Shown: positions 1 through 64,000 of the stretch, one piece after another
Layout: every line of letters starts with the position of its first letter
Numbering within the stretch: the stretch's first letter is position 1
NCBI RefSeq assembly: GCF_036170895.1
Contig: NZ_CP108036.1
Span: 6,669,501-6,733,500 of the forward strand
Direction: 5' to 3'
Length of the DNA stretch: 64,000 nucleotides
Origin: Streptomyces erythrochromogenes
Lineage (GTDB): Bacteria > Actinomycetota > Actinomycetes > Streptomycetales > Streptomycetaceae
Position numbers and translations under genes: made by a program
The notes under the pieces: model-generated
The model's database searches: none
The model's input: only the letters and a program-made list of their open reading frames with translations
What the model was told of the DNA's origin: nothing

Positions 1-1
1 C

Positions 2-367
2 GACCGGTGGGACCTGGAACGCATGGTGCAGGGCGTCAAGATCGCCCGGGACATCTTCGCGACCTCGGCGTTCTCGCCCTGGTACAAGCAGGAGCTGCAG
101 CCCGGCCCCGGCTACGTGAGCGACGACGACCTGCGGACCTTCGTGAAGCAGAAGTCGGAGAGCTACCACCACCAGGCCGGCTCCTGCCGCATGGGCATCG
201 ACGACCTCGCCGTCGTCGACCCCGAGCTGCGGGTACACGGCGTGCGCAACCTGCGGGTCGTGGACGCCAGCGTGATGCCCGCGGTCCCGTCGGGCAACTG
301 CCACACCGCCATCGCGATGATCGCCGAGCGCGCGGCGGACTTCCTGAGGGGGACCTCCCGTGCCTGA
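2..367 (+). CDS. GMC-family FAD oxidoreductase, C-terminal part (5' end outside window)
   Basis: About 121 C-terminal residues of a glucose-methanol-choline flavoprotein. The frame is open to the window edge, so the start and the FAD-binding N-terminus lie outside. The visible part carries the GMC C-terminal domain: HQAGSCRMG, then VMPAVPSGNCHTAI, which hold the conserved active-site histidines of the family. GMC enzymes oxidise alcohols or sugars to aldehydes or ketones with FAD. The stop lies 8 bases inside the next gene, so this is the first visible member of a packed operon that runs to 8581. The substrate cannot be read from this part. The VOC and epimerase-type neighbours make a sugar or polyol derivative plausible, but that is inference. 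Confidence 0.85.
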   Translation, partial: DRWDLERMVQGVKIARDIFATSAFSPWYKQELQPGPGYVSDDDLRTFVKQKSESYHHQAGSCRMGIDDLAVVDPELRVHGVRNLRVVDASVMPAVPSGNCHTAIAMIAERAADFLRGTSRA

Positions 368-998
368 TGCCGTCCTGCGCGAGGGCGCCCTGTCCGGGAC
401 CCGGATCGCGGTCCTGGTCGAGAGCGACTACTACGAGCCGGAGATCTTCTACTACCAGCACCGGTTCGCGGAGGAGGGCGCCGAGGTCGACTTCCTGACC
501 CGGCTGTGGGGAAACGACTCCATCACCTTCACCGGCCACGAGTACCGGGCGCCCTTCACCGTGAACCGGTCCCTGGAGGGTCTGAGCGACGAGGAGCTGC
601 GCCGGTACGCGGCGATCGTCGTGCCCTCGGGCATGGTGGCGGACCGGCTGCGCTACACCGAGGACGTGGACGTCCTCGCACCGGCGACCGAGCTGCTGCG
701 GCGGGCCTTCGAGGAGCCGACGGTCCTCAAGGGGATCATCTGCCACGGCATGTGGCTGGCGTCCTCGATCCCCGGGAAGATCCGCGGCCGCAAGGTGGTC
801 TGCCACAACAACCTGATCGGCGACGTCCGCAACATGGGCGGGGAGTACGTCGACGAGGACGTGGTGGTCGACGGCGACCTGGTGACCGGCCGCACCGGGG
901 CGCACCACCACCTGTTCGCCCGCCGGATCATCGAGCTGGTCTCGGCCGGGCGGGGCCGGGGGACCGTCCCCCGGCCACCGCTGGGAGGTGCCCCCTGA
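360..998 (+). CDS. DJ-1/PfpI (class I glutamine amidotransferase-like) family protein
   Basis: 212 residues, GTG start overlapping the preceding stop. The DJ-1/PfpI fold is indicated by an N-terminal beta strand (RIAVLVESDYYEPEIFYY), an acidic residue after it, and the nucleophile elbow ICHGMW with candidate catalytic Cys128 followed by His. Members act as peptidases, deglycases, hydratases or chaperones. The close packing with a VOC protein and a GMC oxidoreductase suggests work on a reactive carbonyl or sugar-derived intermediate, which is inference. The gene ends TGATG, sharing bases with the next start, so translation is probably coupled. It is one of two DJ-1-family genes in the window; the other is at 8651, and the two are not close copies. 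Confidence 0.8.
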   Translation: MPDAVLREGALSGTRIAVLVESDYYEPEIFYYQHRFAEEGAEVDFLTRLWGNDSITFTGHEYRAPFTVNRSLEGLSDEELRRYAAIVVPSGMVADRLRYTEDVDVLAPATELLRRAFEEPTVLKGIICHGMWLASSIPGKIRGRKVVCHNNLIGDVRNMGGEYVDEDVVVDGDLVTGRTGAHHHLFARRIIELVSAGRGRGTVPRPPLGGAP

Positions 999-1447
999 TG
1001 CCGGGCCCCGCGGACCGGCCGATGGTCTGGTCGCACGTGGGCCTGAACTGCGTGGACCAGAAGACCACCGAGGACTTCTACACCAGGTACTTCGGCTTCT
1101 CCCGGGCCCGGGTGGTCGACCTCGGGGAGTCCCGGATCGTGTTCCTGCGCAAGGGGGACGCGTACCTGGAGCTCTTCGCGGCGGGCACCGAGCCGGCCGG
1201 CACGGCGCCCGGGGGAGACGGGCCGCAGGCCCCGGGACGGATGCGCCACCTGGCGTTCCAGACCGACAGCGTGGACGCGTTCCTGGCCGAGCTGGGCGAC
1301 GCGGCGGAAGTGACCCTGGGGCCGCTGGACTTCGACGACTTCATCTGCGGCTGGCGGACCGTGTGGGTCCGCGACCCCGACGGGGTGATCGTCGAAGTGA
1401 GCCAGGGATACGAGGACGACAGCACTCACGACAAGGACGGTGCATGA
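998..1447 (+). CDS. VOC (glyoxalase/dioxygenase superfamily) protein
   Basis: 149 residues, ATG overlapping the TGA of the preceding gene. One glyoxalase-like beta-alpha-beta-beta-beta pair spans residues 8-140: SHVGLNCVD at the start, MRHLAFQTDS in the middle and VWVRDPDGVIVEVSQG at the end. His, His and Glu of these motifs are the usual metal ligands of VOC enzymes, so metal binding looks intact. VOC proteins include glyoxalases, epimerases, extradiol dioxygenases and resistance proteins; nothing here fixes the reaction. It sits between a DJ-1-type gene and an AGE-type epimerase within the operon, so a role in handling a small carbonyl or sugar intermediate is a fair inference. Confidence 0.8.
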   Translation: MPGPADRPMVWSHVGLNCVDQKTTEDFYTRYFGFSRARVVDLGESRIVFLRKGDAYLELFAAGTEPAGTAPGGDGPQAPGRMRHLAFQTDSVDAFLAELGDAAEVTLGPLDFDDFICGWRTVWVRDPDGVIVEVSQGYEDDSTHDKDGA

Positions 1448-1448
1448 C

Positions 1449-3272
1449 ATGGCGGACGCCGTGAGCTTCTCCTTCTCCGACACCATCGCGGGCTACGTCG
1501 TCCGCTTCGACTCCGGTACGCGCCTGCTGCGGCTGAAGACCTCCGACGGTCGCGAGTTCGACGTCTCGCTGGCCGGCGACCCCAGCGCCGAACTGGTCCG
1601 CAACCTGGACGAGCCCTACATCGACGCCTCCGGGCACATCGACGAGATGCTCTCGCCGGGCCGGTTCCTCTTCGTCTACGGCGTCCACTACCCGGAGCAC
1701 GGCGGCCGCTTCGACGCCAAGCGCCTGGTGTTCCTGGGCCGCGGCGCCGAGGACTACCGCTTCGAGGAGGGCAGCTGGTGGATCAAGCAGATCGAGTCGC
1801 TGGCCGACTTCTACAAGCGGGCGCAGTTCGGCGACGGCCCGGTGGACTTCACCGAGTACCGCACCGAGATCCGGCTCGGCGGTGACAAGACCGCCAGCCA
1901 CGTCCAGGAGACCGACACGATCTCCCGCCTGGTCTACGGCATGGCCTCGGCCTACCTGCTGACCGGCAAGGACGAGTACCTGGAGGTCGCCGAGCGCGGC
2001 ACCGAGTACCTGCGCAAGCACATGCGGGTCGTGGACGGCGAGGAGGACGTGGTCTTCTGGTACCACGGCATCAGCGTCGACGGGGACAGCGAGCGCAAGC
2101 TGTTCACCTCGGAGTTCTCCGACGACTACGACGCGATCCCGATGTACGAGCAGATCTACGCGCTGGCCGGCCCCGTCCAGACCTACCGGATCACCGGCGA
2201 CGTCCGGATCAAGAACGACGCGGACGCCACGATCCGGCTGTTCGACAAGTTCTTCTTCGACCCGGAGCAGGGCGGCTACTACTCCCACATCGACCCGATC
2301 CTCTTCAGCGCGGACCACGAGTCCCTCGGCGAGAACGCCGAGCGCAAGAACTGGAACTCGGTCGGCGACCACGCCCCCGCCTACCTGATCAACCTGTACC
2401 TGGCGACGGGCGACCAGAAGTACGCCGACTTCCTGGAGTACACCTTCGACACCATCGCGGACAAGTTCCCGGACTACAAGAACAGCCCCTTCGTCCAGGA
2501 GCGCTTCTTCCGCGACTGGTCCCACGACAAGGCGCACAGCTGGCAGCAGGACCGCGCGGTCGTCGGCCACAACCTGAAGATCGCCTGGAACCTGATGCGG
2601 ATGAACTCGCTGAAGGCCAAGCCGGCGTACGAGGAGCTCGCCCGGAAGATCGGCGAGATCATGCCGGCCGTCGGCAGCGACGTGCAGCGCGGCGGCTGGT
2701 ACGACGTCGTGGAGCGCGTGAAGGAGGGCGATCAGGAGACGTATCGTTTCGCCTGGCATGACCGCAAGGCCTGGTGGCAGCAGGAGCAGGCGATTCTCGC
2801 CTACCTCATCCTGAACGGCACGGTCGGCGGCGACGCGAACCAGCGCGAGGCCCGGCAGGCGCAGGCCTTCTACAACACCTTCTTCCTCGACCACGACGAG
2901 GGCGCCGTCTACTTCAACGTCCTCGCCAGCGGTACGCCGTACCTGCTCGGCACCGAGCGGCTCAAGGGCAGCCACTCGATGTCCATGTACCACTCGGCGG
3001 AGCTCTGCTACCTCGCCGCCGTCTACAACAACCTGCTCATCAACGGCCGGGAGATGGACTTCCACTTCCAGCCCGACCCGACCGGCCTGCCCGACCGCAT
3101 CCTGCGCGTCTCGCCCGACCTGCTGCCCGCCGGCTCGGTGCGGATCGCGTCCGTGGAGATCGACGAGAAGCCTTACACCGACTTCGACGCGGAGGCGCTC
3201 ACCGTGCGCCTGCCCGACGTCCAGGGCCGGGTCAAGGCCAAGGTCCGGCTGCGGCCGACGGCCAAGAAGTAG
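1449..3272 (+). CDS. N-acylglucosamine 2-epimerase (AGE)-like alpha/alpha-barrel protein
   Basis: 607 residues if started at the ATG at 1449, which has AAGGA 11 bases upstream; a GTG at 1440 is possible but sits almost on that site. An N-terminal segment of about 110 residues precedes an (alpha/alpha)6-type repeat region typical of AGE/cellobiose-2-epimerase-like proteins, with WYHGISVDGD, HAPAYLINLYLATGD, WQQDRAVVGHNLKIAWNLMR and WWQQEQAILAYLILNG. The catalytic histidines of epimerases usually sit in such HN and WH contexts, and both are present. It is longer than classic AGE enzymes (about 400 residues), so the family is assigned but the reaction is not. A STAS gene follows after 37 bases, linking sugar metabolism to partner-switching regulators. 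Confidence 0.7.
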   Translation: MADAVSFSFSDTIAGYVVRFDSGTRLLRLKTSDGREFDVSLAGDPSAELVRNLDEPYIDASGHIDEMLSPGRFLFVYGVHYPEHGGRFDAKRLVFLGRGAEDYRFEEGSWWIKQIESLADFYKRAQFGDGPVDFTEYRTEIRLGGDKTASHVQETDTISRLVYGMASAYLLTGKDEYLEVAERGTEYLRKHMRVVDGEEDVVFWYHGISVDGDSERKLFTSEFSDDYDAIPMYEQIYALAGPVQTYRITGDVRIKNDADATIRLFDKFFFDPEQGGYYSHIDPILFSADHESLGENAERKNWNSVGDHAPAYLINLYLATGDQKYADFLEYTFDTIADKFPDYKNSPFVQERFFRDWSHDKAHSWQQDRAVVGHNLKIAWNLMRMNSLKAKPAYEELARKIGEIMPAVGSDVQRGGWYDVVERVKEGDQETYRFAWHDRKAWWQQEQAILAYLILNGTVGGDANQREARQAQAFYNTFFLDHDEGAVYFNVLASGTPYLLGTERLKGSHSMSMYHSAELCYLAAVYNNLLINGREMDFHFQPDPTGLPDRILRVSPDLLPAGSVRIASVEIDEKPYTDFDAEALTVRLPDVQGRVKAKVRLRPTAKK

Positions 3273-3309
3273 CGCTCAACGGGGGGCGCCCCAAACAGAG
3301 GGGAAGGCA

Positions 3310-3654
3310 ATGACTCTCAACGTCAAGGAACGCCGGAACAAGACGGGCACCGTGCTCGTCGCCACCGGCGAGATCAACAGCGAGACGTCCGGCACGCTGC
3401 TCCAGTCCCTGCTGCCGCTGGTCCGCGAGGGCAAGCCGCTGCGGATCGACCTCACCGCGGTCACCTACGTCTCCAGCGCGGGCCTGCGCACCCTGCTCGT
3501 CGTCTACCGCGAGGCCCAGCACGCCGGCGTGGCCGTCACCCTCTACGGGGTGAGCGAGGAAGTCCGGTTCGTCATGTCGGCCACCGGCTTCCTCGACTTC
3601 TTCGAGACCGGCGAGGCCGCCGCGGCCGCCGCCAAGGCCAAGGCCGCGCGATGA
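3310..3654 (+). CDS. STAS-domain anti-sigma factor antagonist
   Basis: 114 residues, ATG with GAGGGGAAGG upstream. A single STAS domain of the SpoIIAA/RsbV/BldG type fills the protein. The phosphorylation loop is VTYVSSAGLRTLL, with Ser55/Ser56 as the candidate site modified by a HATPase kinase and dephosphorylated by a PP2C phosphatase. Such proteins free a sigma factor by binding the anti-sigma kinase when unphosphorylated. The C-terminal tail is Ala/Lys-rich. Its stop overlaps the glgX start (ATGA), so the two are translationally coupled. A second STAS gene, a HATPase and a PP2C phosphatase lie in the same operon. Confidence 0.9.
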   Translation: MTLNVKERRNKTGTVLVATGEINSETSGTLLQSLLPLVREGKPLRIDLTAVTYVSSAGLRTLLVVYREAQHAGVAVTLYGVSEEVRFVMSATGFLDFFETGEAAAAAAKAKAAR

Positions 3655-5798
3655 GCGAGACCCGGTCCGAGCAGGTCCTGCGCGTCGACGCGTACCCGAC
3701 CCACGAGGTGGGCGGGTACCGCGTCCGCGCGGGCAAACCGTTCCCCTTCGGGGCCAACGTGGTCCCCGGCGGGGTCAGCTTCTCCGTCTTCTCCGACCAG
3801 GCCACCTCCATGACCCTGGTCATCTACAAGCGCGGAGAACCCGAACCGATGGCCGAACTGGAGTTCCCCGAGGAATTCCGCACCGGCAGCGTGTTCGCCA
3901 TGACCGTATTCGGCCTCGACCACGAGAACATCGAGTACGGGTACCGGGCCGACGGCCCCTACGACCCGGTCACCGGCCACCGCTTCGACGCCCGCCAGGT
4001 CCTCTCCGACCCCTACGCCCGGCTGATCGCCGGCCGTGACGTGTGGGGCGTGGAGCCGGACCGCAGCCGCGGCTACCAGTACCGCTCCCGCGTCTGCCTC
4101 CAGGACTTCGACTGGGCCGACGACACCCCGCTGGGCATCCCCGCCGAGGACCTCGTCGTCTACGAGGCCCACGTGCGCGGCTTCACCCGGCACCCCAACT
4201 CGGGCGTCACCGCGCCCGGCACGTTCGCCGGGCTGCGCGAGAAGATCCCGTACCTGAAGGAGCTCGGGGTCAACTGCATCGAACTGCTGCCCGTGTTCGA
4301 GTTCGACGAGAGCGACAACCCACGCTCCAACCCGGAGACGGGTGAGAAGCTCTTCGACTACTGGGGCTACAACACGGTCTCCTTCTTCGCGCCCAAGGCG
4401 GGCTACGCGGCCACCGGACGCTACGGGATGCAGGGCGACGAGTTCCGCACCCTGATCAAGGACCTGCACGCGGCCGGCATCGAGGTCATTCTCGACGTCG
4501 TCTTCAACCACACCGCCGAAGGCAACGAGCAGGGGCCGACGATCTCCTTCAAGGGGCTCGACAACGCCACCTACTACATGCTCACGCCCGAGGGGTACTA
4601 CTTCAACTTCAGCGGCACCGGGAACACCGTCAACTGCAACCACCCCGTCGTGCGCAACTTCGTCCTCGACTGCCTGCGCCACTGGGTCGCGGACTACCAC
4701 ATCGACGGGTTCCGCTTCGACCTCGCCGCCATCCTCGGCCGGTCCCTGGACGGCACCCCGCTGCCCAACCCGCCGCTCCTGGAACTGCTCGCCTACGACC
4801 CGGTCCTGCGCCACACCAAGCTCATCGCCGAGGCCTGGGACGCCGGCGGCCTCTACGAGGTCGGCAACTTCCCGGCGTACGGCCGCTGGGCGGAGTGGAA
4901 CGGCAAGTACCGCGACACCGTACGCCGCTTCCTCAAGGGCGACCCCGGAGTCACCGGCGAACTGGCCACCCGCATCGCCGGCTCACCCGACCTCTACTCC
5001 AGCCGCGGCACCGCCGCCTCGGTCAACTTCCTGACCGCGCACGACGGCTTCTCCCTCGCCGACCTGGTCTCCTACAACGACAAGCACAACGAGGCCAACG
5101 GCGAGGGCAACAACGACGGCGCCAACGACAACAACAGCTGGAACTGCGGCGCCGAGGGCCCCACCGACGACCCGGACATCAACGCCCTGCGCACCCGGCA
5201 GATGAAGAACGCCCTCGCCATCCTCCTCACCAGCCAGGGCATCCCGATGCTGCTCTCCGGCGACGAGGTCGGCAGGACCCAGCAGGGCAACAACAACACC
5301 TACTGCCAGGACAACGAACTGTCCTGGTTCGATTGGGACCAGGTCGACGACAACGCCGAACTGCTCCGCTTCACCCGCGAGATGATCGCCTTCCGAAAGC
5401 GCCACCGCGAGCTGCGCTCCACCTCCCACCCCACCGGACGGGTCCGCGAGAACCTGGGCCTGCCGGACATCAGCTGGCACGGGGAGCGGGCCTGGCAGCC
5501 CGACTGGTCGGCGGAGAGCCGGCTGGTGGCGGTCGCCCGCTGCGGCGCCGGCGACGACGACGTGGTCTACGTGGCCATGAACTCGCACTGGGAGTCACAC
5601 GACCTGGAACTGCCGGCCCTGCCCGGCGGACGCAGCTGGCACCTGTTCGCCGACACCGGGGCCGAGGCACCGCACGACATCCGCACCCCGGGGACCGAGC
5701 CGGAGCTGGACAACGCCGGCAAGTACCTGATCGGCCCGCGGTCGGTGGTGATCCTCGTGGGCCGCACGAACGACCCCGACGCATTCGACACGCCCTGA
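3651..5798 (+). CDS. glgX: Glycogen debranching enzyme GlgX (GH13_11)
   Basis: 715 residues, full length for GlgX/TreX. It hydrolyses alpha-1,6 branches of glycogen or limit dextrin in the cytoplasm. Order of parts: N-terminal CBM48-like beta domain (about 25-150), GH13 catalytic barrel (about 160-560) and a C-terminal beta domain. Catalytic residues can be placed: nucleophile Asp357 in FRFDLA, acid/base Glu394 in AEAWDAGG and transition-state Asp465 in TAHDGFSL, followed by the Asn-rich loop GEGNNDGANDNNSWNCG typical of GlgX. The gene overlaps the upstream STAS gene by four bases and is followed after 16 bases by another STAS gene. A debranching enzyme flanked by two anti-sigma antagonists is unusual. 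Confidence 0.95.
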   Translation: MSETRSEQVLRVDAYPTHEVGGYRVRAGKPFPFGANVVPGGVSFSVFSDQATSMTLVIYKRGEPEPMAELEFPEEFRTGSVFAMTVFGLDHENIEYGYRADGPYDPVTGHRFDARQVLSDPYARLIAGRDVWGVEPDRSRGYQYRSRVCLQDFDWADDTPLGIPAEDLVVYEAHVRGFTRHPNSGVTAPGTFAGLREKIPYLKELGVNCIELLPVFEFDESDNPRSNPETGEKLFDYWGYNTVSFFAPKAGYAATGRYGMQGDEFRTLIKDLHAAGIEVILDVVFNHTAEGNEQGPTISFKGLDNATYYMLTPEGYYFNFSGTGNTVNCNHPVVRNFVLDCLRHWVADYHIDGFRFDLAAILGRSLDGTPLPNPPLLELLAYDPVLRHTKLIAEAWDAGGLYEVGNFPAYGRWAEWNGKYRDTVRRFLKGDPGVTGELATRIAGSPDLYSSRGTAASVNFLTAHDGFSLADLVSYNDKHNEANGEGNNDGANDNNSWNCGAEGPTDDPDINALRTRQMKNALAILLTSQGIPMLLSGDEVGRTQQGNNNTYCQDNELSWFDWDQVDDNAELLRFTREMIAFRKRHRELRSTSHPTGRVRENLGLPDISWHGERAWQPDWSAESRLVAVARCGAGDDDVVYVAMNSHWESHDLELPALPGGRSWHLFADTGAEAPHDIRTPGTEPELDNAGKYLIGPRSVVILVGRTNDPDAFDTP

Positions 5799-5814
5799 CC
5801 GAAGGAGACCTGAC

Positions 5815-6126
5815 ATGCCGCTTTCCGTGTCCCTGAGCATCGAGGGCGACACCACCGTGATCGAACTGTCGGGCGAGCTGGACGCCAAGACCGCGCCGGA
5901 CTTCCACCGGACCATCGAGAAGGCCGCCGGACACGGCACCACCATCGTCGAGATCAGGATGGCCGGCGTCGGCTACATGGCCAGCGCCGGACTGCGCTCC
6001 CTGGTGTTCGCCCAGCAGAAGATCGCGGACCACGTCACCATCAAGGTGGTCGGTGCCATCGAGCCCGTCTCCCGGACCATCCGGACGGCCGGCCTCGACC
6101 GCAGCATCGTCCTCTCCGATGAGTGA
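5815..6126 (+). CDS. STAS-domain anti-anti-sigma factor (second copy)
   Basis: 103 residues, ATG with GAAGGAGA upstream. A single STAS domain with ELSGELDAKTAPDF early on and the phosphorylation loop GVGYMASAGLRSLV, in which Ser57 is the likely target and an Ala precedes it where the first STAS protein has Ser. It overlaps the following HATPase gene by four bases, the usual antagonist/anti-sigma-kinase pairing of partner-switching modules. It differs enough from the STAS protein at 3310 that the two probably have different partners or respond to different kinases. No sigma factor gene is adjacent in the visible part. Confidence 0.9.
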   Translation: MPLSVSLSIEGDTTVIELSGELDAKTAPDFHRTIEKAAGHGTTIVEIRMAGVGYMASAGLRSLVFAQQKIADHVTIKVVGAIEPVSRTIRTAGLDRSIVLSDE

Positions 6127-6596
6127 CGACCGTGAGTGACATGGTCGAGCTGGCGAGGACGCCCTCCGTCCTGGAGGTGCCCGCGACGGTGCAGGCACTG
6201 GGCGACATCGCCGCGTTCGTCCTGCGGCTGGCCGGACGGGCGGGGCTCGGCAAACGGGCCGCCTACCGGCTCCGGCTGGCCGTGGACGAACTGGCCACGA
6301 ACGTCGTGATGCACGGGTACCGGGGCGGCGACGGACGGATCACCGTCCGCGGCCGCTCCGGCCCGGGCGGGGTGCAGATCACCATCGAGGACTCCGCCCC
6401 CGCCTTCGACCCCGTCGCGGGCCGCCTGCCGCCCTGCCCCGGGGTCCCCCCGCAGGACCGGCGGATCGGCGGCCTCGGCATCCACCTCGCCCTGACCAGC
6501 GTGGACGAGTTCGCCTATGCGCACAGGGACGGCCGCAACATCAGCACGCTGACTGTGAAGGCTGAGGGGACGGACCCATGCCCTCCACGACCGTGA
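6123..6596 (+). CDS. HATPase_c anti-sigma regulatory factor (serine kinase, RsbW/SpoIIAB-like)
   Basis: 157 residues from GTG 6123; GTG 6132 and ATG 6141 are alternative starts. The GHKL ATP-binding fold is clear: N box AVDELATNVVMHGY (Glu56, Asn60), G1 box EDSAPAFDP (89-97) and G2 box RIGGLGIHL (114-122). Proteins of this family bind a sigma factor and phosphorylate the cognate STAS antagonist. It overlaps the preceding STAS gene by four bases and the following PP2C gene by 19, so the three form a classic partner-switching set. The segment between G1 and G2 is short and Pro-rich, as in many actinobacterial members. Its sigma partner is not in the visible operon. Confidence 0.9.
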   Translation: MTTVSDMVELARTPSVLEVPATVQALGDIAAFVLRLAGRAGLGKRAAYRLRLAVDELATNVVMHGYRGGDGRITVRGRSGPGGVQITIEDSAPAFDPVAGRLPPCPGVPPQDRRIGGLGIHLALTSVDEFAYAHRDGRNISTLTVKAEGTDPCPPRP

Positions 6597-7837
6597 TCAT
6601 CCTCGACGCGCACCCGGCACCGCCGCCCGAACTGCTTGACGCCCTGCGGACGATGGACGCCTCCCTCGTCACCCGCACGCTGACGGAGCTGCGCGAAGGG
6701 CCGCTGGAGCTGCTGCCCGTCGCGGACGTGCTGCTCGCCCCGGCCGACTCCGACGGGGAAGCCGTACGGATGGCCGTACGCCGGCTGCGCCGCTGGGCCG
6801 GGGCCCCCATCGTGGTCGTCTGGACCGTGACGGAGTTCGCCTCCCTGGAGGAGCACGTCCGGATCGGGCACGACTACCTCGTACCCCCCTTCCTCCCCGC
6901 CCTCGTCGGGGCCCGGCTGCACAGCTGCTCGGAGCGCGCCGGACTCGGCCGCACCCTGCGCGAGGCCGACGCCCGCGCCGAACTCATGGGCTACGAGAAG
7001 GAACTGGAGATCGGCCGCGAGATCCAGGCGGGCTTCCTGCCCGAATCGCTGCCCGTCCCCGACGGCTGGGAGATCGACGTACGCTTCCGGCCCGCCCGGC
7101 AGGTCGCCGGGGACTTCTACGACGTCTTCGAGATCTCCCGCGGCCGCCGGCTGGCCTTCGTCGTCGCCGACGTCTGCGACAAGGGAGTCGGCGCCGCGCT
7201 CTTCATGGCGCTCATCCGCTCCCTGCTCCGCCACACCGCACAGAACAGCGGACTCCAGCACCTGGTCGCCGCCGGCCGGGCCGGCGGCAGCCGGCGGATC
7301 CCGGTCGTCGGCGCCACACCCCTGCTCAACGCGGTCACCGCCACCAACGGCTACCTCACCAACAACCACCTGCGGCAGGGCTACTTCGCCACCCTGTTCT
7401 TCGGGGTGCTGGACCCGCTCACCGGCAGCCTCGTCTACATCAACGGCGGCCACAACCCGCCCCTGCTACGACCTGCCGACGGCAGCCCGCCCGCCGCCCT
7501 GGACATCACCGGACCGGCCGTCGGAGTTCTGCCCGACTGCGTCTACACGCTCGGCTACGCCCAGCTGGACCCGGGCGACACCCTCTTCGTGTTCACCGAC
7601 GGAGTGCCCGAGGCCCGCTGCCCGAACGGCAGCTTCCTCGGCGACGAACGGATGCTGGAACTGCTCGCCGGACCACTGGTGAGCGGCAAGGACCTGGTCG
7701 ACCGGATGGACCTGGCGGTGCGCGAGCACACCGGCACCGCCGAACAGCACGACGACGTCACCATGCTCGCCCTGCACCGGCCACGTGCGGCGCGGGGGCC
7801 GTACGCGGACGGCCCCGGCCACCAGGTGGTGGCCTAG
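6578..7837 (+). CDS. PP2C/SpoIIE-type serine phosphatase with N-terminal receiver-like domain
   Basis: 419 residues. Residues 1-120 form a Rossmann-like receiver-type domain (TVIILDAHPAPPPELLD at the start) that lacks a clear phospho-acceptor Asp-Asp pair, so it is probably a pseudo-receiver. A short coiled linker with EIGREIQAGFLPESLP leads into a SpoIIE/PP2C domain (about 165-400) with RPARQVAGDFYDVF, VVADVCDKGVGAALFM, INGGHNPPLLR, FTDGVPEA and EQHDDVTML; the acidic residues that hold two metal ions are all present. It should dephosphorylate one or both STAS proteins encoded upstream. It overlaps the kinase gene, and the next gene starts on the base after its stop. Confidence 0.9.
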   Translation: MPSTTVIILDAHPAPPPELLDALRTMDASLVTRTLTELREGPLELLPVADVLLAPADSDGEAVRMAVRRLRRWAGAPIVVVWTVTEFASLEEHVRIGHDYLVPPFLPALVGARLHSCSERAGLGRTLREADARAELMGYEKELEIGREIQAGFLPESLPVPDGWEIDVRFRPARQVAGDFYDVFEISRGRRLAFVVADVCDKGVGAALFMALIRSLLRHTAQNSGLQHLVAAGRAGGSRRIPVVGATPLLNAVTATNGYLTNNHLRQGYFATLFFGVLDPLTGSLVYINGGHNPPLLRPADGSPPAALDITGPAVGVLPDCVYTLGYAQLDPGDTLFVFTDGVPEARCPNGSFLGDERMLELLAGPLVSGKDLVDRMDLAVREHTGTAEQHDDVTMLALHRPRAARGPYADGPGHQVVA

Positions 7838-8581
7838 ATGGCCCGCACCATCGTGGTGCACTCGCACCGCGGCGGCACCGGGAAGTCCTCGGTCCTGGCC
7901 AACCTCGCGCTGCTCATCGCGGCCGGGGGGCGCCGGGTGGGGGTGGTGGACACCGACATCCAGTCACCCACCCTGGACCTGCTGTTCCGGCTCGGTCCCG
8001 GACCCTCACTGGCCGACTACCTGCTCGGCCGCTGCGAGATCGAGGCCGCCGCCCAGCAGGCCGGCGTACCAGGGCTGTACGTCGTACCGGCCCGGACCGG
8101 GACGGCGGCCCTGCGGGAGCTCATGGCCGGCGGCTACGACGTGGGACTGCTGCCGGAGGGCTTCGACCGGCTGGCCGAGCACTACGCGCTGGACGTGCTG
8201 CTGCTCGACACCCACGCCGGGCTCAACAACGAGTCGGTGACCGCGATGGCGAGCGCCGACGTACTGATGATCATGGCCCGGGCCGACCGGATCGACCTCT
8301 CCGGGGTCGAGGAGACCATCGCCCTCGCCGGGCGCCTGGCCTGCCGGCGGACCCTGGTGCTGAGCATGGCACCCGCGGGCATCGACCGGGACTCGGCCCG
8401 GCGGCGTTCCGAGGAGGTCTACGGCGCACCCGTGGCCGGAATCCTTCCCTACTCGCCGGAAATGGCCTCCCTGTACGGAGAGCGCATATTTGCAGAAGCC
8501 CATCCCGACCACCCCCTGGTCGGTGAATTCCGCACCATCATCTCGGCGTTGGACGCACGTGACGAAGTATCGCGGGCCTGA
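7838..8581 (+). CDS. MinD/ParA-like P-loop ATPase
   Basis: 247 residues, ATG immediately after the stop of the phosphatase gene. The deviant Walker A motif HRGGTGKSSV with the signature lysines, VVDTDIQSPTLDLLF after it and LLLDTHAGLNN as Walker B place it in the MinD/ParA/FlhG family. These ATPases form ATP-dependent dimers and place partner proteins in the cell, often at the membrane or nucleoid. No ParB or MinE partner is nearby. Being the last gene of a partner-switching operon suggests it scaffolds or localises the signalling proteins, or is regulated with them; this is inference. A terminator-like hairpin follows 12 bases after the stop. Confidence 0.85.
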   Translation: MARTIVVHSHRGGTGKSSVLANLALLIAAGGRRVGVVDTDIQSPTLDLLFRLGPGPSLADYLLGRCEIEAAAQQAGVPGLYVVPARTGTAALRELMAGGYDVGLLPEGFDRLAEHYALDVLLLDTHAGLNNESVTAMASADVLMIMARADRIDLSGVEETIALAGRLACRRTLVLSMAPAGIDRDSARRRSEEVYGAPVAGILPYSPEMASLYGERIFAEAHPDHPLVGEFRTIISALDARDEVSRA

Positions 8582-8593
8582 CGTCACCCCCTT

Positions 8594-8613
8594 ACGCCCC
8601 CTGCGGGGGGCGT
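8594..8613 (+). terminator. Terminator-like hairpin after the partner-switching operon
   Basis: ACGCCCC (8594-8600) pairs with GGGGCGT (8607-8613) around a short loop, 12 bases after the stop of the ATPase gene. No T-run follows, as is usual in streptomycetes. It separates the first long operon from the second, so transcription of the gene at 8651 probably begins nearby. Confidence 0.6.
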
Positions 8614-8650
8614 GTTGAATCGGCAGCGAATCCAGAACAAGGAGAGAATC

Positions 8651-9391
8651 ATGAAGATTCTCGTCGTCATGACGGCCAAGGCGACCCTGCACCTGCTGGA
8701 CGGCGAACAGCATCCCTCGGGATTCTGGGCAGAGGAATTCGTCGTTCCCTTTTCGCTCTTCAAGGCGGCCGGCCACGACGTGGACGTGGCGACGATCGGG
8801 GGCCGCGCGCCCACGGTCGACCTGACGAGCATCGACCCCCAGTTCCTCCAGTGGGTCCGCCCCCAGGGTTCCCCCGACGAGGACGCGGCCAACGCCGCCG
8901 AGTACGTCCGGGTCATCGAGAACACCCCCCAGCTGAGAGCTCCCCTGGCCCTGGAGTCCCTCACCGAGAAGGACGTCGCCGACTACGACGGCGTCTACGT
9001 CAGCGGCGGCCACGGCGCCATCGGCGACCTGCCCAAGTCCGACGAACTCGCCCAGATCCTGCGCTGGGTCATCGCCCAGGACAAGCCCCTCGCCACCGTC
9101 TGCCACGGCCACACCTCGCTGCTCGCCCTGCGCGACGGCGAAGGCCGCTGGCCGTTCGAGGGCTACCGGATGACGGCCTTCTCGCACGACGAGGAACTGG
9201 TCACCAACATGGCCGGCCGGCTCCCCCTGATCCTCGAGGTCGAACTCACCCGGCTCGGCGCCCGCTACGAGAAGGCGGACGCGATCTGGGACTCGCACGT
9301 GGTCGTCGACCGCAAGCTGACGACCGGCCAGAACCCGTACTCCTCCAAGGCCCTCGCGGAGACGTTCTTAACCCAGCTCGCGAAGGGCTGA
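8651..9391 (+). CDS. DJ-1/PfpI family protein, HchA-like
   Basis: 246 residues from the ATG at 8651, chosen because AAGGAGAG lies 6-12 bases upstream; an upstream ATG at 8612 would start inside a hairpin. The fold signature is KILVVMTAK at the start, VYVSGGHGAIGDLP (115-128) and the nucleophile elbow ATVCHGHTSLL with candidate catalytic Cys151 and His152. The length, the GGHG motif and the extended N-terminal part resemble HchA/Hsp31-type glyoxalase III or deglycase proteins. Such enzymes remove methylglyoxal and related aldehydes. The next gene is an aldehyde dehydrogenase, which fits an aldehyde-handling role. It is the first gene of the second long operon. Confidence 0.8.
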   Translation: MKILVVMTAKATLHLLDGEQHPSGFWAEEFVVPFSLFKAAGHDVDVATIGGRAPTVDLTSIDPQFLQWVRPQGSPDEDAANAAEYVRVIENTPQLRAPLALESLTEKDVADYDGVYVSGGHGAIGDLPKSDELAQILRWVIAQDKPLATVCHGHTSLLALRDGEGRWPFEGYRMTAFSHDEELVTNMAGRLPLILEVELTRLGARYEKADAIWDSHVVVDRKLTTGQNPYSSKALAETFLTQLAKG

Positions 9392-9425
9392 CCCCCCGCC
9401 CCGCATCCGACACCGGAAGGCAGCC

Positions 9426-10910
9426 ATGACCAAGCGTGAGCTGAGCGGCCCGCCCCTCGCCAACCCCGGGAAACTGTTCATCGGCGGCAAATGGGTCCCG
9501 GCCCTGGACGGCCGGACCGAGCCGGACGTCAGCCCCGTGGACGGACAGGAGATCGTGCCGGTCGCCCAGGCCGCCGCGGCCGACGCGGACGCGGCCGTCG
9601 CCGCCGCCCGCACGGCGTACGAAGAAGGTCCGTGGAGCAGACTGTCCGCCCAGGAGCGGGCGCTGCGGCTGAACCGGGTCGGTGAGCTCATCGAGCGCGA
9701 CCTGGAGGAGATCGCCCTGCTGGAGACCGTGGACATGGGCAAGCCGTTCGCCTTCTCCAGCACGGTCGACGCCCCCATGGCCGCCCAGCTCATGCACTAC
9801 TACGCGGGGGCCGTGACCCGTGTCGACGGCTCCTCGCGCGCCCCGGCCGGCGGACAGCTCGCCTACACCCTGCGCGAACCGCTGGGCGTGGTCTGCGCGA
9901 TCACCCCGTTCAACTTCCCGCTGCTGCTGTCGATGACGAAGATCGCACCGGCGCTGGCGGCGGGCAACACGGTCGTCCACAAGCCCTCGCCGGCCACCCC
10001 GCTCACCGCGCTGAAGATCGCCGAGCTCTTCCAGGAGGCGGAGATCCCCGACGGGGTCCTGAACGTGGTCACCGGCCCCGGCGTGGAGCTGGGCGAGACG
10101 CTCACCGGCCACCCCGGCATCGACAAGATCGCCTTCACCGGCTCCACCGTGGTCGGCCAGTCGATCATCCGCAAAGCGGCCGGCACCCTGAAGAAGGTGA
10201 CGATGGAACTCGGCGGCAAGTCCGCCAACATCGTCTTCGCCGACGCCGACCTCGACGCCGCCGAGGAGCTCGCCTTCTTCGGCATCTACTACAACAAGGG
10301 CGAGATCTGCACCGCCGGATCCCGGCTGCTGCTCCAGCGCCCCATCCACGACGAGCTGGTCGAACGCCTCGTGCGCCGGGCCGCCGCCCTCAAGCCCGGC
10401 GACCCGCGCGACCCGGCCACCCTCTTCGGGCCCCTCGCCCACCGCGCCCAGTTCGACAAGGTCAGCTCGTACATCGAGGTCGGCGAGAAGGAAGGCGCGG
10501 TCCTGCGGACCGGCGGCACCGGATGGACCCCCGAAGGGGCCTCCGCCGAGGGCCTGTACTTCCTGCCCACCGTCTTCACCGGCGTCGACAACGGGATGCG
10601 CATCGCCCAGGAGGAGATCTTCGGCCCGGTCCTGTCGATCATCCCCTTCGACACGGAGGAGGACGCCGTACGCATCGCCAACGACAGCGCGTACGGCCTC
10701 GCCGCCGGTGTCCACACCAAGGACCTGCGCCGCGCCCACCGCGTCGCCTCGCAGATCAAGGCCGGCACGGTCTGGGTCAACTGCTACAACCAGTACGACC
10801 CCGCGGTCCCCTACGGCGGCTACAAGGCCTCCGGATTCGGGCGCGAGTGCGGGCCCGAATCCCTCGAGAGCTACACCCAGACCAAGTCGGTCTGGATCGG
10901 CATGGACTGA
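9426..10910 (+). CDS. NAD(P)-dependent aldehyde dehydrogenase
   Basis: 494 residues, full ALDH length, with GGAAGGCAGCC before the ATG. Catalytic residues are visible: general base Glu261 in VTMELGGKS and nucleophile Cys295 in NKGEICTAGSRLLL. Cofactor-binding motifs include TPFNFPLLL and FTGSTVVGQ. The C-terminal motif EEIFGPVLSIIPF and VNCYNQYDPAVPYGGYK complete the fold, the latter similar to betaine- or gamma-aminobutyraldehyde-type enzymes. It oxidises an aldehyde to the acid; the substrate cannot be told from sequence. It lies 34 bases after an HchA-like gene and 44 bases before an F420/NADP-reductase-like gene, consistent with an aldehyde-oxidising operon that also holds a molybdenum hydroxylase. 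Confidence 0.92.
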   Translation: MTKRELSGPPLANPGKLFIGGKWVPALDGRTEPDVSPVDGQEIVPVAQAAAADADAAVAAARTAYEEGPWSRLSAQERALRLNRVGELIERDLEEIALLETVDMGKPFAFSSTVDAPMAAQLMHYYAGAVTRVDGSSRAPAGGQLAYTLREPLGVVCAITPFNFPLLLSMTKIAPALAAGNTVVHKPSPATPLTALKIAELFQEAEIPDGVLNVVTGPGVELGETLTGHPGIDKIAFTGSTVVGQSIIRKAAGTLKKVTMELGGKSANIVFADADLDAAEELAFFGIYYNKGEICTAGSRLLLQRPIHDELVERLVRRAAALKPGDPRDPATLFGPLAHRAQFDKVSSYIEVGEKEGAVLRTGGTGWTPEGASAEGLYFLPTVFTGVDNGMRIAQEEIFGPVLSIIPFDTEEDAVRIANDSAYGLAAGVHTKDLRRAHRVASQIKAGTVWVNCYNQYDPAVPYGGYKASGFGRECGPESLESYTQTKSVWIGMD

Positions 10911-10954
10911 GAAGGCCGGACCGGACCCGAACACCCCTTTCCCGAGGAGCGTCA

Positions 10955-11569
10955 ATGCGGACAGGCATCATCGGCACCGGGCGGATCGGCACGGTCCTCG
11001 CGAGGATCCTCGTGGCGGCGGGCCACCACGTGGTCCTCGCCAATGCCCGGGGCCCGCAGACCCTCGGCCCGCTCGTGGCCGAGCTGGGAGCGGCGGCCTC
11101 GGCGGCGCACCCCGCCGAGGCCGCCGCCCAGGCCGAACTCCTGGTGCTGATGGTGCCCTTCGAGCGCGTCCGCGGACTGCTCCCGCCGCGCGTCGTGCAG
11201 GACAAGGTGCTGGTGGACGCGACGAACGCGTTCGGCGGCCCCGGCGCGCCCGCCGACCTCGGCGGGCGCGGCTCCAGCGACCTCGTCGCCGAGTGGTACC
11301 CGGACGCCCAGGTCGTGAAATCGCTGAACACCATGCATTTCGAAACACTCGCCGTCGCGGGAACCGCACCCGGAGAGCGCCTGGCGCATTTCACCGCGGG
11401 AGACGACGTGAAAGCGAAGGAAATCGTCGCGGGAATCATCACGGATCTCGGATTCGCACCCGTCGACACCGGCCCGCTGCACTCCGGGGGAATTCTCCAG
11501 CAGCCCGGCGGGCCCCTTTTCAACCGGCCGCTCACGGAAGCGCAGGCGCTGGCATGGATATCACACTGA
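10955..11569 (+). CDS. NADPH-dependent F420 reductase-like Rossmann protein
   Basis: 204 residues, ATG with GAGGAGCG upstream. The N-terminal nucleotide-binding motif is MRTGIIGTGRIGTVLARIL (GxGxxG), followed by LANARGP, as in the NADP oxidoreductase coenzyme F420-dependent family. VKSLNTMHFETL and FTAGDDVKAKEIV are further family-like segments. Actinobacterial members either reduce F420 with NADPH or reduce other substrates; the sequence does not separate these. The codons near the 3' end are less GC-rich than neighbours. It overlaps the following 2Fe-2S subunit gene by 16 bases, so the two are probably co-translated, and it may supply or take electrons in the same pathway. Confidence 0.8.
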   Translation: MRTGIIGTGRIGTVLARILVAAGHHVVLANARGPQTLGPLVAELGAAASAAHPAEAAAQAELLVLMVPFERVRGLLPPRVVQDKVLVDATNAFGGPGAPADLGGRGSSDLVAEWYPDAQVVKSLNTMHFETLAVAGTAPGERLAHFTAGDDVKAKEIVAGIITDLGFAPVDTGPLHSGGILQQPGGPLFNRPLTEAQALAWISH

Positions 11570-12078
11570 ACGTGAACGGAAGACCCGAGCAGTTCTCGGC
11601 GCAGCCGAACGAACTGCTCGTCGAACGGCTCCGCGACGGCCTCGGCCTGACCGGCACCAAGGTCGGCTGCGACACCGGCCAGTGCGGCTCCTGCGTCGTC
11701 CGCCTCGACGGCCGCTCCGTCAAGAGCTGCCTGGTCCTGACCGCCTCCGCCGCGGGCGGCGAGATCGCCACCATCGAAGGCGTCACCACCCGGGGCGGGG
11801 AGCTGTCCGGCCTCCAGGAGGCCCTGCGCCAGGAGCACGGCACCCAGTGCGGCTTCTGCACCCCCGGCATGGTGATGGCCCTCGGCGAGCTCGTCGACGC
11901 CACCGCCGACGGCCCGGCCCCCACCGAGCCCGAGATCCGCGAATGGCTCACCGGCAACCTGTGCCGCTGCACCGGCTACCACAGCGTCGTACGGGGGGTG
12001 CAGCGCGCCTGCGCCGCACACCGCGACGAGGTGCCCGCCGGCTCCGCCGCATCCACCGCAGCCGCACCGGAGGTGTGA
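11554..12078 (+). CDS. Molybdenum hydroxylase, [2Fe-2S] iron-sulfur subunit
   Basis: 174 residues. The N-terminal plant-type ferredoxin domain has VGCDTGQCGSCVV and a further Cys in SVKSCLVLTA. The C-terminal helical domain has CGFCTPGMVMALGEL and GNLCRCTGYHSVV, which hold the second cluster. These are the marks of the small subunit of xanthine dehydrogenase, aldehyde oxidase and CO dehydrogenase. It passes electrons from the molybdopterin site of the large subunit to the FAD subunit. The start overlaps the upstream gene, and the large subunit follows after five bases. Order here is FeS, Mo, FAD. The tail after residue 150 is Ala-rich and probably flexible. Confidence 0.93.
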   Translation: MDITLNVNGRPEQFSAQPNELLVERLRDGLGLTGTKVGCDTGQCGSCVVRLDGRSVKSCLVLTASAAGGEIATIEGVTTRGGELSGLQEALRQEHGTQCGFCTPGMVMALGELVDATADGPAPTEPEIREWLTGNLCRCTGYHSVVRGVQRACAAHRDEVPAGSAASTAAAPEV

Positions 12079-12083
12079 GGGAC

Positions 12084-14489
12084 ATGACCACAGTGACGGG
12101 GGAGGCCCCGGCCGACCGGGGCGGAGTGCTCGGGCAGCCGCTGGACAGCCGCGAGGACCCGCAGCTGCTGCGCGGCGAGGCCACGTACGTGGCGGACATC
12201 GACCTGCCGGGCACCGCGCACATGGCCATCCTGGGCAGCCCGGTGGCCCACGCGAGGATCCTGTCCATCGAGACCAAGGCGGCCGAGCAGCTGCCCGGTG
12301 TGCTGAAGGTGGCCACCGCGGCCGACTTCGCCGACGTCATGCCGCTGCCCTGCATCTGGATCCCCGGCGGGGTCGAGAGCCACTTCCCGCCGCACCCCTA
12401 CGGACTCCCGGGCGCCCGCCCGGTGCTGACCGGCGACACCGTCCGCCACGTCGGCGACCCCATCGCCGTGGTCGTCGCCGAGACCCCCCGGCAGGCCGCC
12501 GCCGCGCTGGCCGCCATCGCAGTCGAGTACGAGCCGCTGCCGGTCGTCACCCGCGCCGACGAGGCCCTCGCCGACGGCGCGCCCCAGCTGCACGAGGCCG
12601 TTCCGGGCAACCTCAACGCGTACTGGACCTGTGGCGACAAGGACCGCACCGACGCGGCCATCGCCGCCGCCGAGGTCACCGTCGAGCTCGACCTGGTCAA
12701 CCAGCGCACCATCAACAGCCCCATCGAGCCGCGCGGAGCGGTCGGCGACTACGACCCGGCCACCGGCGAGTACACCCTCTACGCCTCCACCCAGGGCCCG
12801 CACAACCACCGCTTCCTGCTCGCCGCGCTGGTCCTCGGCATCCCCTTCAACAAGCTCCGGGTGATCGCCCCGACCGTCGGCGGCAGCTTCGGCACCAAGG
12901 GGTACCTGTACCCCGACATGCCCCTGGTCCTGTTGCTCTCCAAGGCGCTCGGCCGGCCCGTGAAATGGGTGGACACCCGCACCGGGCTGATGAACTCCAC
13001 CGTCCAGGGCCGCGACCACCGCCAGCACGTCACCCTCGCCGGCACCCGCGACGGCCGCATCACCGCCGTGCGCTGCACCAGCTACGCCAACCTCGGCGCG
13101 TACCCCTCGACGATCGGCCCCGGCGTCGCCACCGCCCTCATGGGCCGCTCCATCAGCGGCATGTACGACATCGACGCCGCCTTCTGCGAGGTGTACGCCG
13201 CCTTCACCAACACCGTCTCCCTCGGCGCCCAGCGGGGCAGCGGACGCGCCGAGGCGGCCTTCCTCATGGAGCGGCTCGTCGACCGGTACGCCTCCGAGAT
13301 CGGCATGGACCCCGCGGCGGTGCGGCGCAAGAACCTCGTGCCGAAGGAGAAGTTCCCGTACGACAACGGCCTCGGCTGGACCTACGACTCCGGGAACTAC
13401 CAGCTGAACTTCGACAAGGCCATCGAGCTGTCCGGCTACGCCGACATGTCCGCCCGCAAGGCCGAGGCCCGCACCCGCGGCAAGCGCCTCGGCGTCGGCA
13501 TCGCCACCTACGTCGCGATCTGCGGCGTCGGCCCGTCCACCCGGATGTCGCAGGAGGGCATGCTCGGCGGCACCTGGGAGAGCGCCAACATCCGCGTCCA
13601 CCCCACCGGCGAGGTCACCGTCACCGTCGGCTCCGCCTCCACCGGCCAGAGCCACGGGACGGTCTTCGCCCAGGTCGCCGCCGACGAGCTCGGCATCGAC
13701 CCCGAGACCGTCCAGGTCCACGAGGGCGACACGCAGAAGGCCCCGTACGGACAGGGCACCTACGGCTCCCGCTCCTACAGCATGGCGGCGCCCGCCGTGG
13801 CCCTCACCGCCCGCAAGCTCAAGGCCAAGCTGGTCCGGGCCGGCGCCGTCTTCCTGGGCGTGCCCGAGGACAAGGTCGTCTACGAGGGCGGCGCGATCCA
13901 CGAAGAGGGCAACCCGGAGAACACCAAGACCTTCGCCGAACTGGCGATGGCCATGTGGTACGGCTGGGGGCTGCCCCCGGAGATCGAGCCGGCCCTCGAC
14001 GAGACCACCCACTTCGACCCGCCGGACTTCAACTACCCCTTCGGCACGCACGTCGCCGTCGTCGAGATCGACGAACTGACCGGCGAGACCGAGGTGGTCG
14101 CCTACACCGCCGTCGACGACGCCGGGAACATCGGCAACCCGAAGATCGTCCAGGGGCAGATCGAGGGCAGCATCGTGCACGGCCTCGGCCAGGCCCTCCT
14201 GGAAGTCGCCGAATACGACGAGAACGGCCGGCTGGTCAGCGCCGACCTGGGCCACTACGCCCTGCCGCGCGCGGCCGACGTGCCGTTCTTCGCGCTCGAC
14301 AAGACCGTCACGCCCAGCCCGCACAACCCGCTCGGCGCCAAGGGAGCGGGCGAGATCGCCACCGTCCCGCCCGCCGCCGCCGTCGTCAACGCCGTCGTCG
14401 ACGCCCTGTCCGACCTGGGCGTCCGGCACATCGACATGCCGCTCACCCCCGAGAAGGTCTGGCGCCGCCTGAGAGGGGAATCCCAGTGA
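12084..14489 (+). CDS. Molybdenum hydroxylase, molybdopterin-cytosine-dinucleotide large subunit
   Basis: 801 residues, full length for the large subunit of CO dehydrogenase/aldehyde oxidase/xanthine dehydrogenase enzymes. It begins with the typical RREDP-like segment ([19 protein letters not shown]), has [13 protein letters not shown] near residue 265, the active-site loop [14 protein letters not shown] (about 378-391) and [14 protein letters not shown] near the C-terminus holding the conserved catalytic Glu. The active-site loop matches the form-II type (A-x-R-G-x-G-R) rather than the Cys-containing loop of true form-I CO dehydrogenase, so CO oxidation is unlikely; an aldehyde or N-heterocycle is more likely. 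An aldehyde dehydrogenase upstream and XdhC at 20649 support this. Confidence 0.92.
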
Positions 14490-15316
14490 TCCTCACCGAG
14501 TTCGACTACGCCCGCCCCGCCGGCCTCGACGAGGCGCTGGCCCTGCTGTCCGGGACCCGCGGCGCCCGGATCCTGGCCGGCGGCCAGAGCCTGCTGCCCG
14601 ACCTGCGCAGCGGCGCCGACAGCGCCCGCCTGCTCGTCGACATCCGCCGGCTGGCGGACCTGCGCGGCACCGGCCGCACCCCCGACGGCCGGCACGTGCG
14701 CATCGGAGCCCTCACCACGCTCGCCGACCTCGCCGCCGACCAGCTGGTACTCGCCGAAGCACCGGAACTGGCCGCTGCGGCCCGCTCCAACGGCGATCCG
14801 CAGGTCCGCAACCTCGGCACCGTCGGCGGCAACCTGGCGGCCGCCGGACGCGCCACCGACCTGCCGGTCGCCGCCATCGCCGCCGACGCCGTCGTCGAAC
14901 TGGCCGGCCCGGGCGGGCGCACCACCCTCCCTGCCGAGGAGTTCGCCGCCGGCACCGCACCCGCCGGCCAGGTCCTCACCGCACTGCTCCTGCCCGCCGC
15001 CGGTCCGGCAGCCGCCTTCGAGAAGTCGGCCGACCGCGCCACCCGCTACCCGGTCTGCGCCACCGCCGTACGGATCACCGCCGACGGGCCGCGCATCGCC
15101 GTCACCGGAGCCACCCCCCGCCCCCTGCGCCTGCGCGGGGTGGAGGACCGGCTGCGCGGGGGCCCGTACAGCACCGAAGCCGTACTCGCGGCCTTCCGCG
15201 CCGAACCCCGGGAGCTGTTCGTCCCCGGGCGCGGCACCTCGGCCGAATACCTCGGCCACCTCGCGGGAGTCCTCACCGCCCGAGCGCTGCAGAGGGCCGA
15301 GCGGGCCCTCGCCTGA
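14486..15316 (+). CDS. Molybdenum hydroxylase, FAD subunit
   Basis: 276 residues from the GTG that overlaps the large-subunit stop (GTGA). The FAD-binding motif LAGGQSLLPDLR and the second motif GNPQ-like SNGDPQVRNLGTVGGNLA are present, with a C-terminal CODH flavoprotein domain from about residue 175. It takes electrons from the FeS subunit and passes them to NAD or another acceptor. The C-terminal region is shorter than in E. coli-type xanthine dehydrogenases but normal for the CO-dehydrogenase-like group. A Ser-Ala-Asp rich stretch follows the first motif. The MFS gene begins about 50 bases downstream and the same operon continues. Confidence 0.9.
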   Translation: MILTEFDYARPAGLDEALALLSGTRGARILAGGQSLLPDLRSGADSARLLVDIRRLADLRGTGRTPDGRHVRIGALTTLADLAADQLVLAEAPELAAAARSNGDPQVRNLGTVGGNLAAAGRATDLPVAAIAADAVVELAGPGGRTTLPAEEFAAGTAPAGQVLTALLLPAAGPAAAFEKSADRATRYPVCATAVRITADGPRIAVTGATPRPLRLRGVEDRLRGGPYSTEAVLAAFRAEPRELFVPGRGTSAEYLGHLAGVLTARALQRAERALA

Positions 15317-15369
15317 CCGACCGACCACAGGGCCCGCCCGGGCCCCTCACGGGGGAGTTGAGTGAAGCA

Positions 15370-16626
15370 GTGGCCGAACCGTCCAAAACGACCACGGGGT
15401 CGACCGTGCCCCCAGCCGCCCACGCGGCCAGTGCGCCCAGAGGCTCCGGCTTCCGGGTGGTGGGCGCCGTCCTCGTCCTGCTGATGCTCTCCTCCTCCGT
15501 ACCCTCCGCCCTCTACGTGCTCTACCAGCAGGAGTGGGGCCTGTCCTCCGGCACGATCACGGTGGTCTTCGCCCTGTACGCGGTCACGGTGCTGGCCGGG
15601 CTCCTGCTCTTCGGCTCCCTCTCCGACACCCTGGGCCGGCGCCCCGTCCTGGGCGCCGGACTGGTCCTGGCGATCGTCTCGATGGCCCTCTTCGCCGGGG
15701 CCCAGGGCCTCGGACTGCTCCTCGCCGCCCGCGCCGTGCAGGGGCTCGCCGTGGGCCTCGCCACCGGCGCGATGGGGGCGGCCCTGCTGGAACTCAGCCC
15801 CGCCGCACGGCCCGCCCTCGGAGCCCAGGTCAACAGCGCCGGCCCGACCGTGGGCATCGGGCTCGGCGGGATCGGCGCCGGACTGCTCGTCCAGTACGCA
15901 CCCGCACCGACCGTCCTCAGCTACCTGCTGCTCATCGGGGCCTTCGCCGCGACCCTGGTGGGGGTCGTCCGCATGCGAGAGAGCGCTCCCGGCGCCGGCG
16001 GCCGGCTGCGGGTGGTCCCGCACCGGATCCACGTACCGGCGGGTGCCCGGCGCCGCTTCCTGGTCCTCGTCCTGACCATCGTGGCCGTCTGGTCCGTGGG
16101 CGGCTTCTACCTCTCCCTCGGCCCGCACCTGGCCCTGTCCCTGCTCAAGTCCACGAACTACCTCGTCGGCGGGGCCACGGTCGCGCTGCTCGCCGGCGCC
16201 GCCACCGTCGCCCAGCTGATGCTCGGCCGTACCGCGGCGCTGCGTACCGCCGTGCTCGGGCTGGTCGGCCTGCTCACCGGTCTCGCGCTGGTGCTGCTCG
16301 CGCTGGGCCTCGGCTCGGCCCCCGTGTTCCTGGTGGCCACGGCCGTCCTCGGCAGCGGCTGGGGAGCCGCCTTCCTCGGCTCCTTCCGGGCGCTGAGCGG
16401 GCTGGCCGAACCGGCCCACCGCGGTGAACTGACCGCCGCTGTATACGTCTTCGCGTACCTCGCGATGAGCGTGCCGGCCGTACTCGCCGGGATGCTCACC
16501 AACATCCACGGGCTGCACCGCACCTCGGTCGGCTTCATGGCCGCCGTCGCCGCGGTGTGCGCGGTGGCCCTGCTGGCCACCCTGCGCCTGGCCGCCCGTA
16601 CCGAGGCCGAGGGGAGCACCGCATGA
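15370..16626 (+). CDS. MFS transporter
   Basis: 418 residues from GTG 15370. A TTG at 15358 is in frame but abuts the GGGGGAG ribosome-binding site directly, so the GTG is preferred though its spacing is long. About 12 hydrophobic segments are visible, with the MFS loop-2/3 motif GSLSDTLGRRPVL (residues near 85) and RAVQGLAVGLATG in segment 4, typical of drug:proton antiporter-like members. Substrate unknown; its place right after the molybdenum hydroxylase genes suggests import of the substrate or export of the product. It overlaps the next gene by four bases (ATGA). Confidence 0.85.
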   Translation: MAEPSKTTTGSTVPPAAHAASAPRGSGFRVVGAVLVLLMLSSSVPSALYVLYQQEWGLSSGTITVVFALYAVTVLAGLLLFGSLSDTLGRRPVLGAGLVLAIVSMALFAGAQGLGLLLAARAVQGLAVGLATGAMGAALLELSPAARPALGAQVNSAGPTVGIGLGGIGAGLLVQYAPAPTVLSYLLLIGAFAATLVGVVRMRESAPGAGGRLRVVPHRIHVPAGARRRFLVLVLTIVAVWSVGGFYLSLGPHLALSLLKSTNYLVGGATVALLAGAATVAQLMLGRTAALRTAVLGLVGLLTGLALVLLALGLGSAPVFLVATAVLGSGWGAAFLGSFRALSGLAEPAHRGELTAAVYVFAYLAMSVPAVLAGMLTNIHGLHRTSVGFMAAVAAVCAVALLATLRLAARTEAEGSTA

Positions 16627-18161
16627 ACACACCGGACATGACCACTCCGGAGCTGCGCTCCGCCCTGCGCGGACTGGAGGTCTTCGCGGGGATCACCGAG
16701 GAGCAGCTGGACTGGCTGGTCTCGGTGTCCCGGCCGCAGGTCCTCGCCGACGGGGAGGTGCTCTTCCGCGACGGCGAGGAGGCCACCGGCTTCCACGTGC
16801 TGCTCTCGGGCGGGCTCGTCGTCACCAAGGTCGTCGACGGCCGGGAGGAGGTGCTCACCCGGCACTCCACCGAGGAGGAGAGCGCCGCGGCCGAGGACCA
16901 CGACGGCAAGCCCTCGGCCGCCCACCGGTTCACCGGCGAACTGCCGCTGCTGACGGACGGCGCTTACGTGGCCACGGCTGCCGCGAGCGGGCCGTCGACC
17001 ACGGTCGTGGCGTACCCCAAGGCGGTCTTCTTCGAGATGCTCACGCGCTGCCACGGGGTGGCCGCCGTCCTGATCCCCGTCCTGGCCTGGCGCATCAAGT
17101 CCTCCGAGGTGCAGGCCCGCAAACGGGCCACCGTGGAGGCGCTCGGCACGCTTGCCGCCGGGCTCGCGCACGAGCTGAACAACCCGGCGGCCGCCGTGGC
17201 CCGGGCCGCGCAGGAACTGGCTCCCGCCCTGGACCGGCTCACCCGGACCGCCCAGGACTGGGGCGCGGCCGCCACCGCCGCCGAGCGCTCCGTCCTCGAC
17301 CGGCTCACCGGGGAACTGGACGCGCTGCCGCCGCCGGTCACCACCGACCCGCTGGCCCAGGCCGATGCCGAGGAGGAGATCGCCGACTGGGCCGAAGGGG
17401 CCGGCGCCGAACAATCCGGTCTGCTCGGCTCGGGCGTCTCCGACCTCGGACTGGAACTGGGCTGGCTCCTGGACCGGGTGGAGGGCGTCGGCAAGGAGTC
17501 CCTCGCGCGCGCCCTCGACCACCTGGCGGCGCTGCTGGAGATCCGGTCGCTCGCCGCCGAGCTGCGGGCGGCGGGTCCCAGGATCTCCCAACTCGTGTCC
17601 GCCACCCGGGATTACGCCAATCTGGACCGGGCGCCCGAGCAGCGCTTCCCGGTGACCGAGGGTCTGGAGAACACGCTGGTCGTGCTGCGTGCCAAGCTCG
17701 ACGGCATCAGCATCGTGCGTGCGTACGAGCCGGACCTGCCCGAACTGACGGGCTATCCGAGCGAGTTGAACCAGGTGTGGACCAACCTGGTCGACAACGC
17801 CGTCGACGCCATGGAGGGCGCCGGCGTGCTGACGCTGAGCGCCCGGTCCGAGGGCGTCTGCATGGTCGTGGAGGTCGCCGACACCGGTCGGGGCATCCCC
17901 GCGGAGTCCCTGCCGCGGATCTTCGAACCCTTCTACACGACGAAGGACGTGGGCAAGGGCACGGGCCTGGGGCTGCACCTCAGCTACCGCATCGTGACCC
18001 AGCGCCACCGCGGGTCGCTCACCGCCCGCTCGCGTCCCGGCGAGACCCGGATGGTCGTGCGGCTGCCCTTCGCCGGCAGCGCCCAGTCCTGCGTCTCACC
18101 TGCGCAAACATCCGATACCGCACGGGAAACCGCACCTGCCGAGGGCACCACTCGCCGTTGA
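16623..18161 (+). CDS. Histidine kinase with N-terminal cyclic-nucleotide-binding-like domain
   Basis: 512 residues. Residues about 10-150 form a Crp/cNMP-binding-like jelly roll (LEVFAGITEEQLDWLVS, then VLFRDGEEATGFHVLLSGG), with an acidic insertion. No membrane segment is seen, so the sensor is cytoplasmic. The kinase H box is AAGLAHELNNPAAAV with His183. The N box NLVDNAVDAMEG, G1 VADTGRGIP, F box IFEPFYTTKDV and G2 GKGTGLGLHLS are intact, so it should be active. The region between H and N boxes is long (about 200 residues). No response regulator is adjacent. It is translationally coupled to the MFS gene and may sense the state of the molybdenum hydroxylase pathway. Confidence 0.88.
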   Translation: MNTPDMTTPELRSALRGLEVFAGITEEQLDWLVSVSRPQVLADGEVLFRDGEEATGFHVLLSGGLVVTKVVDGREEVLTRHSTEEESAAAEDHDGKPSAAHRFTGELPLLTDGAYVATAAASGPSTTVVAYPKAVFFEMLTRCHGVAAVLIPVLAWRIKSSEVQARKRATVEALGTLAAGLAHELNNPAAAVARAAQELAPALDRLTRTAQDWGAAATAAERSVLDRLTGELDALPPPVTTDPLAQADAEEEIADWAEGAGAEQSGLLGSGVSDLGLELGWLLDRVEGVGKESLARALDHLAALLEIRSLAAELRAAGPRISQLVSATRDYANLDRAPEQRFPVTEGLENTLVVLRAKLDGISIVRAYEPDLPELTGYPSELNQVWTNLVDNAVDAMEGAGVLTLSARSEGVCMVVEVADTGRGIPAESLPRIFEPFYTTKDVGKGTGLGLHLSYRIVTQRHRGSLTARSRPGETRMVVRLPFAGSAQSCVSPAQTSDTARETAPAEGTTRR

Positions 18162-18173
18162 AACGGAGTCGAC

Positions 18174-18515
18174 ATGGCCAAGTACGACATCTCCAAGCTG
18201 CACCCGGTGTTCGTCCGCCAGATGGAGGCGCTGGCCGCCCTGGACATCGAGGCGGTGATGAAGAACTACACCGACGACGCGGTGCTGCTGCGGTTCGAGG
18301 GCGTCTCGGTGGGCATCGAAGCGGTTCGCGAGACGTTCACCGGCTACCTCACCGTGAAGCCCACGCTGGTGGAACTCCAGGAGTACATCGAGACCGAGGA
18401 CACCATCTTCTACCGGGCGATCATGAACTTGAACGGCGAACCGGAGCACGCGTTCGGGACACTTGTGGTCCGCGATGGCCGAATCTGGCGCCAGACGGCC
18501 GGCTTCGGCGGCTGA
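18174..18515 (+). CDS. NTF2/SnoaL-like small protein
   Basis: 113 residues, ATG 12 bases after the kinase stop. The pattern of a helical start (FVRQMEALAALDIEAVMKNY), TDDAVLLRFEGVSVGIEAV and a beta-rich second half ending DGRIWRQTAGFGG is that of the NTF2-like/SnoaL fold. Such proteins bind or turn over small hydrophobic molecules, or act as ligand-binding modules. No catalytic residues can be claimed. It is the last gene of the operon that begins at 8651; a terminator-like hairpin follows 27 bases downstream. It could be a ligand-sensing partner of the kinase, which is speculation. Confidence 0.75.
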   Translation: MAKYDISKLHPVFVRQMEALAALDIEAVMKNYTDDAVLLRFEGVSVGIEAVRETFTGYLTVKPTLVELQEYIETEDTIFYRAIMNLNGEPEHAFGTLVVRDGRIWRQTAGFGG

Positions 18516-18541
18516 GACCGGAAATCTGGGTAGCGTGTGCA

Positions 18542-18567
18542 GGGAGAGCGGGCGAACACGCTCTCCC
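18542..18567 (+). terminator. Terminator-like hairpin after the molybdenum-hydroxylase operon
   Basis: GGGAGAGCG (18542-18550) pairs exactly with CGCTCTCCC (18559-18567) around an eight-base loop, 27 bases after the stop of the NTF2-like gene. A 9-bp perfect GC-rich stem in an intergenic gap is the usual streptomycete terminator form. Confidence 0.6.
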
Positions 18568-18615
18568 CGTATGCGGCCCGCGGTGCCCGCGTCGGGAAAT
18601 GGTAAAGGGGAGGTC

Positions 18616-19260
18616 ATGGAAAATGAAACCGGGCGGGTCGAGGCATTCAGTGATGGTGTATTCGCCATCATCATTACGATCCTCGTCCTGGAATTAAAGG
18701 TTCCGGAAGAAACCGGGTCGGCCTTCTGGCATGGAGTCCGTGAACAATGGCCCCATTACGCCGCCTATGTGGTGAGCTTCCTCATCATCGGCGTGATGTG
18801 GGTGAACCACCACACCATCTTCAGTCACCTCAAGCGGGTCGACCGTCCGCTGTTGTTCCTGAATCTCATGGTGCTGATGGTGGTATCGGTGATCCCGTAC
18901 ACCACCAACGTCCTCGCCGAGCACCTCACCGAAGGCGGCGACGCCAACCCGGCCGCGGTCCTCTACAGCCTCGTCACCGTGGCCTACGCCTTGGCGTTCC
19001 TGCTGTTCTGGTGGTACGTGACCCGGGTCGGGCACCTCTTCCACGAACAGGTGGACAAGGACGGGGCGCGGGCCACCAGGGTGCGCTTCGGCCTCGGTGC
19101 CATCGCCTACCCCTGTACGGTCGTCCTGGCCTTCTTCTCCGCACCGCTCACGCTTGTCGCACACTTCCTGATCGCGATCTACTATGCGGCGAACCAGATC
19201 CCCATCCCCCTCGTGGTAGAGGAAGAGCGGCTCGAATCTGCCAGCGACCTCAGGAAGTAG
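18616..19260 (+). CDS. TMEM175/DUF1211-family membrane protein (potassium-channel-like)
   Basis: 214 residues from ATG 18616 with AAAGGGGAGG upstream. The first segment is RVEAFSDGVFAIIITILVLE, the hallmark RxxxFSDGVFAI motif of the TMEM175 family. About six hydrophobic segments can be seen (for example AAYVVSFLIIGVMWVNHH and LFLNLMVLMVVSVIPYTTNV). Bacterial members form tetrameric potassium-selective channels without the usual selectivity-filter signature. The gene stands alone, with a hairpin before it and about 70 bases to the next gene. Base composition of the first codons is less GC-rich than the neighbours. Confidence 0.88.
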   Translation: MENETGRVEAFSDGVFAIIITILVLELKVPEETGSAFWHGVREQWPHYAAYVVSFLIIGVMWVNHHTIFSHLKRVDRPLLFLNLMVLMVVSVIPYTTNVLAEHLTEGGDANPAAVLYSLVTVAYALAFLLFWWYVTRVGHLFHEQVDKDGARATRVRFGLGAIAYPCTVVLAFFSAPLTLVAHFLIAIYYAANQIPIPLVVEEERLESASDLRK

Positions 19261-19278
19261 CCGCAGGGGCCTACGGCC

Positions 19279-19302
19279 GTTCTCCGCGGTCAAGTAGGGT
19301 AT
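19279..19302 (+). promoter_or_regulatory. SigB-type promoter candidate
   Basis: GTTC (19279-19282) and GGGTAT (19297-19302) are separated by 14 bases. This matches the GNNT-N14-16-GGGTAY form described for the stress sigma factor SigB and relatives in streptomycetes. The -10 ends 30 bases before the ATG of the transposase-like gene. The match is by eye only, and a short motif can arise by chance. Confidence 0.5.
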
Positions 19303-19332
19303 TGGATCTAGCTGGTCGCGGGGGAGGCCCAG

Positions 19333-20649
19333 ATGGCTCGCGCAGTCCTGCCGGAGGATTCCGTCGAGGAAGTCTCCGAATTGATCGATGTCATGATCTC
19401 TCTTCTCTTCGAGTCCTTACCCCGGCGGGACCAGCGAAACTGGGCCCGTGTTTATCTGAACGGCCTCGTGCGGACCAACGGGAAGAAAACAATCCGTAAC
19501 ATCGCCGGAACCGGAGCGAGTTCCGTCGAGCAGAGCCTGCAGCAGTTCATCAGCAAGTCCCCCTGGGACTGGACGCCCGTCCGGCGCTCCCTCGCCCAGC
19601 ACCTCGAACGCACCGCACAGCGCCCCCTGGCCTGGGTGCTCCAGCCCATGGTCATAGAGAAGGCGGGCGACCGCTCGGTCGGCGTCGGCCGGCAGTTCGT
19701 CCCCCAGCTCGGCCGCACCGCCAACTGCCAGCAGGCCAGCGGGATCTGGCTCGCCTCCAGCGAAGCCAGCTTCCCCGTCGAATGGACCCTCACCCTCCCC
19801 GGGCCCTGGACCAGCGAACTCATGCGCCGCCGACGGGCCGGCATCCCGGACACCGCCCGCTCCCTCACCCCCGCCCAGGACGCCGTACACGCCGTCCAGC
19901 GGATGGCCGCCACCTGGCAACTCCAGCGCCGGCCCGTGGTGATGGAGGTCGCCAACTGCGACCTGCCCCAGAGCATCGACTCCTTCGCCCTCCAGGACAT
20001 CCCCTTCGTCTTCAAGGTCGACGGCTCGCTGCCCGTCTCCTTCGGCGGGGCGGGCCGGCACAAACCCGGCCCGCACACCGCACCCGCACGCGAACTCATC
20101 GACTCCCTGCGCTCCCAGCGCCGCGTCGTCGAATGGACCCGGCACGGCCGCGCCGAAGGAGCAGTGACCCTGCTGACCTCCGCCCCGATCTTCGCGACCC
20201 CCTGCGAGGACCGCCCCGCGCCCGCCGCGCCCACCCCGCTGCTGCTGGTCGGGGCCTGGACCGAAACGGCCCTGCTCCCCTCCGAGTTCTGGATCACCAA
20301 CATCGGGGACCGGCCGCTCGCCCAGCTCTTCCTGCTCGCCAAACTCACCGACCGGGTCTCCCTGGACTTCACCGAGACCTGCGAACCGGTCGGCATCCGC
20401 GACTTCGAAGGCCGCTCCTTCCGCGGCTGGCACCACCACGCCACCCTGGCCAGCGTCGCCCACGCCGCGAAACTGCTCGGCGCACGCCCGCACGACCGCG
20501 ACCGGGACCCCGGCCCCGCGCGCCCCGCCGCCCTCACCCGGCCGGCCACCCTGCCCCGGCCCGCCGCAGCCCGCCCGGCCACCCCGGCCGTGCTGCCGCC
20601 GCACCCGCACCTGCCCGGCCAGACACCGCGTCGCGAATACATCCGCTGA
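19333..20649 (+). CDS. IS701-like transposase relative, apparently catalytically inactive (exapted?)
   Basis: 438 residues. The scaffold is that of IS701-family DDE transposases: RSVGVGRQFVPQLGRTANCQ (residues about 115-134) and FRGWHHHATLASVAHA near 360 are recognisable. In active IS701 proteins the first of these is preceded by an Asp-Asp-Thr-Gly-Phe catalytic segment; here the same place reads VLQPMVIEKAG. The second catalytic Asp, normally in an AD-x-x-YG context, is replaced by VVMEVANCD. So at least two of three catalytic acids are missing. The 3' part is Pro/Ala-rich. No flanking inverted repeats were found. A SigB-like promoter precedes it, and its TGA overlaps the xdhC ATG, which suggests a host function. 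I do not know that function. Confidence 0.7.
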   Translation: MARAVLPEDSVEEVSELIDVMISLLFESLPRRDQRNWARVYLNGLVRTNGKKTIRNIAGTGASSVEQSLQQFISKSPWDWTPVRRSLAQHLERTAQRPLAWVLQPMVIEKAGDRSVGVGRQFVPQLGRTANCQQASGIWLASSEASFPVEWTLTLPGPWTSELMRRRRAGIPDTARSLTPAQDAVHAVQRMAATWQLQRRPVVMEVANCDLPQSIDSFALQDIPFVFKVDGSLPVSFGGAGRHKPGPHTAPARELIDSLRSQRRVVEWTRHGRAEGAVTLLTSAPIFATPCEDRPAPAAPTPLLLVGAWTETALLPSEFWITNIGDRPLAQLFLLAKLTDRVSLDFTETCEPVGIRDFEGRSFRGWHHHATLASVAHAAKLLGARPHDRDRDPGPARPAALTRPATLPRPAAARPATPAVLPPHPHLPGQTPRREYIR

Positions 20650-21821
20650 TGCTCGACATCGCCGAGGAGCTACGCGCGTGGTGCGCCGCGCGCCGGGAAT
20701 TCGCACTGGCCACCGTGGTCGCCGTCAGCGGCAGCGCGCCGCGCGGCCCCGGCGCCTCGCTCGCCGTCGACGACCGGGGCACCGCGCTCGGCTCCATATC
20801 CGGGGGCTGCGTGGAATCCGCCGTCCACGAGCTCTGCCTCGACGCGCTCGCGTCCGGCGAGGGCGGCCTGCACCGCTTCGGCTACAGCGACGACGACGCC
20901 TTCGCCGTCGGCCTGACCTGCGGCGGAGTCCTCGACGTCCTGGTCACCCCGGTGCGCGGCCGCGACCCGGTACGGCCCGTCCTCGGCTCGGTCCTCGACG
21001 CCGCCGCGGACGGCGGCCGGGCCGCGCTCGCCCGCGTGGTGTCCGGCCCGCCGCGCCAGCTCGGCCGGGCGCTCGCCGTCCACGCCGACGGCTCCTACGA
21101 GGGCGGGCTCGCCGGCGGCACCGCCCTCGACCGGGCCGCCGCCGGCCGGGCCCGCGCCCTGCTGCTCGCCGGGCGCACCGGCACCACCGAGCTCGGCACG
21201 GCCGGGGGGCTGTGCGGGGAGCCCCTGACGCTGCTCGTCGAGTCCGCCGCCGAACCGCCCCGGCTGCTCGTCTACGGGGCCATCGACTTCGCCGCCGCCC
21301 TGGCCCGGATCGGCGCCTTCCTCGGCCACCGGGTCACGGTGTGCGACGCCCGGCCCGTCTTCGCCACCCCGGCTCGCTTCCCGTACGCCAACGAGGTGGT
21401 CGTCGACTGGCCGCACCGCCATCTGGCCGCGCAGTGGGAGGCCGGCCGGCTGGACCCCCGTACCGCCGTCTGCGTCCTCACCCACGACGCGAAATTCGAC
21501 GTACCGCTGCTGGAGCTGGCCCTGCGGCTGCCGCTGGGCTACGTGGGCGCCATGGGGTCGCGGCGCACCCACGCGGAACGCGAGAGACGGCTGCGCGAGG
21601 AAGGGGTGGCGGACTCCGCCCTGGCCCGGCTGCGCTCACCCATCGGCCTCGACCTCGGCGGCGCCACCCCCGAGGAGACCGCCCTGGCCATCGCCGCCGA
21701 GTTCACGGCCTTCCGGCACGGCGGATCGGCGCTCCCGCTGACCGGCGGCGCCGCCCCCATCCACCGAAGACCGGTGCCCGCGGCACTCCGCGCCGCCGCC
21801 CTCAGGACGCCCCGCCCCTGA
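20649..21821 (+). CDS. xdhC: XdhC/CoxI family molybdenum-cofactor maturation protein
   Basis: 390 residues, ATG overlapping the upstream TGA. The N-terminal XdhC_CoxI domain has TVVAVSGSAPRGPGAS and ISGGCVESAVHELC; the C-terminal Rossmann domain has LLVYGAIDFAAALARIG, VCDARPVFATP and YVGAMGSRRTHAERERRL. XdhC proteins bind the molybdenum cofactor, help add the sulfido ligand and insert it into xanthine-dehydrogenase-type enzymes. The likely client is the molybdenum hydroxylase at 11554-15316, five kilobases upstream in a separate operon. The final 20 bases overlap the 3' end of the convergent cupin gene. The C-terminal tail after about residue 360 looks disordered. Confidence 0.88.
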   Translation: MLDIAEELRAWCAARREFALATVVAVSGSAPRGPGASLAVDDRGTALGSISGGCVESAVHELCLDALASGEGGLHRFGYSDDDAFAVGLTCGGVLDVLVTPVRGRDPVRPVLGSVLDAAADGGRAALARVVSGPPRQLGRALAVHADGSYEGGLAGGTALDRAAAGRARALLLAGRTGTTELGTAGGLCGEPLTLLVESAAEPPRLLVYGAIDFAAALARIGAFLGHRVTVCDARPVFATPARFPYANEVVVDWPHRHLAAQWEAGRLDPRTAVCVLTHDAKFDVPLLELALRLPLGYVGAMGSRRTHAERERRLREEGVADSALARLRSPIGLDLGGATPEETALAIAAEFTAFRHGGSALPLTGGAAPIHRRPVPAALRAAALRTPRP

Positions 21822-22167
21822 CGTGCTCCACGACGCGGTGGAACTCGGCGGTGGGGGAGAAATCGACGTACTCGGTGTCGGCGAGCGCCACGGGGATGTG
21901 CCCCGGACCCCAGTAGAAGGCCTGCCCCTCCTCGTACACCTGCTCCCCGTCCCCGGTCCGCATCAGCAGCCTGCCCTTGAGGAGGTAGCCCCAGTGCGGG
22001 CACGGGCACATGTCGTCGGGAAGCCCCTTGAGCGCCTCCGTGAGATCGGTGCCCTTCGGAAGGCGGAAGAACCCCACGCTGAGGTCGCCGCCGATCTCCT
22101 GCACCCGCACTTCCAGCCCGCCGCCCTCCACCGCGATGGGTGCCTCGTTCCGCGTCGTCGCCGCCAT
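21802..22167 (-). CDS. Cupin-fold small protein
   Basis: 121 residues from the ATG at 22167, chosen for GGAGGA five bases upstream. A longer frame upstream has no such site and atypical composition. The pattern PCPHWGYLLKGRLLMRTGDG and EEGQAFYWGPGHIPVALAD is a conserved beta-barrel cupin, with His107 of the usual metal set only partly matched (HW and GH). Such proteins are often small-molecule binding or antirepressor-like. The 3' end overlaps xdhC by 20 bases. About 110 bases upstream of the start is a palindrome matching the DosR/OsdR core, so hypoxia or dormancy control is possible. Confidence 0.7.
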   Translation of the reverse strand: MAATTRNEAPIAVEGGGLEVRVQEIGGDLSVGFFRLPKGTDLTEALKGLPDDMCPCPHWGYLLKGRLLMRTGDGEQVYEEGQAFYWGPGHIPVALADTEYVDFSPTAEFHRVVEHVRGGAS

Positions 22168-22276
22168 GGATCCTCCAACGCTGCTCGGCCCGGACACGCC
22201 GGGACTCGTCCGGACCCTTCCACTGTGACCCCGACCGCTGCCTCCTGCCCTGCGGGAACGGACCGGCGCACTCCGC

Positions 22277-22290
22277 GGGACCAAGGTCCC
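22277..22290. promoter_or_regulatory. DosR/OsdR-type box candidate
   Basis: GGGACCAAGGTCCC is a perfect palindrome that fits the core GGGACYWWRGTCCC of the DosR (DevR) binding site of mycobacteria, which the streptomycete OsdR also uses. It lies in the divergent region between the cupin gene (start 22167, minus) and guaB1 (start 22433, plus), 110 and 143 bases from the two starts. Flanking bases do not match the outer TTS/SAA part. Confidence 0.45.
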
Positions 22291-22294
22291 GTAG

Positions 22295-23875
<1,581 letters not shown>

Positions 23876-23915
23876 TCCCGGCGAGCGGTTCCGCAAGGGA
23901 CCCGTCCCGCCCTGT

Positions 23916-23965
23916 CCCGCGGCCCCCCGGTCCCGTCCACCACGGACGGACCGGGGGGCCGCGGG
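23916..23965. terminator. Long bidirectional terminator hairpin
   Basis: A stem of about 20 bp: CCCGCGGCCCCCCGG (23916-23930) and following bases pair with a right arm at 23944-23965, around a short ACCAC loop. It lies between the convergent ends of guaB1 (23875) and the LytS-like kinase (23969), so it can serve both. Confidence 0.8.
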
Positions 23966-23968
23966 CGT

Positions 23969-25216
23969 TCAACGCCGGGGCGGCGGTACCTGCCCCGACG
24001 GAGAACTGTGCACACCCGCCCGGTACTTGGGGATCCGCACGGTCACCTTCATGCCGGCGCCGACCCCCGTCTCCATCACCGGACCGTACGCGTCCCCGTA
24101 CACCTGCCGGATCCGCTCGTCGACATTGGGCAGCCCCACCCCCGACGAGGACCCCGCGCGCTCCCCGGCCAGGATCCGGCGCAGCAGGGCCGGATCCATC
24201 CCCACCCCGTTGTCCTCGACGGTGATCACCGCGTCGGGGCCCGCGTCCTGCGCCGTGATCGTGATCCGGCACTCCTCGGTGGAGTCCTCCAGCCCGTGCT
24301 TGACGGCGTTCTCCACCAGCGGCTGCAGGCACAGGAACGGCAGCGCCACCGGCAGCACCTCCGGCGCCACCTGCAAGGTCACCTTCAGCCGGTCCCCGAA
24401 CCGGGCCCCGGCCAGCGCCAGGTACTGCTGGATGGAACGCAACTCCTCGGCCAGCGTGGTGAAATCCCCGTGCCGCCGGAAGGAGTACCGCGTGAAGTCC
24501 GCGAACTCCAGCAGCAGTTCCCGCGCCCGCTCCGGATCGGTCCGCACGAACGAGGCGATCGCCGCCAGCGAGTTGAAGATGAAGTGCGGGGAGATCTGCG
24601 CCCGCAGCGCCTTGATCTCCGCCTCCATCAGCCGGGTCCGCGATCGGTCCAACTCGGACAGCTCCAACTGCACCGACACCCACCGCGCCACCTCCGTCGC
24701 CGCGCGCACCAGCACCGCCGACTCCCGCGACCCGTACGCCACCAGTGCCCCCAGCACCCCGTCCTCGCCGGTCAGCGGCGCGAAAACCGCCCACTTCAGC
24801 GGACAGTCGGGCCGCTGGCACTCGGTCCGCACGCTCTGGCTGCGCCCCGACTCCAGCATCACCGCCACCCGGGCCATCGCCCGCCGCTGGTGGTGGTCGG
24901 CGCCCGGGCCGTCCCAGGCCAGCACCGCCTCCCGGTCCGTCAGGCACAACGCCTCCGTCCCCAGCAGCGACCGCAGCCGCCGGGCCGCCTTGCGCGCCGC
25001 GTCCTCGGTCAGCCCGGCGCGCAGCGGGGGAGCGGCCAGCGAAGCCGTGTGCAGCGTGTGGAAGGTGGCCCGCTCCACCGGAGTGCCCAGGTCCAGGCCC
25101 GCCAGGCGTTCTCCGCGGCGCGCGTGCCAGCGTCCCGCCGCCCAGCCGACGCCCAGCATCACGGCCGCACCCGCCGCCGCCAGCACGGCGAGCAGGGCCT
25201 GGCCGGCCCCGGTCAC
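23969..25216 (-). CDS. LytS/YpdA-type sensor histidine kinase
   Basis: 415 residues from a GTG overlapping the symporter stop (GTGA). One N-terminal membrane segment (LLAVLAAAGAAVMLGVGWAAG) is followed by a GAF-like sensor region (about 90-230) and a LytS-type His_kinase domain with ALRAQISPHFIFNSLAAIAS, then HATPase motifs PLVENAVKHGLED and VEDNGVGMD. The conserved His of SPHFIFN is the phosphorylation site. Kinases of this class pair with LytTR regulators such as the one at 27505, and in E. coli sense pyruvate (BtsS, YpdA). The symporter between the two genes suggests control of carboxylate uptake. Confidence 0.9.
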   Translation of the reverse strand: MTGAGQALLAVLAAAGAAVMLGVGWAAGRWHARRGERLAGLDLGTPVERATFHTLHTASLAAPPLRAGLTEDAARKAARRLRSLLGTEALCLTDREAVLAWDGPGADHHQRRAMARVAVMLESGRSQSVRTECQRPDCPLKWAVFAPLTGEDGVLGALVAYGSRESAVLVRAATEVARWVSVQLELSELDRSRTRLMEAEIKALRAQISPHFIFNSLAAIASFVRTDPERARELLLEFADFTRYSFRRHGDFTTLAEELRSIQQYLALAGARFGDRLKVTLQVAPEVLPVALPFLCLQPLVENAVKHGLEDSTEECRITITAQDAGPDAVITVEDNGVGMDPALLRRILAGERAGSSSGVGLPNVDERIRQVYGDAYGPVMETGVGAGMKVTVRIPKYRAGVHSSPSGQVPPPRR

Positions 25217-26943
25217 CGCCGGCCCCCCGCCCGGTCCCCGGCCACGACCTCCGGCAGGTGCAGCCGGGCCAGGGTGGCCGCCGTCCCCGCCGGGATCCGG
25301 GACCGGGTGGCCAGCGACACCACCACCATCGTCAGGAAGCCGAGCGGCACCGACCAGGCCGCCGGCCAGGCCAGCATCGTGTGGATCCAGCCCGCCGGGG
25401 CCAGCCCGGCCCGCGTCGCCAGCACCGCGCTCAGCGCCGCCCCGCCGCCGGTGACCAGCCCGGCCACCGCACCCGGCGGGGTCAGCCCGCGCCACCAGAT
25501 GCCCAGCACCAGCAGCGGGCAGAACGACGACGCCGACACGGCGAACGCCAGGCCCACCGCATCCGCCACCGGCACCTCCGTGGCCGCCACGCTCCCGCCC
25601 AGCGGCACCAGGATCGCCACCAGCGCCGCCCAGCGGAAACTGCGCGCCCCGCACTTCGGCAGCACGTCCTGGTGCAGCACCCCGGCCACCGCCATGGTCA
25701 GTCCCGAGGCCGTCGACAGGAACGCCGCGAAGGCACCCCCGGCCAGCAGCGCCCCCAGCAGCTCGCCGAGCACCCCGCCCAGCATCCGCTCGGGCAGCAC
25801 CAGCACCGCCGCGTCCGCGTCGCCCGTCAGCGCCAGCTCGGGGGCGTAGATCCGGCCCAGCGCCCCGTACACCGGCGGCAGCAGGTAGAAGGCGCCGACC
25901 AGCCCCAGCACCACCAGCGTGGTGCGCCGCGCCGCCCGCCCGTTGGGGCTCGTGTAGAACCGCACCGCCACGTGCGGCAGCCCCATCGTCCCGAGGAACG
26001 TCGCCAGGATCAGCCCGTACGTGGCGTACAGCCGGTACTCCCGCAGCTCCCCGGACGGCGGCTTGGACCACGTGCCCACCCCCGCCCCCGGCTCCGCCCG
26101 GGCGTCCGGGACCGGCGTGTCCGGGGCGAACTCCAGCCGCGCGTGGGCCCGTACGGAATGCTCACCGGCGGCCAGCACGAGCGGCACCGACACGTGCGTG
26201 CGCCCGTCCACCTGCCCCGTCACCGTCACCGCGAGCGGCTCCTTCACCGACAGCCGCACGTCCTGCGCGAGCGTCACCGCCGTGGCCTGCCGGAAGACCG
26301 CAGGCGCGTCGAACGTGGCCCGCGGCGCACCGTCCCCGGCCCACGCGCCGATCAGGAAGAACGCCGGGACCAGCAGGGCGGTGAGCTTGAGCCAGTACTG
26401 GAAGGCCTGCACGAAGGTGATGCTGCGCATCCCCCCGGCGGCCACCGCCCCGCTCACCACACAGGCCACGACCAGCCCGCCGACCCAGTGCGGGGCCCCG
26501 GTGAGGATCTCCAGGGTCAGGCCGGCCCCCTGCAGCTGCGGCAGCAGGTACAGCCAGCCGACCCCGACCACGAACAGCACCGCGATCCGGCGCACCGCCC
26601 GGGACTCCAGCCGCGCCTCCGCGAAGTCGGGCAGCGTGTACGCGCCGGAGCGCCGCAGCGGAGCCGCCACCAGGGCCAGCAGCACCACGTACCCGGCGGT
26701 GTAGCCCACCGGGTACCAGAGCATCCCGGGCCCCTGGAGCAGGACCAGCCCGGCCACCCCGAGGAAGGACGCCGCGGAGAGGTACTCCCCGCTGATGGCC
26801 GCCGCGTTCAGCCGCGGCCCCACCGTGCGCGAGGCCACGTAGAAGTCGGAGGTGGTCCGGGATATCCGCAGGCCCAGCGCGCCGAGCAGCAGCGTGACCA
26901 GGACGACGACGGCGACCGCGGTCAGCGCGTACGTCTGGTTCAC
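25213..26943 (-). CDS. Sodium:solute symporter (SSS family, acetate/monocarboxylate type)
   Basis: 576 residues from the GTG at 26943 (VNQTYALT), which has AAGGA upstream; the frame is open further but has no Met and would run into the next gene. About 13 hydrophobic segments. Family motifs: ISRTTSDFYVASRTVGPRLNAAAISGEYLSAA in two parts, with GEYLSAASFLG, typical of the SSS fold, and the conserved GTMGLPHVAVRFYT. A region of about 80 mostly hydrophilic residues (residues about 240-320) lies between two membrane segments. The ActP/MctP-like sequence suggests acetate, pyruvate or lactate uptake driven by sodium or protons. It lies between the small gene at 27042 and the LytS-like kinase gene; the usual DUF485 partner protein is not seen. 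Confidence 0.88.
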   Translation of the reverse strand: MNQTYALTAVAVVVLVTLLLGALGLRISRTTSDFYVASRTVGPRLNAAAISGEYLSAASFLGVAGLVLLQGPGMLWYPVGYTAGYVVLLALVAAPLRRSGAYTLPDFAEARLESRAVRRIAVLFVVGVGWLYLLPQLQGAGLTLEILTGAPHWVGGLVVACVVSGAVAAGGMRSITFVQAFQYWLKLTALLVPAFFLIGAWAGDGAPRATFDAPAVFRQATAVTLAQDVRLSVKEPLAVTVTGQVDGRTHVSVPLVLAAGEHSVRAHARLEFAPDTPVPDARAEPGAGVGTWSKPPSGELREYRLYATYGLILATFLGTMGLPHVAVRFYTSPNGRAARRTTLVVLGLVGAFYLLPPVYGALGRIYAPELALTGDADAAVLVLPERMLGGVLGELLGALLAGGAFAAFLSTASGLTMAVAGVLHQDVLPKCGARSFRWAALVAILVPLGGSVAATEVPVADAVGLAFAVSASSFCPLLVLGIWWRGLTPPGAVAGLVTGGGAALSAVLATRAGLAPAGWIHTMLAWPAAWSVPLGFLTMVVVSLATRSRIPAGTAATLARLHLPEVVAGDRAGGRR

Positions 26944-27041
26944 CAGGGCGGTCCTTCGGACGGGGGAGCGGGGTGACCGGAGTCTACGCACGCCCCTGAC
27001 CGGGCGACAGGCACGATTCGGACCCCGAGGGTCCGCCACCT

Positions 27042-27317
27042 TCAGATGGCCGGGTCCCGGTGCTCGGCGCAGTCGCGCAGGGCGATCTCCAGCTCCACGT
27101 ACGACTCCTCCGCGCGCCGGAAGGCCAGCGTCAGCGCCGCCTCCGCGCGCGGCGGGACCTGATCGCGGACGCCCTCGCCGGCCTCGTACAGGATGTCCGC
27201 CCAGCGGGCGGCCGCACTGCGCAGCAGGGCGAGCAGGGCCTCGGTCTCGGCGGGCCCCGCCGGCCGCCTCCGCGGCAGCCCGCTCAGGGCGTCGACCAGC
27301 GCCTGGACCTCGGACAT
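27042..27317 (-). CDS. Small conserved-looking protein of unknown function
   Basis: 91 residues, ATG with GGGAGGAG upstream, so it is very likely translated. It is predicted helical and rich in Ala, Glu and Arg (LAFRRAEESYVELEIAL near the C-terminus). It has no membrane segment, so it is not the DUF485 protein that usually accompanies acetate symporters. It lies 98 bases before the symporter gene and in the same direction, downstream of the LytTR regulator. I do not recognise it. A regulatory or accessory role for the symporter is only suggested by position. Confidence 0.55.
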   Translation of the reverse strand: MSEVQALVDALSGLPRRRPAGPAETEALLALLRSAAARWADILYEAGEGVRDQVPPRAEAALTLAFRRAEESYVELEIALRDCAEHRDPAI

Positions 27318-27373
27318 CTCGCTCCTCCCGCGCCGGGAAGATCCACGATACGCAGCGGCGACGGCGTCGGCGG

Positions 27374-27445
27374 GCCGTTCACGCCAGCGGTGCGGCAGGC
27401 GGCTCCCGTGGATCGCCGTACGCCCCTCCCGGTGCGGTGAACGGC
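27374..27445. promoter_or_regulatory. Inverted repeat, possible LytTR binding sites
   Basis: GCCGTTCAC (27374-27382) and GTGAACGGC (27437-27445) form a perfect 9-bp inverted repeat, 54 bases apart, in the gap between the LytTR regulator and the small gene. CGGTGCGG is also repeated at 27388-27395 and 27430-27437. The halves match the LytTR consensus (GTT core with flanking C/A) in seven of nine places. This is a candidate control region for the symporter operon. Confidence 0.35.
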
Positions 27446-27504
27446 ATCCGGCCGCGCCCGGCGGTCGCCCGACCGGGCCCGGCGGCGATCGGCGGCGACC
27501 GGTT

Positions 27505-28287
27505 TCAGCCGGTCGCGTGCCGCATCAGGAGGTCCCGCAGTTCCCGCGCATGCCTGCGGCTCACCTGGAGTTCCGCCGAGCCGACCCGGACCGTGGTGGT
27601 GCCCGAGTCCAGCCGGAGCTCGTCGATCCGGGCCAGCGCCACCAGATGGCGGCGGTGGATCCGCACGAACCCGCGCGCCGCCCACCGCTCCTCCAGCGTG
27701 GACAGCGGGATCCGCACCAGATGGCTGCCCTCGCCGGTGTGCAGGCGGGCGTAGTCGCCCTGTGCCTCGACGTAGGCGATGTCGGCGATCGCCACGAAGC
27801 GGGTGACACCGCCCAGTTCGACCGCGATCTGCTCCGGGCCGCGGTCGGCGACGGCGGCCTCCGGGGCCGGGCGGGGCGCCGGGACCACCTCGGCCCGGCC
27901 CAGCTGCGCGCAGGCCCGCCGGACGGCCTCGGCCAGCCGCTCCGGGCGCACCGGCTTGAGTACGTAGTCCACGGCCTTCAGGTCGAAGGCCTGTACGGCG
28001 AAACCCTCGTGGGCGGTGACGAACACGATCAGCGGCGGCCGCGCGAACCCGGCCAGCAGCCGGGCGATGTCCAGCCCGGTCAGACCGGCCATGTGGATGT
28101 CGAGGAAGACCACGTCGATGCCGTCGGGCCCGTCCGGACCGGACTCCAGCGCCCGGGTGACCCGGCGCAGGGCCTCGGTGGCGTCCGAGGCGCCCTCCGC
28201 GCTGCGCACGCGGGGGTCCGAGCGCAGCAGGTAGAGGAGTTCCTCCAGGAGCGGCTTCTCGTCGTCGACAGCGAGCACACGCAGCAT
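27505..28287 (-). CDS. LytTR-family response regulator
   Basis: 260 residues. The receiver domain (1-125) has the acidic pair VDDEK, phospho-acceptor Asp63 in VVFLDIHMAG, the conserved Thr in FVTAHEGFAV and Lys in YVLKPVRPE. The C-terminal LytTR domain (about 155-258) has YVEAQGDYARLHT, STLEERWAARGFVRIHRRHLV and ELQVSRRHARELR. The LytS-type kinase at 23969 is its likely partner. It binds direct or inverted repeats in front of target promoters; the inverted repeat at 27374-27445 just downstream of its own gene is a candidate. A terminator-like hairpin lies upstream between it and the lipoprotein gene. Confidence 0.9.
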   Translation of the reverse strand: MLRVLAVDDEKPLLEELLYLLRSDPRVRSAEGASDATEALRRVTRALESGPDGPDGIDVVFLDIHMAGLTGLDIARLLAGFARPPLIVFVTAHEGFAVQAFDLKAVDYVLKPVRPERLAEAVRRACAQLGRAEVVPAPRPAPEAAVADRGPEQIAVELGGVTRFVAIADIAYVEAQGDYARLHTGEGSHLVRIPLSTLEERWAARGFVRIHRRHLVALARIDELRLDSGTTTVRVGSAELQVSRRHARELRDLLMRHATG

Positions 28288-28346
28288 GCGGCCGAGTCTA
28301 GGGGTGTCCGGGGCGTGTCCGGGGCGCTCCGGAGGGCCACATCAGG

Positions 28347-28388
28347 GCGCGGCCCCTGCCCGGGGGGAGGTGGGGCAGAGGCCGCGCG
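28347..28388 (-). terminator. Terminator-like hairpin downstream of the lipoprotein gene
   Basis: GCGCGGCC followed by CCTGCCC (28347-28361) pairs with GGGGCAG and GGCCGCGC (28371-28388), about 30 bases past the stop of the minus-strand lipoprotein gene and before the LytTR regulator. It probably ends the lipoprotein transcript. Confidence 0.55.
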
Positions 28389-28420
28389 GACCGTGGTGGG
28401 GGGTCGGGGGACCCGGCCGG

Positions 28421-29347
28421 CTACTGGACGGTGATCAGCTTGCCGTCGGGGGAGACGGCGTACCAGGTGCCGCCCACGCCCTGCCCGTTGGTGTCACCGG
28501 GCTTCTTGTCGCCCGAGAAGGTGTAGACGGGCCAGCAGTCGACGGTCTGCTGCTTCTTGCCGTCCGGACGATCCAGGACCAGGTAGTTCTTCTCCGTGAT
28601 GCCCTTGGCGTTCGCCTTGTCCACCGGGGGCACGACCGGCCACTTGGCCAGGCAGTCGCCGACGCAGTTGGAGACCATCGGCCACGCAGAGTCCTTCTTG
28701 AAGCGGTAGACGGTCATCCCCTTGCCGTCGACGATGTGGTCGCCCAGCTTCGGGTCCTTCGCCACCGACAGGCCGGGCGCCGCCTCGGCGGGAGCGGCAG
28801 GGGCGGCGGGGGCGGCCTCGGCCGGGGCCGCCTTCGCCGCCTTCTTGCCGTCCGGGCCGAACGCGAACCACACCCCGCCGACGCCCTGCCCGTTGATGTC
28901 GCCCGGCTTGGCGTCCTTGTTGAACCGGTACGCGGGCCAACCCGCCACCGTCAGCTGCTTCGTGCCGTCGCTGCGCACCACCTCGCCGAGCAGCGACGGG
29001 TCCATGCCCGACGCGGCGGTGACGTCACCGGCCGCGACCACCGGCCAGGTCTTCGCGCAGTCCCCCTCGCAGTTCGACTTCGGGGGCTTCGCGGTGTCCT
29101 TGTCGAAGCGGTAGAGGGTCAGGCCCGCGCTGTCGGTGAGGACGGAGCCGAGCTGCTCGGTGACGGATGCCGCCAGCTGGCCGCCGGGCTGGTTGCCCGG
29201 GCCGGCCGCCGCCGGGGCGGCCTCGGCTGCGGCTCCGGCGGGCTGCGTCGAGTCCGAGGCCTTGTAGTCCGAGGGGCCGCAGGCGCTGGCCGCCAGGACG
29301 ACGGCTACGGCGGCCGCGGCGAAGGTGGTTGCGCGCTTCATGCCCAT
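28421..29347 (-). CDS. Secreted lipoprotein with two Lipoprotein_15 (YxFxxD) repeats
   Basis: 308 residues from ATG 29347, chosen for GGGAGAG upstream. It starts with a lipoprotein signal peptide (KRATTFAAAAVAVVLAASACGP; lipobox Cys about residue 22). Two similar units follow: LTLYRFDKDTAKPPKSNCEG and MTVYRFKKDSAWPMVSNC, each with the YxFxxD motif and a CxxxCxxxW pair, and each ending in GQGVGG. The unit is the secreted repeat of unknown function (COG4315). The linker is Pro/Ala-rich. Related streptomycete lipoproteins have been linked to cell-envelope and redox functions, but no reaction is known. The protein is extracellular and anchored to the membrane. Upstream region carries the next operon. 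Confidence 0.85.
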   Translation of the reverse strand: MGMKRATTFAAAAVAVVLAASACGPSDYKASDSTQPAGAAAEAAPAAAGPGNQPGGQLAASVTEQLGSVLTDSAGLTLYRFDKDTAKPPKSNCEGDCAKTWPVVAAGDVTAASGMDPSLLGEVVRSDGTKQLTVAGWPAYRFNKDAKPGDINGQGVGGVWFAFGPDGKKAAKAAPAEAAPAAPAAPAEAAPGLSVAKDPKLGDHIVDGKGMTVYRFKKDSAWPMVSNCVGDCLAKWPVVPPVDKANAKGITEKNYLVLDRPDGKKQQTVDCWPVYTFSGDKKPGDTNGQGVGGTWYAVSPDGKLITVQ

Positions 29348-29464
29348 GTTGATCTCTCCCACGTCGTGTCTGTCTGTGCCGTCGCCCCCAGCGGCGGCAA
29401 CTGTGCACAGGACACGCCCTGGTGGGCGGGATCTGTTCACCGGGTGCGGTGTGGGCTGTTTCAC

Positions 29465-30592
29465 TCACCCCGTGCCGAACCCGGTGCGCCGCAGGGCCGT
29501 GGCCACAGCGAGGCCGAGCACCTGGTGTCCGGAGTCGTTGGGGTGCAGACCGTCCGCGAGGTGCTCGGGTCCGAGCAGGTCACGGCCCGGGAGGACGGCG
29601 AGCCGGTCGTCCCCGGCGGCGATCCGGTCCCGGGCGGCGCGCTCCATCGCGTCGCGCAGTGCGCCCAGGGTGGCGCCGAGTTTGTTCGGGGTGCGTTCGG
29701 CGTCGGGCCGCAGCACGGGGGAGACCAGCAGCAGGGGGGTTCGCGGGTGCCCCTGGCGGACCAGTTCGAGGAAGGCGCGCGTGGTCTCGTACAGCAGCGG
29801 CGCCGAAAAGGGCACCCGGGACCAGCAGTTGGTGCCGAAGGCGAGGGTCAGGACGTCCGCCGGCAGGCCCGCGAGCTGTTCGGCGGTGGCCAGTTCGCCG
29901 CGCGCGGCGCCCGCGTAGCCGAGGTTGACGGTGTCCCAGCCGAGGGCCCGGCCCGCGACGGCGGGCCAGCCGTGGGCGGGACGGGTGGACCACCAGCCCT
30001 CGGTGATGGAGTCGCCGTGCACCACCCAGCGCGGCGCAGGCGGTGCGGGGGTGAGGGCGCCGCCGATCCCGCGCAGGCCGAGGACGAGGGGCGACTGGTT
30101 CTCGGGCGGGTGGATGGTGAAGGGGCCGCGGAAGGGGCCGCCGCCGTCGCCGGCCCCGAGTCCGATGCGTACGACGGCCTCCGCGGCCGGTTCGGTGAAC
30201 ACCTCGGTGACCACCCCGTGGCGGTCCCACAGGGCGAAGCCGTGCGCGAGGTCGCGCAGGGCGTCCGTGGGGCCGGGCACGGTGGCCCGGTAGCGGATCT
30301 CGACGGCCGTCGCGGTCTCGGTGGTGAACTCCAGCCGGACCCCGATGGGCAGGGTGGCCCGCTCGCCGGTGTCCCAGGGCAGCCGCATCGTGTCGGCGGG
30401 GTCGGCGCGCACGGGGCGGCCCTTGTCCAGCCAGGCGACCCCGCGCAGGAAGGGCTGCGGATCCTGCCAGCCGCCGGGAACCTCGATCCACCCCTCGCCC
30501 CGTCGCTGCTGCGGCCACGGCGCGTGTCCCCGCCGCCCGGCCCGCTCCTGCCGCGGCCCGGGCCGGCCCTCGTCGTGCACCGGTGCGCTCAT
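29465..30592 (-). CDS. SGNH/GDSL-type hydrolase
   Basis: 375 residues. The catalytic Ser block is VVHGDSITEGWW (G-D-S-I near residue 190), with an oxyanion Asn in FGTNCW and the Asp-His pair in DGLHPNDSGH near residue 350. N-terminal about 180 residues form a beta-rich domain (LEFTTETATAVEIRYRATVP) as in two-domain acetyl-xylan esterase-like SGNH proteins. No signal peptide is seen, so it is likely cytoplasmic. It is translationally coupled to the upstream truncated SDR gene (ATGA overlap). Activity on an acetylated sugar or a lysophospholipid-like ester is possible; the sequence does not decide. Confidence 0.82.
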   Translation of the reverse strand: MSAPVHDEGRPGPRQERAGRRGHAPWPQQRRGEGWIEVPGGWQDPQPFLRGVAWLDKGRPVRADPADTMRLPWDTGERATLPIGVRLEFTTETATAVEIRYRATVPGPTDALRDLAHGFALWDRHGVVTEVFTEPAAEAVVRIGLGAGDGGGPFRGPFTIHPPENQSPLVLGLRGIGGALTPAPPAPRWVVHGDSITEGWWSTRPAHGWPAVAGRALGWDTVNLGYAGAARGELATAEQLAGLPADVLTLAFGTNCWSRVPFSAPLLYETTRAFLELVRQGHPRTPLLLVSPVLRPDAERTPNKLGATLGALRDAMERAARDRIAAGDDRLAVLPGRDLLGPEHLADGLHPNDSGHQVLGLAVATALRRTGFGTG

Positions 30593-31044
30593 CCTTCGCC
30601 TCCGCTCGTCGGATACGGGAACTTCACGCCGACCCCGCCGTCCACCACGAGCGTCTTCCCCGTCACGTACGAGGACAGCGGCGAGGCCAGGAAGTACAGG
30701 GCGGCCGCGATGTCCGCGGTCTCGGCCACCCGGACCAGCGGTGCGGTCTCCGCGTTGCGCCGCCGCCCCCCGGCACCCGGCAGGGCGGCGGCCCGGGGGG
30801 TCCTCACGACCCCCGGTGCCACCGCGTTCACCCGTACCCCGCGCGGGCCCGGTTCCACCGCCGCCGAGCGCACCAATGCCGTCGGGGCGGCCTTGGCGGC
30901 CCCGTACGGGGCGTGCGGCGGGGCCGCCGCGAGCCCGGATGCGCAGGCCGCGAAGACGAGCTGCTCGACGGTCCGCCGGCCGTGCGGATGGGCTCCGGGC
31001 CCCGGCCCCGGCACGTCGATCTCGTAGAGCACGTCCAGGTCCAT
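30589..31044 (-). pseudogene. N-terminally truncated short-chain dehydrogenase/reductase
   Basis: 151 residues from the ATG at 31044. The SDR C-terminal half is clear: YGAAKAAPTALVRSAAVEPG (active-site Tyr-x-x-x-Lys), RGVRVNAVAPGVVRTPR and DIAAALYFLASPLSSYVTGK with VVDGG. The N-terminal half with the TGxxxGIG cofactor site and the catalytic Ser is missing: the start MDLDVLYEIDVPGPGPG is unlike any SDR. So it is either a remnant or a cofactor-free relative. It still overlaps the SGNH gene by four bases and may be translated. A scan of the 330 bases upstream shows no frame that would supply the missing part. Confidence 0.6.
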
Positions 31045-31100
31045 GGCGGCACGCTGCGGCAGATCTGACGAAGTGTCAAGAAACGGGGTCTCCGGCGGGC

Positions 31101-31177
31101 TGCGCAGCGATCGATCATCCATACGCAACAAACGACTGTCAGTGACCGATCCGCGCAATGATCGTGCGCCAATGTGC
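31101..31177. promoter_or_regulatory. Cluster of CGCAAY-type motifs upstream of the permease
   Basis: This part of the 326-base gap between the truncated SDR and the permease holds four similar 12-13-mers: TGCGCAGCGATCG (31101-31113), ACGCAACAAACGA (31123-31135), GCGCAATGATCG (31153-31164) and TGCGCCAATGTGC (31165-31177). The same kind of motif recurs at 34481-34558 before the DavA-like gene. The Lrp/AsnC gene next to the permease is a candidate binder. The rest of the gap holds no gene. Confidence 0.45.
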
Positions 31178-31370
31178 AAGGATGGTCCATTACGGGCGGT
31201 ATCACTCAGCTCGTAGGCTCACTCGCTGTACGTGGAGTGGCGCGGATCGCCTGCTCGGCGGTCCCCCATGCCAGGCCCTTCCCCCGTCGGGCCCTGTCCT
31301 GCTCCGGACCGTCGCGGTCGACGCCTCATCCCCGACCTCTGTCGATCCGCAGTGACAAGGAGTCCCCCTC

Positions 31371-32855
31371 GTGCTCGACCACGGCCAGGCGCCACCGCTC
31401 GCTTCCGAGCCCCGTAGGCCCGCCAACCCGCTGCTCCGCCGCAAGCCGGTCGAGCAGTTGGTCGCCGAAGGCGGCCAGGGTGAGGGCGGCGCGCTCAAGC
31501 GTTCGCTCACCATGTGGCAGCTGACCATGATCAGCATCGGCGCGACCCTGGGCACCGGCATCTTCGTCGTCCTCGGCGAGGCCACCCCGATCGCCGGTCC
31601 GGCCGTCTTCATCGCCTTCATCGTCGCGGGCCTGACCGCGCTGTTCTCGGCGCTCTCCTACGCCGAGCTCGCGGGCTCCATCCCCGTCTCGGGCTCCTCG
31701 TACTCCTACGCCTACGCCACCATGGGCGAGCTCATAGCCTGGGTCTGCGGCTGGTGCCTGGTCCTGGAGTACGGCGTCTCCGTCGCGGCCGTCGCCGTCG
31801 GCTGGGGCCAGTACCTCAACGAGCTGCTCGACGGCACGCTCGGCCTCACGATCCCCGAGGGCTTCTCCGCCCCGCTCGGCGAGGGCGGCTACATCAACCT
31901 CCCCGCCCTCGTCGTGGTGCTCCTGTGCATGGTCTTCCTGCTCCGCGGAGCCAAGGAGAGCGCCCGGATCAACACGATCATGGTCGCCGTCAAGATCGTG
32001 ACGCTGGCCCTCTTCATCGTCATCGGCTTCATGGGCATCAAGGCCGGCAACTACACCCCGCTGGCCCCCCTCGGCGTCACCGCCATCGGCACCGCCGCCT
32101 CCATGCTCTTCTTCTCGTACATCGGCTTCGACGCGGCCTCCACCGCCGGTGAGGAAGCCAAGAACCCGAAGAAGGACCTGCCGCGCGCGATCATGCTCTC
32201 GCTGCTGATCGTCACCGCGATCTACTGCCTCGTCGCCCTGGTCGCCGTCGGCGCCATGCCGTGGCAGGAGTTCGAGGGCAGCGAGGCCGCCCTGGCCCAG
32301 ATCATGGAGAACGTCACCGGCCACTCCTTCTGGAGCGTCATCCTGGCCGCCGGCGCGGTCGTCGCCATCGCCAGCGTCGTGTTCGCCGTGCTCTACGGCC
32401 AGACCCGCATCCTGTTCGCCATGTCCCGCGACGGCCTGATGCCCAAGGCCTTCGCCAAGGTCGACGAGAAGACCGGCACCCCGAAGGTCAACACGATCAT
32501 CGTCTGCCTCTTCTGCGGCCTGCTCGCCGCGTTCATCCCCCTGGGTGAACTGGCCAACGCCACCAGCATCGGCACGCTCTTCGCCTTCGGCCTGGTCAAC
32601 GTGGCCGTCGTCATCCTGCGCTACACCCGCCCCGACATGAACCGCACGTTCAAGGTCGCCCTCTTCCCGGTCACCCCCATCCTGGGCTTCATCCTCTGCG
32701 GGGTCCTCATGACCGAGCTTCCGATGGCCACCTGGATGGTCTTCGGTGGCTGGATGGCGCTCGGGCTCGTGATCTACTTCTTCTACGGCATGCGCCGCTC
32801 CAGCCTGGCCACTGTGGCCGCCGTGGCCGCCTCGGCCGCGGAGGTCGCTGAATAG
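31371..32855 (+). CDS. APC-family amino acid permease
   Basis: 494 residues from GTG with AAGGAG about ten bases upstream. Twelve or more hydrophobic segments, with the APC motifs SIGATLGTGIFVVLGEATP, GFDAASTAGEEAKNPKKDLP and ILFAMSRDGLMPKAFAKV. These are typical of cationic-amino-acid-type permeases of the APC superfamily. The Lrp/AsnC regulator starts 16 bases after its stop. Position next to the regulator and in front of DavA/DavB-like enzymes suggests that it takes up lysine or a related cationic amino acid, but the substrate is inferred from context. Confidence 0.88.
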   Translation: MLDHGQAPPLASEPRRPANPLLRRKPVEQLVAEGGQGEGGALKRSLTMWQLTMISIGATLGTGIFVVLGEATPIAGPAVFIAFIVAGLTALFSALSYAELAGSIPVSGSSYSYAYATMGELIAWVCGWCLVLEYGVSVAAVAVGWGQYLNELLDGTLGLTIPEGFSAPLGEGGYINLPALVVVLLCMVFLLRGAKESARINTIMVAVKIVTLALFIVIGFMGIKAGNYTPLAPLGVTAIGTAASMLFFSYIGFDAASTAGEEAKNPKKDLPRAIMLSLLIVTAIYCLVALVAVGAMPWQEFEGSEAALAQIMENVTGHSFWSVILAAGAVVAIASVVFAVLYGQTRILFAMSRDGLMPKAFAKVDEKTGTPKVNTIIVCLFCGLLAAFIPLGELANATSIGTLFAFGLVNVAVVILRYTRPDMNRTFKVALFPVTPILGFILCGVLMTELPMATWMVFGGWMALGLVIYFFYGMRRSSLATVAAVAASAAEVAE

Positions 32856-32871
32856 AAGTGATTCACCCCCC

Positions 32872-33327
32872 GTGCGACTGAACGATCTCGACGAACGCAT
32901 CGTGCACGCCCTCGCCGAAGACGCCCGCCGCTCCTACGCGGACATCGGCTCCGAGGTCGGGCTCTCCGCCCCCGCCGTGAAGCGGCGCGTGGACCGGCTG
33001 CGCGCCGAAGGCGCCATCACCGGATTCACCGTCCGCGTCGACCCGGCCGCCATGGGCTGGGAGACCGAGGGCTTCATCGAGATCTACTGTCGCCACAACA
33101 CCTCGCCGGACGACATCCGGCGAGGACTGGAGCGATACCCCGAGGTGGTGTCCGCGTCGACCGTCACCGGCGACGCGGACGCCCTCGTCCAGATCTTCGC
33201 CTCCGACATGCGCCACTTCGAGCGGGTCCTGGAACGGATCGCGGGCGAGCCCTTCGTCGAACGCACCAAATCCGTCCTCGTCCTCTCCCCGCTCCTGCGC
33301 CGCTTCACCTCGGGCGCCCCGGCCTAG
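32872..33327 (+). CDS. Lrp/AsnC-family transcriptional regulator
   Basis: 151 residues, GTG start. The N-terminal winged HTH is LNDLDERIVHALAEDARRSY followed by ADIGSEVGLSAPAVKRRVDR, and the C-terminal half is the RAM-type ligand domain with FIEIYCRHNTSP and EVVSASTVTGDADALVQIF. Lrp/AsnC proteins form octamers or hexadecamers and bind spaced repeats, with an amino acid as effector. It probably controls the permease before it and the DavA/DavB-like operon downstream, which both carry CGCAAC-like boxes. Confidence 0.9.
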   Translation: MRLNDLDERIVHALAEDARRSYADIGSEVGLSAPAVKRRVDRLRAEGAITGFTVRVDPAAMGWETEGFIEIYCRHNTSPDDIRRGLERYPEVVSASTVTGDADALVQIFASDMRHFERVLERIAGEPFVERTKSVLVLSPLLRRFTSGAPA

Positions 33328-33362
33328 GCCGCACGGCTCTCGCGCGACGGGGCCCGCGCGCC

Positions 33363-33554
33363 TCAGGCGTGCTGCGGCGCCTCGTCCTTCAGCAGGCCGC
33401 GCAGGGACGCCCGGAACTCCGGACCGTCCTCGTGGCCGTGCACGGCCACGGCGTGCTGGGCGGCCGCCGCGATGACCTCTTCCTCCTCGCCCGAGATCGC
33501 GAGCGTGCAGTTCATCTCGCTCGGGTAGTCCCTGCAGTCCATGACCTTGCGCAT
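33363..33554 (-). CDS. DUF1059-family small protein
   Basis: 63 residues, ATG 33554 with GGGAGG upstream. The order VMDCRDYPSEMNCTLAISG then a helical half (EEEEVIAAAAQHAVAVHG) with two conserved Cys and a His is the DUF1059 pattern (small predicted soluble proteins). A beta-hairpin-like start and an alpha-helical second half. The role of DUF1059 is unknown to me. It lies opposite in strand to the Lrp and methyltransferase genes, in a 400-base gap. Confidence 0.7.
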   Translation of the reverse strand: MRKVMDCRDYPSEMNCTLAISGEEEEVIAAAAQHAVAVHGHEDGPEFRASLRGLLKDEAPQHA

Positions 33555-33723
33555 GACGAGCCTCCCGGGACGGGTGTCCGCCGGCGCCGACGCCGGACGG
33601 AGCACCTCCCACGATCCTCTTCGCGGGGGCGCGGCGAAACCCGGGCGGGGCGCCCCCGCTGCTCTCCGGTGCGCGGCCGGAAAACCGGATGACCGGAGCG
33701 ACCCCGACCGGGACAGTGTCCGG

Positions 33724-34461
33724 GTGAACCGAGAAGCGATCTCCCACCTGGCCCACACCCACCACCCCGTCGCGGCCCCGCTGAGCGACACCGCCGTGGC
33801 CCGGCTCCTGGACCGCGCACTGCCCCGCGGCACCGAACGCGTCCTCGACCTCGGCTGCGGCCCCGGCGAATGGCTGCTGCGGGCCCTGCACGACCGCCCC
33901 GGAGTGCACGCCGTCGGCGTCGACACCTCCCGCACCGCCCTCGACCGGGCCGCGGACGCCGCGCAGGCACTCGGCGTCGCCGACCGGCTGTCCCTGCACC
34001 AGCGGCCCGCCGCGGACCACACCGACCCGCACCCCTACGACCTCGTCCTCAGCGTCGGCGCCAGCCACGCCTTCGGCGGGCTCCTGCCCACCCTCGACGC
34101 GGCCCGAGCCCACCTCGCCCCCGGCGGCCACGTCCTCGTGGGAGACGGCTACTGGGAGCACCCGCCCACCCCCGGCGACGTCGAGGACTTCGGCCCCCTC
34201 GCCGACCTGCCCACCACCGTCGACCAGGTCACAGCGGCCGGCTGGACCCCGGTGTACGGTCACCTCAGCACCCGCGAGGAACGAGACGACTACGAGTGGT
34301 CCTGGACCGGCTCGCTGGCCGCCTGGGCCCTCGACCACCCCGACCACCCGGACAGCGCCGAAGCCCTCGACGCAGCGAACAACCACCGCACCGAATGGCT
34401 CCGCGGATACCGTGCCACCTGGGGTTTCGCCACCTTCCTGCTGCGCCGGACCGCCGACTGA
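33724..34461 (+). CDS. SAM-dependent class I methyltransferase
   Basis: 245 residues from GTG 33724. Motif I is VLDLGCGPGEWLLRAL (about 45-60), motif II-like acidic residue in VGVDTSRTALD and motif post-I YDLVLSVGASHAFGG. The family is class I methyltransferase, ubiE/COQ5-like in size. The C-terminal part LSTREERDDYEWSWTGSLAAW is typical of the subgroup found near acyl carriers and natural product enzymes, but no substrate can be named. It lies 160 bases before the DavA-like gene, separated by the CGCAAC repeats, so it probably belongs to a different unit. Confidence 0.8.
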   Translation: MNREAISHLAHTHHPVAAPLSDTAVARLLDRALPRGTERVLDLGCGPGEWLLRALHDRPGVHAVGVDTSRTALDRAADAAQALGVADRLSLHQRPAADHTDPHPYDLVLSVGASHAFGGLLPTLDAARAHLAPGGHVLVGDGYWEHPPTPGDVEDFGPLADLPTTVDQVTAAGWTPVYGHLSTREERDDYEWSWTGSLAAWALDHPDHPDSAEALDAANNHRTEWLRGYRATWGFATFLLRRTAD

Positions 34462-34480
34462 GCGACTCCCGGGCGTGGGC

Positions 34481-34558
34481 ACGCAACGAATCGCCGCCAG
34501 GGCCCCGTAACGCGCAACGAATCGCACACCAGCGCGCAACATCGGCGCCTTGTTGCGC
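34481..34558. promoter_or_regulatory. CGCAAC repeats upstream of the DavA-like gene
   Basis: CGCAACGAATCG occurs twice (34482-34493, 34513-34524), 31 bases apart, about three helical turns. CGCAAC recurs at 34535-34540 and its inverse GTTGCG at 34552-34557. The block lies 64 bases before the DavA-like start. A TATAGG at 34581-34586 may be a -10 box, with no good -35, as for activator-dependent promoters. Matches the boxes at 31101-31177, so one regulator, probably the Lrp/AsnC protein, may act on both. Confidence 0.5.
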
Positions 34559-34621
34559 CGGGAGGGCGAAACGTACCGTCTATAGGACCGCACACACCCC
34601 TCCTGCCACAGAGGTACGCCC

Positions 34622-35422
34622 ATGCCCCCGCTGCGCACCGCCCTCCTTCAGAGCTCCGGAGTCCTCGGCGACGTCGCCGAGAACCTCAAGGCGCTCGACG
34701 AGGCCGCCGAGCGCGCCGCACAGGCGGGGGCCGGGCTGCTGGTCACCTCCGAGATGTTCCTGACCGGCTACGCGCTCGACCTCGAGGATGTCCCGGGCCT
34801 CGCCGAGGCGAGCGACGGCGACTCCGCCCGGGCCATCGGCGAGATCGCCCGCCGCCACGGACTCGCGGTCCTCTACGGCTACCCCGAGCGCGACGGCGAC
34901 ACGGTCTACAACTCCGCCCAGCTCATCGGCCCCGACGGCGCCTCCCTCGCGAACTACCGCAAGACCCACCTCTTCGGCTGCTTCGAGCAGGACGCCTTCA
35001 CCCCCGGCGACACCCCCGTCGTCCAGGCCGACCTCGGCGGCATCCGCATCGGCATCATGATCTGCTACGACGTGGAGTTCCCCGAGAACGTCCGCGCCCA
35101 CGCGCTCGCCGGCACCGACCTCCTGCTCGTGCCGACCGCCCAGATGCACCCCTTCCAGTTCGTCGCGGAGCACCTCGTCCCCGTCCGGGCCTTCGAGAAC
35201 CAGATGTACGTCGCGTACGTCAACCGCACCGGCCCCGAGGGCGAGTTCGAGTTCGTCGGCCTCAGCTGCCTGGCGAGCCCCGACGGCACCACCCGCACCC
35301 GCGCCGGCCGCGGCGAGGAAATGGTGTTCGGCGAGGTCGACCCCGAGCTGCTCAGCGTCTCGCGCGAGAACAACCCGTACCTGCGCGACCGCCGGCCCGG
35401 GCTCTACGCCTCGCTCGTCTGA
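34622..35422 (+). CDS. davA: DavA-like carbon-nitrogen hydrolase (5-aminovaleramidase type)
   Basis: 266 residues, nitrilase superfamily. The catalytic triad is visible: Glu44 in VTSEMFLTGY, Lys114 in YRKTHLFG and Cys148 in MICYDVEFPE. GYPERDGDTVYNSAQLIG and LLVPTAQMHP match, to my recollection, the DavA group that hydrolyses 5-aminovaleramide to 5-aminovalerate. The flavin monooxygenase gene follows after 78 bases. In Pseudomonas, DavB turns lysine to 5-aminovaleramide and DavA removes the amide. An arylalkyl or other amide as substrate is possible, but the pairing supports the lysine route. The start has GAGG nine bases upstream. Confidence 0.82.
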   Translation: MPPLRTALLQSSGVLGDVAENLKALDEAAERAAQAGAGLLVTSEMFLTGYALDLEDVPGLAEASDGDSARAIGEIARRHGLAVLYGYPERDGDTVYNSAQLIGPDGASLANYRKTHLFGCFEQDAFTPGDTPVVQADLGGIRIGIMICYDVEFPENVRAHALAGTDLLLVPTAQMHPFQFVAEHLVPVRAFENQMYVAYVNRTGPEGEFEFVGLSCLASPDGTTRTRAGRGEEMVFGEVDPELLSVSRENNPYLRDRRPGLYASLV

Positions 35423-35499
35423 CCCGCACCAGCCCCCCGCCCCACCCCGCCCCCACCGCTCCACCCCCCCCGAGCCCTGCCCGCAAGGAGTCGTACCCC

Positions 35500-37197
35500 A
35501 TGACGTCCACGGTGCCCACCACCGCCGTCCCGCACAGCGACGGACAGCCGCCGATCACCATGTTCGGTCCGGACTTCCCGTACGCCTACGACGACTTCCT
35601 CGCCCACCCGGCGGGCCTCGGGCAGATACCCGCGACCGAACTCGGCACCGAGGTCGCCATCATCGGCGGCGGTCTCTCCGGCATCATCTCGGCCTACGAG
35701 CTCATGAAGATGGGCCTCAAGCCCGTCGTCTACGAGGCCGACCAGATCGGCGGCCGCCTGCGCACCGTCGGCTTCGAGGGCGCCGAGACCGAGGGCCTCA
35801 CCGCCGAGATGGGCGCCATGCGCTTCCCGCCCTCCTCCACGGCCCTGCAGCACTACATCGACCTCGTCGGCCTGGTCACCGAGCCCTTCCCGAACCCGCT
35901 CGCCGAGGCCACCCCCTCCACGGTCGTCGACCTCAAGGGCGAGAGCCACTACGCGGAGACCATCGCCGACCTCCCGCAGATCTACCGCGACGTCGCCGAG
36001 GCCTGGAACGCCTGCCTCGACGAGGGCGCCGACTTCTCCGACATGAACACCGCGATGCGCGAGCGGGACGTCCCGCGCATCCGCGAGATCTGGGCCAAGC
36101 TCGTCGAGAAGCTCGACGACGAGACCTTCTACGGCTTCCTGTGCAAGTCGGAGGCCTTCAAGTCCTTCCGCAAGCGCGAGATCTTCGGCCAGGTCGGCTT
36201 CGGCACCGGCGGCTGGGACACCGACTTCCCGAACTCCATCCTGGAGATCCTGCGCGTCGTCTACACCGAGGCCGACGACCACCACCGCGGCATCGTCGGC
36301 GGCTCCCAGCAGCTGCCGCTGCGCCTGTGGGAGCGCGAGCCCGAGAAGATCGTCCACTGGGCGCAGGGCACCTCGCTGTCCACCCTCCACGACGGCGCCC
36401 CGCGCCCGGCCGTGACCCGTCTGCACCGCACGGCGGGCAACCGCATCACGGTCACCGACGCCTCCGGCGACATCCGCACGTACCGCGCCGCGATCTTCAC
36501 GGCCCAGTCCTGGATGCTGCTGTCGAAGATCGAGTGCGACGACACGCTGTTCCCGATCGACCACTGGACGGCGATCGAGCGCACCCACTACATGGAGTCG
36601 TCCAAGCTGTTCGTCCCCGTCGACCGGCCGTTCTGGCTGGACAAGGACGAGGAGACCGGCCGCGACGTCATGTCGATGACGCTCACCGACCGCATGACCC
36701 GCGGCACCTACCTGCTGGACAACGGCCCCGACAAGCCCGCCGTCATCTGCCTCTCGTACACCTGGTGCGACGACAGCCTCAAGTGGCTGCCGCTGTCCGC
36801 GAACGAGCGGATGGAGGTCATGCTGAAGTCCCTCGGCGAGATCTACCCCAAGGTCGACATCCGCCGCCACATCATCGGCAACCCGGTCACCGTCTCCTGG
36901 GAGGACGAGCCCTACTTCATGGGCGCGTTCAAGGCCAACCTCCCCGGCCACTACCGCTACCAGCGCCGCCTGTTCACCCACTTCATGCAGGACCGCCTCC
37001 CCGAGGACAAGCGCGGCATCTTCCTCGCGGGCGACGACATCTCCTGGACGGCCGGCTGGGCCGAGGGCGCCGTCCAGACCGCCCTGAACGCCGTCTGGGG
37101 CGTCATGCACCACCTCGGTGGGTCCACGGACTCCACCAACCCGGGCCCGGGCGACGTCTACGACGAGATCGCCCCGGTCGAACTGCCGGAGGACTGA
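35500..37197 (+). CDS. davB: DavB-like flavin amino acid 2-monooxygenase (lysine type)
   Basis: 565 residues, FAD monoamine-oxidase-like fold. The dinucleotide motif is VAIIGGGLSGIISAYELM (residues 52-69), and the C-terminal FAD contact is IFLAGDDISWTAGWAEGAVQ. The N-terminal motif MFGPDFPYAYDDFLAHPAGL and the segment VGFGTGGWDTDFPNSILEIL recall the lysine 2-monooxygenase group, which turns an amino acid to the carboxamide one carbon shorter with release of CO2. Tryptophan 2-monooxygenases are related, so the substrate could differ. No genes for DavT or DavD are nearby, so the later steps are elsewhere or absent. AAGGAG sits nine bases before the ATG. Confidence 0.85.
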   Translation: MTSTVPTTAVPHSDGQPPITMFGPDFPYAYDDFLAHPAGLGQIPATELGTEVAIIGGGLSGIISAYELMKMGLKPVVYEADQIGGRLRTVGFEGAETEGLTAEMGAMRFPPSSTALQHYIDLVGLVTEPFPNPLAEATPSTVVDLKGESHYAETIADLPQIYRDVAEAWNACLDEGADFSDMNTAMRERDVPRIREIWAKLVEKLDDETFYGFLCKSEAFKSFRKREIFGQVGFGTGGWDTDFPNSILEILRVVYTEADDHHRGIVGGSQQLPLRLWEREPEKIVHWAQGTSLSTLHDGAPRPAVTRLHRTAGNRITVTDASGDIRTYRAAIFTAQSWMLLSKIECDDTLFPIDHWTAIERTHYMESSKLFVPVDRPFWLDKDEETGRDVMSMTLTDRMTRGTYLLDNGPDKPAVICLSYTWCDDSLKWLPLSANERMEVMLKSLGEIYPKVDIRRHIIGNPVTVSWEDEPYFMGAFKANLPGHYRYQRRLFTHFMQDRLPEDKRGIFLAGDDISWTAGWAEGAVQTALNAVWGVMHHLGGSTDSTNPGPGDVYDEIAPVELPED

Positions 37198-37230
37198 TCC
37201 TCCCGGCCCTCTGACAGGGGCCCCATGATC

Positions 37231-37275
37231 ACGGGCCGCCGCCCCGCGCCGTCAGCACGCGGGCCGGCGGCCCGT
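37231..37275. terminator. Bidirectional terminator hairpin
   Basis: ACGGGCCGCCG (37231-37241) pairs perfectly with CGGCGGCCCGT (37265-37275), with CGCG/CGCG pairing further inside. It lies between the convergent ends of the DavB-like gene and the 188-residue hypothetical gene. Confidence 0.75.
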
Positions 37276-37314
37276 TCTCATGCCCGCGCCCCGTACCCGG
37301 GGCGCCCGGCCCGC

Positions 37315-37881
37315 TCAGCACTGCCACAGCAGGGCCGCCCGGCCGCACCCGCCGCACACGTGGGCGTACGCCTGCCCGGACCCGAAGTTCATGGCCGTGA
37401 CGGGGTCCGGCCCCTCCCGCAGGCCCGCCGCGAACCCCATCGGCCGGGCGCACGCAGGGCAGTCGGGGGTCTCGTCGCACTGGAGCCAGTCGGGCTCGCC
37501 GCCGAGCGAGCCCAGCACCGCCGCCCGCCCCTCCGCCCCGGCCCCCGAGGGCACGGCCGCCCGTACGGCGCCCAGCCCGAGCACCTCCGGATCCGCACCG
37601 CGCGGTACCGGTACGGGCACCAGGTCGCCGGCGGGCATCAGCAGGGCCAGGTTCCCGCCCGCGGAGGGGCTCCACTGCTCGCATCCTCCCGGCCGGTGCG
37701 CGCACATGAACAGGGCCAGTACGCCCGCGTCGAGCACGATCTGGGCGAGGAACCGGAGCGGACCCGCGCATGCGCTGCACACGGGCCAGACCATTCCGGC
37801 GGGGCCCAGCGGCACGCCACCGGTACGGCTGACCGGGGCGTCCGCGGCGACCGGGCCGCCGTCGAGGAGAAGCGTCGTCAT
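37315..37881 (-). CDS. Cysteine-rich (zinc-ribbon-like) hypothetical protein
   Basis: 188 residues. Three pairs of Cys: VCSACAGPL near residue 35, CPACARPM near 143, and CGGCGRAALLWQC at the end, with CAHRPGGCEQW between. These could form two zinc ribbons. The final segment resembles the end of DUF1963-type proteins (YAHVCGGCGRAALLW). A Pro/Gly/Ala-rich start follows MTTLLLDGGPVAADAP. No enzyme function can be given. It is divergent from nothing and ends at a terminator, so it is probably monocistronic. Confidence 0.6.
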   Translation of the reverse strand: MTTLLLDGGPVAADAPVSRTGGVPLGPAGMVWPVCSACAGPLRFLAQIVLDAGVLALFMCAHRPGGCEQWSPSAGGNLALLMPAGDLVPVPVPRGADPEVLGLGAVRAAVPSGAGAEGRAAVLGSLGGEPDWLQCDETPDCPACARPMGFAAGLREGPDPVTAMNFGSGQAYAHVCGGCGRAALLWQC

Positions 37882-37941
37882 GGCCGGAACCTATCCGCCG
37901 GCCGACCGTGCGGCCCGCGCCGGGCCGGGCCGCACGGCGTC

Positions 37942-38610
37942 TCAGCCCCGCGGGGTCAGCAGGCAGCGGCCGACCAGGCCCACGCCCGCGTCCAGGGAGT
38001 CGGTGAACTCCTCGGCCAGGTCCGGCGCCCGGCGCAGCGTCCACAGCAGGCGGGCCGCCGACCAGGCCCCGGCGCGGGCCCGTTCCAGGCTCCACGAGCC
38101 GACCAGGTGGGTCAGCGGGTCGGCGATCTCCAGCAGGTCCGGACCCGGCATCAGGTCCTCCCGGATGTGCTCCTCCAACGAGACCAGCGTGTCGCCGACC
38201 CGGTCGAAGTCCGCCTCCAGGGACCGCGGTTCGCAGTCCAGCTCACCGCACGTGGCCACCACCGCGAGCGCCAGGTCGTGGCCGATGTGCGCGTTGATCC
38301 CGGCCAGCGCGTGCTGGAGCGGCCGGATCCCGGGGTGGCGGCGGTACTGCAGCAGCGGGCGCCAGCAGGCCGGGGCCCGGTCCGCCTCCACCGCCGTCAG
38401 GTACCGCTCCGCGAACCGCACGCTGAGCACCGCCGCCCGCCGCGGCGCAGGGAAGCCCCCGTGCTCGATCCGATGGTGCAGGGTCTCCGTCACCGTCAGG
38501 TAGACCCGGTTGAAGACGGCGACGCCGTCCTGCGGCGGGAGCCGCTCCTCCAGGGCGCGCATCCGCGCCAGCACCGCTTCCATGGGAGGCAGAGTCGCAG
38601 GCGCCGGCAC
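37942..38610 (-). CDS. DUF5995-family protein
   Basis: 222 residues from GTG 38610; ATG 38583 is an in-frame alternative. Neither has a strong ribosome-binding site. It is mostly helical: HHRIEHGGFPAPRRAAVLSV, HPGIRPLQHALAGINAHIGH and DLALAVVATCGEL are the recognisable DUF5995 segments, with a conserved His-rich core (NAHIGHDLALA) that may bind a metal. The function of the family is not known to me. It is separated from the permease upstream by about 50 bases and in the same direction, so it may be co-transcribed with the NCS2 permease gene, though the spacing is wide. Confidence 0.65.
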   Translation of the reverse strand: MPAPATLPPMEAVLARMRALEERLPPQDGVAVFNRVYLTVTETLHHRIEHGGFPAPRRAAVLSVRFAERYLTAVEADRAPACWRPLLQYRRHPGIRPLQHALAGINAHIGHDLALAVVATCGELDCEPRSLEADFDRVGDTLVSLEEHIREDLMPGPDLLEIADPLTHLVGSWSLERARAGAWSAARLLWTLRRAPDLAEEFTDSLDAGVGLVGRCLLTPRG

Positions 38611-38659
38611 GGATCCGGGGAACTTGGCCGTACGCTTCCCCGGTTCGGGCGAAACCCCG

Positions 38660-40057
38660 TCAACGGGGCTTGTCCTCCGCCTCCCCGCCGTCGTCGTAGG
38701 TGGACGTGCCCGCGTCGAGCAGGGGCCCCTGCGGCTTCAGGTGCGCGGGGGCGAGGCACCGCAGCGCGTGGTAGCCGCCGATCACCACGATCGTGCCCAG
38801 CGCGATGCCGCCCAGCTCGAAGGTGTCGGTGATCTGCAGCTTCACGCCGCCGATGCCGATGATGATGCCCGCCGCGGCCGGCACCAGGTTCAGCGGATTG
38901 CGCAGGTCCACCCCGCCGTTGATCCAGATCTGGGCGCCGAGCAGGCCGATCATCCCGTAGAGGATGACCGTGATGCCGCCGAGCACCCCGCCCGGGATCG
39001 CCGCGACGACCGCGCCGAACTTCGGGCACAGGCCGAAGAGCAGTGCGAAGCCCGCCGCCGCCCAGTACGCCGCCGTGGAGTAGACGCGGGTGGCCGCCAT
39101 GACCCCGATGTTCTCGGAGTAGGTGGTGTTCGGCGGGCCGCCGACCGCCGTGGACAGCATCGACGCGGCGCCGTCCGCCGCGATGGCCGTGCCCAGCTTG
39201 TCGTCGAGGGGATCGCCGGTCATCTCGCCCACGGCCTTGATGTGACCCGCGTTCTCGGCGATCAGCGCGATCACCACGGGCAGGGCGATCAGGATCGCCG
39301 ACCACTCGAAGGACGGCCCGTGGAAGGACGGCAGCCCGATCCAGTCGGCCTTCGCGACCGCGGAGAGGTCCAGACGCCAGTGGTCCACGGCCGCCTCCCC
39401 GCCCACCGTCGAGTGGATCTTCCCGAAGAGCAGGTCGAAGAGCCAGGAGATCGCGTACCCGAAGACCAGCCCCAGGAAGATCGCGATGCGCGACCAGAAA
39501 CCGCGCAGGCACACCACGGCGAACCCGGTGAACAGCATCGTCAGCAACGCCGTCCACTGGTCCTGCGGCCAGTACGTCGACGCCGTCACCGGCGCCAGGT
39601 TGAAGCCGATCAGCATCACCACCGCACCCGTCACGATCGGCGGCATCGCCGCGTGGATGACGCGCGCGCCGAAGCGCTGCACCGCGAGACCGGCCAGGAA
39701 CAGCGCCGCACCGACGACGAACACGGCGCCCGTGACGACCGCGCTGTCCCCGCCCGCCGCCCGGATCGCCGCCGCGACACCGACGAAGGACAGCGAGCAG
39801 CCCAGGTACGAGGGCACCCGCCCGCGCGTCGCGAGCAGGAAGATCACCGTCGCGATGCCGGACATCATGATGGCCAGGTTCGGATCCAGCCCCATCAGGA
39901 CCGGCGCGACGAAACTCGCGCCGAACATCGCCACGACGTGCTGGGCGCCCAGCCCGGCGGTCCGCGGCCACGACAGCCGCTCCTCCGGCCGCACCACCGC
40001 GCCGGGGGCGGGGGTCCGCCCGTCTCCGTGCAGGGTCCAGCCAACGCCGAGGCCCAT
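38660..40057 (-). CDS. NCS2-family nucleobase permease (UraA-like)
   Basis: 465 residues from ATG 40057 with GAGGAG eight bases upstream. The NCS2 fold: QHVVAMFGASFVAPVLMG near residue 40, then the two conserved Glu-containing motifs IALIAENAGHIKAVG and NTTYSENIGVMAAT, which hold the nucleobase-binding Glu residues of UraA. About 14 hydrophobic segments. These point to uracil or xanthine uptake in symport with protons. RutG-like and UraA-like members are close, so uracil versus xanthine is not decided. No pyrimidine catabolic genes are adjacent; the MFS gene starts 1.3 kb upstream. Its C-terminus ends in a short acidic tail. Confidence 0.88.
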   Translation of the reverse strand: MGLGVGWTLHGDGRTPAPGAVVRPEERLSWPRTAGLGAQHVVAMFGASFVAPVLMGLDPNLAIMMSGIATVIFLLATRGRVPSYLGCSLSFVGVAAAIRAAGGDSAVVTGAVFVVGAALFLAGLAVQRFGARVIHAAMPPIVTGAVVMLIGFNLAPVTASTYWPQDQWTALLTMLFTGFAVVCLRGFWSRIAIFLGLVFGYAISWLFDLLFGKIHSTVGGEAAVDHWRLDLSAVAKADWIGLPSFHGPSFEWSAILIALPVVIALIAENAGHIKAVGEMTGDPLDDKLGTAIAADGAASMLSTAVGGPPNTTYSENIGVMAATRVYSTAAYWAAAGFALLFGLCPKFGAVVAAIPGGVLGGITVILYGMIGLLGAQIWINGGVDLRNPLNLVPAAAGIIIGIGGVKLQITDTFELGGIALGTIVVIGGYHALRCLAPAHLKPQGPLLDAGTSTYDDGGEAEDKPR

Positions 40058-40165
40058 GTTCCACTCCTCTTCGCCGGTTCTCCCGGCCATCCGGACGAGC
40101 ACGGCAGCGGCCGCGCACACATCGAAGCCGCAGCGCACGGAGTGCCGCTGCGGCCAGTCGACATA

Positions 40166-41404
40166 TTACGGCCGGATATCGGCAGGTTCGTCCCGCTCGG
40201 CCGTCCCGGCCTTCCCGGTGAACCCGCCCCCAGACTGCCCCACCGGCGCCTTCTGGCGCAGCACCGCGGCACCCACCACCAGCGCGAAGGCCAGCACGGT
40301 CACCAGCCCGAACGACACCACCAGCGACGTCGCGTCCGCCACCGCGCCGATCGCCGACGGCGCGATCAGCCCCGAGGTGTACGTGATCGTCGCGACACCC
40401 GCGATCGCCTGCGCGGGAGCCGGCCCGCTGCGCCCCGCCGCGGCGAAGGCCAGCGGGACCACCACCGCGATGCCGAGCCCGATCAGCCCGAACCCGGCCA
40501 GCGCCCCCGCCGGATGCTGCACGCCGACCACGAGCAGGCCGCCCGCGGTCGCCACCAGGCCGCCCGCGCGGACCGTGCGCACCGGCCCGAAGCGGTCCAC
40601 CACCCGGTCGCCGACCAGCCTGGCCACGGCCATGGTCAGCGCGAAGGCGGTGGTCGAGGCGGCCGCGAGGCCCGCGCCGGTGTGCAGGACGTCCCGCAGG
40701 TAGACCGCGGACCAGTCCAGGCTCGCACCCTCCGCGAACACCGCGCAGAAGCCGATCGCGCCGATCAGCAGCGCGGACCGGGGCGGCAGCGCGAAGTGCG
40801 GGGGCGCCTGCCCCTCCCCGTCGCTGCGCAGGTCCAATACACCCTGTACGGCGACCAGCCCGCCCGCGGTCAGGACGAGCGCGGCGACCAGGTGGTGCAG
40901 CCGGGCGTCGGTCCCGGCGTGCGCGGCGACCGTACCGGCCGCGGAGCCGAGCAGCGCGCCCATGCTCCACATGCCGTGCAGGGAGGACATGATCGAGCGG
41001 CCCAGCCGGTTCTCGGTCTCCACGCCCAGCGCGTTCATCGCCACGTCCGACATGCCCGCGGTGGCTCCGTAGACGAGGAGCACCAGGCACAGCACGAGCA
41101 GGTTCGGGGCGAGGCTCGGCAGGATCAGCGAGAGGGTCCACAGCACCAGCAGCCCCCGCAGCGCGGCCCGCGCACCGAACCGGTGGTTGATCCGCCCGGC
41201 CAGCGGCATCGCGAGCGCGGCGCCCACGGCCGGGAAGGCGAGCGCGAGCCCCAGGGTGCCCGCGCTGAGCTGGGCGTGCTCCTGGATCCAGGGGATACGG
41301 GTGGCGAAGGAGCCGGTGACGGCGCCGTGGGCGCAGAAGACGGCGGCGATGGCACGGCGGGCATGGCGCAGGCGCGCCGGGCTGAGGTCGGTGTCCCCGG
41401 TCAT
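40166..41404 (-). CDS. MFS transporter (YbjJ-like)
   Basis: 412 residues from ATG 41404. Twelve membrane segments; the first half has AAIAAVFCAHGAVTGSFATR and LAFPAVGAALAMPLAGRINH, and the middle has VYGATAGMSDVAMNALGVET, typical of the YbjJ/YfkF-like MFS group. Substrate unknown; sugar or drug transport is possible. It is divergent from a ROK-family regulator gene and shares a 62-base control region with a perfect palindrome, so the regulator probably controls it. The C-terminal tail is hydrophilic. Confidence 0.88.
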   Translation of the reverse strand: MTGDTDLSPARLRHARRAIAAVFCAHGAVTGSFATRIPWIQEHAQLSAGTLGLALAFPAVGAALAMPLAGRINHRFGARAALRGLLVLWTLSLILPSLAPNLLVLCLVLLVYGATAGMSDVAMNALGVETENRLGRSIMSSLHGMWSMGALLGSAAGTVAAHAGTDARLHHLVAALVLTAGGLVAVQGVLDLRSDGEGQAPPHFALPPRSALLIGAIGFCAVFAEGASLDWSAVYLRDVLHTGAGLAAASTTAFALTMAVARLVGDRVVDRFGPVRTVRAGGLVATAGGLLVVGVQHPAGALAGFGLIGLGIAVVVPLAFAAAGRSGPAPAQAIAGVATITYTSGLIAPSAIGAVADATSLVVSFGLVTVLAFALVVGAAVLRQKAPVGQSGGGFTGKAGTAERDEPADIRP

Positions 41405-41414
41405 GGCGCATAAA

Positions 41415-41437
41415 CTATCAGGGACCCTGCCTGATAG
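41415..41437. promoter_or_regulatory. Perfect palindromic operator between MFS and ROK genes
   Basis: CTATCAGG (41415-41422), seven bases (GACCCTG), then CCTGATAG (41430-41437). The perfect 8-7-8 inverted repeat sits 11 bases before the MFS start and 30 before the ROK start. The spacing is near that of NagC/Mlc-type ROK operators. A strong candidate for autoregulation and control of the MFS gene. Confidence 0.65.
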
Positions 41438-41467
41438 ATAATGGTCCCGACTCCTAGGATGGGCGCC

Positions 41468-42610
41468 GTGACTCCAGCCCACGCCCCGGTACCGTCCCCC
41501 GCCTCACCCAGCACGGCCCGGGCCATCAACGACCGCCTCGCCCTGCAACTCCTCCAGGACTCCGGACCGCTGACGGCCACCCAGCTCAAGACCATGACCG
41601 GCCTCTCCCGCCCGTCCGTCGCCGACCTCGTCGACCGGCTCACCGAAGCGGGCCTCATCGAGGTCGTCGGTGAATCCGGCGAACAGCGCCGCGGCCCCAA
41701 CGCCAAGCTCTACGGAATCGTCGCCAGCCGCGCCCACCTCGCCGCCCTCGACGTCCGCACCGACCGGGTCACCGCCGTCGTCACCGACCTGCTCGGCCAC
41801 CCCCTGGCCGAAGCCGCCCTGCCCGTCGGCGCACCCGAGGACGCGGTCGCGGCCCTGCTGCGCACCGCCCACGAGGCCGGCGCCGCCGAACTGCACACCG
41901 TCGTCGTGGGCGCCCCGGGCCTGGTCGCCCCCGCCACCGGCGAACTCCGCGACACCATCGGCCTCCCGGCCTGGCACCGGGACCTGGTCACCGCTCTGCA
42001 GCGGACCCTGCCCGCCGTCGTGGCCGTCGAGAACGAGACCAACCTCGCCGCCCTCGCCGAGCAGCGCCTGGGCGTCGCCCGCGACTTGGACTCCTTCGTC
42101 CTGCTGTGGCTCGGCGCGGGGGTGGGCGCGGCCGTGGTCCTGGACGGCCGACTGCGCCGGGGCGCCTCCGGCGGCGCGGGCGAGATCGGCTTCCTCCCCG
42201 TACCGGGCACCGGCGGGCTGCCCTCGGCGGTCGACTGCGCGGGCGGGTTCCACGCCCTGGTCGGCCGCGACGCCGTGACCGCGCTGGCACGCGAACACGG
42301 CTTCGCGGGCCCGGCGGAACAGGCCGTGGCGGGAGCCGCCGGCGAGCTCTTCCTCGAAGCCCTCGCCGAACGCCTCGCCCTGGGCGCGGCCGCGGCCGCG
42401 GCCCTCCTCGACCCGGGGTGCGTGGTCCTGGCAGGAGAACTCGGCCGCGCCGGCGGCCCCGCCCTGGCCGCCCGGGTCTCCCACCGCCTGGCGAAACTGA
42501 CCCCGGTCCCGACGGAGATCCGCGCCACGACTTTGGGCGACCCGGCAGTCCTGGCGGGCGCCCGCCTGGCAGCCCGCGAAGCGGCCCAGGGGGTGCTGTT
42601 CGGGGGATGA
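41468..42610 (+). CDS. ROK-family transcriptional regulator
   Basis: 380 residues from GTG 41468 with AGGA eight bases upstream; ATG 41459 is a possible start but abuts that site. The HTH region is LLQDSGPLTATQLKTMTGLS then RPSVADLVDRLTEAGLI, and the sugar-kinase-like ROK domain follows with VVVGAPGLVAP, VENETNLAALAEQRLG and LLWLGAGVGAAVV. The zinc-binding CxCGxxGC motif of classic ROK proteins is absent, since the region has only GTGGLPSAVDCAGGF. So it may bind a sugar ligand without zinc. It probably represses the divergent MFS gene by binding the palindrome at 41415-41437. Confidence 0.87.
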   Translation: MTPAHAPVPSPASPSTARAINDRLALQLLQDSGPLTATQLKTMTGLSRPSVADLVDRLTEAGLIEVVGESGEQRRGPNAKLYGIVASRAHLAALDVRTDRVTAVVTDLLGHPLAEAALPVGAPEDAVAALLRTAHEAGAAELHTVVVGAPGLVAPATGELRDTIGLPAWHRDLVTALQRTLPAVVAVENETNLAALAEQRLGVARDLDSFVLLWLGAGVGAAVVLDGRLRRGASGGAGEIGFLPVPGTGGLPSAVDCAGGFHALVGRDAVTALAREHGFAGPAEQAVAGAAGELFLEALAERLALGAAAAAALLDPGCVVLAGELGRAGGPALAARVSHRLAKLTPVPTEIRATTLGDPAVLAGARLAAREAAQGVLFGG

Positions 42611-42620
42611 GCCCGGCTGG

Positions 42621-42699
42621 CTCTGCCTCCTGGCCCTGCCTCCTGGACCTGCCCTGCTGGCCCTGGCCCCTGGACCTGCGCCCTGGACCTGCACGCTGA
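42621..42699 (+). repeat. 13-14 bp tandem repeat after the ROK gene
   Basis: About six copies of a 13-14 base unit, CCTGCCTCCTGGA and variants: 42635-42647 CCTGCCTCCTGGA, 42662-42674 CCTGGCCCCTGGA, 42675-42687 CCTGCGCCCTGGA. It begins 10 bases after the ROK stop. The period is not a multiple of three, so it is not a protein repeat. Length may vary between strains. Confidence 0.6.
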
Positions 42700-42714
42700 C
42701 CGTGACCGGTCAGC
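42695..42714. terminator. Terminator-like hairpin at the convergent ROK/DUF6086 end
   Basis: GCTGACC (42695-42701) pairs with GGTCAGC (42708-42714) around a six-base loop. It overlaps the last codons of the minus-strand gene ending at 42710 and follows the ROK gene, so it may stop transcription from either side. Confidence 0.45.
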
Positions 42715-43153
42715 GGGGCATGCGCCCTCCCAGCTCCCGCGCCTTCTCGCGCAGTCCCGCCCCCCAGGCTCCGCCGTCCGAAGCGTGGGGCCACCTCGTA
42801 CCCGCGGAAGCCTGTACGTCTTCGAAGGGCGCTGCCGACGCGGCCCCGATTCGTGCCCAGTTCAGCCTGATGCCGGCGCGCTCTGCGAGAACCAGCACGG
42901 TCGCGGTGAAGCCTTCGGAGAGCGCGAGGATGATGGCGTGGCCCGTTCTTCGGTGCTGCGCCAACAGGGCGTTGACGAAGGCCTCGAGTGCGACCGGGTC
43001 GATCTGACACTCATCGTTCTCCATCGGCCCGATGCCGGAGGGGAGTTCGAGCTCCGCCTCGAAGACCGCCACGTGGCGCCGGAACAGGCGTGAGGCGCCA
43101 TTGGAAGGGTTCCACAGGGTTTCGTCGCCCAGGTCGAAGTACTGGCTCACCAC
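42710..43153 (-). CDS. DUF6086-family protein
   Basis: 147 residues from GTG 43153 (or GTG 43150). It begins QYFDLGDETLWNPSNGASRL and continues with an acidic GIGPMENDECQIDP segment and a mostly helical core (LEAFVNALLAQHRRTGHAII). I place it in DUF6086, a streptomycete family of unknown role, from recollection of this N-terminus and not from a search. No membrane segment or catalytic motif is visible. GAGAGAGG lies eight bases upstream. It abuts the repeat region on its 5' side. Confidence 0.6.
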   Translation of the reverse strand: MVSQYFDLGDETLWNPSNGASRLFRRHVAVFEAELELPSGIGPMENDECQIDPVALEAFVNALLAQHRRTGHAIILALSEGFTATVLVLAERAGIRLNWARIGAASAAPFEDVQASAGTRWPHASDGGAWGAGLREKARELGGRMPR

Positions 43154-43277
43154 GCCGCCTCTCTCAACTGATCATGGCGGGGCAGCGTATCCGGCGGGAC
43201 GATGTGGGGCCCTGAATATTTGAGGCGGGGTGGCGTGGGGGAGCGGGATCCCAGGACTCGGTGGTCAGTGAGGTGCT

Positions 43278-43558
43278 GGGGGTTTCCCGTCAGTCCCATC
43301 GTCTCTCCGGTTCGTGCCGGCCCGTCAAGGGCGCTCCTTCGTCGCGTCGCTTCGCGATGGCCTTCGGCCACCCTTGACCGCCCGTCCCGCCCCGGAAATC
43401 CGAAAGACTGCCGGGAAGCCCCCAAAGGGACGGGCCGGGCCTTCAAAAGAGAGACGGCCACATCAGTGATGGGCGGGGCGGTCGGGGAAGCGCGTCTAAT
43501 CGCTACGCGCTCCTGTCGTGAAGCGTCTGCGAGCCTCTTGGGCTGGGCATAGGCCGCC
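43278..43558 (+). repeat. Left arm of a ~1-kb quasi-palindrome
   Basis: 281 bases that recur in inverted form at 43978-44260 with few mismatches, for example the shared blocks around the CAGTCCCATCGTCTCTCC, CGGAAATCCGAAAGACTGCC and CAAAAGAGAGACGGCCACAT sequences. Differences are confined to short patches (about 43310-43325 and 43357-43370). No plausible gene is inside: short frames in both arms are reverse-complement images of one another. I recall similar translated fragments in many streptomycete genomes, so this may be a dispersed element; that memory has not been checked. Confidence 0.85.
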
Positions 43559-43640
43559 TCGGATCGCTACGCGCTTCGCCAGGACGGCGTCTGCGAGCCG
43601 TCAGGGGCTGGACATAGGCCGCCATCGATCGCTACGCGCT
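43499..43640 (+). repeat. Tandem 64-65 bp units (left side)
   Basis: ATCGCTACGCGC starts units at 43499, 43563 and 43628, a period of 64-65 bases. Units share GCGTCTGCGAGCC and GGGCTGG(A/G)CATAGGCCGCC. The first lies in the left arm and the others in the spacer. The reverse image occurs on the right side. Confidence 0.75.
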
Positions 43641-43708
43641 TCTCCGAGACCGCGTCCGCCCCTTGTTCGGGGCTGGGAGGGGCGGATTTGGGGGGCGGGA
43701 GGGCGATC

Positions 43709-43852
43709 CATCGGCTGAGCCGATGCCAACCCCCATCAAGGCCGAGGTGGCATCCCACTTGCCCGCCCAAACGGGGGCAATTGATGCAATCGGACGGCTC
43801 TCCGAGGCCTCTACCCACCTACACCTGGATTGGCATCGCCTCAGCCGTCATC
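43709..43852. repeat. Inner inverted repeat and centre of the quasi-palindrome
   Basis: CATCGGCTGAGCCGATGCCA (43709-43728) is mirrored by TGGCATCGCCTCAGCCGTCA (about 43830-43850). The centre (43735-43805) is less symmetric and has CCCGCCCAAACGGGGGC. The fold could extend through the whole kilobase. Confidence 0.6.
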
Positions 43853-43895
43853 TGGCGCTTTTCCTCCCCCCAACCGCCCTTGGACGCCGTGCATG

Positions 43896-44038
43896 AGGAG
43901 CGAATCGGGCCTCTGCGGCTTATGACCAGCCCCAGACGGTCTGCGGACGCGTGATCGAGGAGCGCGTAGCGATCGATGGCGGCCTATGTCCAGCCCAAGA
44001 GGCTGGCAGACGCCGAGCCGTGAGGAGCGCGTAGCGAT
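43896..44038 (-). repeat. Tandem 65-66 bp units (right side, inverted)
   Basis: GCGCGTAGCGAT occurs at 43962-43973 and 44027-44038, 65 bases apart, with a degenerate third copy near 43896-43907. These are the inverted images of the left units, so the element has three units on each side. Confidence 0.7.
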
Positions 44039-44260
44039 TTGGGGCGCTCCCCGACCGCCCCGCCCATCGCTGATGTGGCCGTCTCTCTTTTGAAGGCCCG
44101 GCCCGTTCCTTTGGGGGCTTCCCGGCAGTCTTTCGGATTTCCGGGGCGGGACGGGCGGTCAAGGGTGGAGCGCAGCGACATCGCGAAGCGACGCGACGAA
44201 GGAGCGCCCTTGAGGGACCGGCACGAATCGGAGAGACGATGGGACTGACGGGAAACCCCC
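43978..44260 (-). repeat. Right arm of the ~1-kb quasi-palindrome
   Basis: 283 bases, the inverted counterpart of 43278-43558. Bases 44041-44160 (GGGGCGCTCCCCGACCGCCC and on) mirror 43381-43490. A gap-free inverted repeat of this length over a 419-base spacer is rare and would form a long hairpin RNA if transcribed through. Confidence 0.85.
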
Positions 44261-44309
44261 AAACCATCTCTGATGCCGCCCCGCGCAGCTCCCGCTCCCC
44301 GAAGCCCCC

Positions 44310-45113
44310 TCACGCTTTCGATCCGGCCCCGCCGGGCCCTGCTCCTACGGCGCCCCGGGCTCCCCGGGCTCCCCGGCCCGCCGCGAACTGCTCGAACGTT
44401 TCGTGGCCCACCGCGTGGGACGGGGTGAGGTGGCCGCCCCGGCGGAAGGCCGCGTAGGCCCTGCCCGCCAGGGGGACCGGGAGGATGCGGCGGTTGCGGC
44501 CCGTCGCCCGCAGGTAGACGCGGGCCAGGTCCGGCAGGCTGCGGATCTGCGGGCCGCCCATGTCCGGGACCCGGCCCGAGGGGGTCGGGACCGCCAGCTC
44601 CGCCATGCGGTCCGCGACCTCGCCCACCGCGATCGGCTGAACCCGTACGCCCTTGGGGATCGGCGCGACGGGCAGCTTCGCCACGGTGTCCGTCACCATC
44701 GCCACGAGGTCGTGGAACTGCGTCGTGCGCAGGATCGTCACGCCGAGCCCGGACGCCTCCAGCAGCCGCTCCACCCGGAGCTTGCGCTTGTAGTAGCCCA
44801 GCGGGACCACGTCCACCCCGACGATCGAGATGTAGACGATGTTCCCGACGGTCCCCGCCCGCCGGGCAGCCTCGATCAGGTGCCCGGCGGCCACGTCGTC
44901 GCCCTTGCCCGCCCCGCCCGTGTTGCTCGCGCAGTGCACGATCACCTCCGCGCCCGCCAGCGCCGCGTCCAGGCCGGCTCCGTCCTGGAGGTCGACGGGA
45001 TGGTCGGGGGCGTGCCGGCTGATCACTCGGACCTCGTGCCCGGCCGCCCGCAGCCGTTCGGCGACGAGCGAGCCGAGGGTTCCGGTGCCTCCGGTGACGA
45101 CGATGGTGCCCAT
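44310..45113 (-). CDS. NAD(P)-binding SDR/NmrA-like protein (ECF41-linked)
   Basis: 267 residues, ATG with GGAAGGA upstream. The N-terminal motif MGTIVVTGGTGTLGSLVAER (TGGTGxLG) is the NAD(P) site of atypical SDR proteins; the later RTTQFHDL and QPIAVGEVADRMAEL segments are typical of the NmrA/NAD-epimerase-like group. There is a Tyr-x-x-x-Lys in GYYKRKLRVERLL. It is the COE-type partner (carboxymuconolactone decarboxylase, oxidoreductase or epimerase) that ECF41 sigma factors commonly sit beside and control. Its promoter is the ECF41-type site at 45161-45187. It may handle a quinone or reactive compound; the substrate is unknown. The C-terminus is Gly/Ala-rich. Confidence 0.82.
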   Translation of the reverse strand: MGTIVVTGGTGTLGSLVAERLRAAGHEVRVISRHAPDHPVDLQDGAGLDAALAGAEVIVHCASNTGGAGKGDDVAAGHLIEAARRAGTVGNIVYISIVGVDVVPLGYYKRKLRVERLLEASGLGVTILRTTQFHDLVAMVTDTVAKLPVAPIPKGVRVQPIAVGEVADRMAELAVPTPSGRVPDMGGPQIRSLPDLARVYLRATGRNRRILPVPLAGRAYAAFRRGGHLTPSHAVGHETFEQFAAGRGARGARGAVGAGPGGAGSKA

Positions 45114-45160
45114 GGTGTCGGTCCTTCCCTGGTGCGGTGAGGGGTAGGTGCACCAGCTGG

Positions 45161-45187
45161 GACCGGACAGCCGTCAGAAATGTGACA
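45161..45187 (-). promoter_or_regulatory. ECF41-type promoter for the NAD(P)-binding gene
   Basis: On the minus strand: TGTCACA (45187-45181), a 16-base spacer, then GGTC (45164-45161). The described ECF41 promoter has TGTCACA at -35 and CGTC at -10 with about 16 bases between. The -35 lies within the last codons of the sigma gene. One mismatch in the -10. It is the expected autoregulatory-type target. Confidence 0.7.
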
Positions 45188-46073
45188 GCTGCCGCCGGAG
45201 GAATTCCAGCTTCTCCGGGTTGACCACCGTGCTGATGCCGCTGACCAGCCCATTCTCGAATTCGACCAGCAGGACCGCCACCTCACCGAAGAGCAGCGCG
45301 GGCGATCCGTTGACCTCCGCGACGCTGACCGGCACCCCGGCCACGTACTTCGCCATGGCGCCCATCGTGAACCGGGCCACGTTGTCCCGCCCCAGGATCG
45401 GCCGCCGCGCCGCGTTGACCACGCCGCCGCCGTCCGACACGTACCGCACGTCGGCCGCCAGCATTCCCTCCAGTCGGGTGAGGTCCCCGCTCTGCGCGGC
45501 GGTCAGGAAGCTCTCCACGAGCCCCTGCCACCGCTCGGGGTCGGCGGAAAAGCGCTTCTCCGGCGCGGCCTCGCGCTCGGCGGCCACCCGGCCCGCCGCG
45601 CGCCGGTAGATCTGGCGGCAGTTGGCCTCGCCGAGGTCCAGGAGGGTGGAGATCTCCCGGTGGCTGTAGGCGAAGGCCTCGCGCAGTACGTACACGGCGC
45701 GCTCGACCGGGGTGAGCTGCTCCAGCAGCAGGAGCAGGGCCATGGACACGCTGTCGCGCTGCTCCGCCGACTCCAGCGGGCCGAGGGCGCCGTCCCCGGT
45801 GAGGACGGGCTCCGGCAGCCAGGGGCCGACGTAGCTCTCGCGCTTGGCGCGCGCCGAGGTGAGGCTGTTGAGGCAGAGGTTGGTGACGACCTTGGCGAGC
45901 CAGGCGCCCGGGCGCTCGATGGCGGCGCGGTCAGCCGAGTCCCAGCGCAGGTAGGCGTCCTGCACGATGTCCTCGGCCTCCGCGGCGGAGCCGAGCATGC
46001 GGTAGGCGATGCCGAACATCCGGGGCCGGTGTTCCTCGAAGTCCGCTACGGATGCGGTGACATGTGAGATCAC
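45174..46073 (-). CDS. sigJ: ECF41-group RNA polymerase sigma factor with SnoaL-like C-terminal domain
   Basis: 299 residues from GTG 46073. Sigma-70 regions 2 and 4 (HRPRMFGIAYRMLGSAAEAE, and LTPVERAVYVLREAFAYSHR followed by EISTLLDLGEA) are followed by a SnoaL/NTF2-like C-terminal domain. Three signatures of the ECF41 group described by Wecke and colleagues are present: WLPEP (residues 85-89), DGGG (214-217) and NPEKL (285-289). The C-terminal domain modulates sigma activity. No anti-sigma gene is adjacent, which is normal here. The partner gene follows after 60 bases, with the matching promoter. The start has no strong ribosome-binding site. Confidence 0.92.
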   Translation of the reverse strand: MISHVTASVADFEEHRPRMFGIAYRMLGSAAEAEDIVQDAYLRWDSADRAAIERPGAWLAKVVTNLCLNSLTSARAKRESYVGPWLPEPVLTGDGALGPLESAEQRDSVSMALLLLLEQLTPVERAVYVLREAFAYSHREISTLLDLGEANCRQIYRRAAGRVAAEREAAPEKRFSADPERWQGLVESFLTAAQSGDLTRLEGMLAADVRYVSDGGGVVNAARRPILGRDNVARFTMGAMAKYVAGVPVSVAEVNGSPALLFGEVAVLLVEFENGLVSGISTVVNPEKLEFLRRQLSHF

Positions 46074-46111
46074 CGGGTCAGCCTACGAGGCCGGGCGGGA
46101 CGGGAACGTGC

Positions 46112-46145
46112 GAGGACCCGGTGGCCGCCGGGCCACCGGGTCCTC
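46112..46145 (-). terminator. Perfect 15-bp terminator hairpin
   Basis: GAGGACCCGGTGGCC (46112-46126) pairs exactly with GGCCACCGGGTCCTC (46131-46145) around a four-base loop. It lies between the chitinase 3' end (46174) and the sigma gene start, so it ends the chitinase transcript. Confidence 0.85.
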
Positions 46146-46173
46146 ACGTACTCAGCAGGCGCTCAACAGGTGC

Positions 46174-48531
46174 TCAGCAGGCGCCCTGGTCCTTCCAGAC
46201 GCCCCATTCACCCGTGGTGCCGGGTTCCTCGTTCTGCGTCCACCACTGGGCCTTCCAGTTGCGGCCCTTGTGGGAGACGACGTTGCCGCTGTTGTAGACC
46301 GTGCCCGCGACGTACGCCGGGTTGGTGCAGGTCCCGCCGGTCGGCGGCGGGGTCGTCGGAGGCGTGGTCGGCGGCGGGGTGGTCGGGGGAGTGGTGGGCG
46401 GGGTGGTGCCGCCCGGCTCGCCGACCGTGGTGCCGCGCGCCAGGTCACCGGCGAGGGCGTAGGTCGTGCCGGAGATGTTCACCGTCCAGTTGGAGGGGGT
46501 GGACACCGGCAGGTAGTAGTTGAACGCCAGGTCGACGGAGGCGCCCGGGGCCAGGGACTGCCAGGCCGGGAGCTTCAGCGAGACCCGGTGGAAGTCGCCC
46601 TTCAGGCCGCCCACGTTGCCGCCCGTGTGGCCGCTGCTGATGATCTTCGTGCCGAAGCCGGACTGGTCGGATGCGTTGTTCGGGGCCGAGGTCGAGTAGT
46701 CGAACTGGAACTCGGTGCCGCCGGGCAGTGCCGTCCTCGTGTTGTTGGTGATCTTGATCTTCGGGGTGATCGGGTAGTTCGAGTCGCCGAGCTTGAACTC
46801 GGTGAACTCCGTCTTGATGTCCACGGCCTGGGTCGGCAGGGCGGTGGTGCCCGCCTTCTTCGCCCCGTACGGGGAGGCCGCCCTGAACTTGTCGTACATC
46901 AGGGAGGTGAGGGTGGAGCCCATCTCGTACTGGCCCTTGGCCGCGTTCCAGCCGTAGTCGCCGGCCATCTCCCAGACCATGGTGCCGCCGATGCCGCGGT
47001 CCACCACGTAGTCGGCCTTGGCGGCCACCGACTGCTCGTCCTCGGTGGAGAGGAAGACCTTCTTCTGCGCGTTCCACAGCCACGGCGCGACCAGGGTCGA
47101 GTCGTACTTGCGGGCGTAGGTGCCGGTCAGTGAGGTGTTCGCCGGGAAGCCGTACTGGGTGACGTAGTCGCCGACGATCCCCTTCTCCAGGTTCTTGGCG
47201 TGCCACATCGGGTTCGAGCCGGCGGGGGACTCGTTGCCGTTGTCGTCCTTGTCGTGCCACAGGTTGTCGACGCCGACCGCGCCGTCACCGCACTTGGTCA
47301 GCCCCGAGCCGGCCGGGCAGCTGGTCGCCGCCGCCTTGCCCCACAGGCCGTCGGTGCCGCCCTGGACGTTCTTGTGGCCGCGGGTGTAGTAGGGCAGGCC
47401 GATGTTGATCCGGCCGGCCGGCATGGAGCCGCGGAAGTAGTGGTAGGCCCAGTCCGTGTTGAGGTAGCCGATGCCGCCGTACTGCTGGGAGCCGTAGACG
47501 CCCGCGGCGGCGAGCTCGCCGTCCTTGCCGTCGTCGAAGAGCGAGGCGTTCGGGCCGACGTACTCGTTCCAGGCGCCGTGCAGGTCGTAGGACATGATGT
47601 TGACGTAGTCCAGGTACTGCTGCATCTGGAACGTCTCCATGCCGCGCAGCAGGTAGCCGGAGGAGGGGGCGGCGACGGTCAGCATGTAGTGCTTGCCGTC
47701 GGCGGCGCCTGCCGCGTCCAGCTTCTGGCGCAGGCTCTTCATGAGGGCGTCGTAGCCCTTGACCAGGCCGGCCCGGCGGGCGTTGGCGATCTGCCAGTCC
47801 AGCGGGTTGCCGGCGTCCTTCATCGTGGTCGGGTATTCGTAGTCGATGTCGACGCCGTTGAAGCCGTACTTGCGGATGAAGTCGACCGAGGACTGGGCGA
47901 ACGTGTCGATGCCCGCCTGGTTGACGGAGCCGTCCGCGTTGGTGGCCATGCTGTAGAAGCCGCCGGAGGCGACGCGCTTGCCGTCCGCGCCGAAGTAGCC
48001 GCCGGTTTCGGCCCAGCCGCCGACGGAGATCAGGGTCTTCACGTCGGGGTGCTGCTTCTTGTACTTCGTCAGCAGGTTGAAGTGGCCCTTGTAGGGGAGC
48101 GACGGGTCCATTTCGGCCCCGGCGACGCCCGGCCAGGTCATCCCGGTGGCCTCGTTCGTCGCGCTGTCGGCGCCGACCGAGATCCTGTTGTCGCTGCCGA
48201 CGTGGGCGAACGCGTAGTTGATGTGGGTGATCTTGTCCCACGGGATGTTGTTGACGAGGTAGGACGGCTGGCCGTTCTTGCCCGTGCGCCAGCCGGTGAA
48301 GTATCCGATGACGCGGCGCTGGTGGTCGGGGCCCATCTTCTCGCGGCCTTCGGAGTCGTAGACCGAGCAGTAGGGGACGTCGACGCCGGCCGTCTTGTAG
48401 AGGCCGTCGGGGCGGCAGCTCTCGTTGTCGGCCGCGTGCGAGACGCCCGTCGAGAGTCCGCCTACCAGCAGGCCGGCGATTGCGGCGCCGGTTGCCAGGA
48501 GCATCGCTCTCGTACGCGTGGGGGACGGCAT
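46174..48531 (-). CDS. Secreted family-18 chitinase with chitin-binding domain
   Basis: 785 residues from ATG 48531 with AGGAGG five bases upstream. Signal peptide of about 34 residues (cleavage near SHA-AD). GH18 domain with the catalytic motif [11 protein letters not shown], in which Glu232 is the proton donor; a beta-sandwich domain (about 560-690, with [20 protein letters not shown]) precedes a Thr/Pro linker and a C-terminal CBM5/12 domain (about 735-785) starting [19 protein letters not shown]. It is an extracellular endo- or exo-chitinase. The start region is divergent from rib and carries two 12-14-bp repeats of the DasR type. Glucosamine-based control is likely. Confidence 0.93.
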
Positions 48532-48669
48532 TGTGCCTCCTGGGGAGGGGAGGATGCAGGACACAAGTGGACACAACATGGGGCAACGTGATTGGTGCAG
48601 AAGCCTGTTGGCCCGTGACGTGCGCACATCTGACGGGCCGTTCCCGGGAAGATGAAGGGAACGTTAAGA

Positions 48670-48705
48670 GGACTAGACCAACCCGTCAATAGGTCTGGAC
48701 CAACC
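48670..48705. promoter_or_regulatory. Direct repeat typical of streptomycete chitinase promoters (DasR-type)
   Basis: GGACTAGACCAACC (48670-48683) and GGTCTGGACCAACC (48692-48705), 22 bases apart on the plus strand, are the reverse image of the TTGGTC(T/C)AG(A/T)CC direct repeats that overlap chitinase promoters in this genus. They also resemble the DasR dre motif TGGTCTAGACCA. They are 140-175 bases upstream of the chitinase start. Confidence 0.65.
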
Positions 48706-48831
48706 GCGCTTCCACTTGTCCAGGTGCGTGCCGGGACAGCCCCCCGGGTCGCCCTCTGTGAGCCAGGCCACACCACATCACCCGCATGGCGGGCGATCGG
48801 CCGTGGCAAACTGGCTGGAGTACCAGTAGCA

Positions 48832-48957
48832 GCGCACTCCGGGGTCGGTGTAATTCCGAACCGGCGGTATAGTCCGCGACCCGTCCGCAGCCAGCGGCCG
48901 GTTGACCAGGTGAAATTCCTGGACCGACGGTTAAAGTCCGGATGGGAGGCAGTGCGC
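48832..48957 (+). ncRNA. FMN riboswitch (RFN element)
   Basis: The whole RFN pattern is visible: closing pair GCGCACT (48832-48838) with AGTGCGC (48951-48957), inner conserved GGGGTCGGTGTAATTCCGAA and CCGGCGGTATAGTCCGCGAC, and the 3' part with GGTGAAATTCCTGGACCGAC and TAAAGTCCGGATGGGAGGCA. It precedes the rib operon and would reduce expression when FMN is high. The gap to the ribD start is 169 bases and has a small hairpin CTGTCG/CGACAG near 49062-49078 that may be part of the control region. Confidence 0.95.
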
Positions 48958-49126
48958 GGCGGGCCAGTCACCGGTACGCCGCCGTCGGCGGTTCATCGGC
49001 ATATCCCGTGGATGTGCCCGGTCGAACCGTTCTTCCGGCCTCGGCGTCCCCGCGTGAGCTGTTCCGCTCCATCTGTCGTATCCCGACAGGCCCCGGAGTC
49101 CGTGCCCGATGAGGCAGGAGGACCCG

Positions 49127-50245
49127 GTGGCGACACACGCCGCGCACGCAGCACCCGCACCGGACGCGGGTACCCGTGCCATGCGACGAGCCGTCGAGCT
49201 CGCCGCCCGCGGACTCGGCTCCACCAGCCCCAACCCGGTCGTCGGCTGCGTCATCACCGATGCCTCCGGCACCGTCGTCGGCGAGGGCTGGCACCAGCGG
49301 GCCGGCGGTCCGCACGCCGAGGTCCACGCCCTGCGCGCCGCAGGCGAGGCGGCCCGCGGCGGCACCGCCTACGTCACCCTCGAACCCTGCAACCACACCG
49401 GCCGTACGGGACCCTGCGCGCAGGCCCTCGCCGACGCGGGCATCGCCCGCGTGGTCTACGCCGTCCCCGACCCGGACCCGCAGGCCAGCGGCGGCGCCGC
49501 CACCCTGCGCGCCGCCGGGATCGACACCTGGGCCGGGCTGCTCCGGGACGAGGCCGAGGCCGGCAACGCCGCCTGGCTGACCTCCGTACGCCTCGGCCGC
49601 CCCCACGTGACCTGGAAGTACGCCGCCACCCTCGACGGCCGCAGCGCCGCCGCGGACGGCAGCAGCCGCTGGATCAGCTCCGCCGAGTCCCGGGCAGACG
49701 TACACCGGCTGCGCGCCGAGGCCGACGCCGTCCTGGTCGGCGGCGGCACCCTGCGCGCCGACGACCCGCACCTGGCCGTCCGCGGCATCGACGGGGCCAC
49801 CCAGCCGCTGCGCGTGGCCCTCGACACCCGCGCCGCCCTCCCGCCGACCGCCCGCATCCTCGACGACGCCGCGCCCACGCTGCTGGTCGTCGCCGAGGAC
49901 GCCGACACCCGCCACCTGCCCGGCGTCGACCTGCTCCGGCTGCCCCCGCACGACGGCCGGATCCCCCTCGACGGCCTCCTGGCGCAGCTGTACGCCCGCG
50001 GCGTGCGCTCCCTGCTCCTCGAAGGCGGCCCCACCCTCGCGGGCGCCTTCCTCGAAGCCGGAGCCGTCGACCGCGTCGTCGGCTACCTCGCCCCCGCCCT
50101 GCTTGGCGCCGGCCCCGCAGCCCTCGCCGACGCGGGCATCACGAACATCTCCCACGCCCTGCGCCTCGACATCACCGAGGCCGTCCGCGTGGGCCCCGAT
50201 CTGCGCATCACCGCCCTTCCCGCCACCGCCCCCAAGGAGCACTGA
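49127..50245 (+). CDS. ribD: Bifunctional riboflavin-specific deaminase/reductase RibD
   Basis: 372 residues. The start is placed at GTG 49127, because AGGAGG lies at 49119-49124 region, five bases before it; ATG 49109 is in frame but upstream of this site. The N-terminal deaminase domain has HAEVHALRAAG and the zinc ligands in LEPCNHTGRTGPC, and the C-terminal reductase domain has VTWKYAATLDGRSAAADG and LLLEGGPTLAGAFL. Together they turn the GTP-derived pyrimidine to 5-amino-6-ribitylaminouracil phosphate. First gene of the rib operon under the FMN riboswitch. Confidence 0.93.
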   Translation: MATHAAHAAPAPDAGTRAMRRAVELAARGLGSTSPNPVVGCVITDASGTVVGEGWHQRAGGPHAEVHALRAAGEAARGGTAYVTLEPCNHTGRTGPCAQALADAGIARVVYAVPDPDPQASGGAATLRAAGIDTWAGLLRDEAEAGNAAWLTSVRLGRPHVTWKYAATLDGRSAAADGSSRWISSAESRADVHRLRAEADAVLVGGGTLRADDPHLAVRGIDGATQPLRVALDTRAALPPTARILDDAAPTLLVVAEDADTRHLPGVDLLRLPPHDGRIPLDGLLAQLYARGVRSLLLEGGPTLAGAFLEAGAVDRVVGYLAPALLGAGPAALADAGITNISHALRLDITEAVRVGPDLRITALPATAPKEH

Positions 50246-50875
50246 GTGTTCACCGGAATCGTCGAAGAACTGGGCGAGGTCACCGCCGTCGAGCAGCTCC
50301 GGGAAGCCTCCCGCTTCCGGCTGCGCGGCCCCCTCGTCACCCAGGACGCCAAGCACGGCGACTCCATCGCCGTCAACGGCGTCTGCCTGACCGTCGTCGA
50401 GACCGCCGACGGCGAGTTCACCGCCGACGTCATGCAGGAGACGCTCGACCGCTCCAGCCTCGGCGCCCTCACCGCAGGCACCCGGGTGAACCTGGAGCGC
50501 CCGATGGCCCTCGGCGGACGGCTCGGCGGCCACCTGGTCCAGGGACACGTGGACGGCACGGGCGAGATCCTCTCGCGGACCCCGTCCGAGCACTGGGAGA
50601 TCGTCAAGGTCGCCCTCCCGCAGAACCTCTCCCGCTACGTCGTCGAGAAGGGCTCCATCACCGTCGACGGCGTCAGCCTCACCGTCGTCGAGGCCGCCGC
50701 GGACTGGTTCACCATCAGCCTCATCCCCACCACCCTCGCGCTGACCACCCTCGGGATCAAGCAGCCCGGCGACCCGGTCAACCTCGAAGTCGACGTCCTC
50801 GCCAAGTACGTCGAGCGCCTGCTGGCCGCCGGCGTCGACCCGCTGCACGCCGACCCGGCGGGAGAAGCCCGGTGA
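50246..50875 (+). CDS. ribE: Riboflavin synthase alpha subunit
   Basis: 209 residues, GTG directly after the ribD stop (TGAGTG). Two similar barrels, the first starting [12 protein letters not shown] and the second at [13 protein letters not shown], the typical internal repeat of riboflavin synthase. Each half has NGVCLTV or DGVSLTV. It joins two 6,7-dimethyl-8-ribityllumazine molecules to riboflavin and the pyrimidine. It overlaps the next gene by four bases (GTGA), so it is co-translated with the transporter. Length is normal. Confidence 0.93.
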
Positions 50876-51525
50876 CCGCCCTGACCTGGCTCAACGCGGA
50901 GGCCTTCACGGTCTTCGGCCAGAAGGTCATCTGGTCCGACATGATCGGCAACCTGATGGGCCTGGCCGCACTCGCCCTCGGCTGGCGCCGCTCCATATGG
51001 ACCTGGCCCGCCCAGCTGCTGTCCGGGCTCATCCTCATCGCCGCCTACGCCTCCGCGCACCTCGCCGGCGGCGTCGGCAAGCAGCTCCTGGTCATCGGCG
51101 TGGCAATCTTCGGCTGGCGCGCCTGGCAGCGCGGCAGGCAGGACGCCCAGGACGGCTCCATCGCCGTACGCACCGCCACCTGGAAGGAGCGCGGACTGCT
51201 CCTCGCCGGAGCGGCCCTGGGCACCCTCGCCGTCGGCGGCCTCTTCACGCTCTACCCGTCGCTGTCCTGGAGCCCGTGGGCCGACGCCTACATCTTCGTC
51301 GGCACCATCGTCGCGATGGTGGCCCAGGCCCGCGGCCTCGTCGAGTTCTGGTTCGCCTGGCTCCTCGTCGACCTGGTCGGCGTCCCCCTCGCCTTCACCG
51401 GCGGCCTGGCCTTCTCCGGACTGGTCTACGTCGTCTACTTCGCCCTCGTGGTGTGGGGCGCCTACGACTGGTACCAGCGCTCCCGCACCACTTCCGCCCC
51501 GGCCCTCGAAGGAGCAGCGGCATGA
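50872..51525 (+). CDS. PnuC-family transporter, probably riboflavin (PnuX-like)
   Basis: 217 residues, GTG overlapping ribE. About seven hydrophobic segments with the PnuC pattern: [20 protein letters not shown] at the start, FGWRAWQR and a C-terminal [13 protein letters not shown] near residue 165. PnuC proteins carry nicotinamide riboside, but the members within rib operons (PnuX in corynebacteria) carry riboflavin. The position between ribE and ribBA under an FMN riboswitch favours riboflavin. The PnuC substrate-binding aromatic residues cannot be resolved by eye. Confidence 0.8.
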
Positions 51526-52811
51526 CCAGCCTCAAGCCCGTGCCCGACATCCCCGAAGAGACCTTCCGCCTCGACCCCGTCGAGCAGGCGATCCGCGACA
51601 TCGCGGCGGGCCGGCCCGTCGTCGTCGTCGACGACGAGGACCGCGAGAACGAGGGCGACCTCGTCATCGCCGCCGAGAAGGCCACCCCCGAGATCATCGC
51701 CTTCATGATGAGCGAGTGCCGCGGCCTGATCTGCGCCCCCATGGAGGGCGACGAGCTGGACCGGCTCGAACTCCCCCAGATGGTCGAGAACAACACCGAG
51801 TCGATGAAGACCGCCTTCACCGTCTCCGTCGACGCGAGCGCCGCCCACGGCGTCTCCACCGGCATCTCCGCCGCCGACCGCGCCACCACCCTTCGGCTCC
51901 TCGCCGACGGCGTCAGCGGCCCCGGCGACTTCGTCCGCCCCGGCCACATCTTCCCGCTGCGCTCCAAGCCCGGCGGCGTCCTGGTCCGCAACGGCCACAC
52001 CGAGGCCGCCGTCGACCTCGCCCGCCTCGCGGGCCTGCGCCCGGCCGGCGCCATCGTGGAGATCGCCGGCGAGGACGGCGTCATGCTGCGCCTGCCCGAG
52101 CTGATCCCCTTCGCCCGCAAGCACGGCCTGACGATCATCTCCATCGAGGACCTGATCGCCTACCGCCGCTCCGCCGAGCCCAAGGTGCGCCGCGAGGCCG
52201 AGGTCAGCCTGCCGACCGCCTTCGGCGATTTCACCGCGCACGGCTACCGCTCCACCGTCGACGGCGTCGAGCACGTCGCCCTCGTCCACGGCGAGATCGG
52301 CGACGGCTCCGACATCCTGGTCCGCATGCACTCGGAGTGCCTGACCGGCGACATCTTCGCCTCCCAGCGCTGCGACTGCGGCCCCCAGCTGCACGCCTCC
52401 ATGGAGCGCATCAAGAACGAGGGCCGCGGCGTCGTCGTCTACCTGCGCGGCCACGAGGGCCGCGGCATCGGACTGCTGTCCAAGCTGCGCGCGTACGAGC
52501 TCCAGGAGCGCGGCCGCGACACCCTCGACGCCAACCTGGAACTGGGCCTGCCCGCCGACGCCCGCGACTACGCGGCCGGCGCGCAGATCCTCGCCGACCT
52601 CGGCGTGCACAGCGTCCGGCTGCTGACGAACAACCCCGACAAGTCCGCCGCCCTGGAGCGACACGGCATCACGGTCGCCAGCCGGGAGTCGATGCCGGTC
52701 GAGGCCGGCGAGCACAATCTGCGGTACCTGCGCACCAAGCGGGACCGGATGGGCCACGACCTGCCCTGGCTGGACGGAGCCGTGACCACCTCCGCCTGCG
52801 GCAACCAGTAA
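51522..52811 (+). CDS. ribBA: Bifunctional 3,4-dihydroxy-2-butanone-4-phosphate synthase/GTP cyclohydrolase II
   Basis: 429 residues, ATG overlapping the upstream stop. RibB domain (1-215) with [20 protein letters not shown] and the catalytic [24 protein letters not shown] region; RibA domain with [20 protein letters not shown] followed by [10 protein letters not shown] (zinc ligands) and [18 protein letters not shown]. It makes the two starting compounds of riboflavin from ribulose-5-phosphate and GTP. C-terminal 30 residues are an extension. It lies 51 bases before ribH. Confidence 0.95.
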
Positions 52812-52862
52812 GCACGCACCACCACCCGTACGTACATCCACGAACCACCGAGGAGCAGAGCT

Positions 52863-53348
52863 GTGAGCGGCAAGGGCGCACCCGAACTGAGCGTGAAGAA
52901 CTGCGGAGACCTGCGAGTCGCCGTGATCGCGGCCCAGTGGCACGAGAAGGTCATGGACGGACTGGTCGACGGCGCCCTGCGGGCCCTGCACGAGCTGGGC
53001 ATCGACGAGCCCACCCTGCTCCGCGTCCCCGGCAGCTTCGAGCTCCCGGTCGTGGCGAAGGTGCTTGCAGGCCGCGGCTACGACGCCATCGTCGCCCTCG
53101 GAGTGGTCATCCGCGGCGGCACCCCGCACTTCGACTACGTCTGCCAGGGCGTCACCCAGGGCCTGGTCCAGGTGTCGATCGACACCGGAGTCCCCGTCGG
53201 CTTCGGCGTCCTGACCTGCGACAACGACGAGCAGGCGCTGGACCGTGCCGGACTCGAAGGGTCCAACGAGGACAAGGGGCACGAAGCGGTCACCGCCGCC
53301 GTCTCCACCGCCATGACCCTGCGCACCGTCAGCGAGCCCTGGCGTTAG
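52863..53348 (+). CDS. ribH: 6,7-dimethyl-8-ribityllumazine synthase
   Basis: 161 residues, GTG with GAGGAGCAGA upstream. The lumazine synthase signatures [19 protein letters not shown] ([19 protein letters not shown]), [16 protein letters not shown] and [17 protein letters not shown] are all present, with the active-site His. It forms a 60-mer capsid in many species. Last gene of the rib operon; hisE begins 58 bases later. Confidence 0.94.
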
Positions 53349-53406
53349 TCCAAGGAGTGAACCCCGGCACCGGGACACCCGGGTGAGCCCGTACTCTAAG
53401 GACATC

Positions 53407-53688
53407 ATGGCGAACAAACCCTCCAAGACCTTCGAAGAGCTCTTCACCGAGCTCCAGCACAAGGCCGCCGAAGGCGACCCCAGCACCTCCCGCACCGCCG
53501 AGCTCGTCCACAAGGGCGTCCATGCCATCGGCAAGAAGGTCGTCGAGGAGGCCGCCGAGGTCTGGATGGCCGCCGAGTACGAGGGCAGGGAAGCCGCCGC
53601 CGAGGAGATCTCCCAGCTGCTGTACCACGTCCAGGTGATGATGGTCGCGCGCGGGATCTCCCTCGACGACGTCTACGCGCACCTCTGA
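53407..53688 (+). CDS. hisE: Phosphoribosyl-ATP diphosphatase HisE
   Basis: 93 residues from ATG 53407 (an upstream in-frame ATG-like extension starts MSPYSKD but is poorly supported). The MazG-like EExxE motif is in [15 protein letters not shown], and [18 protein letters not shown] follows. It hydrolyses phosphoribosyl-ATP to phosphoribosyl-AMP in histidine biosynthesis. It is adjacent to hisG, the first enzyme of the pathway. Confidence 0.93.
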
Positions 53689-53755
53689 GCCCGGGCCGCT
53701 GGCCCGCCCGTTCACCACCACCTCAACCACGCACACCACGCATCAAAGGAAGCCC

Positions 53756-54604
53756 ATGCTGCGCATCGCCGTCCCCAACAAGGGTTCACTCTCCGGACCG
53801 GCGTCGGCGATGCTCCATGAGGCCGGCTACCGGATGCGCAAGGAGTCCAAGGAGCTCGTGGTCGTCGACCCCGAGAACGAGGTGGAGTTCTTCTACCTCC
53901 GCCCCAAGGACATCGCGATCTACGTCTCCTCGGGCAAGCTCGACATCGGCATCACCGGCCGCGACCTCCTGCTCGACTCCGGCGCCAGCGCCGAGGAGAT
54001 CCTCCCGCTGAACTTCGGCCGCTCCACCTTCCGCTACGCCACCACCCCCGGCACGGCGAAGGGCCCCGAGGACTTCACCGGCATGACGATCGCGACCTCG
54101 TACGAGGGAATCGTCGCCAAGCACCTGGCCGACCAGGGCATCGACGCTTCCGTCGTGCACCTCGACGGCGCGGTCGAGACCGCCATCCAGCTCGGCGTCG
54201 CCCAGATCATCGCGGACGTCGTCGAGACCGGCACCAGCCTGCGCAACGCCGGCCTGGAGGTCATCGGCGAGCCGATCCTCACCTCCGAGGCCGTCGTCAT
54301 CCGCGGCAACGGAGCCGACGCGGACGACCCGCAGGTCCAGCAGTTCCTGCGCCGCCTCCAGGGCGTCCTCGTCGCCCGCAGCTACGTGATGATGGACTAC
54401 GACTGCCGCGCCGAGCACCTCGAGCGCGCCGTCGCCCTCACCCCGGGCCTCGAGTCGCCGACCGTCTCCCCGCTGCACAACGAGGGCTGGGTCGCCGTCC
54501 GCGCCATGGTCCCCGCCAAGGAGGCCCAGCGCATCATGGACGACCTGTACGAGCTCGGCGCACGCGCGATCCTCACCACCTCGATCCACGCCTGCCGCCT
54601 CTGA
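53756..54604 (+). CDS. hisG: ATP phosphoribosyltransferase HisG (long form)
   Basis: 282 residues, ATG with AAAGGAAG upstream. The start RIAVPNKGSLSGPASAMLH is typical, with IYVSSGKLDIGITGRDLL and the PRPP motif IADVVETGTSLRNAGLEVIG (residues about 150-170). The C-terminal 75 residues form the regulatory ACT-like domain that gives histidine feedback inhibition. It is the long form, which does not need HisZ. The hisE gene precedes it. Confidence 0.95.
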   Translation: MLRIAVPNKGSLSGPASAMLHEAGYRMRKESKELVVVDPENEVEFFYLRPKDIAIYVSSGKLDIGITGRDLLLDSGASAEEILPLNFGRSTFRYATTPGTAKGPEDFTGMTIATSYEGIVAKHLADQGIDASVVHLDGAVETAIQLGVAQIIADVVETGTSLRNAGLEVIGEPILTSEAVVIRGNGADADDPQVQQFLRRLQGVLVARSYVMMDYDCRAEHLERAVALTPGLESPTVSPLHNEGWVAVRAMVPAKEAQRIMDDLYELGARAILTTSIHACRL

Positions 54605-54669
54605 GGACCCGCGTGCCCGACCGGCACGCCGCCCCCTCACCCGTACGCCACCCCAGAAGGCAACGCACC

Positions 54670-55134
54670 ATGGCCGAGTCCGCCGCCCCGCCCGTACCGC
54701 CCACCCTGCCGGTCACCTTCCGGCCGACCCGCACCCGGGCCGTCCTGCTGGGCGTCGGGCTCGCCATGTTCGCCACCATCACGGCCATCGCCGTCATGCT
54801 GGAACGCCTCCAGCCGGGTGAGCGGATCAGCTTCGTCTTCACCGCCGTCCTGCTGACCTCCGTCCTCGTCCTGCTCAGCCGCCCCAAGGTGGTCGCCGAC
54901 GAGGACGGCGTCACCGTCGTCAACCTCACCAACACCCGCCGCCTGGCGTGGGCCGAGATCCTCCGGGTCAACCTCCGCCCCGGCGACCCGTGGGTGTTCC
55001 TGGACCTCAGCGACGGCACCAGCCTGCCCGTGCTCGGCATCCAGCCGGGCGTGGCCAGGCAGCAGGCCATCAGCGACGCGCGCGCCCTGCGCGCCCTCGC
55101 CGAAATCCGCGGAACCGGTACGAACGACAGCTGA
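54670..55134 (+). CDS. Membrane protein with PH-like domain
   Basis: 154 residues from ATG 54670 with AGAAGG nine bases upstream. Two close hydrophobic segments (ARAVLLGVGLAMFATITAIAV-like and SFVFTAVLLTSVLVLLS) precede a beta-rich domain with VVNLTNTRRLAWAEILRVNL and GDPWVFLDLSDGTSLP, the bacterial PH-like domain. Such proteins are found after hisG in streptomycetes. No function is known; a membrane-linked role is likely. It lies 65 bases after hisG and may be in its operon. Confidence 0.75.
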   Translation: MAESAAPPVPPTLPVTFRPTRTRAVLLGVGLAMFATITAIAVMLERLQPGERISFVFTAVLLTSVLVLLSRPKVVADEDGVTVVNLTNTRRLAWAEILRVNLRPGDPWVFLDLSDGTSLPVLGIQPGVARQQAISDARALRALAEIRGTGTNDS

Positions 55135-55334
55135 CCCCTGCGATCCTCGTCGCCGCCTACCGTTGCGGCCGCGATCCCAATGACTACCCTGGTGGCGGGG
55201 CGCAGCCGTGCGCCCTCCCGCCGGCCCCGGGACCCCGAGGCCCGCGGGCACCTGCAACTCGAGGAGTGACTCCCTCCAGCAATGGACGGATCGTCCGGTA
55301 ATATCCGCGCCGCCCTCCCCACGGAGGCGGCGGC

Positions 55335-56765
55335 ATGACCATCCCGCTACTCCTGCTCGCGGCGGCATTCGCCCTGATCCTCGCCAACGGATTCTTCGTG
55401 GCGGCCGAGTTCGGCCTCGTCACCGTGGAACGCCCCGAGGCCGAGCGCGCCGCAGCCGACGGAGACCGCCGTGCCCGCACGGTCGTCAAGGCCCTGCGGG
55501 AGCTGTCCTTCCAGCTCTCCGGCACCCAGCTCGGCATCACCATCACCTCCCTCGTGGTCGGCATGCTCGCCGAGCCCGCCCTCGCCGCACTGCTGGCCGG
55601 GCCGCTCTCCGCGACCGGCCTGCCGAAGGGAGCCGTCTCCGGCGTCGCCGTCGTCATCGGCATGCTGCTCGCCTCCGCCGTCCAGATGGTCGTCGGCGAG
55701 CTCGTCCCGAAGAACTGGGCGGTCTCCCGGCCCCTCCAGGTGGCCCGCTTCGTCGCCGGCCCGCAGAACGCCTTCTCGCGCGTCTTCCGGCCGGTCATCG
55801 CCGGCCTCAACGCCGTCGCCAACCGGCTCGTACGGGCCCTCGGCGTGGAGCCCACCGAGGAGATGGCCTCCGCCCGCACCCCGGGCGAACTCGTCTCCCT
55901 GGTACGCCATTCGGCCCAGGCCGGCGCCCTCGAACAGGACACCGCCGACCTCTTCGTACGGACCCTTTCGCTGGGCGAGCTCACGGCCCAGCACGTCATG
56001 ACCCCCCGGGTGAAGGTCAGCGCCCTCCAGCACACGGCCACCGCGGCCGACGTGCTGAACCTGACCCGCGCCACGGGCCTGTCCCGCTTCCCGGTCTACC
56101 GCGAACGCATCGACGAGATCACCGGCGTGGTCCACCTCAAGGACGCCCTCGCCGTCGCCGAGGCCGAACGCGACCGCATCAGCGTGGGCCGGATCTGCGT
56201 CGCCCCGCTGCTGGTGCCCGGCTCCCTGCCGGTGCAGCCGCTGCTGGAGCGCCTGCGCAGCGAACAGCCGATGGCCGTCGTCGTCGACGAGTACGGCGGC
56301 ACCGCCGGCGTCGTCACCCTGGAGGACATCGTGGAGGAACTCGTCGGGGAGGTCCGCGACGAGCACGACCTCGCCGAGGACGAGACCCCCGAACTCGCCG
56401 CCGTCGCCGCCGAGGACGGCCGCCCCTCCTGGGAGGCGGACGGCAGCTGCCGCGTGCAGACCCTGCGCCGGATAGGCCTGGAAGTACCCGAGGGCCCCTA
56501 CGAGACCGTCGCGGGCCTCGTCGCCGACCTGCTCGGCCGGATCCCCGCCCCTGGGGACCGCGCGGACCTCCCCGGGTGGAAGCTGTCCGTCCGCAGGGTC
56601 GGCCGCAACCGTGCGGAACGCGTCCGGCTGGTCCGGCTGACGGCGGTACCCGCCGCCGGCGCCTACCGGCAGCCCGCAGCCCCCGTCGGCGCCACCACGC
56701 CCGGCACCGGCCGCCACGGCGATGCCGCCCCGCAGCGGGCCGAGCTGGAAGGCGCCGCCCGGTGA
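55335..56765 (+). CDS. CNNM/CBS transporter-like protein (CorC/HlyC family), full-length
   Basis: 476 residues. N-terminal CNNM (DUF21) domain with about four membrane segments (IPLLLLAAAFALILANGFFV, SLVVGMLAEPALAALLAG and GVAVVIGMLLASAVQMVVGE), then a CBS pair (AQHVMTPRVKVSALQ, then VVVDEYGGTAGVVTLEDIVE) and a C-terminal CorC_HlyC domain from about 380. Such proteins are implicated in magnesium or cobalt efflux, or act as transport regulators. It overlaps the next gene of the same family by four bases. The 200-base region upstream has GC-rich hairpins; I could not fit it to a known riboswitch. Confidence 0.88.
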   Translation: MTIPLLLLAAAFALILANGFFVAAEFGLVTVERPEAERAAADGDRRARTVVKALRELSFQLSGTQLGITITSLVVGMLAEPALAALLAGPLSATGLPKGAVSGVAVVIGMLLASAVQMVVGELVPKNWAVSRPLQVARFVAGPQNAFSRVFRPVIAGLNAVANRLVRALGVEPTEEMASARTPGELVSLVRHSAQAGALEQDTADLFVRTLSLGELTAQHVMTPRVKVSALQHTATAADVLNLTRATGLSRFPVYRERIDEITGVVHLKDALAVAEAERDRISVGRICVAPLLVPGSLPVQPLLERLRSEQPMAVVVDEYGGTAGVVTLEDIVEELVGEVRDEHDLAEDETPELAAVAAEDGRPSWEADGSCRVQTLRRIGLEVPEGPYETVAGLVADLLGRIPAPGDRADLPGWKLSVRRVGRNRAERVRLVRLTAVPAAGAYRQPAAPVGATTPGTGRHGDAAPQRAELEGAAR

Positions 56766-57805
56766 ACGCGCTCCAGCTCGTCTTCGCGCTGCTCCTCGTC
56801 CTCGCCAACGGCTTCTTCGTCGGCGCCGAGTTCGCACTCGTCTCCGTACGGCGCAGCCAGATCGAGCCCCTCGCGGCCGAGTCCAAGAGGGCCCGCCAGG
56901 TGCTCCACGGCCTGGAGAACCTGCCCCGCATGATGGCCGCCGCGCAGTTCGGCATCACCATCTGCTCCCTCACCCTCGGCGCGGTCGCCGAACCCACCGT
57001 GGCCCGGCTGCTGGAGCCCGTCTTCCACGCCGTCCACGTACCGCAGGGCCTGATCCACCCCCTCGGCTACGCCCTCGCGCTCGCCGCCGTGGTCTTCCTG
57101 CACCTGGTCATCGGCGAGATGGTCCCCAAGAACCTCGCCATGGCCGCCCCCGAGAAGACCGCCCTGTGGTTCAGCCCCGGCCTGGTCGCCTTCGCCCGCC
57201 TGTGCGGGCCGGTCACCAGCGCCCTCGGCGCCTGCGCCAAGCTCGTCCTGAAGCTCTTCAAGGTCGAGCCCAAGGACGAGGTCGAGGCCGCCTACACCTC
57301 CGCCCAGCTGGGCCGGCTCCTCAAGGACTCCCGGCAGGCCGGGCTCCTGGAACCGGTCGAGCAGGAGCGGCTGGAGGACGCACTGGAACTGGGCAGCCGC
57401 CCCGTCACCGACGTCCTCCTCGACCGGGACCGCCTGGTCACGGTCGGCCCGGCCGTCACCCCGCGCCAGATCGAACAGCTGACCGTGCGCACCGGCTACT
57501 CCCGGTTCCCGGTCCGTGCCGACAGCGGCGCCTTCATGGGCTACCTGCACGTCAAGGACGTACTGGACCTGGAGGACCGGGAACGGGCCGTGCCCCAGCG
57601 GGTCTGGCGCCGCATGACCACGCTGTGCGCCACCGTCCCCCTGGACGACGCCCTCGGCGTCATGCGCCGGGACGCCACCCACCTGGCCCAGGTCGCGGAC
57701 CCGGCCGGCCGGGTCCTCGGCCTGGTCGCCCTGGAGGACGTCCTGGAAATGCTGGTCGGCGAGGTCAGGGACCCGGCGCACCGGGTCCCTGCGGGCCGCA
57801 CCTAG
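56762..57805 (+). CDS. CNNM/CBS transporter-like protein, short form
   Basis: 347 residues, GTG overlapping the upstream gene. CNNM domain (LQLVFALLLVLANGFFVGAE at the start, with HLVIGEMVPKNLAM) and one CBS pair (about 215-335: SRPVTDVLLDRDRLVTVGPA, LGLVALEDVLEMLVGEV). The C-terminal CorC_HlyC domain of the first gene is absent, which is normal for the second member of such pairs. The two are probably a heteromeric complex. The pair is followed by a perfect terminator. Confidence 0.87.
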   Translation: MNALQLVFALLLVLANGFFVGAEFALVSVRRSQIEPLAAESKRARQVLHGLENLPRMMAAAQFGITICSLTLGAVAEPTVARLLEPVFHAVHVPQGLIHPLGYALALAAVVFLHLVIGEMVPKNLAMAAPEKTALWFSPGLVAFARLCGPVTSALGACAKLVLKLFKVEPKDEVEAAYTSAQLGRLLKDSRQAGLLEPVEQERLEDALELGSRPVTDVLLDRDRLVTVGPAVTPRQIEQLTVRTGYSRFPVRADSGAFMGYLHVKDVLDLEDRERAVPQRVWRRMTTLCATVPLDDALGVMRRDATHLAQVADPAGRVLGLVALEDVLEMLVGEVRDPAHRVPAGRT

Positions 57806-57824
57806 CCGAGGAGGGCACGAAAGA

Positions 57825-57857
57825 GCCGGAGAGAGCCGCGGCGAGGCTCTCTCCGGC
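57825..57857. terminator. Perfect 13-bp bidirectional terminator
   Basis: GCCGGAGAGAGCC (57825-57837) pairs exactly with GGCTCTCTCCGGC (57845-57857). It lies between the convergent CNNM gene and the AAA ATPase gene. Confidence 0.85.
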
Positions 57858-57867
57858 CCTGCCGGCG

Positions 57868-59796
57868 TCACACCGGCGGCTCGGGCCGTTCCTGGGGACC
57901 GCGGCCCGACAGGACCTCCCCGTACGCCTGCATCAGGTCCGGCAGCCGCAGCGTGGCCAGGTCGTCCCGCGACGGCTCCCCGGCGAAGCCCGCCAGCCGC
58001 AGGTCCCGGTACGCGCAGCTCTTCTCGTACAGGGTGCGCAGGAAGCGGCCGTTGCCGAGCTCGTCGATCCACCCCTGCTCCACCACGTGCCCGCTGATGC
58101 TGCGCAGCTCCTCCAGGGCCTCCTCGTCCCAGTGGTCCCCGTTGGCGTCCGCCAGCACGCCGCCGATCGCGGTCAGCTCCGGCGGCCGGTAGCTGGGGAA
58201 GTCCACCCGCGTGGTGAACCGCGAGGACAGCCCCGGATTGGCCGCCAGCAGCCGGTCCATCCCGGCCGGGTAGCCGGCCAGGATCACCACCAGGTGGTCC
58301 CGGTTGTCCTCGGCCCGCTTCAGGAGTACCTGGAGGGCTTCGTCGCCGTACGCGTCGCCCTTGCTGTAGCCCGTGTTCGACAGCGAGTACGCCTCGTCCA
58401 CGAACAGCACCCCGCCGATCGCCGAATCGATCAGCTCGTTGGCCTTCACCGCGGTCTGCCCCAGGAACTCGCCGACCAGGTCCGCCCGTTGGGCCTCGAC
58501 CAGATGGTCCCCGCCGAGCAGGCCCAGCGCGTAGAAGACCCGGCCCAGGATCCGCGCCACGGTGGTCTTGCCGGTGCCCGAGGGGCCGGAGAACACGAAG
58601 TGCCGTTTCGGTGGCTGCACTGGCAGCCCCTGACCCGCCCTCAGCCGCGCCATGTGCAGCTGCGCGGAGAGCGCCTTCACCTGCCGCTTGACCGGCTCCA
58701 GGCCCACCATCCGCTCCAGCTCCGCCAGCGCCTCGGCCAGCGCCGCCGGGTCCGACGGCCCGGTCGGCAGCCCCTCCGCCGAGCCCTGTGGCGGGACCGC
58801 CGCCTTGCGCCGTACGCCCTCCATCCGGCCGGGCGGGGGAGGCGGCGGAACCAGCGGGTCCAGCCCCGCCTGGCCGTCCGCGGCGACGTCCTGGACGGGC
58901 CCGCCGCCCGGCGGTCCGCCCAGGGCGACCGCCGCGAAGTCCCCGCCGACCGGGGACGGGCCGTGCCCCGCGTAGCCGCCGTACCCCGAATACCCGGCCA
59001 GGCCCGCCAGATCGGCCATGCCGTCGGTGTCGTCGCCGTCCTCGATGGCCGTCAGGCGGGCCGCGGTGTCCATGAACGAGGGATCCACCCGGTGCACCGC
59101 CCGGTACAGCGGCAGCGCCGCCGCACTGCGCCCCGTCCCCTCGTGCGCCCGCGCCAGCCAGTACCGCAGCTCCTTGCGCTGCGGCTGCTCGCTGCGGCAG
59201 CGCATCAGCGCCGCCGACAGCAGCGGCTCCGCCTGCCCGTACATCTCCAGCCGCACCCGTGCCATGCCGCCGAACAACCCCGACTCGATCCCCAGCAGCG
59301 GATCGTTCACCAGCGGCTCGGTGTGCCGGACCAGTTGCTCCCAGTCCTTGACCAGATAGGCCCGGCAGGCGTGCAGGAACCGCACCTGCGCGTCGGTGTC
59401 CACCGGCGGCAGCGCGGCGAGGGCCTGGTCCAGCTCCGGGACGTGGCGGCCGTCCAGCCAGTGCGAGGCGTGGGCGAGCAGCAGGTCCCGCCGGTTCTCC
59501 AGCACCGGCTGCACCCACCAGCCCAGCCAGTACCAGGAGTTCAGGGTCCTGCGGTGGCGGGCCCGCTGTTCGCCGAAGCGGTCCCGGTGCGCGTACATGC
59601 GCAATAAGGCGTTCCCCGTGTCGACCCGGAGCGCGTGCAGGCCCAGCCACGCGTCGGCCATCGAGGGATCGAGCCGCACGGCCGTCCGAAACTCCTCCTC
59701 GGCCTGCGGGTAGGCGCCCACGGTGCAGGCGTCGACCCCCCGCAACCAGGCGAGTTCGGCCGGGGCGTGCATGCTGCCCGGCGTGCCGAAATCCAT
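57868..59796 (-). CDS. TPR-CbxX/CfqX AAA+ ATPase, EccA-like
   Basis: 642 residues from ATG 59796 (GTG 59799 also possible). Residues 1-260 form TPR-like helical pairs (AYPQAEEEFRTAVRLDPSMA and EGTGRSAAALPLYRAVHRVD). A Gly/Pro-rich linker (about 275-345) precedes the AAA+ domain with FVFSGPSGTGKTTVARILGR (Walker A), GGVLFVDEAYSLS (Walker B) and VVILAGYPAGMDRLL (sensor 1). This is the architecture of EccA, the type VII secretion-associated ATPase, and of CbxX. No other ESX/Ecc gene is in the window, so it may work in an unlinked system or have another role. It is an orphan locus, convergent with the CNNM pair. Confidence 0.82.
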   Translation of the reverse strand: MDFGTPGSMHAPAELAWLRGVDACTVGAYPQAEEEFRTAVRLDPSMADAWLGLHALRVDTGNALLRMYAHRDRFGEQRARHRRTLNSWYWLGWWVQPVLENRRDLLLAHASHWLDGRHVPELDQALAALPPVDTDAQVRFLHACRAYLVKDWEQLVRHTEPLVNDPLLGIESGLFGGMARVRLEMYGQAEPLLSAALMRCRSEQPQRKELRYWLARAHEGTGRSAAALPLYRAVHRVDPSFMDTAARLTAIEDGDDTDGMADLAGLAGYSGYGGYAGHGPSPVGGDFAAVALGGPPGGGPVQDVAADGQAGLDPLVPPPPPPGRMEGVRRKAAVPPQGSAEGLPTGPSDPAALAEALAELERMVGLEPVKRQVKALSAQLHMARLRAGQGLPVQPPKRHFVFSGPSGTGKTTVARILGRVFYALGLLGGDHLVEAQRADLVGEFLGQTAVKANELIDSAIGGVLFVDEAYSLSNTGYSKGDAYGDEALQVLLKRAEDNRDHLVVILAGYPAGMDRLLAANPGLSSRFTTRVDFPSYRPPELTAIGGVLADANGDHWDEEALEELRSISGHVVEQGWIDELGNGRFLRTLYEKSCAYRDLRLAGFAGEPSRDDLATLRLPDLMQAYGEVLSGRGPQERPEPPV

Positions 59797-60044
59797 CACG
59801 TCCCCCACAAGCCTGCCCCGTGGTGCGCCGCAACCCCCGCTTCGAGCACGCGAGTTGTCCGGTACCCCCGCCTGGCGTCGCTGGAATCAGGGCTGCATCG
59901 TACCTGCGCTTTCGCACCTTACGTAGGGTGCGGCGGGCCCGGTTCGGGCGGGAGCCCCGGGCGCGACCGGTGACACAGGGTGAACATTCTGGGGGCTGGT
60001 GCCCCGCGCGGCGCCCCCGTGGAGGGGGTTCGCGGGCAGAACGA

Positions 60045-60076
60045 AGCCCCCGATCACGGGGGAACAATCGGGGGCT
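60045..60076. terminator. Hairpin in the 365-base gap upstream of the AAA gene
   Basis: AGCCCCCGAT (60045-60054) pairs exactly with ATCGGGGGCT (60067-60076). The loop on the minus strand is C-rich (TTCCCCCGT). Another GC-rich hairpin lies at 60001-60030. The rest of the 59797-60185 gap has no gene I can support. It could be a terminator for the uridine-kinase-like gene or a small RNA. Confidence 0.6.
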
Positions 60077-60185
60077 CCGTGTGCGCGGCGGCCGGTAAAA
60101 GCCCCGCATTGAGAACGTAAGGCCGCTGCGGGCCCCAGGTCAAGCAGGTCGGCGCAGGCCCGGCCGGGCGGAATTCCGAGGCCGT

Positions 60186-60821
60186 TCAGGCCCGGGGGAG
60201 TTCGTCACCTTCGGTGACGGAAGCGGGGGTTCCCGCCGTCCCTCCCATCCCGGAAGACCACTCGTATCCCGTACCGCTCTGACGTACCAGAGTGTCGGCG
60301 AAGGGGCGCGAAGGATCACTGGAGAAGTGTGCGCGCTCCGCGCGCTCCCATCCGTCCCAGAAGCCGGAGAGTTCACGCCCGTCCCGGTTGCGGCCCCGCA
60401 GCCACGACTCCGCGCGCGGGGTCTCCATCCACAACAGCCGGGCCAGGTGCGGGCGCAGCGCCCGCCGCCCGGCACCCACCCCCTCCACCAGGAGCACCGG
60501 CGCCGGCTCCAGCACCCGCTCCGGTCCGAAACGCCGCTCCACCCAGTCGTACGGGGCCCAGTGCGCGGGCCGGCCGCCGGCGAGGGGCTCCAGCACCTGG
60601 GCCCGCAGCCGCTCCTCCCAGCCGAACAGCTCCTCGTGGCTGGCCACGTCGTCCAGGTGCAGCACGGGCGCCCCGCCCAGCGCTTCGGCGAGCCGCCCCG
60701 CAAAGGTGCTCTTCCCGGATCCGGCGTGCCCGTCGATCGCGATCAGGCGCACCGGGCCGAGGGAGCACGGCAGGGCGGCGAGCTCCCGCGCGAGTGACTC
60801 AAGTGACTGGTGTGACTCCAC
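60186..60821 (-). CDS. Uridine-kinase-like P-loop protein
   Basis: 211 residues from GTG 60821. The Walker A motif IDGHAGSGKSTFAGRLAEAL (about 27-46), DDVASHEELFGWEERL and VLLVEGVGAGRRALRPHLAR resemble uridine kinase and phosphoribulokinase-like proteins of streptomycetes. The later ETPRAESWLRGRNRDG-type region forms the lid. A kinase role on a nucleoside or sugar is possible. The start lacks a strong ribosome-binding site. It is divergent from the C39-like gene. Confidence 0.8.
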   Translation of the reverse strand: MESHQSLESLARELAALPCSLGPVRLIAIDGHAGSGKSTFAGRLAEALGGAPVLHLDDVASHEELFGWEERLRAQVLEPLAGGRPAHWAPYDWVERRFGPERVLEPAPVLLVEGVGAGRRALRPHLARLLWMETPRAESWLRGRNRDGRELSGFWDGWERAERAHFSSDPSRPFADTLVRQSGTGYEWSSGMGGTAGTPASVTEGDELPRA

Positions 60822-60930
60822 CCGACCAGCGTAGACAAGGCCGACACGACCCGTGGCTTGGGTCTTCGGCCGCCGGGAACCTGGAAAGGTGACACCACCC
60901 AAGCGCCGACCCACCCCGGGGGACCACGCG

Positions 60931-62301
60931 ATGACCGCACCCACGCCACGCAGGGCCGTACTCGTCGCCGCACTCGCGGTCGCCACCGCGGCCACCGCCG
61001 CCGTCGTCGTCCCGGGCGGCGGCGCCCCGGCGGCCGCAGCCCCCGCCCCGCGCGCCCAGGGCCCCGGCGTCGACAACCGCTTCTGGTTCTCGTACGGCCA
61101 CTGGCGGGCCGGCACCCACCGGGGCACCGGAGCAGTCGCCGGGACCCGCCCCGGCCTGCAGATCCGGACGGCCGTCGGCCGCACCGAGTACGCCGACCCG
61201 CACACCGGGCGCAAGAGCACCTGGGAGTACGCCACCTGGACCTCCCCGCTGCACCGCTCCACGGTGCCCGCCACCGAGGCCGTCGCCTCCTGGAACGCAC
61301 GTACCCCGGCCGGCACGTGGATCCAGGTCGAGCTGCGCGCCACCTACACCGACGGCACCACCGCCCCCTGGTACGTGATGGGCCGGTGGGCCTCCGGCGA
61401 CACGGACATCCGGCGCACCTCGGTGGACGGCCAGACCGACGGCCGGTCCACCGTCTGGACCGACACCCTCGCCGTCGACGCACCCGCCGCGGCCGGCGGC
61501 CTGCGCATCGCCGGCTGGCGGCTGCGCCTGACCCTCCACCGCCGGCCGGGCGCCGCCGAGGGCCCGACGGTGTGGCTGGCCGGCGCCATGGTCTCCGACG
61601 TCCCCGACCGGTTCACCGTCCCCGCCTCCCGGCCCTCCGGCACCGCCCACGAGCTGAAGGTCCCGCGCTACTCCCAGCAGACCCACACCGGGCGCTACCC
61701 CGAGTACGACAACGGCGGCGAGGCCTGGTGCAGCCCCACCTCCTCGCAGATGGTCATCGAGTACTTCGGCCGCAAGGCCGAGCCCGCCGCCCTGGCCTGG
61801 GTGAACCCCGCGTACTCGGACCCCCAGGTCTGCCACGCCGCCCGCTCCACCTACGACGCCGCCTACAAGGGCTGCGGGAACTGGTCCTTCAACGCCGCCT
61901 ACGCCGCCACCTACAGCGGGCTCGCCGGGGTCGTCACCCGCCTCGCCTCCCTGACCGACCTGGAGACCGTGGTGAGGGCCGGCATCCCCGTGATCACCTC
62001 CACGTCCTTCCGCGCGGACGAACTCACGGGCGCCGGCTACGGCACGGCCGGCCACCTGATGACCGTCGTCGGCTTCACCGTCGCCGGGGACGTGGTCGTC
62101 AACGACCCCCACGCCCCCGACAACCCGTCCGTACGCCGGGCCTACCGGCGCGCCGAGTGGGAGAACGTCTGGCTGCGCACCAAGCGCACCGCCGCCGCCG
62201 GCAAGATCGCCTCCGGAAGCGGCGGGGTCTGCTACCTCTACGCCCCCGCCCTGCCGTCCCCGGCGCAGATCAGGGCCCTGCGGACGGTGGGCGTGCTGTG
62301 A
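60931..62301 (+). CDS. Secreted C39-like peptidase family protein
   Basis: 456 residues from ATG 60931. Signal peptide with hydrophobic core (AVLVAALAVATAATAAVVV), cleaved near an Ala-rich PAAAAPAP. A beta-rich domain (about 45-240) precedes a papain-like peptidase C39_2 domain: EAWCSPTSSQMVIEYF (Cys), GTAGHLMTVVGFTVAGD (His) and VVVNDPHAPDN (Asp/Asn). It is exported and may cut peptides or act as an amidase. Its neighbours give no partner. There is a paired Cys region QVCHAARST and CGNWSF. Confidence 0.82.
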   Translation: MTAPTPRRAVLVAALAVATAATAAVVVPGGGAPAAAAPAPRAQGPGVDNRFWFSYGHWRAGTHRGTGAVAGTRPGLQIRTAVGRTEYADPHTGRKSTWEYATWTSPLHRSTVPATEAVASWNARTPAGTWIQVELRATYTDGTTAPWYVMGRWASGDTDIRRTSVDGQTDGRSTVWTDTLAVDAPAAAGGLRIAGWRLRLTLHRRPGAAEGPTVWLAGAMVSDVPDRFTVPASRPSGTAHELKVPRYSQQTHTGRYPEYDNGGEAWCSPTSSQMVIEYFGRKAEPAALAWVNPAYSDPQVCHAARSTYDAAYKGCGNWSFNAAYAATYSGLAGVVTRLASLTDLETVVRAGIPVITSTSFRADELTGAGYGTAGHLMTVVGFTVAGDVVVNDPHAPDNPSVRRAYRRAEWENVWLRTKRTAAAGKIASGSGGVCYLYAPALPSPAQIRALRTVGVL

Positions 62302-62425
62302 GGGGGCGGGGCAACCGCGGACCTTGCGAAAGCCGCGGAAATTACCCGTTGACCGGGCGGCCCGGGTAAGCGGAACATTGTGGGGTAAATGGCACATAAA
62401 GGCTTCTCATAGGAGGCGGCCCGCC

Positions 62426-62857
62426 ATGACCACCCATCCCAGCATCGAGCACCACCCCGACCTCGCCGAGATGCGCACTCGGTTCGAGCGGGTGACCACC
62501 ACTCCGCGCGCACAGGCCGTCGAGGCACTGGCCCTGATAACGGGCCTGTACCTGGCCGCCTCGCCGTGGATCGCGGGATTCGGCATCCTGCTCCCGCTGA
62601 CGATCAACAACCTGATCGTCGGCCTCGCGTTCTGCCTGTGCATGGGCGGCCTGGGATCCGCCTACGAGCGCACCCACGCGATGGCGTGGACGGCGGTCGT
62701 CCTGGGTGCCTGGACGATCATCGCCCCGTGGGCCATCGCCGGTGAGATGGACGCGACGCGCGCGGTGGTCAGCAATGTGATCACCGGAATCGTCGCCCTC
62801 TGCCTCGGCCTCGCGATGGCCGCCATGGCGGGCCGCACCCGCGACACCCGGGTCTGA
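62426..62857 (+). CDS. SPW-repeat membrane protein
   Basis: 143 residues from ATG 62426 with AGGAGG ten bases upstream. Four hydrophobic segments with two SPW-type repeats (LAASPWIAGF and IIAPWAIAGE) that mark the SPW family. N-terminal 25 residues are hydrophilic. The role is not known. In the 124 bases upstream are GGGTAA boxes at 62364-62369 and 62383-62388, close to but not matching the SigB -10 form. It may be stress-controlled. Confidence 0.85.
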   Translation: MTTHPSIEHHPDLAEMRTRFERVTTTPRAQAVEALALITGLYLAASPWIAGFGILLPLTINNLIVGLAFCLCMGGLGSAYERTHAMAWTAVVLGAWTIIAPWAIAGEMDATRAVVSNVITGIVALCLGLAMAAMAGRTRDTRV

Positions 62858-63006
62858 CACGGAAACCGACGCCGGGTGGAACCGGCCGCCGGGCCCCGAC
62901 CGCACCGCGCGCCAGCCGGACCGGCCGGGGCCCGCTCGCGTGACGTGCGCCACCAGTGACCCTCGTCTCTACCGCGAAAGCCGCGAACGCTGGCACATTG
63001 GACACC

Positions 63007-63159
63007 ATGACCGCAGACACCGCCGCCCCGACCGCATCCGCCCGGAACCTCGCCCGCACCGGGGGCCCCAAGGAGGATTCCAACTGGCTGGAGCACGTCC
63101 TCGGCTGGACCCTCGTGGTCGTCGTGGCCATGTTCGTCACCCAGGTCGGCTGGTTCTGA
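63007..63159 (+). CDS. Small single-pass membrane protein (SCO1431-like)
   Basis: 50 residues from ATG 63007. A hydrophilic N-terminal half (TASARNLARTGGPKEDSNW) and one C-terminal membrane segment (VLGWTLVVVVAMFVTQVGWF). It matches in size and pattern the small SCO1431-type membrane proteins of streptomycetes, as I recall. Function unknown. It is 80 bases before a TetR gene. Confidence 0.65.
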   Translation: MTADTAAPTASARNLARTGGPKEDSNWLEHVLGWTLVVVVAMFVTQVGWF

Positions 63160-63238
63160 CGACTCCCCGGCGCGAGCCCCCGTACTCCTGACTGCCATAC
63201 TTCGGCCATCCTGTGGCAGTTCGAGGCTGGGGCCGGAA

Positions 63239-63928
63239 TTGAACAATAGTCAACAGCGTGGAGCGACCGGGCGTTCACAGGTGCGGAGAGCCGAACTCAT
63301 AGCCATCGGGCGCAAGTTGTTCGCCGACACCTCCTACGACGCGCTCTGCATGGACGACATCGCCAAGCACGCGGGCGTCGCCAAGGGCCTGATCTACTAC
63401 TACTTCAAGAGCAAGCGCGGCTACTACCTCGCCATCGTCGAGGACTCCGTGGCCGACCTCGTCGCCCGCGCCGGCGGCGACATCGACCTCCCGAACGCGG
63501 AACGGGTCCGCCGCACCATCGACGGCTACCTCCACTACGCCGAGCACCACCACGCCGCCTACCGCACCATCGTCACCGGAGGCGTCGGCTCCGATGCCGA
63601 GGTGCTCGCCATCCGCGACGCCGTCCGCGAGGAACTGGTCGCGACCATCGCCGAAGGCGCCTACGGACACCGCTCCCTCCCGCCCATCGCCCGCCTCGCC
63701 CTCGTGGGCTGGCTGTCCGCGGTCGAAGGGACCACCCTGGAATGGATCGGCGGGCTGAGCGCCCCGGACCAGCCCGGACGCGCCCGGCTCGGAGCCCTGC
63801 TGGTACGCCAGCTGCGCGCGACATTGGCGGTGATCGAGGAGTTCGCCCCGGAGTGTCCGGCACCTCCCCCTACCGAAGAGCCGTTCGAAACTGCTGGTGA
63901 TCTTGCACCGGTGACGGGAAGCCCCTGA
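63239..63928 (+). CDS. TetR-family transcriptional regulator
   Basis: 229 residues from TTG 63239; GTG 63281 is an alternative that would remove 14 residues. The HTH region is AELIAIGRKLFADTSYDALC and MDDIAKHAGVAKGLIYYYFK, followed by SKRGYYLAIVEDSVADLV. The C-terminal ligand domain ends in a Pro-rich tail (PECPAPPPTEEPFE). The regulated gene is not clear; the small membrane protein just upstream is the nearest candidate. No operator was found by eye. The last 72 bases of the window after it hold nothing I can support. Confidence 0.85.
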   Translation: MNNSQQRGATGRSQVRRAELIAIGRKLFADTSYDALCMDDIAKHAGVAKGLIYYYFKSKRGYYLAIVEDSVADLVARAGGDIDLPNAERVRRTIDGYLHYAEHHHAAYRTIVTGGVGSDAEVLAIRDAVREELVATIAEGAYGHRSLPPIARLALVGWLSAVEGTTLEWIGGLSAPDQPGRARLGALLVRQLRATLAVIEEFAPECPAPPPTEEPFETAGDLAPVTGSP

Positions 63929-64000
63929 TCGGGCATACTCAAGCCGCCGCAGCCGCTGAACAGCCTCTTCCGTGACCCGGGAGGGCAGCATCGGCTGCAC

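Follow-up and report, generated by a model that had tools for sequence, protein, structure and literature searches.

Paired inverted hairpin arms with differing centres: a putative family of foldback-type insertion elements in streptomycetes

The mirror repeat analyzed here lies in a 64,000-nt stretch of the Streptomyces erythrochromogenes chromosome (the window; NZ_CP108036.1, positions 6,669,501 to 6,733,500) and constitutes an insertion without cargo, with a DUF6086 gene on one side and an NmrA-like gene on the other. Our preferred explanation, to which we assign a probability of roughly 0.55, is that it represents a family of enzyme-less, foldback-type insertion elements in streptomycetes, with long inverted repeats whose homogenised arms form the borders of cassette exchange. 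The unit would consist of an arm, a centre and an inverted arm, each arm ending in a long hairpin whose tip as a rule bears three GNA-triloop mini-hairpins. The arms may be kept alike, and the centres swapped, through homologous recombination or gene conversion from arm to arm, and the arms would then border a cassette-exchange platform that operates without an integrase; the original insertion may have depended on a putative activity in trans, perhaps acting on the hairpin as single-stranded DNA. At the level of sequence comparison, the paired inverted arms, the covariation of the hairpin, insertion, shared loci, homogenised arms and differing centres are established, and exchange and gene conversion are the processes that these comparisons would imply. 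Paired inserts with centres varying between species suggest a hitherto unrecognised route by which accessory genes are carried and exchanged. If this is true, fixed sites in the core chromosome can take up small accessory genes, such as those for acetyltransferases, VOC proteins and enzyme-regulator pairs, although the element itself brings neither transposase nor integrase, and the mechanism of cassette exchange becomes directly testable. A literature search found no published description of the element, which is weak evidence since subscription papers and preprints lay outside its scope.

Anatomy of the window element

The quasi-palindrome proved to be real and somewhat longer than described in the first-pass annotation, covering about 1.05 kb (43225-44310) with two inverted arms of about 350 nt each; likeness to other copies runs some 50 nt outward of the arm limits first described, and the BLAST matches of several other elements of this genome begin at 43224-43226. 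Inverted-repeat analysis confirmed the arms and their nested units, whose coordinates had been right to within tens of bases, and the inner inverted repeat proposed at 43709/43830 is visible in the sequence. From the outside inward, each arm comprises a decaying G-rich flank, a hairpin of about 150 nt and tandem units of 64-65 nt. The symmetry is carried by inverted repeats at 43368-43488/44048-44168 (121 nt, 98% complementary), 43265-43359/44179-44273 (95 nt, 92%), 43523-43586/43950-44013 (64 nt, 84%) and 43605-43644/43957-43996 (40 nt, 98%), together with a weak outer one at 43229-43248/44290-44309 (85%). The 65-nt tandem units start at 43476, 43540 and 43605 (60-75% identity to the reference unit) and have mirror copies in the right arm, and the spacer is kept in several cargo-free elements of the same genome, with full-length matches in loci L032, L034, L039 and L042 at 86.5-89%. 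The features are as follows (window coordinates; L and G numbers denote loci and genomes, S numbers sites compared between genomes).

41441..42610, plus strand: ROK-family gene (PF00480, E=3.6e-29), left neighbour at the junction as in relatives
42710..43153, minus strand: DUF6086 gene (PF19564, E=2.6e-48), immediate left neighbour
43225..43276, no strand: outer G-rich flank of the left arm, common to other elements and decaying outward (end alignment)
43277..43424, plus strand: left terminal hairpin (fold; covariation of the core part)
43307..43395, plus strand: left conserved core (covariance model R1, 92.1 bits; equals L031:3808-3896)
43347..43358, plus strand: signature 12-mer TCGCTNCGCGAT, mini-hairpin M2 (exact-motif count in this genome)
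43476..43669, plus strand: three tandem units of 64-65 nt, left arm (repeat comparison)
43709..43850, no strand: spacer with an inverted repeat of its own (visible in the sequence)
43915..44046, minus strand: mirrored units of 64-65 nt, right arm (repeat comparison)
44112..44261, minus strand: right terminal hairpin (sequence; fold of 44107-44262)
44141..44231, minus strand: right conserved core (R1, 73.0 bits; 12-mer at 44180-44191)
44262..44310, no strand: outer flank of the right arm (inverted repeats, BLAST, end alignment)
44310..45113, minus strand: NmrA-like NAD(P)-binding gene, right neighbour (PF13460/PF05368; query for the empty sites)

A coding function of the arms was rejected. Core lengths of 53, 55 and 57 nt occurred in 10, 16 and 7 of 33 arms of this genome (script pattern) and thus fall in all three frames, so the arms are not coding and hold no conserved frame; the small frames mirror each other, in agreement with the earlier judgement that they are not convincing genes. 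The suspicion that translated fragments of this kind stand as spurious proteins in many streptomycetes was partly borne out, as four Streptomyces proteins annotated as 'hypothetical/predicted' are similar to an arm in translation, and some annotated 'hypothetical proteins' may be explained as translated repeats. In an Rfam search of the window, the element itself matched no known RNA family, and the search of 11 loci gave one match, the Scr2736 sRNA, away from the element. The sole Rfam match in the window is an FMN riboswitch (RF00050, 101 bits) at 48830-48959.

Hairpin structure of the arms

The left hairpin is built from an outer stem (GGGGGTTTCCCGTCAGTC/GACTGCCGGGAAGCCCCC), an inner stem (GTCAAGGG/CCCTTGAC) and three apical mini-hairpins. 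For comparison, alignment A1 of 35 arms over 96 columns was assembled from genomes G000, G004, G006, G011, G012, G015, G026 and G033, the arms being picked by hand after 6 of 162 regex rows had been judged spurious. The inner stem around TCAAGGG/CCCTTGA is nearly invariant, and the outer stem varies between species with covariation. In A1, 84.2% of cells were paired and 22 of 37 pairs had changes on both sides; shuffled alignments had a mean of 11.7 such pairs (0 of 500 shuffles reached 22) and slid versions of A1 were paired to 30-51% with 7-13 such pairs, although as evidence of selection this covariation is weakened by the fact that template switching, when it corrects an imperfect palindrome, can likewise produce covarying pairs. 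Full hairpins gave fold z-scores of -3.5 to -6.0 with mononucleotide shuffles, and two z-scores for the 91-nt core alone were unremarkable (-1.1 and -1.2).

Exactly three mini-hairpins were present in 158 of 179 distinct apices. The apical triloop was TNC, equivalent to GNA on the complementary strand, in 432 of 521 cases, and 452 of the 521 were closed by C-G; in the loci of this genome, arms included, triloop hairpins with a stem length of 4 or more numbered 1254, of which 97 were TNC and 104 GNA. When the strands of the left hairpin were folded as DNA, the GNA strand did better than its complement (z of -6.0 versus -3.5, mononucleotide shuffles). An apex thus usually bears three mini-hairpins with GNA triloops, which is a signature of single-stranded DNA; mini-hairpins of this type are unusually stable in single-stranded DNA generally.

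Palindromes II and III of Streptomyces telomeres, in the excerpted account of PMC4513846, form hairpins with GCA loops and sheared G:A closure, and Tap binds single strands there. The arms might by analogy be telomere-like or replication-origin relics, with single-stranded hairpins for a Tap/Tpg-like system and the unit as an integrated minute linear replicon. The stem of an arm does enclose hairpins with G-N-A loops, the same loop type as in the telomere palindromes (PMC4513846, as excerpted), but we consider this origin very improbable: the arms are internal, paired and of other sequence, the signature motif did not occur at any of eight contig ends from six genomes, each read over 2-3 kb (two of these ends, L403 and L404, do not look telomere-like), and no replication gene was seen in the units.

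Copies and distribution

A query of 444 nt from the left half gave at least 35 matches in the S. erythrochromogenes genome at 77-100% identity, the top match being the window itself, and the covariance model identified at least 34 arms at E<1e-7, arranged as at least 16 head-to-head (> <) pairs and 2 solo arms (at 3480783 and 3771067), numbers well above what chance would produce. These copy numbers are lower bounds, with 40 (nucleotide searches) or 150 (covariance model) candidates scored in this genome and 29 per genome in the genus sample; moreover, R1 includes sequences of this genome, its E-values are rough, and regex and model both favour core-bearing arms. The arms are thus not unique to the window, and the view that it holds two copies of a short dispersed element stands as to dispersal but not as to the short unit: 16 of 18 sites in this genome are > < pairs, so that the dispersed unit is the pair rather than two chance neighbours. 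Neighbouring arms less than 2.5 kb apart were oriented > <, with L034, whose third arm gives < <, as the exception. The head-to-head rule is also broken by L181:298-5452 of S. griseoluteus, with two same-strand core matches 5 kb apart in weakly similar (70%) inverted surroundings. All copies in S. erythrochromogenes lie within 2.95-6.74 Mb of the 8.50-Mb chromosome. Both chromosome ends (L397, L398) carry near-identical palindrome arrays of telomere-like appearance, and the assembly therefore seems complete and linear.

R1 matched 45 of 150 sampled Streptomyces genomes at E<=1e-4, with two or more matches in 29 of the 45, in line with the earlier proposal of a dispersed, gene-free element of two head-to-head arms that recurs in other streptomycetes. 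In a sample of the phylum, 8 of 396 genomes matched at E<=1e-5, three of them, including the one studied here, from the genus Streptomyces, and a pattern scan of named genomes yielded at least 112 stretches. Mirror repeats of about 1 kb without coding capacity in these genomes are to be regarded as real elements. Matches outside Streptomyces came from Actinomadura, Nocardia, Frankia, Phycicoccus, Caulobacter MAGs and others, with long arms in L168 only among the loci listed. In plasmids, 13 records matched in part and none reached 80% query coverage, and a phage search gave no match to the element. A linear plasmid of Streptomyces sp. NBC_00158 carries one arm (L362:4363-4455) directly after a GNAT gene, and solo core-like hairpins occur on plasmids of S. 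virginiae, Candidatus Mycobacterium methanotrophicum and Nocardia sp. (L364-L366).

The arms could alternatively be functional structures of transcription or of the chromosome (terminator, insulator, structured RNA, protein-binding hub) that stay alike through one protein or RNA constraint. The hairpin is conserved, all copies in S. erythrochromogenes keep to the chromosomal stretch given above, and the signature 12-mer is nearly confined to arms, its 36 occurrences in this genome corresponding to one per arm in 34 arms and 2 elsewhere. We nevertheless deem such a function improbable as the general explanation, given the lack of an Rfam match for the element, the absence of a match at threshold from 105 of the 150 sampled genomes, and the variable presence at one and the same site between relatives. 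A common terminator role was rejected because the flanking genes are convergent, tandem or divergent.

Insertion sites and empty loci

The NmrA gene next to the window element was matched in 68 of 150 genomes; 30 of these loci were fetched and 16 scanned, among which arms occurred at the S. erythrochromogenes locus only. The first-pass annotation had proposed a comparison with sister strains lacking the element, and relatives that lack it exist: only 59 bp (G070) and 90 bp (G055) separate the matched ends of the ROK and NmrA genes, with no remnant visible, and the two genes directly adjoin each other in L334 and L335. The ROK-NmrA junction (window 41441-45113) is occupied by a beta-lactamase-fold gene in G058, by CorA in G150 and by a beta-helix protein in G054, and here by the DUF6086 gene and the element; the single different genes in those three genomes indicate that the junction tolerates insertions.

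At site S7, adjacent to a MaoC-like gene (PF01575) present in 100 of 101 genomes, 30 loci out of the 100 matching genomes were scanned. Arms were found at two of them (G054, G070), where the matched neighbour ends are about 1.2 kb apart. Among the 28 arm-free loci, 22 have a TetR gene (PF00440) at 95-370 bp between matched ends and no R1 match, and the TetR neighbour was not seen at the other 6; the S. erythrochromogenes genome is itself empty at S7. L145 is filled, and L203 holds one solo arm in a 394-bp gap. At S4, arms were present at 4 of 30 scanned loci (101 matching genomes), and the S4 site of G058 carries a scar, GGGATCAGGGTTTGGGGGTTTCCCG at L374:561-1000, that corresponds to the left outer end of the element. 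Loss of the element therefore also happens, and some of the empty sites could be secondary.

As far as genome comparison tells, the units are insertions into intergenic sites that are empty in relatives. Target duplications at the arm boundaries, which the first-pass annotation had suggested looking for, were seen neither at the ends of elements in S. erythrochromogenes nor at L111/L113 nor in the comparison of filled and empty S7 sites, and end comparisons gave no exact end common to the elements. Old insertions could have lost their target duplication.

Shared loci, differing centres and cargo

Both flanks of 7 of the 16 S. erythrochromogenes stretches (L033, L034, L037, L038, L039, L042, L045) match arm-bearing loci of other genomes, and three more (L041, L043, L046) match such loci on one flank. 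Shared loci were sought by flank comparison and gene order among loci that had been fetched because they carry arms, so that sharing is over-represented in these counts. An assembly error is contradicted by the recurrence of copies at identical junctions in independent assemblies, and nothing but the palindromic shape could be adduced in its favour; we regard its chance as negligible. At eight both-flank shared loci, the centres differ between genomes:

S1: GNAT / none (S. goshikiensis); G054 also none, with a one-side match only
S2: none / SnoaL
S3: none / aminotransferase
S4: none / AKR and TetR / 185-aa protein
S5: third arm, GntR and sub-threshold DUF3592 genes / PadR and hydrolase
S6: MarR with a sub-threshold polyketide-cyclase-like protein / none / none
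S11: none / GDSL and DDE_5
S12: none / 423-aa protein without Pfam match

No cargo was present in the copies read at S7. Shared loci, concerted arms and carried genes had escaped the first-pass annotation because other genomes are needed to see them, and its interpretation is partly supported.

Complete pairs numbered 63, of which 16 are from S. erythrochromogenes and 47 from G004, G006, G012, G054, G057, G062, G070, G090, G099, G101, G150, G509 and S. goshikiensis. A uniform frame filter, which counts a doubtful 123-aa frame (L044) and a 234-aa frame without Pfam match (L094) and misses L147, found a candidate frame in 16 of the 63, and 12 of the 63 had Pfam support above the curated cut-off. 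Candidate frames were distributed over S. erythrochromogenes (3 of 16 pairs), G090 (5/5), G070 (2/5), G150 (1/5), G054 (1/7), G509 (2/3), G099 (1/3) and G062 (1/1), with zero in G006 (9 pairs), G004 (3), G012 (2), G057 (2), G101 (1) and S. goshikiensis (1). The following cargo was assigned by Pfam:

L038: GNAT
L045: 2OG-Fe(II) oxygenase
L096: two GNATs
L097: class IV aminotransferase
L098: glyoxalase/VOC
L099: SnoaL
L100: aldo/keto reductase (AKR) with TetR
L108: AraC with GyrI-like/Cass2
L139: PadR with alpha/beta hydrolase
L144: GDSL lipase with DDE_5 transposase gene (unit L144:3028-6399)
L148: EryCIII-like glycosyltransferase
L150: MarR

A further frame without Pfam match lies between the arms of L147, and public records add two genes so placed, one for DUF222 in L168 and one resembling aminoglycoside adenylyltransferase in L163. 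Cargo-free units encode no enzyme genes. Since most units are empty, cargo may be incidental.

The AKR and TetR genes of L100 have counterparts of 79-89% identity in nine other genomes, including S. erythrochromogenes itself (at 0.78 Mb). The matches start at the AKR stop or a few bases ahead of it, 7 of 9 end near the TetR stop and two are shorter, and no arms enclose the counterparts in the fetched stretches. In L305 (G058), an arm starts some 20-30 bp past the TetR gene, with the AKR and TetR unit outside the arm. The three-arm locus L034:3648-6903 (> < <), with GntR and DUF3592-like genes between arms two and three, could be an intermediate of cargo capture. L095 and L147 are the same locus with the same gene in two species, the pattern that a resident gene would produce (L095 alone gives a weak GH88 match), and L163 and L201 have one gene in common (83%) at different loci in different species.

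Homogenisation of the arms

Identities were determined for 126 arms of the 63 pairs. The median was 84.0% between the two arms of one element (n=63) and 84.4% between arms at different loci of one genome (n=872); between genomes, it was 63.2% at shared loci (n=68) and 57.4% at other loci (n=6872). For the 14 genome pairs with a shared locus, the shared-locus minus the other-locus median amounted to -1.9 to +1.4 points, and within-genome medians spanned 71.3% (G509) to 91.7% (G090). Judged by these identities, locus ancestry is without visible trace in the arms, which amounts to concerted evolution; the low within-genome likeness in G509 counts against this. Whole elements can be nearly identical at different loci, namely L032/L034 of S. 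erythrochromogenes (99.4%), L111/L113 of G054 (99.4%; 98.6% over a longer stretch) and L112/L133 of G054 (97.7%). At four G054 loci, near-identity extends about 50-100 nt beyond the hairpins, and in L032/L034 it breaks at the hairpin base on one side. The L112 and L113 loci carry diverged elements in other genomes with both flanks matched (L113: G070, G509), and so does the L111 locus, by a one-flank match, in S. erythrochromogenes and S. goshikiensis. Fresh transposition as an account of L111/L113 was dropped in favour of conversion, since the L113 (both flanks) and L111 (one flank) loci carry elements elsewhere; gene conversion is the simplest reading of these identities.

An ordinary non-autonomous transposon, i.e., a large MITE/TIME-like element with a putative transposase in trans, is a serious yet rather unlikely alternative, in which gene-carrying forms would be composite and shared loci old and vertically inherited. 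It would agree with a discrete unit that has similar outer ends at four G054 loci, with empty sites in relatives and near-identical copies at different loci, as well as with the composite-like locus L034 and the unit adjoining an arm from outside in L305. Vertical inheritance alone, however, does not account for the finding that sharing a locus makes arms no more alike than arms from other loci, target duplications were not seen, and the interiors read hold no transposase except the one DDE_5 gene of L144. The candidate DUF222, which we take to be of the REP13E12 type, was rejected as mobiliser, though kept as a lead: it occurs in 7 of 150 sampled Streptomyces genomes only and is lacking in S. 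erythrochromogenes, G054, G006 and G090. In Actinomadura sp. KC06, a unit (L168:2423-4978) has arms 98% identical around a DUF222 gene, and DUF222 genes in L217, L222, L268 and L270 have an R1-like core hairpin alongside; these loci are a possible autonomous relative.

Comparison with known systems

Eukaryotic foldback elements of the FB/Tm1 type, in the excerpts of PMC3169594, have long composite inverted repeats with tandem subrepeats and a heterogeneous centre that may hold a gene; the same excerpts describe MITE-like empty forms and ectopic-recombination hot spots. The elements described here likewise combine long terminal inverted repeats and tandem subrepeats with a heterogeneous centre, with or without passenger genes, and by this analogy their anatomy is such that it would work like that of a foldback element. 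They differ in being bacterial, in lacking a visible 9-bp target-site duplication, and in their 64-nt subrepeats, conserved multi-branched hairpin and concerted arms at shared loci. Foldback forms with a transposase that could serve as source were not found; the unit L144 does contain one DDE_5 gene.

Prokaryotic MITEs are typically shorter than 500 bp with TIRs of about 4-30 bp, and direct repeats flank younger copies (PMC10969869, in the part excerpted), and two non-coding inverted-repeat copies can bound a passenger gene in TIME-COMP and integron mobilisation units (excerpts of PMC10969869 and PMC13367494). The present elements resemble MITEs and TIMEs in being non-coding, multicopy and inserted, and in arm copies that bound a passenger gene. 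They are unlike them in size (about 0.85-2.5 kb, arms of about 350 nt), in the absence of visible direct repeats, in the pair as the unit and in loci shared between species. No autonomous transposon with the same ends was found, DUF222 standing beside a core-like hairpin at five loci. The first-pass suggestion of a MITE in the usual sense is therefore not upheld, given arms of this length, a unit of about 0.85 kb or more, and neither a visible target duplication nor a transposase found.

REP/BIME sequences, as excerpted from PMC2817692, are dispersed extragenic hairpins in alternate orientation with more than 100 copies. Dispersal and alternating orientation are shared by our elements, but an arm measures about 350 nt and a unit about 1 kb, with tens of arms per genome.

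Integron cassettes depend on an integrase, carry one attC each and are arrayed. The present elements differ from them in having two inverted arms per cassette and scattered loci, with no integrase noticed among the genes read. A more far-reaching interpretation than our preferred one, which we put forward tentatively and would not bet on, is a gene-exchange system of a new class, namely chromosomal docks each framed by two inverted hairpin arms of single-stranded-DNA type that gene conversion keeps alike genome-wide. Any armed cassette, incoming or resident, would swap into any dock by ordinary recombination, so that conserved loci across the Streptomyces core chromosome would in effect act as an integron that needs no integrase. 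As with attC sites, folded borders of single-strand type surround small exchangeable genes, and the L108 cargo carries the integron-associated Cass2 domain.
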